Below, piece after piece: positions 1-64,000 of a stretch of 64,000 bases of DNA (position 1 is the first letter of the stretch; each line of letters starts with the position of its first letter). The notes under the pieces are model-generated. The model worked only from the letters and a program-made list of their open reading frames with translations, was not told the origin of the DNA and ran no database searches. Origin of the DNA: Cylicocyclus nassatus (lineage: Eukaryota > Nematoda > Chromadorea > Rhabditida > Strongylidae); NCBI GenBank assembly GCA_958299035.1, contig CATQJL010000001.1, forward strand, positions 48,300,461 through 48,364,460, written 5' to 3'. Both the position numbers and the translations under genes were made by a program.

Positions 1-717
1 TAGGATTTGCTTACCACTTTTGACTTCGGATCGTATATTCGGTCTGCTTTATAAGCCTAAGTAGACAATGTTGTCAAGTTAGTCTTCAATCGTAAAATGA
101 AGCAATTGATTTATAAATGCACAAAATACTTTTCAAAAACTGGTTTTCTGAATCGAGAGGCACTAAGGCTGTCCCGGATCCGCGATGCGAGCAGCTCCTG
201 AAAAAGCGAGCGGGGAGCGTTGATTGCCGTTGTGTCAATCGCACCACTATTCTCGCGGCCAGACGACTGGAGCGCTGCATAGGTGGACGGCTATATACAC
301 ATAGCCGCGCTCAGAACGGGTTGTAACTTCCCTTTGTTCATTGTGTCTCTTTTCGAGCATTGTTTAGGTTGTTTCATTGTACTTTGCAGCGCCTCGAGAA
401 TCCATCCTAAGTGTTTAAGTAAACGGTCGAGTGAGAATTTGGACGTTGGAAGAGTGAATGTTTTGTGGTTTGAAGATTTGGGCAAGTACTCTTCGGGAAC
501 GAAGAGTACCGTTCTGTATGAACCTGGCGTCGTGCGGCTGGCTCTAGAGGAACGAATACGTTTGATGGAGTGTAGGTTCCCTAGGCCACCGGAGGCGCTC
601 GTTATATTGTCAGTTATAATTTCGTGTGCTAATCGCCCTTACATTCAGTGTATGGGTAAGAATAATTTGCGACACGTGGCGCAGGCAATCTTTGCACGGT
701 CGCTCGTAACATATTGA

Positions 718-3700
718 GGAATACGGGATCGAGTTGTAGGCTGGCGAGCGGTAGACGGTGCTGAGACCCAATGGTTGCGGTAAAAGTGAGTAGCGCCATT
801 TTCGGCTAGTCTAATCTCGGACGTCAAACAATACGTATTTGATGTTTTACGTCGTAGAAGTTTCTAAGGTAGGCAAACGTGTATGTTTCATTTTATAGTT
901 TTTTATCAGTATCAAGTGATTTTATGCTGATAATGATATTAAATGTAGGCGATTCACTGAAGAGGCCATAATATAGTGTCTGCTATTTTCAAAGACTCTC
1001 ATACCTTTAAACTGAAATCTCGAGTCAGTGACAGCCAAGGAACTCCCCTCTTGTAATCTGGCTTGCGAAGCAGGGCCTGTATGAGAAAGGCTCTGAAGTG
1101 ACTTAAATACCTCTTGCCGCTTCAAAGTAACACGAAATTATGGATGACTAGGGGAACCTCTTCAATGCTCGACCGCTAATGAGAGTTTCCAAGCTTACAG
1201 TAGGATACTGCAGAGCGAAATTGGTGGTACAAATAAATTTAGCAGAGGTACACGACTTACTAAAAGTTTGGTTCTGACTTTGCAGTGCAATAATTTTTGA
1301 TTCTTTTCTTTTCTAAGTTTAATATGTCTACTGATAAATTGTTGTAAACAACTGTTTAAAACTCAAAAATTGATCTGATTGTATTGAGTTATGGTATGCC
1401 ATGTAGTGCATGATTTTGATATCTGTGCTTCATTGCGTATAATAAACGTGAACCTGTTGGACATACATTAGGTATAAGAGTGCTTTGATAGAGGAGAACA
1501 CAACTTCACTGGTATTGAACATATGAAAAAGAAAAAACGAAGAAAATAGACAAGTGTGGAGATGCGAAACTAACATACGGTTTATACTGTAGTTTCAACA
1601 AAACTGCAGATTTTTGATGTTTTCTGCACATTAGTGGGAAGCTCTAGAAGCCCTTGACAAAAATGTTGTGATTGGTGGCCATAATCCGTATTTTATTTTT
1701 CATCTTCGCTCTAGCATTTCACAATTGCACTAATGGCGCTTCTCAACAATTATCATAGTGTGAGGTCGGCCCATTATCAACGCTATGTCATTCCTAGATG
1801 TTCTTTTTCCCTTTCTTAGTTTTCTCCTTTTTTCGCCACACGGACAAAGGTGGTCTTTTTTTGAAGAATTCCACTATTTTTGTGTCAGCCTAGCTGCTTC
1901 CCAGCAAAGTCGCTTCCACTTGTGACTTTGCTACAAAGCTATGAGTTATCGTTCCTTGGAGGTGCACTCAAAAGTTTGTGCATGTACAAAATCACGTAAG
2001 AACGGATGCAACAGAGTAGTAAATTCTATTATAGCTTTTACGAGCTTGACATTCAGGTTGGAGCGATTTCGTAAATCTTTTAGATCCAAATGTCTTGACT
2101 TTTAAATGCATTATGGTTAGCTTTAGCTTTGAGAATGTAACAAAGTGTCAGTAAAACGATCTAATTCTCAATGAGACTAAAGTAAATAATAGAGCTTTGA
2201 AACGCTTTGATCGCTCCTTCTAATTAGACATATACTTCGGGAAACGCCGCCCTCTCTCAGAAGAAATATACTGAACCTATACTCTCAAAAGCATGATGTG
2301 CATTGGACTCTTATTATTATTTTACAACAGTCTTGCAATCACACAAAAAAAACTATATGTACTGTGATTTTTAGTTTCCAGTCTTTCAGTATCTTTGATG
2401 TGTATCAGAAAACCTAATTTCACTTTACATTATAGTTATATTTGCAATTCGTCGTTTCCGTCAACTAAGCGGTAAAAGTCTTTTTACCAACAATTTTCTT
2501 ATTCATGTTTACACATCTTAGAGAGTATAAAAGAGTACAAAAGATTAGATTAGACGGCGCTGAAATTTCGTAGCGTATAACCGAAAAGAATATATTTTAT
2601 AATTCTTTATCAGCCTGAGCTTCTTCGGACACATTTTTCCAATTCAAATAAAAATATGCTCTCGCAAAAGCTTGACAAATGTTGTTTTTTGATAACATCT
2701 TCTCGCAAATGTGCTGAGTTTTCGTGGCTTACACTTTATGGAATCAAGAAATACTCCTCGTTTGTGGAGTAGACACATCCATGTTGTTTATTTTAGAATC
2801 TACAGATACAGGTACATACCCTCAAAATCAACTTTTCCGGCTTTCAAGACATTTCCTTTTGTTCTACAGCTACTTATTTTTGAGTGCATTAATAGCAAAA
2901 ACAGCGCATCAAACACATTCTCTCTCAATGTGATGAAAGATTTCAATGGTCTCTTGTCGTTCTCAACTTTCTTGTGAAAAAAAACAGTTGTAATTTTGAT
3001 TGCTTCAGACGGATCAGGGTTCAAATGCTACAAAACTCCAATAGTTTTTTCTGCGGTCTTCACAAATATAAAATTTACCATTGCTCGCTTATTACTCTGT
3101 CAAGTGGCACACATCTCGAAAGCATCCTTTTGCAACAATTTTTTGACTGAGTTCAAAGCCCATCTCTTCTGTGCAATTATAGTTCAAAACGAATAATTTT
3201 TTTCAAACCCTTGAAGATTTTTGTATAAATTGAGCTCTCATTGCCTTCGTTCACACGAACTAGTCAGAGTCAAAATAACAGTAATTTCAAGTGCAAAAAT
3301 AATCTGAAGCGAAGTAATAGCTTACTTCATTAAAATCTATTAGCAGCACAGTGGTCGAAGGGGATTGTATGTCGTAATCCAACATCAAATTCGATTACGG
3401 TTAGAAATATAGCAAAGTGAGGTGTCTCGTAGACCAAACATCTGGAAGAATTCACTCCAAACGAAAATCTTTGCGCACATTATCATCTACTGTTTGTCGT
3501 ACAATAAAAAGCCATTTTGGAACGACCGATTCAATGGTCTTTCCCTGTTGCTGAGCTTACATGATTTCAAAAATCTTCACTCTACTTTTAAAAATATCCA
3601 CTTGGGCAATGCGGAAGTGACAAAGAAATTCCGCAGTGTGGTTTGTAGCATGGCGCAGAGTGCACTTCGCAACGCGCATTGTTATCTTCACTCTCTTATT

Positions 3701-5059
3701 TACGTTTTTGTGTCTTTTAACGCAACAAGAAGCCATAGCGTAACACTCAGCATGTGAAAGTTCATTGCTTCTGACGTTCTTCTCGAATCTCCATTCTCAA
3801 ATACGTTCCATTTTGTCTTTTGTTCGGAGTGATTCCTCAAGCTCATAACAGTCACGAATCTAATTGAAATGGGAGCATTAGTAGATTTCGCTCTTCAACT
3901 CCTTGCCTGCTCAAATTTGGTGTGGTTGCAAAACCGCCTTTTTTATATGTATGTCAGTTCGAACTTCACACTGAAATGCTTCACTAGATCTAGTACAAAC
4001 GAGAAATTATGATGAGACGGATCAATACAGATTAGGTTGTGCAGTATACTTAAACATTTATATGCTTGAAATATTAAGTTGGCGCATAGAGTGCTTTTCA
4101 CAAGACTTTTGTCGTACAATGTAGCGCATTTACTTTTTGATCTTATCATATATGCTAATGTCATCGCATGTAAGGGTTACGGTACGTCTACGGTATAAAG
4201 GGAAAGTTTTCGGTTTGCCCCAGATTTTGCTGGAATTTGGTCTAAAAGAATTACTGACATGCCGATTACAGAATCTTTCATGATTGTGAAGTATTGATTT
4301 TCATCCTTAGATCAGCAACAAATGAATATGATGTTCATGTGCAGCATAATTAATTACCCCCTGCTCGAAGTTTTGATAATGCCTGAGCTTTCGCTGCTTC
4401 GTTGTTGCATGCCCTCACCAAGTTTATGCATTCGTCTTGTTCTTCTTCGTCTGTTCTTGTTGAACTTCTCGATCAGATGATTCATTTGAAATTTTTTTAA
4501 ATTTTTGATGCTATCACTATCTGGCCAACTCATTTAACATCAACTGGAGAGCAAATTGACGTATATGATTCAACTTTTCCTCTTCTTCCTAGTGGGTGAT
4601 TTTTGGGTAATTTTCGTGTCCAGTTTATATTGTCATTGAGGATGAAATCTTTGAATTTCTGTTTCTGAATCTTTTTTTGTTCCTTTTCCAGTAAAATCGA
4701 GATTTGACATTCCGATCGTAAATGCTCATCTGCTTTGTAAAATCAGTGTGCTAGGTTGCTGCAGAAGTTTTGAAGTTCGTTTTGCATGTTTCAAATTCAA
4801 GTACGAGAAGTTTCTTTCAAAATCAATTTTGGTCGATAAACATTTCTATGAAATGAAAAGTTTGTTATCGGAAAGATAATAAGACCCATAAGAAACACTG
4901 AAGACGAAGCTTGCAACGTTTTCTTCAAACTTGTCTCTTTGACATTTTGATGCTCCTTTATAAGGACTTCCTATAATTCAAGTACTACCGCATCAAAGGC
5001 GGAAGTTCTTTTTAACAACTGTTCGGATATGCAGCAACCTAGTAGAACCATGATCTTCA
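718..5059. other. AT-rich stretch with no supported gene
   Basis: The sequence is AT-rich with only short chance open frames. I recognise no protein family, RNA gene or clear terminal inverted repeat here. Upstream, at 283-717 (+), a 144-codon frame in GC-richer sequence could contain an exon. It matches no family I know and has no clear splice context, so it is not called. Confidence 0.5.
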
Positions 5060-5250
5060 CTCCAAATTTTCAATTCTGGGGATGGGGATAAGGGGCGTTG
5101 GGGTATGAGACGCCGTTATGATCAAATCGAACCAGGTTTGACCCTGCCCTTAGGCCAACCAAGCCCCCCATCCTCGTGGGTGGTAGTTAACAGAGTAATC
5201 TGGGGTTAAAAGCATTGACTTTGTAGTCGGCTGGCCCCCGCAAATCACTA
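5060..5250. other. GC-rich island of unknown nature
   Basis: A short G/C-rich patch stands out from AT-rich flanks, with runs such as GGGGATGGGGATAAGGGG and CCAAGCCCCCCATCC. It could be part of an old repeat or a small RNA gene, but I see no tRNA, 5S or snRNA signature. The 95-codon frame that follows (5253-5540) resembles no known family. Confidence 0.3.
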
Positions 5251-6027
5251 TAATGAGCCAGCAGACGTTTAGTAGATTCTTCGATAATAAAGTAGAGTTC
5301 GGCGCATGCTCGCAGAGGGTAATGAAAACGCCGATTTCTTTGACTTTGTTAGTTGATCTTGAAGACTCACCGGTGTTTTACGCGTTTGTATCTGAAACAA
5401 GTCTGTTGAAATTTGATAACGAAAAGCGCATGAAAAATCATGACGAGTCATGGATAGGAGAAAAAATTGTTTTGTATCGTAAAAGTTTGGCTTTATCCGC
5501 TAGTTACTTTTCTTTGAGGAAGTCGGTACGAAGCTTCTAAAAATAACGAAACTTAATCATGACAAAACTATGGGCCGTAGTTTTTGGTAATTTTAACGAG
5601 CTCGTCGGTCAAACCGGCTTGAGAAAATTAACCTTCTAAAGAAGGTAAAAAAGCATCGAATGCTTCAAAAGTCCTTCGAAGACATTAATTTGGCGAGAAA
5701 CTACACTTTTTTGAAAAAGCGGAATTATTGTCGCAGGATCTAATACTTTTTACTTTCAGACCAAGATCTCTCTCTCTCTATAATCTGGAAGCAAATCGAT
5801 ACTATTTTTGGTGCGATAAAACATGACAACTTTGCAATCCTCAATGATTACTCCTTTTTTGCAACATATTCAAGTGACGTTGAGCGACCGTGTTATGAAA
5901 CATAGAGATCGTTTAAAGCTAAAGGGCACAAACTACATTTTGTCTTTATGCGGAGAAAAGTGTTTGCTTCGATTGCAACATAAAAGAAGTAAATATGATA
6001 TTTATTTCTGTTCAAGTCAAAAAAAAC

Positions 6028-6239
6028 CCCTAATTTCACGCGTATAAGGCGCGGGGGATTTTTTTCAAAATCGACCAGTCCAAACCCAAAGGACTTTACA
6101 ACCAAAGGACCCTGTAACGTGCTGTATATTGCTTGAGGGAATCGTGCGATGTAAGGATTTCTTTCCGGAATGCAGTGAAGCGGCTAAGCGGCTCGCTTGA
6201 AAATTCGAAAAAGTACGTCTTATACGCGTGAAATTAGGG
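6028..6239. mobile_element. Small terminal-inverted-repeat element (MITE)
   Basis: The left end CCCTAATTTCACGCGTATAA is repeated inverted at the right end (TTATACGCGTGAAATTAGGG). The element is 212 bp and has no coding capacity. I could not identify a target-site duplication, so the superfamily is unassigned. Confidence 0.7.
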
Positions 6240-7828
6240 TACAAGAAATAAGGGGTACTCATAGCTGTGCAGAGGTTTTTTCCATTGTGTTGTAGATGCA
6301 TATCTCGCATCCCATTTCTTTCGCCGGAGAAAGTGACACAAAGTTAACGAGGATTGTAATATGATTAAGTCTGTAACACATTGGTTTCTTTTTCATTATG
6401 AGATATGATTAGCGCTGACATTACTTTATTGAATGTCGTAAATTGTGCTTTGTATTCCCAGTTTTTTTTGTCGAAGGATTTGAAAGTGCAAATAGAAACC
6501 ACAATACGTATCTTTTTGGTGTCATGAGCGAGCAGAGCATCTTAAAAGACAGCCGCTTTGCAAGAAAGTATGCTACAGCCACTTCGCGCGATTGCATTCC
6601 TGCATAATTGCACTGACAGCCTCATAATAGTGCAAAATTGCCCAAATTCATTAAGCCACATACAGCTTATTTCTACGACTATCTACCTCGCTTTTGTGAA
6701 AGTCGACTGCGCGAAATTGCTCGAATAACTGTAAAGGATTCTCCAGATGCGCCGGTTGTCGCTTCTGCGCCTGGGTAAGTGCTTTTGCACTGGTGGTTGC
6801 TTTTGTAGACGAAGCGCACTAACAATAAGTCAGATTGTGTCCATACGTATGAGCAACTTATTCGGTCTAAACTAGTTTCAAGGTTTTCAAATTTGTATTT
6901 CGTTTTGGCGCTCTTTCTAAAATTCAATAAAGGATTTCTTTTCAGGACAAGGTTTTTTTTACCTGACTTGCAGTCCGTCTTTTATCAAGTTATCTTTCAT
7001 TAGGAAGCTATTTGTTCGTACCTAATTGAGCGAATATTGCTAAACGAGGTTCTTTTTATCTAGTTTTCCTTCTCACATATTTTCTTCTATGCTGAGTGAA
7101 AACGTTATGAAGCGAGGCTTTTTCATGTACTTTTGGTTCCCAATGGTCCACAGCATAGATGGGACAACCCCACCAAAATGATGTTTTTTAGATCCAACTT
7201 TTGCCTTGAGGCTACTGTATTATGCTGGATGGGCTACGTCATTGCAAAAAGAGCTATTCTTGTGCGATTTGAAGCTATTCTACTATGTTGAGTGAGCGAT
7301 ATCGTTGTGTAATAAGGTTCTACTGTGCTTTCTTTGCTTTGTAATCTACTTATGCGGAGTGAACGACTTACATATGAAGGTTTCATTAATTTATACTCAA
7401 TTTGAAGTTATCTTACTCTGCAGTAGTGAACAGAGCATGCCAAATGAATTTCACAACGAAAGGTAATAAGTTTTATCTCTTACAATTTCGAGTAATTAGC
7501 ATAACATACCAGAGGAAAGCAGCGAAAGGATGTCCATTCTGATAAGTTGCGTTCAACCCAGCTAGTAGAAAAGTTCTGAAAAGATTCAAGAGAATTTGGG
7601 TCTGCAACGACACCATTCATAACAATTCTAGGAGAACAGCTTGAAAACAAAGACACATCGAAATAACCTCGTTCGCAGCAATGCGATCATTTAGCACAAT
7701 GAAATAGCTTCAAAACCGAAGAGATCATAGAAACACATTGTGTTAAAACAAAATTAGTTTAATGAAACATAAAAGGATAGTCATTATGAAAGACCGCAAT
7801 GATATGAAAACCTTGAAAGCATCACTTC
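6240..7828. other. AT-rich stretch with no supported feature
   Basis: Only short open frames in AT-rich sequence. No protein homology, RNA motif or inverted repeat was recognised. Confidence 0.5.
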
Positions 7829-8198
7829 AAAGGCAGCGTCCAGGCAAATCTGGACTATAGGGCTCTCACGTGGATCTTAATTTTAGGGTCCTAACTAAGC
7901 CACTGCCCAAGCGGCGGCTAGCTCAGTTTAGTGCTCTGACGGCTGAGATACTCGCCTCGAAACTGGACCCCGTGATCGTATTTCGCATGGGTTCATGGCG
8001 CAATCCATGCGTCCTCGTGCGAAATTGATGGCTTGCGCCATGAATCCATGCGAAATACGATCCCGGACCAGTTTCGGAGCGAATATCTCAGCCGCTAGTG
8101 CACTAACCTAAACTACCGTTGGGCAGAGGTTTAGTTAGTGCCCCAAAATTACTGTCCATGTAAGAGTCCCATAGTCCAGATTTGCCTAACGCTGTCTT
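7829..8198. mobile_element. MITE, AAAGGCAG-end family, copy 1
   Basis: It starts AAAGGCAGCGTCCAGGCAAA and ends with the inverted counterpart (CAGATTTGCCTAACGCTGTC). An internal inverted repeat is centred near 8010, around the motif CATGGCGCAA. There is no coding capacity. Copy 2 of the same end family follows directly. I could not fix a target-site duplication. Confidence 0.75.
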
Positions 8199-8653
8199 AA
8201 AGGCAGTGTCCGGGCAAAAACTCAATTTTGAGATTTTGTGCTTATACGGGCCTATTCGCCATGCTGAATCCGAAAATCCACATTGGAAAGCGCGAAAACG
8301 GTGAAAAACGGCTCTGATGTAGGAGGGAAATCAGCAGGTGGGCGGGGCTCTCCCCAGTGCGATTTCACGCTCCCAGCTCCCGCAGCGATCTTCTCACCTC
8401 CGGTTTCAAGTCAATCATTAGCACTTGGCCGGTAGCATGTTAGGACGGTCAGCGGAATCGAGAAGACCGCTCCGAAAGCTGGGAGCGTGAATTCACAGGG
8501 GAGGACCCCGCCCACTTGCTGTTTTCCTTCTGCGCTAGAGCCCTTCTTTGCCGTTTTCGCGCTTTCCAATATGGATTTTCGGATTCAGCACGGCGAATAG
8601 GCCCGTATATGCACAAAATCTCAAAATCGAGTTTTTGACCGGACACTGCCTTT
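8199..8653. mobile_element. MITE, AAAGGCAG-end family, copy 2 (palindromic)
   Basis: The ends AAAGGCAGTGTCCGGGC and CCGGACACTGCCTTT are inverted. The two halves are largely inverted copies: arms about 8200-8400 and 8455-8653 share the GTGGGCGGGG and CTCCCAGCT segments. A transcript would fold into one long hairpin. The open frames inside are by-products of the palindrome. Confidence 0.8.
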
Positions 8654-8756
8654 AAAGCGAATAAGTCGTTCATACATGTGTGTCCCATAGACATAATCTG
8701 GCCCAGCGCGCCTCAGCTGCAAAAGCTAGAGCTGACGCGATCTGGAGGCTCCCTAA

Positions 8757-8862
8757 GGGTGCGTTCATACTGATCCGAAAGTTCGGGAATAGTTCCGCAC
8801 AGCGCTTAGTTCGAGCTGTGCTGGAACTTTTCTCGAACTTCGGGATCAGTATGAACGCAGCC
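8757..8862. mobile_element. 106-bp MITE with TAA target duplication
   Basis: GGGTGCGTTCATACTGATCC at the left is inverted as GGATCAGTATGAACGCAGCC at the right. Both ends are flanked by TAA (8754-8756 and 8863-8865). A 3-bp TAA duplication is typical of PIF/Harbinger-type elements, though the internal sequence gives no further support. The right TAA is shared with the next element. Confidence 0.85.
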
Positions 8863-8865
8863 TAA

Positions 8866-9044
8866 GGGAACGACCATAGGTTGCCGGCAACTGTTGCCGA
8901 GGGCCGGCGTTGCCGGGCCTGCTGGAGTTGCCGGTCGTTGATAGCCTCTACATTTCAAGCGCTCTCTAAGCTGTCTCTGACCCCGGCAACGCCTGCAGCC
9001 TCGGCAACCTCGGCAACCGTTGCCGGCAACCTATGGCCGTTCCC
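8866..9044. mobile_element. 179-bp MITE with TAA target duplication
   Basis: The ends GGGAACGACCATAGGTTGCC and GGCAACCTATGGCCGTTCCC form inverted repeats flanked by TAA (8863-8865 and 9045-9047). The interior is packed with GTTGCCGGCAAC-type motifs, themselves palindromic. It abuts the preceding element and shares one TAA with it. Confidence 0.85.
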
Positions 9045-9394
9045 TAAGCGAAGAGCCTGCAAGCGTGCCGAGCTGCGGCTGCCGAGGTGGCTTGCGGACT
9101 AAGCTTAGCATTGGCGCTTTACTGTTAATGTTACTCGTTAATGTTAGTTATGGCATCGAGTCATGTATCTGTCGCCACCCCCACCACACCCCCTACTGTG
9201 GCGCCGTGCCACTTTAGCATCGGGAGGTTTTCATGAGGAACAAAATTTGGGCGCGGCGAGCACGCGGTGTGACTCCTGACCCGGATTGAGCCAACCCCTC
9301 GCGCGTGTTTGGCTTAGGTTTTTCGGAATTGCGAACAGTCAACTTTTTTATTTAATTGCGCGAAAAATGAATGAGATCTTTGGCTTCTCAGAGA

Positions 9395-9884
9395 ATGCAG
9401 AAGGAGTGTCAAGTGTGCAAACTACCCAGCCATGGCAAGCATTTCGGAGTGAATGCATGTAGAGCGTGTGCTGCCTTCTTCAGGTAACCATATGTCTTCT
9501 TCTCAAGGCAGTATAATAAAGCTGCATAGTACTTCCAGGAGGACTGTGGTTCTAGGCAGAAGATACGTATGCAGAGGAGGAAGTGAAAATTGCAATGTCA
9601 GCGGGAAGATTATCTGTAGAGGATGTCGTTATAGGAAGTGCATCGCAATAGGGATGACAACCGAGAGTGAGTCAGTCGGGAGATAATTTTTTAACAAACC
9701 GACTATGATCTAGCCTCAGACAAAACCAAGTCGTAATTGGTATTTAAGAATGCAACATATTTAACAATTCAATTTTTCTTTGCTAGCAATGCAATACTTT
9801 GATATCCTCCAGTCATCGACTGCACGGAGTGGCGGTGTCTGCAGCGGCTGCCACGCACTGCTAAAACGTCAGGAGAGCATATAA
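9395..9884 (+). CDS. Nuclear hormone receptor DNA-binding-domain gene (three exons, truncated)
   Basis: Predicted zinc-finger transcription factor of the nematode nuclear hormone receptor (NHR) family, acting in the nucleus. Exons are 9395-9483, 9539-9666 and probably 9787-9884. The first finger shows CQVC and CRAC with the recognition-helix region [10 protein letters not shown]. The second has YVC, six residues, C, then CRGC and RYRKC, which completes a C4-C4 domain. Intron 1 is 55 bp (GTAACC...TTCCAG) and falls right after FFR. Intron 2 starts with a strong GTGAGT donor. Exon 3, from a CTTTGCTAG acceptor, is less certain and ends at TAA 9882-9884. I chose ATG 9395 because TTCTCAG at 9385-9391 is a good acceptor for trans-splicing just upstream; an in-frame ATG at 9371 is the alternative. 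No ligand-binding domain is seen downstream, so this is a DNA-binding-only receptor, a longer gene with unseen exons, or a truncated duplicate. Confidence 0.8.
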
Positions 9885-10219
9885 CTTGTACAATCGCGAT
9901 TTGTAGTGGGAAAAGCGTTGCAAGATGCGTTGCGTGCGCCTCACCACGGCCCGTTTAACAAATGGAGGATAACTGTATCATTCACTCCACAACGTTTAAG
10001 CAGATGGCTTCGTCAGAGCCTGTAAATGACAAATTGATCGCAACTTAAGTAACTTAGCTGAATAGACAAGACGCAAGGCCTTGCTCTTGATCGCCGATTT
10101 AGCTGCAACATCAAACACTCGGTACTCTAAATTACGCCGACTCTTTGCTATAATAAAGTTGGTAAATCAACCGGCGGCCTCATGCTAGATTATCGATGGA
10201 CATTATGTGGAGGTCGCTT
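9885..10219. other. No supported feature
   Basis: AT-rich sequence after the receptor exons. If the receptor has a ligand-binding domain it should be around here, but I see no recognisable helix-rich frame. Confidence 0.4.
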
Positions 10220-10889
10220 AAAGGCAGCATCTCGGCAGAATGACAAACTTGGGATATTCATCGTTCTTGACTGCGTCGGATAAGCTGAATCTGACTTGTG
10301 CTTAGCAGCATTTGAAGATATCAAAAACTCGCTTCCACGGACGAAAGTGCTGTTTGGGCGGATGGCGAAAAGAGCTGCTGGAGCCATAATCCAGTTGCCG
10401 TCAAGATGGGTACGGTGTCTTCACTCAAGAGCCTATCGTACTTTAGAGGGCAGGCCTACGCCGTTCGCTTAAATAGCACTTTCACCTCTGCAAAAGCGGG
10501 TTAACAGTGGCGGACCGAGGGGGGGGGGGGCGGGGGGGCGCGCGCCCTCCCCCCCCCCCGAGAATGGGTTAAAAATTCATTTTAGCCTTATAAAAAAATT
10601 TTTTTCGGGGGCGTGGCTGACGCCACGCCCCCTTTTTTCAGAATTTAGGGGTCGGAGACCCGCAAAAATTTTGAGAAGCACCCCAAAAATTTTTTCGGAG
10701 TGCGTGGCTAACGCCACGCACCTTCTTTAGAAAAAAATTTTTGTCGCGCCCCCCCCCCCCCCGAAAAAAATTTCTCGGACCGCCACTGCGGGTTAATGAT
10801 AACTTTTGAAGCTACAGTCTTGGACTTAGCTCGTCCAGAGGATCCGAGAATGATGAATATTCCGAAGTAGTCATTGTGCCGCTGCCTTT
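10220..10889. mobile_element. MITE, AAAGGCAG-end family, copy 3, with nested hAT element
   Basis: The left end AAAGGCAGCATCTCGGCAGA is matched inverted at the right end (...GTGCCGCTGCCTTT). The next 25 bp (GGGATATTCATCGTTCT) also match inversely. It belongs to the subfamily of the large nested copy at 55421-57357, with which it shares AAAAGCGGGTTA and the segment around CAGTCTTGGACTTAGCTC. It is interrupted by the hAT-like element at 10505-10788. Confidence 0.8.
10505..10788. mobile_element. hAT-like MITE with 8-bp target duplication
   Basis: The ends CAGTGGCGGACCGAGG and CTCGGACCGCCACTG are inverted. The flanking 8-bp direct repeat CGGGTTAA (10497-10504 and 10789-10796) and the CAGTGGCG ends are characteristic of hAT transposons. 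The interior has poly-G/poly-C runs and two GTGGCTRACGCCAC hairpins. A second copy lies at 38424-38809. Confidence 0.9.
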
Positions 10890-10902
10890 GAGTATTGGTA
10901 AA

Positions 10903-11218
10903 TTAACACGTTGACGACAACGCGCAGTTTTAGTTGTCTGCCTTGTGGGACAATGTCTTTCACGAATAAGTCAAAAATTTCTAGCTAAAATCGTCAGATC
11001 GTCATCTAAACTATACCTACACAAATTCCTGAAAGGCTAAGAAAAGCCAAGGTATTCTCTAGGATTAGAGCGTAAAAGGCCTCATGAAACGGATGTACCC
11101 AGTAATCGTTATCATTAAAACAAAATTTATGCCGTGACCCACCATGTGGGTCACATTGTCCAACGTGGCAGTCATTGCATGACCCACCATGTGGGTCACG
11201 TTGTCGTCAATATGTTAG
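10903..11218. mobile_element. Probable piggyBac-like MITE
   Basis: TTAACACGTTGACGACAACG at the left is inverted at the right (CGTTGTCGTCAATATGTTAG), with TTAA decayed to TTAG at the right end. Inside are two direct copies of TGACCCACCATGTGGGTCAC (near 11136 and 11180), each a palindrome. A related element is at 17228-17552. Confidence 0.6.
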
Positions 11219-11929
11219 AATGGCTGATGATACGGCGAGAGCTCACGAGGCGAGCCGATAGTTCTTTCTTCTTCCTATTCTTTTTTGAAACTCTGGCATG
11301 ATCCAAAATGCTTCCAAGCACTTGCGATTGGTTGAACTTCTTGCGCCAGTATGACCGCCGAGCTCCAAAGTTCAATCCTGCATGTCTTATAAGGAAAGGA
11401 TACTCGGTCACCGGCCATTTGGAATACGATGTATACTGTGAGATGCACCTCGAAATGCTCATTCCAAATCTGTGCTCGATATCTGCGAAACGATCTTCTG
11501 AAGGACGTTATAAACTTTTTTCGTAGGAAATTTTCGTACTTTTGTGTAGTTAAAATCACCAAAGTTGTTCCAAGTTACCATATGAAGCTATTGAAGAGAA
11601 TCTTAAAGGGAATACTGTTGTATTATACCTATCTAAATCATATTCAGCATTTAAAAGGAAAGAAAATATTTATGATTTTGACCCTCAGCAGTAACGCAGT
11701 TTATTCCTGGAAAAATAATCATAACTCCACCCTGATTATCGTTTCGCAGATAAGGAAGACAGTATTCGAACCAGCGTTAAAAAGCGCATTTTTTGATATA
11801 CAAATCCGTTATGAATGGCCGCGGTAACCAAGTTTCCTTCCCTTGTTAGTAGGAGGTAGTGGCTGAAACAATATGCTCCGGATACATTTTGGACGCGTGA
11901 CCTTTCAAATATTTTTCCCCGCTGACTAT

Positions 11930-12880
11930 ACCTAGGGCCCGGCACAGATTGTTCAGAAGGCTACTTTGTTTTCGGGTGAAAAACCGAGGGGAATATCGTT
12001 TTTATGGGTCCAAAAAGTTAGATTAGGTTTTTTTGGTCGAGTTTTCGAAAAGGATGCTTTAAGCAAATTACGTAAAATTTTGAGAAGGAGAAAGGACTCA
12101 TGCCAAGCCCTGAGCCATCTACACCTAGCCCTGAGCCACCTAGCTACCTGAGACTCCAGTTGCAGGGCCCGGCCAGGGCCTGGCACGAGTCTAGGGTTTC
12201 TGAAAACAAAGTCTCCCCTAACTTTCGGAAGTTTTACGAAGTCCCCTTTGGCCTTCCTGCTTAGGAGAAGTTGAAAACAAGAAAGATTTACTAGTTCGAA
12301 AGAAAAAACGTAAAATAAAAGTGAAAATCCAAATTGGAGCTGAATACTACGCATGCACAAGAGTTTGGCATTGGAGCGCGATATTCAGCAAAGCGAACCA
12401 TTTCATGTTTAGGGTTAGATTTTTGACCGGGGAATCGCCACTGAAAGAAAAATACGAAACTTATGTGAAATAACAGAAATATGTGCTCCAGACAATCTCA
12501 GATCGTCTAGTGACCGTCTGGAGATGCACCAATTTTGAAGAAGGCAATATTTCACATAAGTTTTCAAATCTTTTCGCATAATTCTTCTGCAAATAATTTT
12601 CTATGTATACATTTCAATTTTGGTGTCATATGCTTCTGTTTGCGCTGTAAACAAGCAATTTTGTATATTTTAGCATCGCTTTCAAATCGCGCGCACATTT
12701 CGCCATACACGATTGAGCATCTCAATCAAGCGATAACCTGTCCGAAAAGTTGTTTTCGACTAAATGGCGCTTATTCTTATTGCTTAGCCCCGACTCGTTA
12801 AAAACGATATCTCCTTTGCTTTTTGCTTCAAAAACGAAACCAGCCTGCTTCCAGACGATCTCTGCCGGGCCCTGGGCCCG
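11930..12880. mobile_element. Degenerate elements with GGGCCCGGCAC ends
   Basis: GGGCCCGGCACAG (11936), GGGCCTGGCACGAG (near 12173) and GCCGGGCCCTGGGCCCGGCAC (12856-12876) resemble the ends of the clear hAT-like element at 23522-24240. They share internal phrases such as ATATCGTTTTT. Boundaries are unclear and at least two old copies seem superimposed. Confidence 0.45.
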
Positions 12881-13167
12881 GCACCTCTGGCACCGGTTCA
12901 AGCTAGATAGCGTTGTTATCGCGAACACCGGGGGGGGGGGGAGAAAATTTTGGAATCGCACTACGTTAGAAATTGGCATTCATACATCATCCGGTTTAGA
13001 CAATTCATTACAGAGCATTACTCACACGCTCAAACACATCGTAATTCAAAGTTGTGCTCTAAATGAACAATGCCTTCACAAACAAAACGCGTTGACATGA
13101 ACGTTGACGCTTTGACACGTTTTGCATTTGTTTTCATGAGCATGAGGAAACTCAAACTGTGACCGAA

Positions 13168-14568
13168 TCTTATATAAAAAGCTGAATGTCTGTTTGTCTG
13201 TATGTCTGTATGTACAGGGTGGGGCAAAAGTCTGGGAGCCTTGTACTTTTTCAATAAAATCAGAAGCGAAGTGCCTAGGAATAAAAAATTCGGTGCACAC
13301 ATAAATCAAACCTTTACAAATACAGCGCTGCTCTCAAATTCTGAGACTGCCTCTTCTGGTTTTAGAGCAGCCCTTCGAAATCTTGGCGAGTCCGCCTGTC
13401 GTGGCACGCAGGCAGTCGTAATGAAATTCGTCCCAAGCCTTAACGATAACTGTTTCTTTTACCAGGCAAATGTACGGTATGATAGTCAAGCTTTTGGCTA
13501 CATGTGCTGCAAAAAAAATTTTTTTTCTGCCGTGTTCAGGAAAAAAATTTTGAAATTTTAATTGAAGGCAAGTTTACTCCTATATTGGAAATCTGGATGC
13601 GATTGCACGAACGGGAGCGAAGAGTCGCAATCTGAAAAGTACTGAAGTTGCTTGATCTATCAAACTCAAATATATGCTTGCATAGAAGACTCATGGAAAA
13701 AAATAAAGCCTAGAATTCACTGCCTGCTGTGCTCCTACAGCTTTCAAATTTATTTTAAAGAAAAATGGCCACTGGCACGCGGTAGTATCCGCAAGTTTTT
13801 ATTTTGCGTTTTCGAAAGAATAGTATCTGACAAACGCAACGACTACGAAGCAATAGCGCAAAGTCTCCTCTACATTGTATGCATCGAAGAGCTTCAAAAC
13901 ATCCACTGTATCTTTAGCTACGAAATAAGTTGTGGAGATCAAAATCTCGATTTTTTGCTTTGCAGAGCACTTGTTTGATAAATCCAACTCCTACAAAAAC
14001 ATATGGCAAGCAGTTTTAGTCAGCCGAAGTGTAGTTTGTAGAGGATGATATCAGCAATATGTGGCTCAAATTTGGAGTCAAAACCATCAATAGTTTCTTG
14101 ATTTACAGCACTGCAAAATAGGCTCCCAGACTTTTGCCCCACCCTGTATGTACGTGTGTAATAGAAAATCCCATTTTTGAACCGATCCGGACCAAACTTT
14201 GCACACATACACCTCGGGACCAAGCGGGTGTCATAGGCCACTTTTCGTCATCGATCGAGTCGATTCTATCGATTTTTATTGATTTTTTTGCAGAGTTCAC
14301 CTACGGGGCTGCGATTTAGCACAGTGGGGTAATCGAGCATAATATTAATTTTTGGAATTATCCATCACTTTTATCGATTTTTTTGCAAAGCTTGAGCTAC
14401 GGGGCTGGGAGTTGACACAGGGGGTAATCGGGCATGTTGATTATTAACACAGCGGGAATAGTGAATTGGCATATAGACGTGGGCACAGGGAAGGCTGTAC
14501 AGGGATAGGGATGAGAGCTTTATCATAGTGTTTTGACAGGGCGGGACTGAGCCGGGTAAGCCAGCTAG
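13168..14568 (+). mobile_element. Helitron-like non-autonomous element, copy 1
   Basis: It starts A|TCTTATATAAAAAGCTGAATG and ends GCCGGGTAAGCCAGCTAG|T. A 5' TC, a 3' CTAG, an A|T target and no duplication fit Helitron ends, with a GC-rich potential hairpin just before the 3' end. After the 5' end come TGTCTGT repeats and a block near GGACCAAACTTTGCACACAT that recurs in the other copies. A Tc1/mariner-like element (13215-14146) is inserted near the 5' end. No RepHel protein is visible. Confidence 0.75.
13215..14146. mobile_element. Tc1/mariner-like element inside Helitron copy 1
   Basis: The ends CAGGGTGGGGCAAAAGTCTG and CAGACTTTTGCCCCACCCTG are a perfect inverted repeat, extending a further 6 bp inward, flanked by TA (13213-13214 and 14147-14148). 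It is 932 bp. Two open frames inside (13202-13561, 13652-13978) show no DDE/D transposase motif that I can recognise. Confidence 0.88.
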
Positions 14569-15078
14569 TAGTCCTATAAAAATACCCATAAAAATTAAGT
14601 GAATGAAAACCTCGCACTACATTTTGCCAATTACACGGAACTGACCCTTGCTTACAAAAATTTCCAATTTTTCAATGGATTGCGTCTCCACGATAAATGT
14701 TCTCATACCAGCACGAGACAAGATTATCCTACTCATTCCTTTACGGTCTTTCATAGCACTTAATAAATTCAGTGATGAAGGAGAAGAGGTGGGGAAGGGG
14801 AACGACTAGCAAATCGGTGGGTTTTGGGCTCCGACAACTCAAGTAAAGCGCGTCTGCTCTTGTCTCCTAGATACAAAAAAGAAAGGAGTGGTGAGGGCGC
14901 GTGGGATGTAAAATTGGATTTCGTAGATTCTAGAAAATCAAAAAGGGACGTTGTTTTGCAAAATGTTGATTCCAGTTTCGCTGAGCCCTGTGTGTGAATT
15001 AGAGCTGTTGGAAACCTTTTCCCAAATTAACCTGGCGTCGTCTTGGCGTGATGGGAGCTAAGCTGGACCCGACTCTTT
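14569..15078. other. No supported feature
   Basis: Low-complexity AT-rich sequence between the Helitron end and the 15079 element. No gene recognised. Confidence 0.4.
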
Positions 15079-15451
15079 GGCTGGATTGATACTGTTCCGC
15101 AAGTTCTAGAACAGTTAGCACTTCTCGCACCGTGCTGGAACTGCCGGAACTGTGCTGCATGCGCTTCAGCCGCCCGCATGCGGTTTTGAAAGGCGAGAAG
15201 TAGCAATTTTGATTTCGTCAGACCTCGCTTCGGGTTTGGAGTTCTCTTCATCACAAAAAGAAGGAAGATGCAAGAACGAGAAGAAACTAGTGAAATATAC
15301 AGAATTCGTCAATCAAAAACTGCTATTTCGCGCCGCTCAAAACCGCATGGGGGCGGCTGCAGCGCATGCAGCACAGCTCCGGAACTTCCAGCACAGTGCG
15401 GAAGCTGTGCTCGAAGTGCTACGGAACTTTTGGACCAGTATGAGTCCAGCC
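15079..15451. mobile_element. MITE with TTT target duplication
   Basis: The ends GGCTGGATTGATACTGTTCC and GGACCAGTATGAGTCCAGCC are inverted and flanked by TTT (15076-15078 and 15452-15454). The interior repeats GAACTTCCAGCACAGT-like segments in both orientations. The end sequence resembles the 8757 element (TTCATACTG core). Confidence 0.7.
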
Positions 15452-15454
15452 TTT

Positions 15455-17227
15455 GCTTACAATTTTCCATAACTCTATAACCAAAGCCCTTCTTCTCTGC
15501 TTCAATAAATGTCACTTTGAGCTGAGATTCAATTGACGATCGAATTTATCGTAGGCAGATTTCATCCGTGGAAGTTGACCTTGAGGAATTACGATATTTT
15601 GTTGATCGGAGATGTAAAGTCGGAGGTTAACGGGACATCGTAACAAACTCGCCAGATCAAAGTATACTTCGTATAAAATTTTTTAGCGTCAGCTCATGTT
15701 AAGCACCGCTCCAGCTGTCATGCGTTCAACTTCTCTCTCTCTGCAGAGCAGCTTATGCAATATAAGGTGACGCAAGTGGATGGCAGTGTGTCTCCATTCT
15801 CCCTTCAGGCGGAATACAAAATAAAATTTTTAAGTAACAAGGGGTGCGTCTGCCTATAGACAAAACTGCGTACTGTTCGTACCGTTAGAAGCTGCTATAC
15901 TACGGAAAAGCGCTATTGCTTAGCCTTTCAGAGGCAGTGAAACAGCAGTAAAACATATACATAATGCTAGCTTTCTGTGTCCATGTATCTGCACGAGCGG
16001 AGACGAATGGACTACAACAATTGCTAGGCTTAGGATTGGGCCAGACCAGACCGGACTTCGTCTTTGATTTTCTCGAATGCCACCTCGAGCTGTGCCCGGA
16101 GTCATCTTTATTATAAAGGGGAGGGGCCTCGCACTGCAATGACTTAGCTGGCCACCAATAAGCACCACATCTCCAGTGAGCAATGGCCCGGGCTGGACTG
16201 GGAAACCCACTATTAGCTTGGCTCGAAAGTTCGATATTTCCACTCCCTAGCTGATATTGAAGTAAGTTAGAAGAGCTTAGGGTCAATCTGGGCAGAAATT
16301 GCTACTTTTCATTTACCTCGTTTTTTTGTTGTTTAAGCTCAAATTCCATACAAACTGTGCATTCAAGTATGCAAGTAAGTGTATATTATGAATTGGAACA
16401 TGTGAAGGTTTTCATAACGTTCATAGAGGTGGGAGATCTGGGTTAGGTCAAAGTGCCACGCTTTAGAATTTTCACCTGAGTTTCTAGAGAAGACACTGAT
16501 AATGCTTGTGGCTTATCAAATTTTTTCGATATCAATTTTCTCTATCTAACGGTGTGCAACATGCCCAATCATTGCTTACATCGAAACTAAAACTTTGTCG
16601 AAATGCAATGGCGGAAAACTTTCGAGCTACCTGTAGTTCATCATATTGATGATCTAGCAAGAAGATCATGAAGGCTCGAAATTGTATAACGTACCTCCAA
16701 ATAACGTACAAACCATCCCACTTCGCAATCGGATATATAGTCGCAAATGCCTCACTTCAGTGAATGATCTGCTCATAAGGGTAGGCATTATCTTGGACTT
16801 TTCGCAAGTGGCACATACATATTTAATCAGCTTGAAACGCTGACAAGCATGCTACTTCCAGCTGCTGCGCTTGCTGAAGCGAGTTAGAGTTTTTTACTGT
16901 GCGGAATGGGCAGATTACTCAACATGAGAAGACTGCATATAGGTAAAAATCCACCCAAAAGTTGCTGGAATATCGAAACAGTCAATTTGGGTTTCTTCTT
17001 ACCGAAGGAACTTGACACAAGTGAACTAGCACTTAGATGATTATGCCATGATGGCACTAGGTCGATGACTATGCACATTTTGCACAGGGAAAAATGTCTC
17101 TTTTCAAAAGGCTGACCTGAGTTAGGTGCTTCCCTTTTAGAAGACAAGGCGCTACATGATAGTTAGTCATCTTCTCAGAATTGCATGGACAAACCACGGC
17201 TATGCTCCACTCGTGGACCCTCGCCTA
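15455..17227. other. No supported gene
   Basis: Mostly AT-rich sequence. A 128-codon frame on the minus strand (15900-16286) has mixed composition but no recognisable domain and a competing overlapping frame. I treat it as chance. Confidence 0.4.
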
Positions 17228-17552
17228 TTAATCCATTGACGACGATGTGGACCACCGGTGGCCTACGCGCTTTTTGCTGTCAGGGACGATGTGGACCCCC
17301 GGTGGCCCACACCTGTCGCAAAGTCGTATTATTTGCAGGTCTAGTATTTTTCCACATATAAATATTTTTTCCAATTTTTTGTATTCTTAGGACCTATAGG
17401 CTGTCGTTCAAGAAAATGTTAATAGTTGTTTACAAAACAATGTTGCATTTCGTAAATAAGCACGAAACCTTCCCACACTGAAAGTGTTGTGCAAAATCGC
17501 GTCGTCCCACAGCGCCGCCGCGCAAAATTAGGTGTCGTCGTCAATGGGTTAA
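17228..17552. mobile_element. piggyBac-like MITE (TTAA ends)
   Basis: TTAATCCATTGACGACGATG at the left is mirrored by CGTCGTCAATGGGTTAA at the right. This reads as TTAA target copies around inverted YCCATTGACGACG ends. Inside is a direct repeat of GACGATGTGGACC followed by CCGGTGGCC (near 17240 and 17285). Confidence 0.7.
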
Positions 17553-17965
17553 AAGCAATTATTTAATTGAATGGGTATGTTGTGTCTGTAAACACATTTG
17601 GGAGGCCCTTTAATCTGCAGAGAATTGATTCGGCTGTTTCTCCAACTTTCCTTAAGAGTCGGAGAACAATGGCGGAATTTAAAGGATGAGTGTTTGCCCG
17701 TGGACTGTGTCAGTGATTAGACGCAGTTTGCGTTTCGTCGGTTCGGCCTCTAAGGATGCTTAATCAAAAGGTGGCAGATCGAGTACCTAAGCACAGGGCG
17801 TACTTCACGCTTTTCTACTCGCCAAGCAATCTAACCATGTGTTAGATGCCTTCAAGTCCACCACTGGCAGATGCATAGGGTGTCAAATTCGTTGATCAAT
17901 GAATGTGATAAAATCCTCTATCTCCTCTACATCCATAATGTGCTCGTGAATAGATCCAACCACTT

Positions 17966-19083
17966 AGAGGCAACGTCCGGGCAAATCTCTGCCTCTCATG
18001 TTTTTGTCATTCTGGGGCCTTTCCGTGTCCCTGGTTACAGTTATAAAGTTCAAATTGTCCAAAACCCTCAGGAACCCGTTTTCTGGAAACCCTGTTTTGA
18101 GGGCGCGGATAAGTTTCGGATTTTTCATCTCCTCGGCTTGCCAGCGAAGAGTAGTGCAATTGTATGGGTGCAGTTGCGTTCTTGCGTGAGCACTCGTCCT
18201 CCGCGGGAGGATTCTGATCCAGGGGCGGTTTGTGATACGTATCACAGGCTCGTATCTCCTTTTAGGGCCGCATGCACTAACCTCCCCGCTGGGGAGGGGA
18301 TCGCAGCTTAAAAGAAAGCTTTATATTTCGAAACCCAGATACCTGGATTTCACGTTGTGTACCTATCCGTAAGTATTCCTACTACCCTTCACTATGAACA
18401 TGTTGAAGAGGAGCGAGAAGCTGTACGAACCGCATTTTCCAGCTTTGTATTATCCCTGATGATCCCCGGCGCTTTTCTTTAAAGTCATTTTTCTTTCTCC
18501 GAAGTTAACGAAAACCTTCCAAAGTTGTACTGAACATCTAACACAACAGTGCTAAGCATGTTGCTGATGAGAACAAATGAGTTTTTGAAAAGTCGAATTT
18601 TTCGGTAAACCTCAAATTTCGACCTGTGGATCATCGAAAATTTCATGACTTCAAAACATCATTTGTTCTTATCAGCAACATGCTTAACACTGTCGGGTTA
18701 GATAACCTGCACAACTTTGGAGGTTATTCGTTAACTTCGGAGAAAGAAAAATGACTTTAAAGAAAAGTGCCGGGAATCATCAGGGATCATACAAAAGCTG
18801 GAAAATGCGGTTCGTACAGCTTCTCGCTCCTGTTCAAAATGTTCATAGTGAAGGGTAGTAGGAATACTTACGGATAGGTACACCACGTGAAATCCAGGTA
18901 TCTGGAGTTTTGAGATATAAAGCTTTCTTTTAAGCTGCGATCCCCTCCCCGCGGGGATGTTAGTGCATGCGGCCCTTAGAGGCCACATCAAAGGATCGGA
19001 CCATCGGGTAGTCTTGGGGCCCGCTCTACAACTACTATATATGCTAATCTGGGTGGATGGATCTTGGGTGTACGCTGCCTTTA
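17966..19083. mobile_element. Long palindromic MITE, AAAGGCAG-end family, copy 4
   Basis: It starts AGAGGCAACGTCCGGGCAAA and ends ...GTACGCTGCCTTTA. Most of the interior is a near-perfect inverted repeat: arms about 18250-18555 and 18660-18985 match with few mismatches (for example CTTCGGAGAAAGAAAAATGA against its complement near 18500). The 146-codon frame at 17871-18311 runs through it and is not a gene. Confidence 0.85.
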
Positions 19084-19084
19084 A

Positions 19085-20390
19085 GCCATCGCATTGCGTT
19101 GGAAATTAAAGCATGCTCGGAGCTTTATGCGCAATGATGACTGAAGGCGACTGCGGGCAGAGCAGTCACCATTCACGTGTACTCAACCAAATGACATGTT
19201 CATAGCATTGTTATGATGAAAATGTAGCAAACAAATGTTGGTTGAAAGTTTCGGGAAGCGCTCTTATGTGCTCAGCGATCGCATTTGAAACGAAGAAAAT
19301 CATGATTAAAATAATATTAGTAAATTGCTTCAGATGTTCAGTGGAATCGAGATGCTCTTTCCACTACAGTACAGAAGCTGGTGACCTCTTGCGACGTAAG
19401 TTCCAAAATAATGTTATATGCAGTTGATTGACTAAGAATCCTCCATCTATGTTGGTTTTCCATCCCAGAACGAAATAAAAAATCAAAGTAAATGGCGTCA
19501 TGACTTCTTTATCAGACGCATGACTATTGGTTTCACCGCATTACTCTTCATAAATTATGATATTTCAGGCTGATCAATGCAGTAAATTAGATAATGCCTC
19601 CTGCACTGCTAACGTATCAATTATGGAAGACTTGAGAAAATTATTTTCTCAGGTCAGACTTGCACTCTAATATTTGTGCGGCAAGCATATCAAATTTGTT
19701 AGCATTTGAAAGCTGTGAAAGGCTACATTGAATATAACCGCAATCTAGGATCGACAACAATCCTGTGAGGACAAAGGTTTGCTGCTGCAGATGTTCAACG
19801 CTTTGGAGGGGTACAGAGCAATTGACGGCGTTCAATATGTTAGTATCTTTGCCACATAGAACTATGTGATGTTCAAAGTAATGTGACTCTTGCGCAGGTC
19901 ATGGATTTAGAAACTCTCGAGCAGCAATCAGTTTCACAGAGGACTTGTTTGCTTGGAATTGCTAACTGGATGATGAGCAATAAATATTTTGCCATGCTTC
20001 CGCTACAAGAGAAGGTTTGAATACTTGTCTTCAAACTTGGATTTAATCGCATCAATAAGTTTTAAAGAAGCTTTTGTTCGACGGGACATGGAAACAGTGG
20101 CTAACATTTGAACGAGCACAAATGTGTGTGCAAGTGCATGGAGAAATCATTCAAAAACATGTAAGTTCAAGTACTGTGTATTAAAGTAGTGCCCATTTTT
20201 ACTGAGTTGGAGGCACGGCTCTCAGCAGCACACAACGGATAATTCCTACAATGTATAAAGACTGTATGCAGGCGAACTTTCATTTTAGTAATTTTCAAAT
20301 CCCCGAATCCTGCCACCTGAGTATTTGAGTAGGTTGATCTTGAGATGAGTGAAACTGATAAAAAAATCATAATAGACTAAGACTAGATTT
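19085..20390. other. No supported feature
   Basis: AT-rich sequence with short frames only. No recognisable gene, RNA or repeat structure. Confidence 0.45.
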
Positions 20391-20392
20391 CC

Positions 20393-20641
20393 CTAAGCCC
20401 TAAAGCATACCTTACGCGATTTCAGTCGCCGCGCGATCTGGCACTGCAACGACTCTTCACAACTGCTCGTAAGCGTGGTTTGCTTAGGCCAAACTTCATG
20501 CTTTTGCAACAACTCACAGAAGCTATGTGCCTGTGCAGTTGAAACCGGCACACGGTGAATCTGCAGATATCTGGCGAATCGCCAAATCGCGTTGATGTAG
20601 CGATTTGACGAAATCGCGAGAAGTATGCCTTAGGCCTAAGA
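20393..20641. mobile_element. Small inverted-repeat element
   Basis: Left CCTAAGCCCTAAAGCATAC and right GTATGCCTTAGGCCTAAG are diverged inverted repeats. The matching continues inward through CGCGATTTC. The interior is GC-rich. No target duplication was recognised. Confidence 0.5.
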
Positions 20642-22095
20642 CTTATAGTATAAGACCACTGACGATGCATATGATTTTATCTTGACATATTTGATGTTTT
20701 TTTTCATAACGTTCCTTTGGCGCATCAATGGATGCATTCAATGAATAAAAAAATATTAGGTTGGTGCATAATTCCTGCAATAAAATAGGTACAGACCGCA
20801 ATAATCCGGAATAATCCTATAACCCAAATGGAATTTGATACATCATTAGATAGAGCAAATCTAGCTCTACAAGATAGTGCTCAAAGTTTTGCAGCAGCTT
20901 TGATCCAATCGAAGATTGAAGCCAAAAACCAAAAAGATCCAAGCGCTCCAAAAAACCAAGAAAAAAATGGAAGTCCGTTTAGAAAAATCCATCAAAATTC
21001 CACACTTGCTCATGCATTGTCATTTCGTATAAGACATTTCTCTATGCAATTGCCGTATTTTTCTCTCAGCTAGAAATTAAGAAAACGAAGTTTTCCATGT
21101 TTTTTTTTCCAAAAACCATGCTGAGATGTTCTAGCACTGGCAGTTGTAAACAAAAGCATAGGTGCGATAGTGTGAGAATTTTCTCACCCCCTCTTCACCC
21201 TTGAGCCTGGACCAAGGTGACCCCCTTCACCAAAAGCCGAGAAAAAAATCAACAGTGAGGTAAGGTTAAGCAAAGGAAATATTTGTACGTGAATTGTTTA
21301 TGTGCAGGAATGGAGGAGTCTGTTGAAAAAAGTGCTTGATGACGGGTGTGAGTAGCGATTTCAGGACATTTTGGAGTTTTTAACATAAAATTCATATCTT
21401 TTGTAGATGAACATCTTTTGCGGCGAAATGGTCACCGTTGGAACCGCCTCGTCCTCCGCTTTCTGAATGCATACAGCATATCTGAGATCCATTCAAGAAA
21501 GTGCGGTGAAGGGTGTGCTTAGTGATTTCTGGAGATTTTCGAGTTTTTAACACGAAAAAAAATTCATTGCTTTCGTAGATGAACATCTTGTACGCCGTGA
21601 TTGTCACCATTGAAACCGTCTCGTCCCCCGCTTTTACAAAATATATACTTTGCCTGGGTCCGTTAGAAAAAGTGCCGCGTGAAGGGGGGGGGGGGAAGAC
21701 TTTTACAATATAATGGGGGTGCTCAAGTAGACGTCTTTTCACAATGGTAAGAAAGCCTGTACTTGAGCACTCCAATTATAAAAGTCTCACCCACCCTTCA
21801 CCCGGCACTTTTTCTAATGGACCCCAGGCAAAGTATATACTCTGAAGCGGAGGACGAGGCGGTTCCAATGGTGACCATCGCGGCGTACAAGATGTTCATC
21901 CACAAAAGTTATGAGTTTTTTTGTGTTAAAAACTCGAAAATCTCCAGAAATCACTAGGACACCCTTCACCCAGGCACTATTTTTAACGGACTCCAGGCAA
22001 AGTATATAATTTCTGAAAGCGGAGGGCGAGACGGTTCCAATAATGACCGGCGCGGCGTACATGATGTTCATCTTCAGAGGTTACGGATTTTTCGG

Positions 22096-23075
22096 ATGGA
22101 ACAAACCTTTTTAAGAGATCTTGGTAGCGTTCGATGCAGAATTTCATTCTCTTTCTAATGGTTGTAAAATTGTTGCAAAACAGTCAATGAGCTTTCAGAA
22201 AATAACCAAAGTCTGCGACCCATGCTTTTTGAGATGGTCAAGTTTCACGATTTTTTAAAACTTTTATATCAATCCTCATAAAGGAGTTCAAGTAACGATT
22301 CGATAGGGTAAACCTCATAGAATACAGTGCAACTTTTTTCTTTTTTCCATAGCTTGTCATACATTTTTAATAGAATTTTAACTGATGCTATCAATTTCCA
22401 TATTTGGACAGCTAAATCCTCGTAGAACATCAAAGGAAGAGCAGCTCGGGTGCTATTTGATGCAACATTTTCTCCTCTTTCTAATGGGTGTTTTTTGTTT
22501 CCGATTCGTTTAGTTTTCGGGGATAAAATCATCACAATTCATTTTTTAAGGAGCCCCAGGCTGTACCCGGAAAACTCGAAATCTGATATTTCGAATCCGT
22601 AAACTCTCATTTGCTTTATAAATTCAATATTAAGTCACATATCATCTTGAAAGCTTGAAATTCCGAATAACTACTGATGTTTGGTGCGGTTGTGGCTGAG
22701 GTGGGACTGCCAAAATCCGATGGCTTTGTTAAAAAATCTTTTAAAAAATTACGGCGAGCTAAAAGAAAGAGAAAAAAGAAGTACTGTATTCTTTGAGGTT
22801 TACTCTATCGAATCGTTACTTGGACTCCTTCTGAGGATTGATATGAAAGTTTTAAAAAATCGTGAAACTTGACCATCTCAAAAAGCATGGGTCGCAGATT
22901 TTGGTTATTTTTTGAAAGCTCATTGACTGTTTTGCAACAGTTTTATAACCGTTAGAAAGAGAATGAAATTCTGCATCGAACGCTACCAAGATCTCTTAGA
23001 AAGGTTTGTTCCATCGACTGTGGCAACCGTTTGAAAAAAGCGAAAATACTTTCGGGACGACCTAATATATTGTCT
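22096..23075. mobile_element. Palindromic mariner-like remnant
   Basis: Arms about 22096-22330 and 22790-23015 are inverted copies (for example AAGAGATCTTGGTAGCGTTC against its complement near 22982). The right end CTTTCGGGACGACCTAA matches the terminus of the complete element at 45285-45975. The equivalent left terminus is missing, so the element is 5'-truncated. Confidence 0.65.
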
Positions 23076-23521
23076 AAAAGCGGAAGACAAGATGGTTTTA
23101 AAAACATTTTTCTTGCTGACGTTGCTGTTCATCCACAGAAATTACGAATTTCTATTTTTAAAAAAATTTCTAGATGTTTAAAAATTGTCTAACTCTTTCC
23201 GAAACAAATGTTCACGAAACAAATGCACATCTTCTATGGTAATTTCAAAAACAGGCAGGGTGATGTAAAAAAGAAAAAGGAAATGTTTTAAAAAATACAA
23301 GGAGCTGGTCAGAAATATAATTGTGTGCTAATCCAGCAGCACATCGGTTCACATTTCAGAAAAAAAGATAACCAGTGATGGTAAGGAATAAATTATGAAC
23401 TTCGACTAGAAAAAAGGATGAGAAAACACCATGGCTCCCCCCCCCCCCCCCGTCGACATTTTATAATTTCTCTACCAAGTGAAACACCCTTCACCCTGGA
23501 AGAGCTGCGACCACTCTGACC

Positions 23522-24240
23522 CAGGGCTCAGCACAGCTGGCACCGGGTCAAGCTGGATATCGTTTTTAGGGCGGAAAGCAAAGGGGATATCGTTTCCACA
23601 GGGGCCGAGGCGGAGAACTGCCGCAAAAATGCCGCCGGCATGCCACCGGCATGCCATTGGCAAGCTGTCCATCAACAAACAAAGGCGTTGTTTTCAGCCA
23701 AAACGCAATAGTATGACACCAAATTTGGTGTGTGCATGCGCGTTGGTGGACCGGAACTACAGGCCAAAATTTTATGAAAACTTATGTGAATGAAAGCTGT
23801 GCCCAACTTTTTTCTGAATTAGCTGGCACCGTGCCAGCTGGGTGCCAGCTGAGCTGGCACCGACACTTTGCTCACATAAGTTTTCATACTTTTTCACATA
23901 AAATGTATCTACACTGTAAAAGATTACATACGGAGAAGAAACAGTTTCATAATGTTCTCTTTTCAGCGTTTTATAGCAATTTGAAAACCACTTGGCCCGC
24001 TCCGCAGTCGAAAAATCGGCTTTTTCTGCTTCTCAATATTGATTCGACCACTTAAAAAGCTCAGAAAGTTGTGAAAAGTTCTTTCATGAATCAGAAATGA
24101 ACACTACTACATTTTTTACATAATATAAAAAATGATGACGGGTTTTTAAAACAGGTCAAAAGGGACTTCGTACGAAATTTTCGATATCAAACGGGACTTC
24201 GTTTTGAAATTTCCCTGGTGCCAGCTCGTGCCGAGCCCTG
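23522..24240. mobile_element. hAT-like MITE with 8-bp target duplication
   Basis: CAGGGCTCAGCACAGCTGGC at the left is inverted as GCCAGCTCGTGCCGAGCCCTG at the right. The flanking 8-bp direct repeat is CTCTGACC (23514-23521 and 24241-24248). It is 719 bp and carries AGCTGGCACC repeats and ACATAAGTTTTCAT in both orientations. Confidence 0.88.
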
Positions 24241-24664
24241 CTCTGACCCCCTTCACCCTGGAGGACTCATTCTCACCTTATCGCACTTGTATACTACAGG
24301 ACCTCAGAAGCGTGAGTATGAATTTTCAGCTTTTTGCAGCAGCTGATTTACGAGAAATATCGAATTTTTAGCAACTGGGCAAGAAAAGTTCGGATAAGGA
24401 GAGCTAGCTTCGTCATTTCTCATAAACTAGCCGCTCTAGAAGGCTGAAAATGTAAAGGTTTACTGCTAACGGCATGTACTATACTGTACTATACAACTGT
24501 TAGTGCTAGAACATCTCAGCACTAATTTGGCAAAAATATGAAAAACTTCGTTTTCTCATCTTCTAGCTGAGAAAAAAAATCAGCAACTGCGTACATAAAT
24601 GTCTTACGTGGAACGCCTACGCGTGAGCAACCTTCGTAGGAGTTTTTTTGAACGGAGTGATAAT

Positions 24665-25788
24665 CAGGGTAAAGCGGGGGGTGCGGCACTCGACCGTCGG
24701 ATACGACCCCCCCCCCTGATTGCTGTCTTAATAAGACCCCCCTCCTAAACTATACACTTAAGATAGTATTACCTGAAGGCTCTGTCAAACATAATGGACA
24801 ACATATCCATAATTAGCATGTCAAATACCCCCTGTAGACAAAGTGTGAGCGAATTCTGAAGATTCAAGATACTAGGCTACCTAAGTGAAATGGTCAAATT
24901 CCAACATGGTTAACTTTGTTTTAAAGGTGAATTAGCTATCCGTTTTTGCACTCAAGACAAAGCACTACTCCTTCTTTGTCCACCTCAGGAATCCCGCTTC
25001 AGAAGACCTCCAAACTGTGGAATTAGAAGCCAACCAAAATCTCATTTTTCCCATTTTTCGCTTTTGATGGCTGTGCTTTCACCAAATATTACTCAGAGCT
25101 AAGAAGACGAATCAGGCTCAAAACATCCCTATGGAATCTACGAGGTTTAGGCTATCGATTCATATAAATATTGTCCGCTAAAAATCTTTTTTTGATATAG
25201 TTAATGGCCTGCGGCACCCCCCCTCAAAACCTGCGGCTGCCGCAGGGGTGCCGCAGGGGTGCCGCAGGCCATTAACTATATCAAAAAAACATTTTTAGCG
25301 GACAATATTTATATGAATCGATAGCCTAAACCTCGTAGATTCCATAGGGATGTTTTGAGCCTGATTCGTCTTCTTAGCTCTGAGTAATATTTGGTGAAAG
25401 CACAGCCATCAAAAGCGAAAAATGGGAAAAATGAGATTTTGGTTGGCTTCTAATTCCACAGTTTGGAGGTCTTCTGGAGCGGGATTCCTGAGGTGGACAA
25501 AGAAGGAGTAGTGCTTTGTCTTGAGTGCAAAAACGGATAGCTAATTCACCTTTAAAACAAAGTTAACCATGTTGGAATTTGACCATTTCACTTAGGTAGC
25601 CTAGTATCTTGAATCTTCAGAATTCGCTCACACTTTGTCTACAGGGGGTATTTGACATGCTAATTATGGATATGATACGAATATCATGTTATCGCTATAA
25701 TCAGATCACCTAACTACGACCCCCTCCCCTTTTGACTCCTCAATACGACCCCCCCTCTGCGGCGTGCCGCACCCCCCGCTTTACCCTG
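24665..25788. mobile_element. hAT-like giant hairpin element (arms about 430 bp)
   Basis: CAGGGTAAAGCGGGGGGTGC and its inverse form the ends. The 8-bp direct repeat GTGATAAT flanks it (24657-24664 and 25789-25796). The interior is an almost perfect palindrome: arms about 24795-25215 and 25250-25675, centred on GCCGCAGGGGTGCCGCAGG-type repeats. The arms look nearly identical by eye, so the copy may be young. No protein is encoded. Confidence 0.9.
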
Positions 25789-26150
25789 GTGATAATCTTG
25801 CTTTGATTGGTCTTAAGGTATTCGGACGCATGGATTTTTCCAGTTTTCGGCTTAAAACTTTGCATGGTTCAAAGCTGGTGTGGATTTTTGAGTAAAATTT
25901 CGTAGAGCTATTTTTGCTCTATCCAATGATTATTGAATTCTACTTGAGATATGGAATTATTTAAGATTATTGCGATCTGTACCTGTTTTGGTGCAAGGAT
26001 TATGCATCAATCTAATAAAAGCTGTCTTACAAGAAAAACTTAGAATTGAAAGGGCATTATCGGGACGAGCAAGAGATGTGGCACAAACAGCAATTCCCCC
26101 CCCCCCCCCCCCCCGAGTTGTGTCTCATTGCAACCTCTGTGAATTATATA

Positions 26151-26827
26151 CAGGGTGTCCCAAAAAGATGTGCACACTGTTTGATCGTTAATAACTTTCT
26201 TGCTTTCATGTCTTTTGTTGAGCTTAAAGTACCATTCTATAGAGCGAGGTTCAACTTAGATTTGCAGAGTGGAGGGAATCATCGATCGCACTTCATTACT
26301 GTAGTACGGTAGGAATTTCGAAAAGGGTTTCAAGCCATTAAAGGGCGCAATTTGCCTCAGAAAGAAAGCCAAACAAGCCAGAAACTCTCAATCTGGGCTA
26401 ATTGTAGGTACTGATTCTAAATATGAAGTTTGCACTTTAGTATAGTGCTTCTTTCATAAGTTATTTCAGATTTAGAGTAAAAACTATTCCCCAATGTCCC
26501 TCAAAAATGTGAATACGCGAACAAGAAAGTTCGAAAAATTGATGAAAAGTTATGTACTGAAATCAGCACGCCTGAAAACCTTAATATACAGATTTTCAGA
26601 TTTTTTTTTGAAATTATTTTATCACAAGGCCTATTCCACAGTGACGCTGTATGTTGGAAGTTCATACCGTAATCCTACAGTAATGAAAAGTGATTGGTGA
26701 TTTGCTCCACACTGCAAATCTAAGTTGAACCTCGCTTTATAGAGCGGTACCTTGAACTCGGCAAAAGCCTGGAAGCAAGAGAGTTATTAAAGATCAAACA
26801 GTGTGCACATCTTTTTGGGACACTCTG
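26151..26827. mobile_element. Tc1/mariner-like MITE
   Basis: CAGGGTGTCCCAAAAAGATG with its inverse (CATCTTTTTGGGACACTCTG) at the right, flanked by TA (26149-26150 and 26828-26829). The inverted repeats extend through GTGCACACTGTTTGATC. It is 677 bp with no transposase. Confidence 0.9.
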
Positions 26828-27024
26828 TATAGTCAGCATAAAAAAGAGGCCCAACCGGGTTCACTTAGTACTACTTTCGTAAGTAGCATGTCAAATAGCC
26901 ACGAAGACTGCAGGAAGTGATTAGGACTTGACTCAGCCATTCCAAACAAGTTATATGTCATCCTGCGCTGATTTCAAATATACCATTATAATCTGCCGAA
27001 TAAATATATGCAAGGATTTACGAG

Positions 27025-28388
27025 CAGGGTCGAGCAAGAGGTATGGGCACAGCCGCCATACGATACCTCTCCTAAGTTCTTTCTTAATTACCTCCCCCCC
27101 CCTCCCTCCCCCCGCCATTATTTGCCAACCTAGGCACGATATAAAGGCTCTACCAAACATTATGGGCTCCTTCATACTACGCCGCAGCACGCGGCGCGCC
27201 GCTGGAGGCAGCAGCCTGCCGCAGCACGCGGCAGCCGCAGCACGCGGCAGACGCAGCAGCACGGCGCGTCCTGCGGCGTGCGCCGTTGCAGTCACAGTGA
27301 AAATATAAGCTCGCCCGCTGTGAAGGAACCTCTCGGAGAACGAACGTGCAGCAAATATAGATGTGCATCCATAACCGGCGAAGCTGTGCTCCCGTGAGCG
27401 TATATCTTCACTGCGACTTCAGCGGCGCGCGCCGCAGCACGCCGCGTCCTGCGGCGTAGTATGAAGGAACCCTATTAGTCAAATTCTTGATTATCATGTC
27501 GAATACCTCCTACTGGCCTTTATTTTGCGGTTTTAAGTCGAGTTTTGTTTCTGAGGGTTCCCAATTTTGAGCCACCCAAGTGGAGTGGTCGTTTTCAAAC
27601 AAGGCTAATTTTGATTCAGAAGTGAATTAGCCACTTCTCTTTGTACTCATTACAAAGCGCTACTCCCTATTTGCCCATACCACAAATCCGTTTCCAAATA
27701 AACTTTAACTGTGGAATTAGGAGCCAGCCAGAATCTCGTTTGTCCCATTGTTCGCTTACAGTGGTTGTGCTTCCAGTAACCATTACTCAAACGAAAGAAG
27801 ACGAAATCAGCTCTAATTACTTTTCCAAATTACGATGTTTTGGCCATCGATCTGTACATAATTTTCCCTCAAATTCTCCTGATTTGTTCGTAGTTTAAGA
27901 TGTTGAAAGCGAAAAAGGGGACAAACAAGATCTTGGCTTGTTCTTAGTTCCATAGTTTATAGGTAATTAAAGTGGGATTCTTAATGCGAGCAAAAAGGTA
28001 GTAGTACTTTTTATTAAGTGCATAGAAGGTAGTTCACTCACCTTCGAAAAGTCAATATCTTCGAAAATGACCATCTCACTTAGTTTACCCAATATTTAAA
28101 ACCTCAGAATTTGCTGAAACTTGGCCCACAAGGGTTATTTGGACGGTAATTACAGAAATGATGCTCTTGTGCTTCTAGGGCTCTTTTATTATGCTTACTG
28201 TAACACGATGGTAGGCCGAAACACCAGTATGCTAGTGATTTGTATAAGGGCTTATCTGACATTATTAACGAGTATTTATCATCGCTAACATCAGTATCAC
28301 CTCGATAATGACTCCCTCCTTCCCCCCCCCCCTTTACCTCTCAAAACGACCCCCAGGTGTGGCGTGCCACACCCCAAACTTGAACCTG
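27025..28388. mobile_element. Diverged relative of the giant hairpin element
   Basis: The left start CAGGGTCGAGCAAGAGG and right end ...CAAACTTGAACCTG bound sequence related to the 24665-25788 arms (for example GTGGAATTAGGAGCCAGCCA and TCACTTAG). Flanks TTTACGAG and GTTACGAC are a possible diverged 8-bp duplication. A small MITE (27164-27472) is inserted near the left end. Confidence 0.5.
27164..27472. mobile_element. MITE with TAT target duplication and GCAGCACGCGGC repeats
   Basis: The ends GGGCTCCTTCATACTACGCC and GGCGTAGTATGAAGGAACCC are inverted and flanked by TAT (27161-27163 and 27473-27475). The interior carries tandem GCCGCAGCACGCGGC-like repeats, which give long spurious alanine/arginine frames on both strands. 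Confidence 0.85.
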
Positions 28389-29263
28389 GTTACGACCGTT
28401 TGAATGTGCGAATTGTTAGGTTTTCTGTCATCAAGAATCCCATTTCAAACAAAGCCAAACTGTGAAATTAGTGGCGCAGCCATTTCAGGCCATTGTTCTG
28501 TCAGTGGTTGTCATTTCAGCGGTCATTACCAGGTTTAGAGCCGTTTCGTCTCTACTTGTCTATTGTAAGCAAAACCACTTGAATCAAGGGATAAATTATG
28601 TGGCGACGCTACAGATTTGATTGTATGTTGGCTTAGAGAGGTTTTTGCACTACTGAAAACTGACAAGAACATATAATGAAAACCGAAATTTTATCATACT
28701 CTATAACAAAGCCTGATCAAATACCTCAAAATATGTTTTTAATGCTTTTTGTTGTTTAAAATACCAATACATGTATATTCCTTACCAGGAAAACGCGATG
28801 ATATGCACATATCTACACCACGTTTGCAGTGTATGCGCGAAGGTATTGCAACAATATTCAAAAAATTTCGGTAAAGTGTAAGCAAAAGTGTGGCAAACTT
28901 TTTTCCGTGTTCGTGGCGTGTGGCCACTGGTTAGCCGCCTATGAATTGGGCCAGACTTTGCGACGTACGCTGACGACGTGCATTTTAGCTTACGCCGCGC
29001 ACCCTGGGCACTCACCAACGCTTACATCGGTGCAGTGATATGAAACCGTGCACTTGGTCTCAATAAGGTTTGAGTTGTGATGGCCGCAATAGTGTGCCGG
29101 TGCAAAAGTTGGTTGCGTGCCCAGCGCAGCGGCGTTGCATCTATTTGAAAAAGCAATACGCTTTGGCTTGACCCTAAGATGGCCCAGAAAAAACAGAGTC
29201 ATAATTTTCCCTTTCCCCCACATAAATCTTTGATCTCTCTGACATAACTTTTTCTTGTTTGTA

Positions 29264-29854
29264 CAGGGTGGCCGAAAAGTATGGACGTCATATTTTTCGT
29301 TTGATAAAAACGGAGTTCTGTAAAGTTATTTTGACATGCAAAAAACAGAGGTATCTTAATGTGTTACTCCTATAAGACTAGGTTCCTGCACATGCATACA
29401 GCCTTCAGGAGCGTATTATGAAATTGATGCACCAAAAAATGCTATGTGAAGAAAGTACTCATTGCGAATTACTAATTCGTGGAAATAATCCGATTACTAA
29501 TCAGATTATTTCCACGAATTCACAATGAGTCTTTGATTACTAATCGAATAGACTCTAAAACCTGAGGTTCTGTAGAGCACAGATCGAGGAATAACACCAT
29601 GCTGCAACAGCAAAAATTCTTCTCTCCAAAATAACGGTACCATGAGCATGGTATTGCCTGAACGCATCGCAGCGTCATTCAAAGGAAGCAGACTCTGGAG
29701 TCCCGTTTGCATCAGAAGACTTCAATTCGCGTGATTTTTACTTATCTTGATATTGAGACTGTCCATAAGCTACAGGCATCTTGGCCGCCATGATAGAGTG
29801 TTTCAGGAAAAGATATATTATGTATTATGACGCCCATTCTTACCGATCACCCTG
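29264..29854. mobile_element. Tc1/mariner-like MITE
   Basis: CAGGGTGGCCGAAAAGTATG and its diverged inverse (CATTCTTACCGATCACCCTG) lie at the ends, flanked by TA (29262-29263 and 29855-29856). It is 591 bp. A secondary hairpin, TCCACGAATT, lies near 29478-29521. Confidence 0.85.
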
Positions 29855-29910
29855 TATTTGATATCTACAACATAACTTCCATCTAATTTTTTTTCTTTTC
29901 AACAAACCTC

Positions 29911-30189
29911 AAAGGCAGCGTCCAGACACCTGTTTCCAGTACTGTGTAGCGGACGATTTGCATCACTTGCAGGTTTTTGCGCGTAGACCCATTACGAAGG
30001 TGGTAGATCCCTAACAATAGTAAGCAACTCAATGCAAGTCGTCCGCCAAGTAAGGTATCGGAGCTGTTTTGTGAACGAATATTTCAGCCGCGACTGCACC
30101 ATCTGCGTTGCCGTATGAGCAATTAATTAGGTCGCAATCAGTTCCCACCTGCAATTGCATGGGTCCAGATTTGTCTGAGCGTTGCCTCT
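29911..30189. mobile_element. MITE, AAAGGCAG-end family, copy 5
   Basis: It starts AAAGGCAGCGTCCAGACACC and ends CCAGATTTGTCTGAGCGTTGCCTCT, with short diverged inverted repeats. About 280 bp, non-coding. Confidence 0.65.
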
Positions 30190-32220
30190 AAGCACCTCCT
30201 CTCAGCTTGTAACCGCTGAAAAATAATTCCCAACGGGTGAAGCAATCGTTCTTCGTGAAAAAGCTAATTTCAAATCTGCCTTCCTTGACTGCTGAGCTTT
30301 TCTGGACGAGCAATTATGGGCATTTAGCAGAGCAAAAATCTGAACTTCGCCATTCGAGTAAATTCCCTTGTACTCTTTTTCCTAGATCTCAAATGCAGCG
30401 ATGACTGTCAGTGCACTCCGTGCAACTGATATATTTTTAATTCAATATGACCTCAATCGCGAATGCCTTGTTTGAGTTGAAAAATTTCAACAAATAATTT
30501 TGTATTTCTCATTCATTTTCTGCACCTACAAATCTTCACCAAGATGTTGTGCATCCCATCTCAAAAGTACCTCGATCAAACTTCCTTCTCTATCAGAACA
30601 CTATAGTCTCTATTACTGCCCGTAATGATCGAGCCCATCGGCGACATAGTCACTCCTCCATTGGGAATACAGCTGTAGTGAAACCGTATTTACGGATTAT
30701 GTCTGCATAGTATGTGGTAAGTTGTATATTGAAAAGTGCAACGTTTTCATTCTTTGCTCTCAGATGTCCATTGAATTCGATTATTTTTTACATGCGTAAA
30801 TCGAAAACTTTTGAAGTGCAGGTGATGAGCGGTATAATTCTCTTCTGGTTGATTTCTTAGCAGCGTCCGAGATCGGTACAGATATTTATCCCACAATATA
30901 CGGACTGACGTTTCCGCAAACTCGTCCTCTTCAGAGTCTAGAAAGTCGAAGACACATAAGTGAACTGTCCGTCAAACATTTTGTCGACTATAGAAAAGAG
31001 CTCAACCCTTTAGGAAAGCAACAGTAAAACAGAACGCGATTAAGATAGTGCTCAACTTCATAGATAATAGATTTGGTGGGTGCAGACCACTTATGTAAGA
31101 AACTGTACTGCATAATTTTTGTACTTATCTAGTTGCCCGATCACAACCTGACCTCATTATTCAAAAGCCACAAAGGCTCTCGTATGGTGAAAGCTCGTTA
31201 GTAATAACTAGGCATAATTTTCAGTGCATTGAATTTTCACCCTTGGATCTTGAGATTGGTTTTGCAATCTCAAAATTTCTTTTTGCACTCCATGTGATAG
31301 CAAAGCATAAAGGGCGGTTATAAAAGGAAAGAGTAGTTTAATGAAACTATTGCTGAATTTATGCTCATCAGATCACGGCATTTGTAAGAAGAGGTTCAGC
31401 TACCAAACTGGACAGCATCCGATCAGACTTCCAGTCCACTGCTGATGGACCAGGAGAGATGAGAAGGTTGAACTTTATATCTTGACGGTAACAGGACTCA
31501 CTACAGATGAAAGTTTTTTTGGGGCGGCTCCACATTTGATTGTATTTGAAAGATTGATGTAATCATCAATAAGGTTATAGAGATCTTGAGAGAAGAAATA
31601 CCTTAGTGCTTTTTGGCAAACTTCCTCCAATTCTTAGAGCTTCTGACAAGGGAAGGATCCCAAATCGTAGTGACGAACTGGAATGAAACGGATATATTTG
31701 GATGCGATGAGCTACTTCCAAATCAATTTTCCTATTTGTTAGAGATTCTCTGGAATTATAAGCCGTTAATAGTGTGAAGTTATTAAAGTTCCAATGCATG
31801 ACGTGCATTATCCAGCTTAGGAGTGCATAATTTTAGGTTCAGTGTGCTGGCTACAAAAATGTTAAACAATTACATCGATGCTTTTTAACGACTAATTCTT
31901 GAAGGAGTGTCACTTTATGTTTGCCACATTTCGACTTTCAAACGCTCATAATTTCTTCCAGAGAATCTCTCAGCAGATACGAAAGTTAGATTTGAATTCA
32001 GCTCAACAAGGCGCATATAGTGATTTGCATTTCGCTCCAGATCGTCACTGCGATTTGCGATCCTTCCCTGTGAAACACGAAGTTAACGGCCCCACAAACC
32101 TTTGCATGTAGATGGAGCTTGCATGAAATGATTGTTTTGTCGATTTTTTTTCGCAAAAATGCGGCATTTCCCATTTTCAGTTAACATTTGTCTTCTCAAA
32201 GCAGGCGCTGTACTTCTCAA
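30190..32220. other. No supported gene; weak inverted repeat at 31.7-32.0 kb
   Basis: AT-rich sequence. AGAGATTCTCTGGAA near 31743 and TTCCAGAGAATCTCT near 31959 are inverted within longer diverged arms, suggesting an old hairpin element of about 500 bp with unclear ends. Frames in the area derive from those arms. Confidence 0.4.
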
Positions 32221-32234
32221 GAGTATGGCACTCC

Positions 32235-32580
32235 CCCGCCATTACTGAACGGCGATTGCCAGTCGTCAGTATTGGCGGCCGTGTTTTAGATAGCTGTCAA
32301 ATCGCTGGCACACATAATTTCGTTGATCAACACATATTCAATGTGTATTCACTGAAATTGGCAATTGTCAGTTGCCAATATCGGTGACTGTGTCGCCAGT
32401 GGCATTAGTAGCGACCGAAGATCGCTAGTATTGGCGACAGCATGTTTGATACTTATCGGTTGGAAAATACGGCAACTTTTTAGTTAATCTCCATGTAAAG
32501 TGCATTCGCCAGCATTTGACACGCGACTGCCGTCGCAAATGTTAACGACGGGCGATGCCAGTCGTAGCAATATTGCCGAA
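32235..32580. repeat. Diverged short repeats with GCCAGTCGT core
   Basis: Related phrases recur four or more times: GGCGATTGCCAGTCGTCAGTATTGGCGG, then versions with GGCAATTGTCAGTTGCCAAT, GATCGCTAGTATTGGCGAC and GGCGATGCCAGTCGTAGCAAT. It looks like a decayed tandem or inverted array just upstream of the 32.7-kb gene. Confidence 0.5.
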
Positions 32581-32741
32581 AATCGTATTTGGTGCATTTT
32601 TGATCAAAGAGTGCTGTACCCCTTGACGAATATAGGGCCTGCTCAATTTGCATCCTACGATTGAATATCTCAGGTTTCTCGCAGTCCAGTCACTGAGTTT
32701 AATTCAAGACTCAAAATCTTAAGACGGAGCAGCGTTTTCAG

Positions 32742-33283
32742 CGTGGCCGAAGAAGATGTTAGTCGTGTGACGGAAGATGTCGTTGAGCCTTTGCTCGATC
32801 TTAACTTGGATCCTCATGAGATTTCATATGTTTTCAACGCTCTTGTATGGCATGTCGAAGGTAAAAAGGCAATCTATTCAGTAGTTTATAATCAGATTAC
32901 ATTTTTCATAGGATTTGAACAACAGCGGCGTGATTCAAATACTTGTTTAGAACTTAAGGATCTAGCGCCAGCATCGTTCTAAAAGAGGAAATACTTTTAG
33001 AACAAGACGTCCTGGAATCGACTAGAAATACAGCTGAAGAGGTATTAGACCAAATATCAGACGAACTACACGAGCATTACACCTATGATCTCAAAATGGC
33101 CAACTACGCAGCTCGACTCAATCGTATTCTTGGTTTGATATGGGCAATCAAAGTGAGTTTTGATTTATGTGGACGGCGTTTTCTGGTAGTGTGCCAGTTT
33201 TCAGAAAAACCAACGGGTTCTCTTGATGATTTGTGGCACGATGGCAGCACTAGGTATCAAACAGGAGATGCTGCAAGACTAAG
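32742..33283 (+). CDS. Unrecognised small multi-exon gene (5' exon not located)
   Basis: I do not recognise the family. Exon 32742-32860 follows a GTTTTCAG acceptor and encodes an acidic helical segment starting AEEDVSRVTEDVVEPLL. The donor GAAG|GTAAAA opens an intron of 51 bp (acceptor TTTCATAG, which soon leads to a stop at TAA 32979) or 97 bp (acceptor CTTAAG). The 97-bp choice keeps the frame into 32958-33151, which reads LEQDVLESTRNTAEEVLDQI and MANYAARLNRILGLIWAIK. A GTGAGT donor and TTTTCAG acceptor remove about 52 bp. The last exon (about 33204-33283) has a hydrophobic stretch, ends MAALGIKQEMLQD and stops at TAA. No ATG starts the first exon, so an upstream or trans-spliced exon is needed. 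Length and helical character suit a small structural or complex subunit; that is inference only. Confidence 0.55.
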
Positions 33284-34688
33284 GACGAGTAACGCCCATA
33301 CTGTTTGTGACATTCTTCGATTTTATATAAAGGAAGATTACGAGAGTGTGAATCGAATCGGCGACTGTGAATTACAACAACAATTTTGTCCTGGCATTCG
33401 TAAAATCTCGAAATGCATAAACGTTGTTCCCCATTCAAGGTTTATCGGATTGCAAGAAAAAGTGGAAAAGACAATTTTATAAAGTTCAACTTTTTTACTT
33501 TTAGTGCATAGAGAAGATGTGGGAGCATCTAGACCAAAACCTACCTGTCAGGGAAAGGAACTTTTGCACCTGAGTTATACCCTCGTACCTGACTGATGTG
33601 CCTACCAAGCACTTCTGACCTGCGGAAACGGTATAGGAGGAATCAAGGCCTTGCCGCCTGCATCCAAATGAGACAATCAAGAGCGCGAGCACTGCGGGAA
33701 AAGTTTGGCAAGGGTCCAAAAAAAGCTGGCGAAAGAGTTCGAGAAAGCTGAATGAGATTAAATTCTTATCACTTTGCTTGGAAATATACCAGAGGGATAA
33801 TTAGGACAAATTCGAAGTCGACATTAGAGGATGCATTTTATGCATTGATAAACCAGGTCTCACTAAAAGAGTTGTACACAGAAATTACAACCTTCGGACT
33901 GACAGTATTGAGGATTTGAAAATTTAAATTTTAGTCACAACGATAAGTTACTCAAGTTTCGGAAAATTTTTTCTAAATTCACTGAAGATTTTCAAAAGCA
34001 CTGAAATTTTTTCCAGTACTATCTTGAGGCTTTCAAATCCCTTCGTATAGTGCCCACGCGTATGCTGTTTGTTACAGTGCTTGGTAACGAACTAAATTTA
34101 GATTGATTTTTGATGATTAAAATGCTCCAAATTATGCAATGTACCATAATACGATGCCTTGATTGACTCAACTCATGAGATTGCCCTCACTGTCAAAAAT
34201 GAAGAAGAGATAGTGAAAAGAATTTTGTATCTGTTACTCAAAAAATTGCACTTCAAGTAGTATTCTCGTATCGAGAATAATAGATAGTTCCTTAGTAGAA
34301 ATAATAATATTCAAATTAAAAATTCTCTAATGCGCTTTTTGGTACTGATTGTGAATCTTTCATCCCTCAAACAGTCTTCCTAACGAAGTGATAAGGATTT
34401 ATTCCCTGATGACTCTTTATCTTTTTCCTCTAAGTTATCCTGGATGCTTGCCAAAGTTTCCGCAGTGTTGTATCCTTAGTTATCTCCTGAAGATACAGGA
34501 GGCGAATCCTTTGATTCCTCCTGCAACATCCCATGTGTGGCTGCGATGTTGTTCAGTGGACTGACAAATAATTGGTGCTTTGATGCACAAGCAAGTAGCT
34601 TGTGCGCCGATAAGAGAGAGCAACAATGCCCGTTCTCGGGGTTGGCTCGAGGACAAAGCAACTAAGGAGATCGTGATTATATTGCATA
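33284..34688. other. No supported feature
   Basis: AT-rich sequence downstream of the small gene. Several short frames but no recognisable domains or repeat ends. Confidence 0.4.
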
Positions 34689-35039
34689 CTAGCTGGCTTA
34701 CGCGGCCCCGCCCGGCCCTGTCAGAACACTATGATAAGGGTCTTATCTCTGTCCCTGTACAACCTTTCCATTTACGTATGTTCTGAATAGAATTTTTATT
34801 TCTAAACTGATCCGGACCAAAGTTGGCACAAATACACTTCGGGGCGGGTGTCGTAGGCTACTTTTCGTCATTGATCGATATCGATTTTATCGACTTTTGC
34901 GAAGTTTGACCTGCGGGCTGAGTGGCACAGGGGGTGAGTGTGTATGCTGATTATTAACACAGCGGGAATAGCTAGATTGGCATGTAGAAAGTGAACAGAC
35001 ATACAAACATACAAACATGCATTCAGCCTTATTATAAGA
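34689..35039 (-). mobile_element. Helitron-like non-autonomous element, copy 2
   Basis: Read on the minus strand it starts A|TCTTATAATAAGGCTGAATG and ends GCGTAAGCCAGCTAG|T. It has the same termini and A|T junction as the copies at 13168 and 59916, and is 351 bp. Part of the interior (GGACCAAAGTTGGCACAAAT block) runs opposite to its position in copy 1, as in the right half of copy 3. Confidence 0.75.
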
Positions 35040-35374
35040 TCAATATCGCGATTATATCAACCGGCGCTAAGGCTCTTCCAAGGACACTATGATAGAACTG
35101 GTAAAAATACAAAGAGTTCGAAGAATGTTCAAATCTTGGAGGTAAGCTGATGTGGTCATCATAACCGAATTCATCTGAGTGACTGATATACCAACACCAA
35201 ATTCCCCGAGCCTCCTCAAGGCATGCTGTATACCGGATAGAGGAGCGAGCCAGAGATTGTAGTAGCATAGCGTAATCATCCTTCTTTTGGAATTACAGGC
35301 AAAAAATCAAAAACAAAGATTTAGACACTCAACCCAGACCTCCATCTTCCACAAACGACATAAAATTTCACATG

Positions 35375-35436
35375 CTTTATTATAAAGTGGGGGCATACTT
35401 ATTGGTGCTTTATTATTAGTGGGGGCATACATATTC
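35375..35436. repeat. 31-bp tandem duplication
   Basis: GCTTTATTATAAAGTGGGGG followed by CATACTTATTG is repeated directly as GCTTTATTATTAGTGGGGG followed by CATACATATTC. Two units only. Confidence 0.7.
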
Positions 35437-35459
35437 ACTCAAAATTTATGGTGAACACC

Positions 35460-35700
35460 CACTGACCTCCCGTGTCCGTCCCGAGGTCGCCAATGCTCGC
35501 GAATAGCCCTATACGCGCTGGAACGATACGCGCGGATGCTCCGACAAGCACTTGGGAACTACCGACCAAGCGACCTATATGTGCTGGCGGGGCCCGAAAC
35601 GCGCCCGGTGCGCTCTTATTTTGCATGTTCGCTGACAGTGGCAGTTTACATTCTCTTGGGCAGTGGCAGAAAATTCGAAAAAAGAACACCTTTATTTGCT
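35460..35700. other. CpG-rich island with open frames on both strands
   Basis: A GC- and CpG-rich block in AT-rich surroundings, open on plus (35472-35702) and minus (35435-35689). The plus frame reads TSTWELPTKRPICAGGARN. No family is recognised. It could be an exon, but the composition also fits a mobile-element interior. Confidence 0.3.
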
Positions 35701-36059
35701 AAGTTAACAGAAACAATTCACGGGCACAACAAATTGACAATTAAAGAAAGCCATATATAGATTGAATATTTTAAACATGTCGTTTTCAGTTGAATCACAC
35801 ACAAAAAGAAGATCACATCTTCACAGTTCAAGAGACGTTGATTTGCCGCAACCATCCATCGTTGCTTTTTTGCTCTTCTTTTAAAGATGATACATTATTA
35901 TTGACCTGCTGCATACTTGAATTTACTTTCTGGAATCCACCCCGAATTTGTACCAGATGTCTATGACCTTATGTCACGCCTAAATGAGAAGACTTCAGCT
36001 CGGAGAAAATGACATATGATGCAACCGACAATGCTTTATGTGATGCTGCAAACAAGAGG

Positions 36060-36213
36060 TTCCACACCAGTTGCTCCTCTGCGCGCGAAGCTTTTCGAGT
36101 GCTTGTCTTCCTTCTCGCTTAGTAGAACCGAGACCACTGTAAGCGGACTCTTCAATATCTTTTGTCTCATCCTTAGCTCGCCCTAACCCTGGCACGTTCT
36201 CTTTGCCAGCACC
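36060..36213 (-). CDS. Candidate minus-strand exon, unknown protein
   Basis: On the minus strand an ATTCTAG acceptor (ending near 36214) opens a charged frame reading GKENVPGLGRAKDETKDIEE and STKREGRQALEKLRAQRSNW. Composition and acceptor are exon-like, unlike the surrounding AT-rich noise. I cannot assign a family or connect other exons with confidence. Confidence 0.35.
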
Positions 36214-37349
36214 TAGAATAAATAAATTGAACTCATAGCAGAGAGATTTACGCATCAATTCTTTCGACATGCTTCGGCAGATGTGATAGCTTCTCTTCCC
36301 GTCCACTGCGCCGTTTCATTATCATTGAGTACGTTCAAATTGCTTGTCGTGATCGGTGATCTGAAAATTTTGATTACTCCTTCAAAATGCACAAAGAAGT
36401 AATCTCATGAACGTATGTCTGTAAAGGACGCTCAATTTTTGGAAGTTTACATCTATCTTCCTTGGCTGCCATTTAGTAGCCAAAGTTCTCAGTGTGCACT
36501 GCTTGAAGGCGGATCCTTCAAAATATATTATCGCACTAACTAAGATCGAGATTTGTCGTTGTTGTTTCATAGTCGTCTGTGTCTTCTCACAATCAGTAAA
36601 TTCAACGGTTCTCGCAAGACGTAAGTGCGTTACTCAATTGGTCTCATTCAAAAACCATTTGAAATATGAATCATTGACAGCGTTGAACATAAAAAGTGGA
36701 GTTTTACTAATAATGGGAGTGCATTATAGTTATAGCTCCACTAGATCTCCCATTCATTGTCCAAATCGTAGAAATTTGGCTTTGACTGATATGCTGCATC
36801 TCATTGCAAGAATTTCTAAAAACAAGTCAGCAGCTTCATGAATTACTGAACACTTCGCTTACTTCATAAACGCGTTGTTAAATGTTCTATCCTGGCGTTT
36901 TCTGCAGATAAGAGCTGCTGCCTTCTCCATAATCAGTATTTTCCTGTCACACAATCGTATAAAGTACCTATCACATAGAACATTTCCTTCTATGATGTCT
37001 TCAACACCGAAATCCAGCGCTCACGTTTGCTGATTAGAAGATGCCAAATAATAGAAGGTGCAGTTCCTTCCCCTAGACTGATCAAACAAAACAAGCAATG
37101 AGACGTACCCGAAACACATCAGTAACTAAAAAAGGCTTCGATAGTGAACGAGTTTTGACAAAGATAAATATTTCACTGTTCAAACCAAAAAATGAAAGAG
37201 TAAAGTCGCAAATTAAATAGAACGAGACGGCGGTTGTATAGAGCGGATGATAACGTGAATGAACTGCTCAAAAACGTGCAATCAGGCAGTAGAGATATTC
37301 GTCAATCACAAACTCCCAAATGGATTCGAAAAATAGCGTGGTGTTCATC

Positions 37350-37718
37350 AAAGGCAAGTCCAGGCAAATCTGGGCGTATGGGTTTTTCGCCTAAAAACTG
37401 GTATGAGGGTCCCAACTAAGTCGTTACCCAAGGGGCAGGGCTAGTAACTCCTTCACGGCTGAGAAATTCGTCCTTAACCCTCAGCGCCTGCGCGTGACCG
37501 TAACTTGGTTCGCTCACATTAACATTACTTCCGCGCTGGGACCCATCTCAACTCGCTCGCGAGTTAGGTCACGGAGCAGCGCGGAGTGCTCGGGGACGGA
37601 TTTCCCACCCGTGGATGCATCAATTGCGCTGCCGCTTGAGCAGCATCTTAGCTAGGACCCCCTCATTAATTTCCAAGCAAAAAACCAATGCGCCCAAATT
37701 TGTCTGGACACTGCCTAT
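37350..37718. mobile_element. MITE, AAAGGCAG-end family, copy 6
   Basis: It starts AAAGGCAAGTCCAGGCAAAT and ends AATTTGTCTGGACACTGCCTAT. Inverted ends, 369 bp, non-coding. Confidence 0.75.
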
Positions 37719-38148
37719 AAGGTCCTTGGCTTTATCGAGGTAAAATATGAGAGGTGCCCGATAGAGGCAGGTGTTTGTCCAATGCAGAAACTCAGTTTAG
37801 GCTCGCTCCAAAACTCAATATGCAATGCGTCCAGTGAGACCCGGGGTTTGTCCGTGTTTTTTTTTCTAAACCCTGGATGTTCCGATGAAATATTTAGAGC
37901 CTTCTCCCTGCGATATGGCGCCGTGGGTCGCCAACCAAGTAATCTATGGCCGCTATGATCCATTCAAAAATTTGGTCCGCGCACAGCCAAAAGTCAGCAT
38001 TAATGTCCGAGTGCTCGCCGTAATTGCCTGGAATGCACAAGATCGATGTGATTTCAATCAATTAAAAAGAAAAACTAGAAATTGATTCGCGGCACACTTC
38101 ACCTCCATAGGTTTTGTACTCCTTCCACTTGCTTAGATACTGACTATT

Positions 38149-39160
38149 AGGTTGTCCCATGAGTCTTTTCAATTTTGAATATTGATCGCAAAAGCCTTAC
38201 ACTTCCTATCTCTATTGGTTTCCAGGATACCATTTGATAGATCAAAGCGCCTTTTACAAAATGGCTTTTTTGCATTTGCACTAGCTCAGGTGCATCTCAT
38301 CTGAAATCCAAATTTTGGAAGTTTCGGATGCCAAAAAATTGAAAAAAATTTTACATTCAAAAAATGTCACGATTTTCCCACTTGCTCGCGCATATACACA
38401 TCACATCAGGCACTCATATATACCAGTGGCGTACCGAGGGGGGGCGGGGGGGGGGGGGGGCGCGCGACCCCCCCCCCCGAGAATGGGTCGCGAAATTTTT
38501 GAAAGTCACTTATATGGGTTATAAAAATGTGCAAGTGACTTGTTTATTTTTGTAAATAATTAAAATAATTTTTAAAAATTTTTAAAAAATCAAATTAGCC
38601 TTGTAAAAAAATTTTTTCGGGGGCGTGACTAACGCCACGCCCCCTTTTTCCAGATTTTAGGGGTCGGGGACCCGCAAAAGTTTTGAGAAGCACCCCAAAA
38701 AATTTTTCGGAGTGCGTGGCTAACGCCACGCACCTTCTTTAGAAAAAAATTTTTGTCGCGCCCGCTCCCCCCCCCCCCCCCCCGAGCCGAAATCCTGGGT
38801 ACGCCACTGATATATACTTATATTTTTCCCTAGCTAGGATCTAGAAATCGAAAATTTTTTGTTTTTACCAGAGTGTGCACTGTTCGTACATCGATAGACG
38901 AATACTACAAGCCTTTGGAATTATAAAACCGTATTATGAAGCTCTCTATAAGCTTTAGCTAAAGGCTGGTATTAGGTTGGCAAAAGATCGGCAATTTCAA
39001 ACGGCTTATAGAATTTTTACGAAATGATTTTAGTAAGAATGTTCAGCACTATTGAAAAGAGCAAATCAAGGGGAATCGAAAGGTCGACTGCGTTTGAGTG
39101 ACAATCATTGGTCCGTTGTAAAACTAGCAGCTCAGATGATCTGAATTGAAGTCATTAGTT
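38149..39160. mobile_element. Decayed mariner elements with a trace of transposase
   Basis: TTAGGTTGTCCCATGAGTC (38149) and TTAGGTTGGCAAAAGATCGG (about 38961) are mariner-type termini in the same orientation, so two decayed elements are likely. At about 39065-39130 the plus strand reads KGRLRLSDNHWSVVKLAAQM and then a stop. This resembles the GRP/LSD linker between the two helix-turn-helix units of mariner transposases. The first element is interrupted by the hAT-like element at 38424-38809. Confidence 0.45.
38424..38809. mobile_element. hAT-like MITE with 8-bp target duplication, second copy
   Basis: The ends CAGTGGCGTACCGAGG and GGGTACGCCACTG are inverted and flanked by ATATATAC (38416-38423 and 38810-38817). 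It shares poly-G/C runs and the GTGGCTAACGCCAC hairpins with the copy at 10505, but is longer (386 bp). Confidence 0.9.
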
Positions 39161-39825
39161 GAGATTCCGTCAGGTGTAATGACGAAGCATGCAAAGTGAA
39201 CTGCCAGTTTCCTCCGTCCACCTGCCGCATTCAACTGATTACTCCATCAGTTCACATTCAATTAGAACGTCAACTGGCAATTAGTGCGGAAATAACGATA
39301 CTCAGAGATGAGTTTCTTAGTTGCTTTGAGTTATTTACGATAACCATCGTGTTCCTAAATCTGCGCACAAAATCGGCGCAAAAGTGCACATACTTTCGGT
39401 TATGGCCTGCTTGAGAGAATTTTGAAGGCCTGCTTGAGGAAATTTTGAAGCTTCTGTGAAGTTTTTTTTGTTATTCTGTTTTCGTCTTGTGTCTTCTATG
39501 CTTGCATCTGCGAAGAAACAGTAGCAGCTAATTGAATAGAATGAACTACTTCGACAGACTTTCTCCATCTAAGTTTCATTTTCACGATTTCAGGCCTTTT
39601 TCTGCTGTTTTTCCGATTTGTTTACGGGTCACGAAGATGTCATTTTTGCCATCGCTTATTGGCTAATTTTTTTTGCTTCTAACACTTCACCGTTCATTGT
39701 AATCCTAGTAGTAAACGAGGGTCTGCTCCATGTTTCACTCATAAATTCTGTTATTCGCGCTCTATTCGTTTTACTCTGTACTCGGTTCCTTGTACTTCCG
39801 CTCTATCTCTCAACAAATGACCAAG
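39161..39825. other. No supported feature
   Basis: AT-rich sequence. Short frames only, no recognised homology. Confidence 0.4.
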
Positions 39826-41795
39826 CGTAGGATGCAGCACGCCATACCTGGGGTCGTATTGAGGGGTCACAGAGGGGGGGGGGGTGCGTCATCGAGGCGA
39901 TAGTGATGTTAGCGATAACATGATACTCGTTAACAATTTCAGTCTCCTTTATAAATTACTAGGATGGGTGTGGTGCGGAAGGCGACAATCCCCAATTTGT
40001 GCCTATCAAAAACTCTCCGGTGTCAATGTGATACCCCGGGGGACTACGGGGGTGGGGGGTGGGGGCAAAAACATTACTCAATGCCACAAGTAGAAATCCG
40101 TGGAAGTCATTGAGACGGATGATACACAGCCTCCATTTTTCGCCGATTGTCGCCTTCCGCGTGTCCTCCCCCCCCCCTACTAAGATTGATATTCTGACCT
40201 GCCGTCGTATACCCCTACAGTAAGCATAACAAAAAACTCTAAAGGCATAAGAAAATCATTTTCGTGATCAGCGTTTCAAATAACCCCTGTGGGCAAAGTT
40301 CCAGCAGTTTACCAAATATTAGGATATCCAAGTGAGGTGGTCATTTTGTTTAAGCTAACTTTGTTTCAAAGATGAGTTACCTGCTTCTTTTCTACTTATT
40401 ACAAAGTACTGCTACATCGCTACTCTCTTTAAGAATCGAACTTCGAATAACCTCCGGATTGTGAAATGAAGAGCGAGCCAAAATCTAGTTTGTATCATTT
40501 TTTGCTTGTAATATCTCGGATTAGAGAAAAACAATGAGGCTCTCACTTCTGTGATAGCTACGAGGATTAGGCTATCGAATGTATTTGTTCTTGCCACCTT
40601 CCCTCGCGATTCGCATAGTAGTGCAGACTTAGCATGTCACCGTAATTCAATATTTTTGCAGTATTTTTCATTTGCAGAGGTAAGGAAAAACGACTATATT
40701 TTTCCCTAGGAGAAACAAATTTGAATGAAATTCCTGCTACGTAGAGTAGAAGGTTTAGCAGTGATAACCATTTAAGAAAGCATATATTTGAATGAAAGGT
40801 ACGTTAATGGGGTGTGGAGCCACAGCTTTTCTGGGGTTGTGCCACACCTATTAACTTACCTCCTCCTAAGAGAATTTTGGCAACAAAATTCATACAACTC
40901 GATAGCCCGAATCTCGCAGTTTTACATGAGCAATTTGGACCTGATTCGTCCTCTTTGCTCCGAGTGAAAGTTGGTGCAAGCACAGCCACTAAAAGCGAAC
41001 AATGGGACAAACGAGATTTTGGCCTGCTCCTAATTCCTGGTTAATTGAAGCAGGACTCATATGTAATAGGATAAATATGGAGTAATGCTTTGTACTAACA
41101 AGGGAATGGTCAGAAATCGAAGTGGCCATTCCAGGCAAGCTGCATACCATTAGATGCAGCATGAAGCGCTGACTCTAAATCTGCCTTCTTTATCTGCTTG
41201 TCGCTTTTCTGGACGAAGTTATAAGCCATTAAAGACCATTATTTTGCTTAGAAATTATAAGTGAAATTCAAAATTTAGCCGTACAGAGCCTCGTTCGCCT
41301 CAATGCTGGGCCAAAACATGCAGCTAGCTTACTTAAAACTTTTGAAGCCAGAAGTCGAGCTAAAGGTGCAACAATGTGCTCAATTTCGCTGTTTTTATGT
41401 ATGATTTTTTCACAATAAAACCGCTTGTAGCTTCGTCCACAGAAGCGGGAAGCAGATAAGGAAGACGGAATCGAAGTCAGCGTTTTATACTGCATCGAAT
41501 GATATACAGCTTGTTTGGTTTGGCCACTTGGATTTCTGACCATTCCCTTGTAAGCACAAAAAGAGCCAGGTAATCTATTTTCGAAATATAGTTAATCATG
41601 TTTGGAAATGACCACTTCATTTGGGTGATCCAATACTGCAAACATTCAAAATTCGCTAAATTTTGGCCCACGGTGGTTATTTGGCATGATTATTACGAAT
41701 ATATTATGTCATGCCTGCGGAAGGCAAACAATAAGCTGGTGGGGGGGGGGGGACTGTATCCGGCGGCTGTGTGTCACACACTTGCTCGACCCTGC
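39826..41795. mobile_element. Decayed relatives of the giant hairpin family
   Basis: Scattered segments match the arms of the 24665-25788 element: CAAATAACCCCTGTGGGCAAAGT near 40276, AAAGCGAACAATGGGACAAACGAGA near 40991, and a right-end-like CACTTGCTCGACCCTG ending near 41793. Poly-G runs (39869, 41740) and CACGCC/GTGCC motifs resemble the family ends. Borders are not resolvable. Confidence 0.45.
41099..41550. mobile_element. MITE with CAAGGGAATGGTC ends
   Basis: CAAGGGAATGGTCAGAAATC at the left is perfectly inverted at the right (GATTTCTGACCATTCCCTTG). TAA flanks both ends, a probable 3-bp target duplication. It is 452 bp, inserted in an old hairpin-family copy. Confidence 0.8.
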
Positions 41796-43006
41796 TCATC
41801 AATAATCTCTTGACATCTCCAAGCACTAAGGCACCAACCACCCAGGTTTTCGACTTTCATGTTTTGATGGCTCCAGTACCTTCTCATGTCCCTAATTCCG
41901 AATATGATGTCGAGCATCCACGAGAACTCCAACAATCCCCGTTTCGGAGAGCCCGCAGGCCGGCTTTCCGTGATTGGCTGGGAGCGCACGATGGGCGGGC
42001 ATGGATGGGGAGGGCTATGCCGTCTGGGGGTCCTCGTGCATCTTCGTTATTCCGGAGCGATTTTCTTGCTTTCGAAGCGACATTTTGCTCCGCGACTTGG
42101 GCATTGGCTTGATGGGGGCCCTACTATCATATGCTGCCAAAAGCTCAAGACCCTCAACATAGGGTGGGCGGTGCCTTTAACACATGATTATAATTTCAGA
42201 ATTGCTGAGTGTTATTTTGAAGATTGCCTATCTCTTCAGTAATCAAAACATAACCAAAGGTATGTTTACCTTCAGGCTACTACGAGTGAAGGGTCATGAT
42301 GGAAATAATAGCTTTCAAACTGGCTACACAAGTAGCTACATCGTCTAGTAACAAGCTACACAAGTAGCTACATCGTCTAAGCAAAATCGATCTATCATGA
42401 GTTTTGATACAGTTCATTAAGCTCCCCTCCTCAACTAACACGAATTACTCCACTCACAAATTGTGCCTCATGAGGCGCACTGCTCAGATTCTGAACCGTA
42501 ATTGTTACTACTACTACTCATATTTTGCAAGGTGAACTAGTAAAACGCCAGTGCTACCGATATAAAAGTATGTACTGGACTTCTTTGTAACGAACGCCGA
42601 CGTTCTACCATATAACACCAATGTTCGCACAATGTCTCAGAACGACAAACTGTCTTTAGCTCAATAGAGACTATCTGAGATATTTCAATTCGGATATAAT
42701 ATTACCAACAAAAATACAAGGAACCACTTTGATCATGTGCGTGCTAAATCGCAAAAGCCAAGGCGATAAAAAAGGAGTGACTGCGGAAAAAAGGACTTGG
42801 TTTCCGTTTTCTTTTCGCTCTTTATCTTTCATTTTCATTTTCAGTACTGCTCTATGGCCGGAGAAGGGGTGCAACAACCCAAGACAAAAAATTTTGCAGG
42901 ACACAATAAGGAGGTCCATTCGAAATCCGGCTGAAGAGTAGTTGCGGAGTTTTTTTTTTCTGACAAACCTCTCCTTACCACACCCCTCAAGGAAGGGGAC
43001 AGTGGG
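41796..43006. other. No supported gene; one short tandem duplication
   Basis: 41880-42170 is GC-richer, open in several frames and unrecognised. GCTACACAAGTAGCTACATC (plus GTCTA) occurs twice in direct orientation at 42323 and 42355. The rest is AT-rich without recognised features. Confidence 0.4.
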
Positions 43007-43079
43007 ATGGGTAAGGTAATTATATCGATAACACTTTTATTATTGCACTTATCACGATCGATTACTGAGATCCCAGAAT

Positions 43080-43352
43080 CATCAAAAAAGTGGCGAACGA
43101 GAACGATCGAAGCTTATTATGGTAGAGATCTAAACTTTGAATCGGATCATTCAGCAATTTTTCAAGATGAATTTGAACTCGATAGCGACATGGGTGACGA
43201 AGAAGAAGAAGCCATTGGTGGAAGAGGAGATGGAGGAAGAGGAAGAGGAGCAGAATTGTACGAAGACGCCGAAGTTAAAGCTTGCGCGAAGAATGCGGAA
43301 GAGGATACAAGACGAGAAGGAAGATTATGTGAAAAAGAACGCATGGCAGTAG
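43080..43352 (+). pseudogene. Frameshifted remnant of an acidic/basic charged protein
   Basis: After a possible GATCCCAG acceptor, one plus frame reads WRTRTIEAYYGRDLNFESDH and an acidic DSDMGDEEEE. Near 43210 the coding character moves to another frame, reading VEEEMEEEEEEQNCTKTPKL and RMRKRIQDEKEDYVKKNAWQ before a stop. An acidic tract followed by a basic helix suits many nuclear or nucleolar proteins; the gene is not identified. The shift suggests a dead copy, in line with the two pseudogenes just downstream. A splice explanation is not excluded. Confidence 0.4.
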
Positions 43353-43432
43353 GCGTAGGAAACCCATGTCGAAGGTGGATTATGTAAAAAAGAACGCATG
43401 GCAGTAGGCGGAGGAAACCCATGTTGAAGGTG
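43323..43432. repeat. 55-bp tandem duplication
   Basis: GATTATGTGAAAAAGAACGC and the following 35 bp are repeated in tandem (units 43323-43377 and 43378-43432) with a few mismatches, duplicating the 3' end of the charged coding remnant. Confidence 0.85.
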
Positions 43433-43939
43433 AGGAATAAATAACGATCTGGTGGATGAACCGCGTGATTAAGTGAGAAGAGTGTTCATCAAGAAAATGT
43501 TAATGTTATTCTATATGTTTACAGGATCGAAGAAGTTTTTAATGAGCTAATACACACTATACATATATTCTGCGATTCTATAACATCACAGACGGTAGTA
43601 CAGTGGGAAAAGCGGAGGGCCTGGGTGGTGGAGGGAGGACACTAACAAATGTTACACGAGATGAGAACATTGCAGAATCGATCATTTCAGTCGATGAATG
43701 GAGGAATGACGCAGTTAGCTTGTTGAGTTTATCTTTTTTCTTCTTGAAAAGATAAACACATCTCACGATTTTGTTAATAATTAACTCCTCGATTGGCTGC
43801 GCAGAAAACAGAAGTACAGTAGAAAACGCTTTTGAGGAAGTGTATTCTCTATCGACCATGGTATGACGTAAACGCCGTTTACTCATTGCTTTTGGATTCA
43901 GATTGAATTTTTTTTTGTTTTGCGAATGTTTGATTCCAG

Positions 43940-44120
43940 GCACAAAAATGAACGTTTTTGAGTTCTGTCAGCCCATGCAAGTCCCAATATGTTTTGCTGC
44001 CGGTCACGATAACGGAATGATTGTTTTCAAAATTCAATATGAACGATCTGCCACTGCATCATTGAGAACCTCGTGTTCTATGTCAATGACAAGCAAATAA
44101 GACTCTGCGATCTTACCACA
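43940..44120 (+). pseudogene. Coatomer subunit alpha (COPI) fragment, broken
   Basis: Coatomer alpha is a core COPI vesicle-coat protein with an N-terminal WD40 propeller. After a TTGATTCCAG acceptor the sequence gives HKNERF, then TGA at 43959-43961 where the family has tryptophan, then VLSAHASPNM. After an extra T near 43992 the next frame gives FAAGHDNGMIVFKIQYERSA. After another shift near 44060 comes ENLVFYVNDKQIRLCDLTT. In order, these match the stretch just after the last WD repeat of the alpha subunit. The preserved splice acceptor indicates a non-processed copy. One nonsense codon and two frameshifts make it non-functional. Identification is from memory of the family. Confidence 0.75.
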
Positions 44121-44168
44121 GTGTTAGTCATATTCTCTCACTCGTCAATCGTAAGCCTGAGGTGTTGT

Positions 44169-44299
44169 CGATTCCCCAACTTTGGCGAGGCGGGATCTTG
44201 ATTTTCACCAAAGATCGATAGATCGGTATGCCTCAGCACAGGGCAACCGCAACGCAAGGCACGTTAGCGCAGCTCCCCCTCGCCAAAGTTGTGGAGTCG
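44169..44299. mobile_element. 131-bp inverted-repeat element
   Basis: CGATTCCCCAACTTTGGCGAGG and its inverse CCTCGCCAAAGTTGTGGAGTCG bound a short GC-rich interior directly after the coatomer remnant. No target duplication was identified. Confidence 0.65.
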
Positions 44300-45284
44300 C
44301 TCATATGTATTGTGCATGGCACAATTCAGGGCATTCTTCTCTATACAACCAGAAACTATCCTTTAATGTTCAAATACACAGAATTGTGTTTTTCCAATCA
44401 TCTTTTAATCTCCACTAGACTTAGAGAAGAAGTTCTCTCTTCAATCTTGTACTAATGGTCGCGAAAATTCCAAAAGTTTTAGATACTCTTTTCGCTGATG
44501 ACTCAAAGCTGTACTTTTAACCAACGAATTTAAAGTTTTGCATAAGCAATGAATCTAAAGCTTTGCATAAGAATTCCTTGAATAGTGCAACAAGTTAACT
44601 TATGGTTTGAGGTTTGAAGATGTTGCTGGTTGTGAAAAGGCCAAGATAGAAATTATGGACTATGTAAACTTTCTGAAGAACCATTAACAGATCTTGGCGC
44701 AAAAATTCCCAGCCTAAGTTATGTTTTTGAGTTCTGCGCCCTTAGATATCATGCTTCTCCAGATGCAAAATTAACTGGTCTGCACAGTACCGGTAAGACT
44801 CTGCTTGCCAAAAATTGCCGGTGAAGCTAGCTACCATTTACCACTGTGTCAAGCTCCGCATTCTTCGAACTTAATCTTATTTGTGCTTTTACATCCTCAA
44901 AATGTCATGCAAAAGACATTTTGTAGATCGTTGGCGTTGGTCCAGCTCCAGTTCTTGACATCACGTTTGCAATGTCACGAAAGAACAGCCCGTGCACTCT
45001 TTTCATTGGCAACATATTCCTATGGACGTAAGAGAGGTGGTAAAAGAGGAATGGGAGGTCATTGTGAACAGGAAAACACGCTGAATCAACTGTTAGTGGA
45101 AATAGATGGTTAGCATTTTTTTCAACTACTTCCAGTAATCTAATAACTTTTCGCGGCGATTGAGGCCTTGTCCTTTTCGGTCATTGGGTCCTTCTATCGA
45201 TTTACCGACTTTCAACCGTGTAACGAAAATGATTTTGCCACGAAAGCTTGGTACTTCCGTGAGGTTGTGATGCGTGCAAAATTA

Positions 45285-45975
45285 TTAGGTCGTACCGAAA
45301 GTTCTTGCGCACGATTTTCAAAAATTCATAACTTTTGATTTTTCCAACCGATTTGACTGCTTTTATTTTTTTATGAAAGAGCAAGTCATGCTCTTTACAA
45401 TGACATCTTAGCTGCTTGCTAACGCTGCATAGATGGGCGCGATAGAATAAAATTGGTCAAAATGCGAATTTTCTGTGTAGGGTCATAAAAAATCGGAAAC
45501 TTGCAACAAAAATCGAAGCAGTCAGTATTATAGGTTCTTCCACCAGCTCTTTCTACCTGTGCAAAGTTTGCGCTGATTGAGCGTCTCTATGAAAAGTTAT
45601 GATTTTCGCAATACAAAAGGGCTAATTTGATTTATTTTGGCATTTTTCAAGGAAATCATAACTTTTCATAGAGACGCTCAATCGGCGCAAGCTTTGCATT
45701 GTTAGAAAGAGCTGATGAAAGAACCTACAATATCGACTGCTCCGATTTTTGTTGCAAGTCTCCGATTTTTTACGATCCTACATAGAAAATTCGATTGACC
45801 AATTTTATTCTATCGCTCCTATCTATGCAACAGATGACCAGTGAGCATCAAAGATGTCATTATAAAGAGCTTGACTTACTCTTTCATACAAAAATAAAAG
45901 TAGTCAAATCGATCGGAAAAATCAAGAGTTATGAATTTTTGAAAATTGTGCGCAAGAACTTTCGGGACGACCTAA
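45285..45975. mobile_element. Mariner-like palindromic MITE inside the protease pseudogene
   Basis: TTAGGTCGTACCGAAAGTTC and its inverse (GAACTTTCGGGACGACCTAA) form the ends, flanked by TA (45283-45284 and 45976-45977). The arms are long inverted repeats (45285-45600 and 45650-45975) meeting near 45630. It is 691 bp with no transposase. The left-truncated relative at 22096-23075 has the same right end. Confidence 0.9.
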
Positions 45976-45983
45976 TATTTAAG

Positions 45984-46115
45984 GTATGATCGTTTCAACA
46001 ATTTGTGTAGAGGCGGGTTGCGGACTTTTCCTGACTTTAAGGACGAACTTGTTGAACCTCCACGTCATTTGAGTTAGCAAAACCCGCCTCTACACGAATT
46101 GTTGAGACATGATAC
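45984..46115. mobile_element. 130-bp hairpin MITE inside the protease pseudogene
   Basis: GTATGATCGTTTCAACAATT and GTGTAGAGGCGGGTT are matched inverted by AACCCGCCTCTACACGAATT and GTTGAGACATGATAC. It lies a few bases after the mariner-like element. Confidence 0.75.
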
Positions 46116-46961
46116 TTGATTGTTCAGAGCAAAGTAAAGGTGAAATCTATGTTATGCACCATTCTCTTACTAAGACTGTTTGACTATGCTTTACGATCCT
46201 GCTGCGGTCTTTGTCCTGTACCTGCTAAAAAACAACAGGAATTTATCAGTAAATTCAGTTGGAATTTAAAAAAGGAAACAAGATTAGTGCTTTTCAAGGG
46301 CGACGAAGTAGCAAATGTCCAAACACTGATTTGGTTCCTTGAATTGAAATAAACCTGAACCAGATGGCAGATTGAGTTTGCTCATATTCTGCGATTCTCC
46401 ATACGCCTCATTGAAACAAGTCAGGAAGAATGACACATTCAGTCACTTGAGAAGACTAAAAAAATTGAGTTTTCCCGACGTACCGTTCATTAGGCCATGC
46501 ATCAGAAATGGACTGTTTATAATGTGAGAGGGATGCCCGCTACATGTTGAGAGCCCCAAAATGAAACCAGCTCTTCTACCAATATTTCCGAAACGCCTTC
46601 GAGAAAAACGTGTATGAAAGTTAATCGAAAAGAAATCCAACATTAATCGGAGCAAATAAAGGAAGCATTCACCAACCAAAGTTTGCTAAGTGTGAAAAAA
46701 ATGAGTTGATCATGTTTTGCTGTTTGTGTTTTGTTAATATTGGTGTAACTCTTTGAAGAATCACGTTTCTGACGCACAGTAAAATTAGTTGACATGATAT
46801 TTTAGCAGTTTTATAAAGACCTGAAACAAAAGTCTGTACAAGCATTGGAGCCGTGCGGAGCCGGGTACACCAGCATCTTCGCATCGTTACGAATTGGACA
46901 TTTTGACAGACAGACGTACCAGTTTCTGGTATCAAAATAAGTTATAGTTTTCTATCTAAAT

Positions 46962-49152
46962 CATAGGTGCGATAGGGGGAGCCGAGCCCTCTCCAGGTGA
47001 AGGGGGTTTCTGCTACTCCCATCCTTGTAAGGTGAAGGGGGTAAGTGGCCCTGAAAGCAAAATGCCCCAGCAAATTATATATCATCCGAAAGCTGAGGTC
47101 ATGTAGAAATTGACGAGACCGTCGACATTTTTCTAGATCTTCTATGCCGCGCGTCAGTCATTTCGTGTACTTCATATATCAACTAATTTTGTGTTCTCAC
47201 TTTCTGCTCTCCAAATGAGTGCTGCGAGAAAGTCGACGGTCTATGTTTGTTAGAGAAGACTTGCTCTGTATTGAATAAATAACCAGCAGTGATTAGGTCT
47301 TCGTTTGGCAAAATCTGTGAAAATGGACATGATTTTAGATAAAATGCAGCGTATCTCTCAGAGGGGGGCTAGAAAGAAGGCGACGGTCTACGTCGAATCC
47401 CCTTCTCCTGAGATTTCGTATCGTATATAGACTTCTGGGCCAAAAATTTTGCCATTTTTTAAAAATGGGGTGGAGATATTTACTATTAGCTTGCTCCTCC
47501 CAGCTTCTCCAATGTATTGGCTTTTATCGGTCACCGGAGCAAGTGCTTCTTAAAGCCGGGAAGCAAAAAAGCCCCAACATGCTTTATACCACTCGAAAGG
47601 TGAGGTCATGGGAAATCAATAAAGGCCGTCTCTTTCTTCATAGCTTTTCTGTGAAGCGAGATACGAGCAATTTTATACGCCTACTTACCAGCTAATTTTG
47701 TGTAATTATTTTGTGCTTCATTTTTGAAAGAAAGGACAAGGATAGAAAAAAGAGACGGTCTAGGTTTACTAGCAAGGTTTTGCTCTGTGGTAATGTCAGA
47801 CAATCAGGGACCTTTATTCATTCTTCACGCAGGAACTTCTTAACAAAAACACACATGTTTTTAGCTGAAATTCCATGTATCTTTAGGTAGAGGGGAGCTA
47901 GAGAAAAAGAGACGGTCTACGTCGAATCCCTTTTTTGTGGGCTTTCTAATGATATAGAGGTTGTTGGGTGAAAAAACTTGTGCCTTTTCAAAAATGAGGT
48001 GGAGATATTCAATACTAACTTGCTCCACCCGGCTCCAGCTTTCTATGCGTCGCCGGAGCAAGACTTTTTTGGACTGGGAAAGCTTTGTGCACCAACACTT
48101 TATACACCATTCGATAGCTAAAAACATGAGAAATCGACTAGGCTGTTTCTTTTTTTCTAGCTTTTCTGCGAAGCGAGATAAGAGCAGTTTTATCTAGCTA
48201 CAATATCAGCCAATTCTGAATAATTATCTTTTCAAACCAAGATGGTCTTTTTCGAACTTTTATATGTGATTCGAAGGCTTGAGAAACGAGTAATCTAAAT
48301 GCTCTTTTATTTATTATTATTCTCTCTGGTGAAAGGAGATATGGTACGATTATTGTCAGCAAACATGCATTTATCACGAGCTCGTCCAAATTTTCTACTC
48401 TTGCTCAACTCTTTCTTGAGACAGTGTGTATTTACTGATACAATGTTGATTATTCAAAGAATCAGACATCATTTTCGATTATGTTTCGTTAGCAACTCCA
48501 CTTTGACTGCGCAGAAAGTCTTGAGTATGCGTTTTTCAACAAAACGCTGTTAATTCGATAATCTCTGACAGTCTTGATGTCTGAAAAGAAGCAGCTGGCG
48601 TTTCCTTTCCAAACAAAAAGTGTCATTGTAACAGCTGTTTGATTCTGCCATTATGCCTTCTCAGACAATCGGTGCCGTAGTCGCGCCGGACAGTCGAAAT
48701 CTGGCAGAGCCGCGGCGGACCCAATTGACCATTGAGAGTGGGGCGAGGGGGCGGTCCCTTCTTGTAGGTCACGGTGACGTCACAAGCAGGCGAATGGGAC
48801 CCTTCTCCGGATCTACGCCGGAGGTACGCCATCTCTGCTCCGGAGGCACGCCAGATTTGGGAAAGCCGCGTCGGAGAGATTTGCCCGCCGCGAGTGCGCC
48901 AGATTTGGGACACCTCCGGAGCAGAAAATGACAGGGCTCTGGAGCACAAATGGGAGGGCTCCGGAGCACGAGTATCCCCAGCTGGGGAAACCCCGCGGCT
49001 CGGCCATTTCTGCTCGTATGCCGTATGCCGTCGACTGTCTGAGTTGATTCTAGTCTCAATCTCAAGTGAAAGGGGTCAGCCAGATGCCGGCCCTAAAGTG
49101 AAGGAGGTCAGAGAAATTTCTCCACCATCTCCACCTCTCTATCGCATCTCTG
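46962..49152. mobile_element. hAT-like element with internal repeats, inside the protease pseudogene
   Basis: CATAGGTGCGATAG at the left is inverted at the right (CTATCGCATCTCTG), flanked by the 8-bp direct repeat ATCTAAAT (46954-46961 and 49153-49160). It is 2191 bp. The interior has related blocks of several hundred bp: AAAATGGGGTGGAGATATT near 47462 and AAAATGAGGTGGAGATATT near 47991, each with nearby GACGGTCTA motifs. A second MITE (48660-49043) is nested. No transposase frame was recognised. Confidence 0.85.
48660..49043. mobile_element. Nested GC-rich MITE with CTCAGACAATCG ends
   Basis: CTCAGACAATCGG at the left is inverted at the right (CGACTGTCTGAG). The interior is GC-rich with repeated CCGGAGGCACGCCAGATTTG motifs, which create long spurious frames on both strands. 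Its ends resemble those of the SL-carrying family (CTCAGATAATCG), so the two may share a transposase source. Confidence 0.65.
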
Positions 49153-49536
49153 ATCTAAATTAAACTTGAATATGTTACGGCTGGTTTTTTGTGATTATTT
49201 TTTCATTAGACCATATATCTCTTGATCAGAAAATGCTAAGTCGTTTATCTTTTTCTTTCATTTCCATTCACTAAACTGACTGATGCATGATTGTCCATCA
49301 TGATTATCTTTCTATAAAATCTTTTTCGAATACGTTTTTTTTTCAGGGTCGTACTTCAATATTCCAAGTCCATTTGGCTTCTTTGAAAACATTTTTGCAA
49401 TGAAAAAAACTCCCATCTCTATGGACCTTATAAGGCTTGTTTAAGATACAATTATGCATGCATAGTGTCATGACAGCATATCGCAAGGCTTATGCAGACA
49501 AGCTTGCAAGATTTGGTATGTAGCTTACAAAGTACA

Positions 49537-50091
49537 ACTCAGATAATCGCCGGGGGCAGGCGGCCACGCGATTTAGGGCAAGCGGGGAGACCGAAAGATA
49601 TTTAGAAGAAAGTTGGCGAAATTTTAGACGAATGCTCGGGGAACACTCGCGGTCTCCTTATAGATTAGCTGCGGCGCAGTGGCCGCGTTCTCGCGGACTT
49701 TTCGCGAGAATATGCAAAAATATTGAGGGCCGCACGGTCCTTTGTGAAGGACCGCACAGCCCGTAGGTACCTTCCGCTGAAAGAAGGTACCTCAAACTTG
49801 AGTAATTAAACCATCGATGACAACTCTGCCACAAAGAGTACCTTTACTCGGCGTACGCCCGAAACTGCGTAAAAAGAGTCAGAGCGCCCGCTGAAAATTA
49901 GACCTGCGCTTGCTGAAAGGAATCACTTGACGACCGCCTGCAGAAAATTCTGTGTTGCTGCCCGCTGGCAGAACATTAGACAGTAAAGGAAGTACCGCTC
50001 GCTGAAGGTTTGGCCACGCCCCAAAATTCTGCTAACCGCCTGCAAAAAAGCGCGAGTTTGCGGACCGTCTGTCCCCGGCCATTGTCTGAGT
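49537..50091 (-). mobile_element. SL-carrying TIR element, copy 1
   Basis: CTCAGATAATCGCCGGGGGC at the left is matched inverted by the right end (GTCCCCGGCCATTGTCTGAG). It is 555 bp. On its minus strand it contains an SL1-RNA-like gene at 49687-49812. Outer sequences (CCGGAAA, GCGCGAGTTTGCGGACCG) are shared with the other copies. Confidence 0.85.
49687..49812 (-). ncRNA. SL1 spliced-leader-RNA-like gene, copy 1
   Basis: On the minus strand 49812-49791 reads GGTTTAATTAC then TCAAGTTTGAG. This equals the nematode SL1 leader except for C to T at position 12, and is followed by the splice donor GTACC. A hairpin follows (GGTACCTTC with GAAGGTACC), then a second with paired GCGGTCC/GGACCG, then a uridine-rich site TATTTTTGC that resembles an Sm site, then a third GC-rich hairpin (TTCTCGCG with CGCGAGAA). 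Leader, donor, stems and Sm site follow the order of nematode SL RNAs. Expression is unknown. Confidence 0.65.
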
Positions 50092-50545
50092 AAAGGCGTA
50101 CTAAAAGGACAAAGATATAAAATTCTACAGATGAGATGAAATAAGAAGAAAAGTTAGCGCTAGAACAACCCACCATCTTGAGTTTCTACATTTTCTTTGC
50201 CTTCAGCTTGTTACTGCATTTTCACACTAGCGCGAGATTTGAATGGCGGAGATTGCAGATGAGGCTATTTTCATTACGAGATCAACGTCCACCTTGGTTT
50301 GATGCCGTAAACTTCTGCTCGCAAGAAAGCAGCATATACAAAACTACGATGTTCTTCCTAAATTAGGAGCAGATACAAAGCAAAAATTTTTGCAAAGACC
50401 TTCACTTGTGTGACTAATTTTGTAGCAAAAAGACGCACGAAATTGAACACGTTGCGGTCGATCGCTACTTACAACAAACAAAACAAAGAAGAAGCCCAAG
50501 AAAAAATGTCTACTCTTCCCCTCCCCTTGTTGCACACGACAACAT
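50092..50545. other. Spacer between element copies; no supported gene
   Basis: AT-rich sequence with two short exon-like frames (50178-50366 and 50410-50607, +) that match no family known to me. Confidence 0.35.
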
Positions 50546-50973
50546 CTGAGATAATCTCCGGGGCACGGGCCATACGATTTATAGGCAAGCGGGCACCGGA
50601 AAAATAGTTCGTTGATTTCTTGCGGTCCGCTTGCAGATATTTGGAGAAATTTTGGCTAAATTTTAGACGGTTTCCTACAAATCAATTGCGGCGCAGTGGC
50701 CGCAATCTCGCGGACTTTCCGCGACAATATGCAAAATTATTGGGACCGCACGGTCCTTTGTGAACGACCGCACAGCCCGTAGGTACCTTCTGTTGCTAGG
50801 AAATATTCCAAACTCGGGTAATCCATCGACGACACCTCTGCTATGTAGAGTTTACCTTTGCTCGGCGTACGCCCGACCTGCGTAAAAGGAGTCCGAGCGC
50901 CTGCTGAAAGTTTGGCCCGCGCTCGCTGAAAGAGATTATTTGACGAGCGCCTGCAGAAAATTTTGTATCACTG
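50546..50973 (-). mobile_element. SL-carrying TIR element, copy 2 (decayed, right-truncated)
   Basis: It begins CTGAGATAATCTCCGGGGCA and follows the family consensus until it is cut by copy 3. On the minus strand, within about 50700-50830, the RNA-like part is degenerate. The leader reads GGATTACCCGAGTTTGG, keeping the CCC of canonical SL1 but losing the first bases and the GAG|GT junction. The Sm-like AATTTTG and the flanking hairpin are still present. Confidence 0.7.
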
Positions 50974-51268
50974 CTCAGATAACCGCCGGGGGCAGGCGGC
51001 CATGCGAATTTTGAGAAAGCGCGCACCGGAAAAATAGTTCGCTGATTTTCTGCGGTCCGCTTGCAGAAATTTGGATTAAAGTTGGCGAAATTAAAGACGA
51101 ATGCTTGAAGAACAATCTCGGTTTCTTTATGGATTAGCAGTGGCGCAGTATTTTTGCATATTCTCGCGGACTTTCCGCGAGAATATGCCCCCAGGTACTT
51201 TTCGCTGAGAGAAAGTAGCTCAAACTTGAGTAATTAAACCAACGGTGACACCTCTGCCACACAGAGTC
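50974..51268 (-). mobile_element. SL-carrying TIR element, copy 3 (internally deleted)
   Basis: It starts CTCAGATAACCGCCGGGGGC. On the minus strand the 22-base leader (51240-51219) is the same as in copy 1. The donor is CT instead of GT, and hairpin II with the Sm-like site is deleted, so it could not act as an SL RNA. The right end is lost where copy 4 begins. Confidence 0.75.
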
Positions 51269-51270
51269 TT

Positions 51271-51857
51271 ACTCAGATAATCGCCGGGGGCAAGCGGCGA
51301 TGCGATTTATGGGCAGGCGGGCACCGGAAAAATAGTTCGTTGATTTTTTGCGGCCCGCTTGCAGAAATTTGGAAGAAAGTTGGCGAAATTAAAGACGAAA
51401 GCTTGAAGAACAATCGCGGTTTCTTTATGGATTAGCTGCGGCGCAGTGGCCGCATTCTCGCGGACTTTCCGCGAGAATATGCAAAAATTTCGAGGGCCGC
51501 ACGGTCCTTTGTGGAGGATCGCTCAACCCTCAGGTACTTTCCGCTGAGAGAAAGTACCTCAAACTTGAGTAACTAAACCAACGGTGACACCTCTGCCACA
51601 CAGAGTCTTACCTGCGCTCGACGTACGCCCGAAAATGCCTAAAAAGAGTCCGAGCGCTTGCTGAAAGTTTGGCCAGCGCTCGCTCAAAGAAATTATTTGC
51701 CGACTTGCAAAAAATGCTGTATTGCTGCCCGCTGGCAGAACATGCGACAGCAAAGAAAGTACCGCTCGCTTAAGGTTTGGCCGCGCCACAAAATTCTGCT
51801 GACCGCTTGCAGAAAAGCGCGAGTTTGCGGACCGCCTGCCCCCGGCGATTATCTGAG
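51271..51857 (-). mobile_element. SL-carrying TIR element, copy 4
   Basis: Complete copy: CTCAGATAATCGCCGGGGGC at the left, inverted at the right (GCCCCCGGCGATTATCTGAG). It is 587 bp and contains the RNA-like gene at 51454-51579 on the minus strand. A partial copy 5 (51858-51971, right part only) follows immediately. Confidence 0.88.
51454..51579 (-). ncRNA. SL1 spliced-leader-RNA-like gene, copy 4
   Basis: On the minus strand 51579-51558 reads GGTTTAGTTAC then TCAAGTTTGAG, two differences from canonical SL1 (positions 7 and 12), followed by GTACTTTC. Hairpin I (GTACTTTC with GAAAGTAC), a hairpin II with a mismatch, the Sm-like AAATTTTTGC, and an 11-bp hairpin III (ATTCTCGCGGA with TCCGCGAGAAT) are all present. 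Confidence 0.6.
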
Positions 51858-51971
51858 TGCCCGCTGGCAGCACACGGAAGCACCCTTGCTGAAGGTTTTG
51901 CCACGCCCCAAAATTTTGCTGACCGCTTGCAGAAAAGCGCGAGTTTGCGAACCGCTTGCTCCCGGCGATTA
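51858..51971 (-). mobile_element. SL-carrying TIR element, copy 5 (terminal fragment)
   Basis: It matches the right 110 bp of copy 4 (GCCCGCTGGCAG... to ...CTCCCGGCGATTA), lacks the RNA-like part and has lost the last bases of the terminus. Confidence 0.75.
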
Positions 51972-52410
51972 AGATGTTCATGTGACGACATTGCATGTGC
52001 CAACATGTTGCGAAAATATGCACGATATGCTAGCCTCAAGGAGAGATTAGAGCAAAGTGCACGCTGCCAGCTGCAACAACTTGCTGCCAGCATGTTCTAG
52101 CATTTGCTGACATGATTGCTATACGTGCCGCGTATACACTCCGTGTCGAGATGCAAAACGGTGCGCCCTCCTAACATGGAGCCCAAGCAAATTGTGAATA
52201 CGCATGCGTACAAGACGAAAGTGACGAACTTCAAAGCATTTTCGTCATGCCCATCGCAGCAATGACCTTTTATTACTTCTAGGCAACAAACTCGCTGACG
52301 CGCTCGTTGTCCGGAGGATGGGTCATCCAACCGCAACGAATGGGCAACAGCGACTGTCCTCTGTGCGTTCCCAGGTAGACGCCGATGTTATAGAGAATGG
52401 CGCTAGGCCT

Positions 52411-53047
52411 TCACGATCTTTTGAGCTTCGCAGGCTGAATGCCGGTGAAGTTGTGCAGTATGTAGAAACGCCGCTTCTGCGCTCCGAACGCCTGCACGAT
52501 GACTCCTGGCGTGCTCCCAGACCTCCTCTTTCTTACATCATTCTCTGTAGCCCGCTCTCGTAACGGCGCCATCACACTCCTTGAAGTTGGCTGAGCCGGC
52601 ATCGCCCAGGAGGCGATATCCTGAGCGAGCACTATCTTCGTCGAACTCAGCAGCTGCTTGCAAATGCTGCCATATGATAGAGTCATGGTGCCTGCCCGAA
52701 AATTCCTAGATGACGTACAGGAAGGCCCTGGCATTCACTATCGCATTCACATTGAGTGCACAATATGCTTCCGGCAATTATAGCAGTTCCCGAAGTTGAT
52801 GGGTTGCTAGATTCGGATCACACGTCCATCAACACATTTAACAACATCTAAACAGAATTTCACCCAAGAAGTTAGGAATTTTCATAAAGTTTCTACTTGT
52901 AAATTTCGAAATTCTGGCGAATTCTCTAGACCTTCGTAAGCACCAGCGCTCGTCCGACTGCCAGAAGCGAAGGAAGCGCGCCTCTATTGTTGGAGGATCG
53001 AAAGCATCCACTATCGGCGTGATGAAACACTCCCTGCCTTCTGGCAC
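52411..53047 (-). CDS. Candidate minus-strand exons, unknown protein
   Basis: Two minus-strand frames (53047-52838 and 52734-52411) in balanced-GC sequence look coding. The first reads EGRECFITPIVDAFDPPTIE and ARFLRFWQSDERWCLRRSRE. The second region reads EFDEDSARSGYRLLGDAGSA in a different frame from the longest one, so true exon frames are unresolved. I recognise no family. They could belong with the frame at 53541-53774. Confidence 0.35.
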
Positions 53048-53073
53048 ATCCCGAAACAGTCACCTATTATTTT

Positions 53074-53525
53074 AAAGGCACCGTCCACCCGGAATGGGGT
53101 TTATGAGATTTCGATGCCTAACAGTTGCGGGGTCCTCAGCTGTATAAGTGCCCAACTCGCACTGTCTCAAGTTGTTTCCAAAGCGAGAAAATCGCTTCGA
53201 AAATAATTCGGAAGGCGGATTCGTCACGTTGGCTTCTCCCTAGCAAGTGGGTGGTACGTTTGTCCCGCCCACTTAGCGACTTCGCCTAACAGGCGCAAAG
53301 CTCAGAAATCGATCGAATCATGAGAGAGAGACTGCCCTGCTAAGTGCGCACAGCTGGTCCGCGGCTGACCGCCTGCGCGAGCTCGTCGTCTGCGAATTTT
53401 GAAGGGCATCTGAAACTCAACAATTCGAGACTTTTGTTCAATTTTAAGCCTGGACACCCAGCGGGCGCAAGAGGTGCTAAAAAGGTCAAAAGTCCAAATC
53501 GAGAATTTGGGTGGAAGGTGCCTTC
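53074..53525. mobile_element. MITE, AAAGGCAG-end family, copy 7
   Basis: It starts AAAGGCACCGTCCACCCGGA and ends GGGTGGAAGGTGCCTTC. It is 452 bp and lies between candidate minus-strand exons. Confidence 0.6.
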
Positions 53526-53540
53526 AATGACTGTTGGTGG

Positions 53541-53774
53541 TCAAGAAGTGGAGTGTGATGAGGGGTTGAAGCGAACACAGAGTAATCGTAGTGGACCTTC
53601 ACTATATGCCCAAGCCTGGTCCTCCCAGCTGATCTCCCAAGGCTCCAGCCCTGCATCCGGCAGCACCGGTTCCAGCATCCTCACGATCTCTTTACATCTT
53701 CTCTCCGAAATTATGAGTCGAAGATGTGAAAGTTCCACTGGACCACAGGGAAAAGATGAATGCGGTCGTAACAA
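53541..53774 (-). CDS. Candidate minus-strand exon, unknown protein
   Basis: The minus-strand frame reads LRLIISERRCKEIVRMLEPV then LPDAGLEPWEISWEDQAWAY, a plausible folded domain. The plus strand is also open here (53344-53805) but is serine-rich and less convincing. No family recognised and splice sites are not fixed. Confidence 0.4.
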   Translation of the reverse strand: MLRPHSSFPCGPVELSHLRLIISERRCKEIVRMLEPVLPDAGLEPWEISWEDQAWAYSEGPLRLLCVRFNPSSHSTS

Positions 53775-54530
53775 ACGTTCCTCTGGTGTTGTTGGCGGGC
53801 ATTAAAGAGCAGGAGGGCCATCTAAACAAATTATATCATGTCAATGCCACTTATGTATAAAGATCGCGGCAATGACCTTGATCGCATTTTGTTGACTGTG
53901 TCCTCACAATAATATGATAGTTGAGAATTATGAGAGTTAAACATCTTGGCACACGACAAGAATCTGCACTAAACAGGACCGAACTTGATATGCATGGCGC
54001 AACACGCCGCCCTCTTCACCGCTCATTAGTAGTCGGATTCGTGCGACGGCTACTTCAGCCTTTCACACTAAAATTTTGATGATGATATCAAGATCAGAAT
54101 TTCGCAAATGATTCAGAATTAACTTAGTCCCAGATGCTAAAAAACGGTCGACGGTTTTCTTCCATTCGTCCCTCGTCAAAAACTGTTTCGAGGATCGCGA
54201 ATCTTGGATCACATAAAGCAGCGAATGGTAATGGCTGGCTTATAAAGGATTTCGCGAAACACTCCTTTGTTTTCTCTGATAATTTCTCTCCGAATTGTGA
54301 TGCCTATCTCCCCAAGCCGTCGCCAAATTGCTTAAACTTGCTCTTTTCCTGCAATACTTGTCTTAAGAAATTTGAACTCACTCTTCGGTTTTTGCAGTCA
54401 GTAGCTTGCCAACGGGAACGTACATGGAGCAAGTTGAGGATTGAAAGCGGGCCCATGATCGGGGTGTGGGATCCATGTGCTGATGCACAATAACAGCTAC
54501 TTATCATGTTACCTGACTGGTCTGGTATGG

Positions 54531-54628
54531 TTGTAAACAAAGCCTTCAAGACGCGCGGTTCTTTGTCCTCATTCGGAGGTATATAAATCACATCACACGG
54601 TATCACTATTGTGAAATTACTTACCTTT
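54531..54628 (-). CDS. Candidate minus-strand exon, weakly TDP-43 N-domain-like
   Basis: The minus strand reads IPCDVIYIPPNEDKEPRVLK then ALFTTIPDQSG and meets a CAG|GTAACA donor. A strong AG|GTAAGT donor lies upstream near 54625. The spacing of IP, ED, VL, P and G recalls the N-terminal domain of TDP-43-type RNA-binding proteins. The match is short and no RRM follows, so this is only a hint. Confidence 0.25.
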
Positions 54629-54705
54629 TCTGACGTCACTCCGATATGCGTTGCCTGTGCGCTGCATGAGCGATGAGAGAATTGACGGACATAGACTAGA
54701 AACAC

Positions 54706-55315
54706 TAGAAAATTAGAAAGTGACTAGAAGGACTAGAAAGTGAGAGCGGTTGAGGATATCACCTGGGGTCTTTGGCTAACAAAAAATCGATAGCAGTCAC
54801 ATACTGCGACATGGGAAATGGCGCGTCACGACTACTGTGCAGACTACCGCGCCAGGACCCAGAACATATATACTTCCCCTTGAGAGTTGTTGCTCGATAG
54901 AAACTTTTACAATGACGCGCTGTGTTTTTATGGAGTTCAATTATTCGATGGTTGTCGGATTCCGATGACCATCATATATTCGAATTGATGACCATCGAAT
55001 ATTCGACTTTCGAATAATATTCGAAATCTCAGATTTTCGAACATTCGACTTTTTCTAATCATTTGCATTGAAATATATTCGAATGATCGAATAATTATTC
55101 GATTCAAGTATATTACAGATCCCCACAGGCTGGAACTTGATCTAGAGCTGTTATTCGATCTGCTAACCACGAAAGTTATATTTCATTGACGTTTTTTTGT
55201 GAAATTGCGACAAAATTCTCACTTGGATGCAAGTGATTATGATATTCGTATCCAGCAGGTAGAGTCACCCCATTATGCGGCCTCGGCAGCATTGAGAGAC
55301 CTCGCTCTTTGAATA
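54706..55315. other. AT-rich stretch with TTCGAATATTCGA-type repeats
   Basis: Between about 54940 and 55110 variants of ATTCGA and its complement recur many times (GACCATCGAATATTCGAC, TTCGAATAATATTCGAA), a small degenerate palindromic array. No gene recognised. Confidence 0.5.
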
Positions 55316-55522
55316 CAGTGCTGGCCAAAAGGTTGCAGTCACTCCCAAATTTTGCTATATCTTATCTGCTTTGCATAGAACGGATCCAAATCTTGATATT
55401 ATGTGCACATCACACTGCTTAGAGGCAGCGGCTCGGTAGAATGTCAAATTTGGGATATTCATCGTTCTCGGTTCTCCTGGATGAGCTGAGTCCAAGACTG
55501 TACTTTGCAGCTTAAAAAGATA

Positions 55523-57063
55523 CAGTGCTGGCCATAGCTATAAAGCCACTCTAAAAATCACTGTAATTTGCTCACTCTTGTTCGAAATTGTCTGAAAAAC
55601 CACTATTCTGTGTGCAAACTAACGACATATCATTGACCAGAACGGCTTCTAATTTCACTGATTTTGGCAGAAGAAAAATTGAAAATTCAAAAAAAGGGGT
55701 TCTCAAGGCTGGTCACAGCTATAAAGCCACCTCTTACTTCCAATCAGTACTACGTTTTTTGAGGCTGAAATTTTTTGTACATATACAATATCAAAATATA
55801 AAACATTTACCACACTTGGAAGCAGTCGCCTGTTCAAAGAAGATTCATCGTGCATTTTCTGCTTCAAAATGTATAAAAAGTTATAATGTTTGGAAAATGC
55901 CTTTTCACCGAATTCTCAAGCATTTGCTGACTCGAATGAAGGTCCTAGGCTTTGCCGAGCCTTTGCAATGAGTATGGTGAAAAGCGCAGGAGTCAACATG
56001 GCATAGTCGCTGGTTTTGATGGACGAAGCTCAATCTAACTTAGGTGTAAACGCACTTCTGGGACGCGAATCTCGATTTCTTACGCGCGAAGATTTTTGGT
56101 TGGAAGTTGACACCTTGTTTGCATGGTGACCTACTCATGCAGAAGCTGTCAGACTTTATGCAAAGACGTAATTGCAGCATTGAGCTTAACATGCTTTGTC
56201 TGCAGTTTGGTGGTGCGCAGTGTATTTCACATGACTTCAAATTTTACTGCTTTGAACTCCTCTTCAAGTCAAATCTTACAAAACTGACAGGAATACTAGA
56301 ATTTTGGGATTTTGAGCGGTTTTCCGCTCGATTGAGAGGTCAGAGTGCGTCACGATCAGGCAGAGTGCACCACTCATTTTTGGAAAAAAAGCGTTTAAGG
56401 CGAAACCAAAATCCTGGGAGTTGCGATGCGTTCAAGCTGTGCGCACGAGTCTATCGTTGTACAGGCGACGTGGTGAGCACGTGACAGAGCTTTTCGGGCA
56501 TTAGAACTCAATTTCTGCGGTCGAAAACTCGTCTACATGGGGGTGAGGTTAGGGCTCGTTTATCAATATCAGCGACTACGCCATGTTGACTACTGCGCTC
56601 TTCACCATATTCATTGCAAAGGCTCGGCAAAGCCTAGGACCTTCATTCGAGTCAAACAAATGCTTGAAAATTCGGTGAAAAGGCAGTTTTTCCAGACATT
56701 ATAACTTTTTATACATTTTGAAGCAGAAAATGCACGATGAATCTTCTTTGAATAGGTGACTGCTCCCAAGTGTGGTAAATGTTTTATATTTTGATATTGT
56801 ATATGTACAAAAAATTTCAGCCTCAAAAAACGTAGTACTAATTGGAAGTAAGAGGTGGCTTTATAGCTGTGACCAGCCTTGAGAACCCCTTTTTTGAATT
56901 TTCAATTTTTCTTCTGCCAAAATCAGTGAAATTAGAAGCCGTTCTGGTCAATGATATGTCGTTAGTTTGCACACAGAATAGTGGGTTTTCTAGACAATTT
57001 TGAGCAAGAGAGATCAATTTACAGTGATTTTTAGGGGTGGCTTTATAGCTATGGCCAGCACTG
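55523..57063. mobile_element. Tc1-like element, innermost of the nested set
   Basis: CAGTGCTGGCCATAGCTATA and its inverse (TATAGCTATGGCCAGCACTG) form the ends, flanked by TA (55521-55522 and 57064-57065). Arms of about 450 bp (55523-55975 and 56600-57063) are inverted copies. The central unique part (56107-56484) has a 125-codon frame with no recognised domain. Confidence 0.88.
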
Positions 57064-57074
57064 TATCAATAACC

Positions 57075-57248
57075 CGCTTTTCCAGACGTGAAAAGCGCTA
57101 TTTGAGGGCGGACCGCGTAAGCCTGTTCTCGAGCGCGATTGGCTCGTGTGGAGCTACCGTACCTAAAGTACCCACGAGCCATTCGCGCTCGAGGACAGGC
57201 TTACGCGGTCCGCCCTCAAATAGCGCTTTTCACGTCTAGAAAAGCGGG
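57075..57248. repeat. Near-perfect hairpin, about 75-bp arms
   Basis: From AACCCGCTTTTCCAGACGTG to CGAGCGCGATTGGCTCGTG the sequence is mirrored with a couple of mismatches after a loop of about 24 bases (TGGAGCTACCGTACCTAAAGTACC). It is part of the nested AAAGGCAG-family copy 8. Confidence 0.9.
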
Positions 57249-58935
57249 TTATCGATATCTTTTTAAGCTGCAAAGTGCAGTCTTAGACTCAGCTCATCCA
57301 GGAGGACCGCGAACGATGAATATCCCAAAGTTGTCATTCTGCCGAGCCGCTGCCTTTGATACTATATCGAAAGATCATGCAGTTTCATGCACACAGAAGA
57401 GGTTGTGGCGAAAATGGCGAATTTGGTGAAATCTAGGCTGGTCAAAACTTGCAGCCACTTTCCGCTAAATGTCTTTGAAAAACTTGTCACCATCCATTAT
57501 ATCGGCTACAGTTGCACCCCTAAGCCTTGAGATATGCAGTGCAACTAGCACTCATCATACCCTAAAAAAGGAGATTTTACGGAGAGTTTGCTCGAACGCC
57601 AAATGACCACAAAAATTGGACAAATCATAAGGTTGACAAGAAGTAACCAGCTGATTCGTGCTTCTATGGAAAGGTTGTACCATTTGGACCTTTAGTGGCG
57701 GCTTGCGAATGCGACGGAGAAAGCATTATGTGGCATGCTTCAAAATCTACCATCATCTCAACTCAGATTCGGAGCACCCTCCAACTCAAAAATTGGGTTC
57801 AGCGGTCTAAAAAGTTCTCAAACTTGATGAGAACACTGCTTCCACAAAGACAAGCACTTGCCCGAAACTCGCGGAGTTTTATAGGAAGCATGGAGGCGCT
57901 ACTGTCAGAGAAAATTGCGATTGTCACATCTAGAAAATGTTCGGTTACCAAAGGAAATATCAGTTCTGAAATTCGCGCAAACTTTTCCGAAACAGTAACG
58001 TCTCCATGTTTCCAATGAATCTCTGCAAAATTCAGTGCTTGTCTTTGCAGAAACAGTGATCTCATCAAGTTTGAGAACTTTTTAGACCGCTGAGCCCAAT
58101 TTATAAGCTGAAAGATGCTCCAACTCTGAGTTAAGATGAAGGTAGACTTCCAAGCATGCCTGGTCATGCTTTTTCTGTTGCAATCGCAAGCCGCCACCAA
58201 CCGTCCAGATAGTACAACCTTTACTGGCGAGCACGAATCAGCTGATTACTTCTTGTCAACCTTATGATTTGTCCAATTTTTGTGGTCATTTGGCGTTCGA
58301 GCAAACATGCTCCGTAAAATCTCCTTTTGGTGTTTGATGAGTGCTAGTTGCACTGCATATTTCAAGGCCTAGGGGTGCATCTGTAGGCGAGATAATGGAT
58401 GGTGACAAGTTTTTCAAAGACATTTAGCGGAAAGTGGCTGCAAGTTTCGACCAGCCTAGATTTTACCAAATTCGCCATTTTCGCCACAACCTCTTCTGTG
58501 TGCATGAAACTGCATGATCTTTTGACATAGTGTTAAGCATTGTGATTCGTACGTAATATCAAGATTTGGATCCGTTCTATGCAAAACACAGTAAGATATA
58601 GCAAAATTTGGGAGGGACTGCAACCTTGGCCAGCGCTGTATTGATGCCCTTCCTACAGCGGCATAGTTCAACTTTTCCTAGAATTTCGATAGTCTCCAAA
58701 CACTGTTACTTTTTTGCTTTACTTAATAAGCATTCTTTTGCAGCAATTTGACAATCGGGAGGACGTTGCATTTTGCGAACGGCTTCATTCTTGTTTGTAA
58801 TCAAGAAAACTGCGAGTTCCAGCAGTTTTCGGGAATACCTAAAATTCTTCCATATTGCTATCAATGGTGGGACAGTTCGTACACATTGTAGTCCACGTCA
58901 TATATCACATAAAACGGATGATACAATGCGTCTAA

Positions 58936-59065
58936 GGGTTGGGCCAGATTGCGCGGCGTACGCGACGTACGCAGCGTACGCCGCGTATACTCCTATGATG
59001 AAATATCCCGAGCGTACGCTGCGTACGCCGCGTACGCCGCTTCCCCGCGAAGTCTGGCTCAACCC
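58936..59065. mobile_element. 130-bp MITE with TAA target duplication and GTACGC repeats
   Basis: The ends GGGTTGGGCCAGA and TCTGGCTCAACCC are inverted and flanked by TAA (58933-58935 and 59066-59068). The interior consists of CGTACGC repeats in both orientations. Similar sequence appears near 28948 (TTGGGCCAGACTTTGCGACG), perhaps a decayed copy. Confidence 0.88.
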
Positions 59066-59134
59066 TAACGGAGCCAGACCGCAAAGTGCAGTCACACATC
59101 TTGCGCCGCCGTATATGCAACGTGCAGGGACCAT

Positions 59135-59723
59135 CTCAGATAATCGCCGGGGGCAGGCGGTCCGCAAACTCGCGCTTTTCTGCAGGCGGTCAGCAGAATT
59201 TTGGGGCGTGGCCAAACCTTCAGCGGGCGGCACTTCCTTTACGGTCGCATATTCTGCCAGCGGGCAGCAATACAGCATTTTTTGCAAGCGCTCTGCAAAT
59301 AATTTCTTTTAGCAAGCGCTGGCCAAACTTTCAGCAAGCGCTCGGACTCTTTTTAAGCATTTTCGGGCGTACGTCGAGCGCAGATAAGACTCTGTGTGGC
59401 AGAGGTGACACCGTTGGTTTAATTACTCAAGTTTGAGGTACTTTCTGTCAGCGGAAAGTACCTGGGGGTTGCGCGGTCCTCCACAAAGGACCGTGCGGCT
59501 CTCGAAATTTTTGCATATTCTCGCGGAAAGTCCGCGAGAATGCGGCCACTGCGCCGCAGCTAATCCATAAAGAAACCGCGATTGTTCTTCAAGCATTCGT
59601 CTTTAATTTCGCCAACTTTCTTCCAAATTTCTGCAAGCGGGCCGCAAAAAATCAACGAACTATTTTTCCGGTGCGCGCTTGCTCAAAATTCGCATGGCCG
59701 CCTGCCCCCGGCGATTATCTGAG
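59135..59723 (+). mobile_element. SL-carrying TIR element, copy 6 (opposite orientation)
   Basis: CTCAGATAATCGCCGGGGGC and its exact inverse at the right form the ends (at least 26 bp perfect). It is 589 bp, isolated from the cluster at 49.5-52.0 kb and inverted relative to it. It carries the best-preserved SL1-like gene, at 59416-59541. Confidence 0.9.
59416..59541 (+). ncRNA. SL1 spliced-leader-RNA-like gene, copy 6 (best preserved)
   Basis: 59416-59437 matches SL1 at 21 of 22 bases (C to T at position 12) and is followed directly by the donor GTAC. Hairpin I pairs 59437-59445 (GGTACTTTC) with 59454-59462 (GAAAGTACC). Hairpin II pairs 59471-59479 (GCGCGGTCC) with 59488-59496 (GGACCGTGC). 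The Sm-like site AATTTTTG is at 59506-59513. Hairpin III pairs 59517-59527 with 59531-59541 (11 bp, AAG loop). In nematodes such an RNA, capped and Sm-bound, donates its leader to mRNA 5' ends. Length (about 126 nt) is slightly above the usual 100-110. The about 25 bases upstream (GGCAGAGGTGACACCG) are conserved between copies. Confidence 0.7.
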
Positions 59724-59915
59724 ATGTTACGCACAAAATTGTGAACCTAGTTTTCATTATTCTATGTCGTCAATTTTCATTTTTGCAGCAGCGCATTGTC
59801 TTTTTTTTTGTTTCTATGCTCGCTGCATCTGCCTTGATTCCGAATACGATTATTTTCGCAACAAAGGGAGGAGTCATTAAACTTTTTCGGGTGGCTGATT
59901 TGCCGGATGTCATTA

Positions 59916-60888
59916 TCTTATATATAAAGCTGAATGTCTGTTTGTCTGTCTGTATGTCTGTCTGTATGTCCGTCTGTGTGTACGTATGTTCCGAATAGAA
60001 AATTCCATTTCAGAACCGATCCGGACCAAACTTGGCACACATACACTTCGGGCCCCGGCGGGTGTCATAGGCTACTTTTCGTCATCGATCGATATCGATT
60101 TTATCAATTTTTATCGATTTTTTTGCTGAGTTCACCTACGGGGCTGGGAGTTCGCACAGGGCGGTAATCGAGCATGGGGATTCCGAATACAATATTGGTT
60201 TTCAGGATTATCGATTACTTTTGTCGATTTTATCGATTTTTTTGCAAAGTTTGAGCTACGGGGCTGGGACTTCGCACAGGGGGGTAATCGAGCATGGGGA
60301 TTCCGAATACAATATTGGTTTTCGGGATTATCGATTACTTTTATCGATTTTATCGATTTTTTTGCAAAGTTTGAGCTAGGGGGCTGGGAGTTGGTACAGG
60401 GGGTAATCGAGCATGCTGATCATCCCCAAGGGATCTTGAAAACTAATATTGTATTCGTAATCTGCATGCTCGATTACCCCCCCCTGTGCAAACTCCCAGC
60501 CCCGCAGGTCAAACTTTACAAAAAAATCGATAAAATCGATAAAAGTAATGGACGATTCTGAAAACTAATATTGTGTTCGTAATCAGCATGCTTGATTACC
60601 CCCCTGTGCAAAATCCCAGCCTCGCATGTCAAAATTTACAAAAAATCGATAAAATCAATAAAAGTAATCGATAATTCTGAAAACTAATATTGTATTCGGA
60701 ATCCCCATGCTCACTTCCCCCCTGTGCCAACTCCTAGCCCTGTAGGTGAACTCTGCAAAAAAATCGATAAAAATCGGTAAAATCGACATCGATCGATAAC
60801 GAAAAGTGGACTGTGACACCCGCCGGAGCCCGAAGTGTATGTGTGCCAATTTTGGTCCGGATACGGCGGAGCCGGGTAAGCCAGCTAG
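59916..60888 (+). mobile_element. Helitron-like non-autonomous element, copy 3
   Basis: It starts A|TCTTATATATAAAGCTGAATG and ends GCCGGGTAAGCCAGCTAG|T. The left half has TGTCTGT repeats, then the GGACCAAACTTGGCACACAT block. The middle holds three or more repeats of about 120 bp (GATTATCGATTACTTTT...GGGGGGTAATCGAGCATG). The right half carries the same blocks inverted, so the element is largely self-complementary. Confidence 0.78.
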
Positions 60889-60917
60889 TTTATTATATAG
60901 TCGTCCTCCCCCCACTA

Positions 60918-61488
60918 GACACCTAGTGGACGAAATCGAATTTGAACTGGAGCACGCCGGCTGCGGCAGAGCGCGGCACCGTCAAATGCATTTCAAACTA
61001 ACACACTTTTCTTTTGTGTTTCACTGTCGTTGCATAGTGATTTCTTTCTGTTTTAATGATGATTGTGATCAAAATTAAAGGATTTTTTTGCTATGCGATG
61101 TTTCATAATGCTATGCTCGTTTCTTTACTCTGTTTTCAGAAAAGGTTGGAAAAACGATGCATATGGGGAGTTTTTGACACGAATTATTTGATGAATCACC
61201 ACTTCGAGACCTACCGAGAACAATTCCACCAAATTTCAAACTTGGGCGTTTTTCCAAACTCAACTTGGAATCGTAGTCAAAGAAACGAGCATAGAAGCAC
61301 GATCCATTGCTCAAACAATAGCAACAATTTCAGTACGGATTGAGAGAATGTCAGCATTCGAACATGAGGTTGTATCGTCGGGAAAACAAAAAAAAAATTT
61401 GTTTGAGATTGAAGTGACAGCTGCAGGTGCCGCGCTCTGCCGCAACCTGCGTGCTCTAGTTCAAATTCGAATTCGTCCACTAGGTGTC
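60918..61488. mobile_element. Inverted-repeat element with TA target
   Basis: GACACCTAGTGGACGAAATC at the left is inverted at the right (GAATTCGTCCACTAGGTGTC). The repeats extend about 65 bp through GCTGCGGCAGAGCGCGGCACC. TA flanks both ends. It is 571 bp with no recognised protein. Confidence 0.85.
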
Positions 61489-61489
61489 T

Positions 61490-62465
61490 ATAGTCTTTTT
61501 CAACTCGGAGTAGGCCAAACATTCCCAATGGAGCAGCGCGTACGCATCGCCAATGGCTCAGTGAGATAGATTAGAATGAAGAGACGCAGACTGCAAGGCG
61601 GCGCGAATCGCTGCAAAGCGGACTCCCGCCAATCCAATTTCCGCCTGAACTGAGTTGAAATTAATTATAGTGGGGGTAGGAAGACTATATCGACTCGTGT
61701 TTCAGCGGTCAAAATTGTGTACCGTTGAGTGAACCGTGCCAAGGCACTTCACCAAGACTGTTCACTCAACCTATGCGATAAACCATTACACATTGCGACA
61801 TTCACCGTAGCTTGGGAAAGGACGAAGAGCGCCAGTCGTTCTAACAGCTCACAAGCGAAACGTTATAGAACTTCACTTGAAAGTTTTCAGACTTCCTTTG
61901 TCTTCCAGCGCGCTGATACTGGATTTTAAAAATGTTAAAGTAGACTTTGAAGCAGAAAAGGCTCAGAAATTTGGAAGCAGCGAACTGATTAAGCTGAAAT
62001 TTTTCATGCATATGTTTCGACCCCGCAGATGGTTTTAGGCTATTTTTCGAAGCGGTTTGTTGAATTTTTTATGCTGTCTATTGATTTGTGACATCTTGCA
62101 ATAAAAAAAAAACTAAGCCGCTGTCAAATCGCTTGCGCATTTTGGTGTAATCAACGGAGTGAAGCCATTTTCATTTTGAAACGAAGAAGATACAGTTACT
62201 CAAAACAGAATACTGAGGTAAGCTCAAACGGAGAGTAGGGGTGGGCTTTCAGTGCAGTGTTGAGACTGCAGATAAGGGGGCAGAGGACAAAGCCAGGGCG
62301 ATTGCTGAGGCCACAGATTTGACTGGTCTAAGAGTTTTTCAACATTCTGAACACCAAAATGATACCACACTCAATGATTAAGCTTTTAATCAACGCAGAA
62401 TGTTTTTTTTACTTTTTTGCTATATTATATACCTCAAAATGTCCTTTTTTCGCTTTTTATCGTTA
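61490..62465. other. No supported feature
   Basis: AT-rich sequence with short frames. Nothing recognised. Confidence 0.4.
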
Positions 62466-62469
62466 ACTT

Positions 62470-63150
62470 GATTGAATAAGGTTTCCACTACTAACTTTTA
62501 CGTCAAGAGAGACTTTGTGAATTGTCGCGAAGTCATAGGGGAATTCGTTTCCAGAGAAGCTCCAGACCAACGCGTGCCGGACCTGGACAAGGCTGCACCG
62601 AATGGAAAAGACGGGAAGGAGGAAAGACAAAGCGTGGCTTTTGTCCATCCTTCTGACCCGGGTGGACCGAGAAAGAAGGATGGCCAGCTGGTTTTTATAC
62701 GAATCAAGGTTTCATACAGAACCACATTTTTTTAATTTCAACGATTTTTTTTCAACGATTTTCGAATAAAAAAGAAATCAAAAAACTATGACTGATCGCA
62801 AAAAACTCAACAACTCGAAGTTATCTGAGTTGAAAAGATTAGGCAGTAAAACATTGGAGAAGAATTCAAGAAATGGAATCGGATTTACTGAACCTCTTCA
62901 GCAATTCTAAAGACGATTTCAAAGAACACGATTCAACTTCCTTTGCTTCGCAGTACGCCAACGATGATTCTTCGAGATGTACTACAACAACTGACTTCGC
63001 TCAGAATGGAAGAGATTACGATACTAGAAGAGTTTGAGCACACTTTCCATCGATATTTCGCGACTGAAGAAAATGCTAACTTTTTTCAAATAAATTTTTC
63101 AAGCCATCCTCTCTCGTGCATCTTCTCCACCAACGCTCGCTACATTCCAG
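62470..63150 (+). CDS. Candidate coding region, frames unresolved
   Basis: One frame (about 62490-62708) reads VKRDFVNCREVIGEFVSREA and ends at an AAG|GTTTCA donor. From ATG 62788 a second reads MTDRKKLNNSKLSELKRLGS and stops at 62910. A third overlapping frame, from ATG 62873, reads MESDLLNLFSNSKDDFKEHD and stops near 63035; the fourth, 62943-63162, continues open. The hand-over between frames suggests missed introns or frameshifts. No family recognised. The element at 63163 is inserted at its 3' side. Confidence 0.35.
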
Positions 63151-63162
63151 AAGGCATATCTC

Positions 63163-63308
63163 GGGTGGAGGACATTAGGTCGCCGAATTTGGAGGAGTCC
63201 CGCGCGGATTCCCTGCAGGAACGCATGTCCGCGTATGTACAAGGGTGCGTATTTGTCGCAAATGACCGCGGGGACCGCCCTCTTTCGGCGACCTAATGTC
63301 CTCCACCC
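63163..63308. mobile_element. 146-bp MITE with 9-bp target duplication
   Basis: GGGTGGAGGACATTAGGTCG and its exact inverse (CGACCTAATGTCCTCCACCC) are the ends, perfect over at least 24 bp. The 9-bp direct repeat GCATATCTC flanks it (63154-63162 and 63309-63317). A 9-bp duplication fits Mutator-type (MULE) elements. Being perfect, it looks recent. Confidence 0.88.
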
Positions 63309-63317
63309 GCATATCTC

Positions 63318-64000
63318 CGATAGGAAAAAAGCTAACAGTCCAGGTTTTTTTGAGGGCATGTACTCAAGGGTGTAAGAAGCAAACACATATAATTAACGAA
63401 CAAAAATTTGTGGAAAAGCCGAACATACAAGGACATCATTTGTTCAAGGACTTTCCCCCAACCCTGTATAGTAGGCACATGAATTTATGGGTTTAGTGGC
63501 TTGTTGCCTTCTTCGACCACTGCAATTGGCAACCTTTCGATTTTTGTTCTATACCCTTGATTCCAAACGTCCCCATCCCATTTTTATCTTCACTAGGCCT
63601 CGGTCTTTCAATCTTTACGCGTGTAGTCACGGTCATGGGGTTGAGAATTGCTGGGACTGATAATTTTTTTTCTACCACAATTCGGATTCGCCGAGTAACA
63701 TCTCCTTGCAACGAAGATGTCGTTATTATCACCTTCGCCCATCATCCTGACAACTTTTTTGCCAATCTCGCACAATTTTTGGAGTGGTGCATATTTATTT
63801 GCATTTCTCATGCTGCTTATATTTTGGTGTTTTGTGCTTCACTAATCTTGACTCATAACTTCCAGAAAATCCAAAATTTTGTAATACTGTGCTCCACACT
63901 CAACAAGAAATTAGAACTTCTTTCAGTGAAATGCTGACGAATGGCCTCTTCTAAATGATTGGTTCCTGCTAAGCACTTTGATGTCTGCAGCCTACTTGCG
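63318..64000. other. No firmly supported gene
   Basis: Open on the plus strand (63557-63937) and minus strand (63493-63732). The minus frame is more protein-like (VTRRIRIVVEKKLSVPAILN, then charged residues) but matches nothing I recognise. Confidence 0.3.

Follow-up and report, generated by a model that had tools for sequence, protein, structure and literature searches.

The window, a stretch of 64,000 nt of the Cylicocyclus nassatus genome (C1:48300461-48364460), contains a 589-bp element, here called copy A, whose cargo, as far as the sequence can be read, has the anatomy of an SL1-type spliced-leader (SL) RNA gene. The element belongs to a real transposon family, characterized by terminal inverted repeats (TIRs), 2-bp target duplications, and nested and dispersed insertions. 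With a probability of roughly 0.64, we consider it to be a non-autonomous transposon with a captured SL RNA gene, which was under some RNA-level selection in the transposing lineages and is probably transcribed at a low level, the tandem SL1 arrays being the main donors. The leader of copy A differs from SL1 by a C12T change (T12 leader); together with GT, it has 1047 exact copies in the genome, more than the 470 of the exact canonical leader with GT. Transposon ends flank 20 of 22 units that were sampled by the leader.

According to this reading, a short DNA transposon that has TIRs and encodes no evident protein would have captured an SL1-type SL RNA gene. A transposase made elsewhere would move the element, producing 2-bp duplications at CAYC-TA-GRTG-like sites, and each fresh insertion would plant a free-standing SL-type RNA gene, because the cargo keeps the leader, the donor, the hairpins, and the Sm-like site. 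The RNA would be made and would be important in the lineages that transpose, and single insertions would then decay. An SL-type RNA is probably still produced at a low level from some copies; we think that the SL1 genes of the tandem arrays are the main donors, and the role of the element in trans-splicing is apparently minor. Activity of even a few copies would mean that transposition can enlarge and diversify SL repertoires, and the variant leader bases would be ready tags with which leader use could be measured in available RNA-seq data. Should all copies be inactive, the family would still be a clear example of a transposon that has taken up an snRNA-like gene together with its essential parts. 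A search of the open-access literature by titles and abstract beginnings found no SL RNA gene within a DNA transposon, and the T12 leader sequence was not found in the open-access papers searched.

The element in the window and in the genome

The features of copy A, of its relatives in the window, and of the canonical SL1 arrays are listed in Table 1. The repeat search agreed with the initial annotation, which had placed an RNA-like unit between perfect 26-bp TIRs, and delimited two arms of 29 nt with 100% complementarity (59132-59160 and 59698-59726); the symmetrical CAT/ATG flank outside the TIRs contains the AT/AT 2-bp duplication. The other elements of that description, namely a 21/22 match to SL1 with an immediate GT donor, three hairpins, and an Sm-like site 5' of the third, were also recovered. 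The region 59416-59545 (130 nt) folds into three hairpins with an energy of -67.6 kcal/mol (z -8.9), and none of 200 shuffled sequences folded as well. The combination had been judged very unlikely to arise by chance, and this was borne out at the genome level: the exact T12 leader with GT occurs at 1047 places, compared with 0 for the reversed control; thus, its presence in copy A is not a chance match. The SL gene had further been called complete, which holds for the anatomy of copy A but not for every copy, since 14 of the 22 units chosen by the exact leader contained the Sm motif in a strict search. The Sm-like sites are regarded as putative; in some older element copies the site reads AATAATTTTG.

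Table 1. Coordinates of the element copies, their features, and the canonical SL1 arrays (positions in the window unless C1 is given)
Feature	Position	Strand	Remarks
Copy A, putative non-autonomous DNA transposon with SL-type RNA gene	59135..59723	+	589 bp
Left TIR of copy A, CTCAGATAATCGCCGGGGGCAGGCGG	59135..59160	+	26 bp, perfect; repeat search
Right TIR of copy A	59698..59723	-	repeat search
Target duplication AT, left copy (copy A)	59133..59134	.	sequence reading
Target duplication AT, right copy (copy A)	59724..59725	.	sequence reading
Conserved block TTTCGGGCGTACGTCGAG	59361..59378	+	about 55-38 nt 5' of the leader; candidate promoter element
SL-type RNA gene of copy A	59416..59541	+	126 nt
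SL1-like leader with C12T, GGTTTAATTACTCAAGTTTGAG	59416..59437	+	21/22 to SL1
GT splice donor, predicted	59438..59439	+	adjoins the leader
Hairpin 1, donor site within the stem	59436..59463	+	two-sided change in 3/11 pairs
Hairpin 2	59464..59503	+	two-sided changes 0; 95.1% of cells paired
Sm-like site AAATTTTTG, 5' of hairpin 3	59505..59513	+	sequence motif
Hairpin 3	59512..59544	+	two-sided change in 2/14 pairs
Copy B	51272..51857	-	94% identical; A7G in the leader; abuts copy C, without a 2-bp duplication
Copy C, pseudogene	50974..51271	-	5'-truncated; GC at the donor; without hairpin 2 and with an inverted hairpin 3
Copy D, pseudogene	50543..50974	-	76% identical; degenerate leader, C at position 12
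Copy E	49538..50090	-	86% identical; T12 leader with GT intact; compensatory changes in hairpin 1; 2-bp duplication absent
Fragment of a further copy	51888..51971	-	element positions 10-93
Canonical SL1 tandem arrays	C1:30138576-30172808 and from C1:31608642 (L082-L091)		about 680-bp repeats

Four further units and one fragment were located on the minus strand at 49.5-52.0 kb, that is, 7-10 kb from copy A, and the SL anatomy was kept in copies B and E (in B with one leader change). The block TTTCGGGCGTACGTCGAG was recognizable in copies A, B, D, and E and in other copies shown, and was lost in L020 834.

The genome search covered a 514.7-Mb assembly; the counts refer to the whole assembly, and individual positions are known for the first 100 matches listed. 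The T12 leader is followed by a base other than G at 37 places, compared with the 1047 at which GT follows. With up to one mismatch, leader plus GT was found at 2133 places, 470 of which are canonical SL1 with GT, and the TIR 26-mer (T or C at position 10) gave 2155 matches. The 40 best-scoring element places were 97-100% identical, about 589 bp long, and distributed over six large contigs. These counts, obtained by the genome-wide search that the initial annotation had proposed, agree with its view of an SL gene multiplied and scattered by a mobile element: the leader is present at about a thousand places, and the copies read include TIRs, 2-bp duplications, and both nested and dispersed insertions. 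Among viral contigs, from which records close to this genome were possibly excluded, the exact leader with GT was absent.

Several other features of the window were recorded. A palindromic repeat cluster rich in GCGTACGC lies just upstream of copy A (58952-59040), and large self-inverted repeats of foldback or MITE-like appearance, 78-98% identical to their own reverse complements, occupy positions 24802-25674, 57361-58531, 60019-60862, 18258-18982, 45280-45980, and 21387-22091. Pieces of a nuclear hormone receptor ligand-binding domain (PF00104), for which the sole protein relative found was from Cylicostephanus goldi, were detected at 32665-33479; a Pfam scan of ten window ORFs gave nothing above the cut-off except one nuclear-receptor fragment.

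Probable kinship with the SL1 RNA genes and a second leader subfamily

Nematode SL1 genes are known from tandem arrays. Apart from the element, the canonical SL1 genes of this genome form such arrays with a spacing of about 680 bp in two stretches of C1 (from 30.138 and 31.608 Mb); a scan of two array loci with Rfam found no 5S rRNA. The cargo of the element resembles the tandem SL1 RNA genes (RF00198) in having a 22-nt leader, a GT donor, hairpins, and, 5' of the last hairpin, a putative Sm-like site. In contrast to the array gene, it is transposon-borne, its leader carries C12T (or A6T and A21G in a second subfamily), its RNA is 126 nt rather than 101 nt long, and its hairpins are different and far more stable (-64.6 versus -24.9 kcal/mol). 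At the 5' end, the array SL1 RNA has 29 of 31 nt in common with the element RNA, and the remainder is unrelated. The donor of the element sits in the stem of the first hairpin, where the pairing partners are unlike those in stem 1 of the Rfam consensus.

Two details bear on the origin of the cargo. Just before the initial GG, the array gene has TCGAC and many older element copies have TCGAT; this resemblance suggests that the source was a gene and not a copy of an mRNA. Moreover, T12 is probably derived from C12, because some older element copies carry C at position 12. A comparison of the upstream regions of the array SL1 gene and the element revealed no clear common promoter, nor did it reveal a clear counterpart of the block TTTCGGGCGTACGTCGAG upstream of the array gene.

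The comparison with covariance models, which had been proposed as a check on SL ancestry, gave a divided result. RF00198 was aligned over its full length (1-103) with copy A, but with 18.6 bits against a gathering threshold of 75 (E 0.99), and copy E had no SL1 match to this model at E<=10. The array SL1 genes of this genome scored 37.5 bits, also below the threshold, and at the gathering cut-off Rfam reported nothing in the window or in any of six loci, two of which belong to the SL1 array. Since the array SL1 loci fail it as well, the gathering cut-off cannot decide SL membership.

A second leader, GGTTTTATTACCCAAGTTTGGG, was found in TIR-flanked copies of L049 and L005, where GT and the usual hairpin sequence come after it. 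It matches SL1 at 20 of 22 positions (A6T and A21G), differs from T12 by three changes, and occurs with GT at 282 exact genome places (control 0). When the leader was ignored and elements were chosen by their ends among the first 100 TIRs listed, 19 short TIR pairs were obtained, of which 13 contained exact T12 with GT, 5 the exact second leader with GT, and 1 (C1:1459862-1460425) neither type. Another 56 TIRs of these first 100 were single; 14 of them had T12 with GT and 8 the second leader with GT within about 600 bp. Two or more subfamilies, distinguished by their leaders, have spread. Between these two leaders with GT, 3 of 24 positions differ, and the flanks of the second-leader copy in L005 are 87% and 83% identical; since the leader has diverged no less than the flanks, it was not frozen between the subfamilies.

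Families of SL1-like variant leaders are likewise described in Strongyloides ratti, where they were seen on mRNAs; the part of that report available to us describes no transposon carriage (PMC1657053). A separate observation concerns L092 (C1:31165000-31166700), a different foldback-like repeat with eight canonical SL1+GT 24-mers in both orientations, which lie about 65-82 bp apart within clusters and have no SL RNA body.

Possible constraint on the RNA and use of the leader

In the 40 top-scoring copies, which were picked by similarity, the leader with GT carries 3 changes compared with 12.4 expected (Poisson P 0.0016), and 19 of 566 24-nt windows have equally few changes. The RNA body of the same copies shows 0.0145 changes per site per copy, with a background of about 0.013 and a value of 0.0183 for the right TIR. 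One-mismatch leaders number 616 against 1047 exact ones, a ratio of 0.59; the divergence of 20 copies, themselves selected by the exact leader, predicts 1.7-1.9 when all differences outside the leader are counted and about 0.4 when only private ones are. In copies encountered next to other copies, the leader carries 0-9 changes, in some cases including indels. The stems were compared in an alignment of 35 units (34 distinct), hand-picked with divergent ones included and badly truncated ones excluded: 96.5% of cells are paired, and two-sided changes occur in 5 of 40 pairs compared with 1.1 after shuffling, a level reached in 1 of 500 shuffles by a control that ignores relatedness. We read this pattern as near-neutral decay of single insertions, with the leader and donor mostly kept in the transposing lineages. 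That the RNA was made and mattered in those lineages is suggested by the matched stem changes and by the intact leader and donor in nearly all perfect-TIR elements, although such elements are young, which counts against taking leader intactness as constraint.

A possible record of leader use is provided by LTR retrotransposons. The canonical SL1 22-mer is present in both LTRs of elements at L062-L081 on C1 (e.g., L065/L066, L069/L070, and L074/L075), frequently with A(A)TAAA, which resembles a poly(A) signal, immediately in front of it, and the three LTR pairs checked were 98.8%, 99.7%, and 99.5% identical. DUF1759, which we take to be a BEL/Pao gag marker, was detected in 2 of the 7 frames scanned (loci L069 and L075). 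Of the 20 scattered loci read, 9 have ATAAA directly 5' of the leader, and these include one of the three checked LTR pairs. Throughout the genome, ATAAA with canonical SL1 occurs at 123 places, which include non-independent pairs and for some of which LTR status was established; the 100 places listed comprise 23 neighboring same-strand pairs 5-16 kb apart, as expected of LTR pairs. The corresponding search with the T12 leader, the only variant leader used in it, gave 0 genome places.

The SL1 that follows A(A)TAAA in the LTRs resembles an R region that originated as a copy of a trans-spliced 5' end. In Brugia malayi, SL1 beside PAO LTR retrotransposons was explained by trans-splicing of the retrotransposon RNA, according to the accessible part of that report (PMC7181701). 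If LTR RNAs are trans-spliced in C. nassatus as well, new LTRs would copy whichever SL was used, and the ATAAA+SL1 setting may record SL use. The count of 123 against 0 suggests that T12 is a minor leader at best in LTR-element RNAs. The idea that the scattered copies serve as trans-splicing donors found no support here, and the same count speaks against a large share for them in the germ line.

The LTR record is also the first of several observations compatible with a cargo that was captured and then carried without use as an RNA, so that intact leaders would simply mark young copies and the hairpins would be a DNA-level feature, serving, for example, the transposase. The RNA body is not less variable than the background, some other windows of the element are as quiet as the leader, the leader differs from one subfamily to the other, degenerate copies (C and D) are present in the window, and the strict Sm motif is missing from part of the exact-leader units. 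However, one of the two exact leader types with GT is present in 18 of the 19 perfect-TIR pairs, one-mismatch leaders are rarer than the rest of the element predicts, the stems contain paired changes, and GT follows the leader far more often than a non-G base does (1047 versus 37). We regard a cargo unused as RNA as a serious alternative, yet a rather unlikely one.

It is also doubtful, and slightly more so, that the copies constitute a mobile SL gene family, i.e., a dispersed, self-multiplying second set of working SL donors with at least two leaders (T12 and GGTTTTATTACCCAAGTTTGGG) that would be used on particular mRNAs or at particular stages and kept intact by selection acting on the copies that transpose.

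Fully working mobile donors, whose leaders would be trans-spliced onto some mRNAs or transposon RNAs at some stage or in some tissue, appear improbable to us. The donor, hairpins, and Sm-like site are intact in many copies, exact T12 leaders with GT exceed the exact canonical ones in number, and two distinct leader types are each kept intact, all of which would be consistent with function; the LTR-type record (0 versus 123) is not. Of the 37 T12 leaders followed by a non-G base, 20 were read, and 17 of these proved to be mutated elements; the other 3 are joined to non-element sequence, as retrocopied mRNAs would be. These odd joins could nevertheless be explained by mutation of C12 to T in SL1-bearing retroelements, and one of them, L110, has CCCGCGTGGC, which is found downstream of SL1 in several such retroelements.

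Transposition and other routes of spread

Under the preferred reading of a transposon with a captured SL RNA gene, the dispersal of the copies is due to transposition. The copies read comprised the 30 top-scoring ones, 10 more from the same list, and 20 regions from the leader listing on C1. Both ends were readable in 28 of the 30 top-scoring copies, with a 2-bp duplication in 21 and a 3-bp duplication in 3 more. Sampling by the leader alone gave 22 units. Both TIRs (<=3 mismatches in 16 nt) were present in 20 of them, and a 2-bp duplication accompanied the two TIRs in 19 units. When the copies with distinct flanks were pooled, a 2-bp target duplication was present in 47 of 59, compared with a mean of 7.9 and a maximum of 18 in 2000 shuffles of the flanks; the remaining 12 include the window copies B and E. 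The target site of the 47 duplication-bearing copies is palindromic and CAYC-TA-GRTG-like. These duplications at palindromic targets indicate that the element transposes. Nested insertions, in which some element copies lie inside other copies, were also observed.

In being short, in having TIRs and target duplications, and in numbering about a thousand copies or more, the element resembles MITEs; it differs from them in its cargo, an SL-type RNA gene. The varied 2-bp duplications, the palindromic target, and the CTCAG ends do not give it a superfamily name. The Tm1 Mutator/foldback family of root-knot nematodes is also a nematode transposon in which one group carries an RNA-processing motif, the histone hairpin; unlike the present element, it has 9-bp duplications and composite TIRs, and no SL RNA gene is mentioned in the portion of the report available (PMC3169594).

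Ordinary duplication, tandem or segmental, is very improbable as a general explanation for the spread of the SL gene in place of transposition. The cluster at 49.5-52.0 kb does consist of same-strand, partly joined copies, copies B and E have no target duplications, and L015 and L024 have common flanks; duplication may account for parts of the window cluster. For most of the copies read, it is refuted by the 2-bp duplications in 47 of the 59 distinct-flank copies, and the ends are sharp at the TIRs and the target is palindromic.

Capture of the leader only, by reverse transcription, as proposed for the Brugia PAO elements, which likewise bear the SL1 22-mer on a mobile element but in the available part of the report have the leader sequence rather than a whole SL-type RNA gene (PMC7181701), has a precedent in the SL1-containing LTR pairs of this genome, but is scarcely credible for the element, whose donor, hairpins, Sm-like site, and upstream TCGAT would all be absent from a copy of an mRNA. 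An LTR retrotransposon with leader-only SL1 was also considered as the identity of the element and was ruled out by the SL RNA body, the intron-side sequence, and the TIRs.

TIRs lie farther apart at two places on C1, C1:19087258-19091524 (4267 bp) and C1:1228683-1230616 (1934 bp), the second of which contains a second-type leader close to one of its ends; both pairs may represent longer, or autonomous, relatives of the element.
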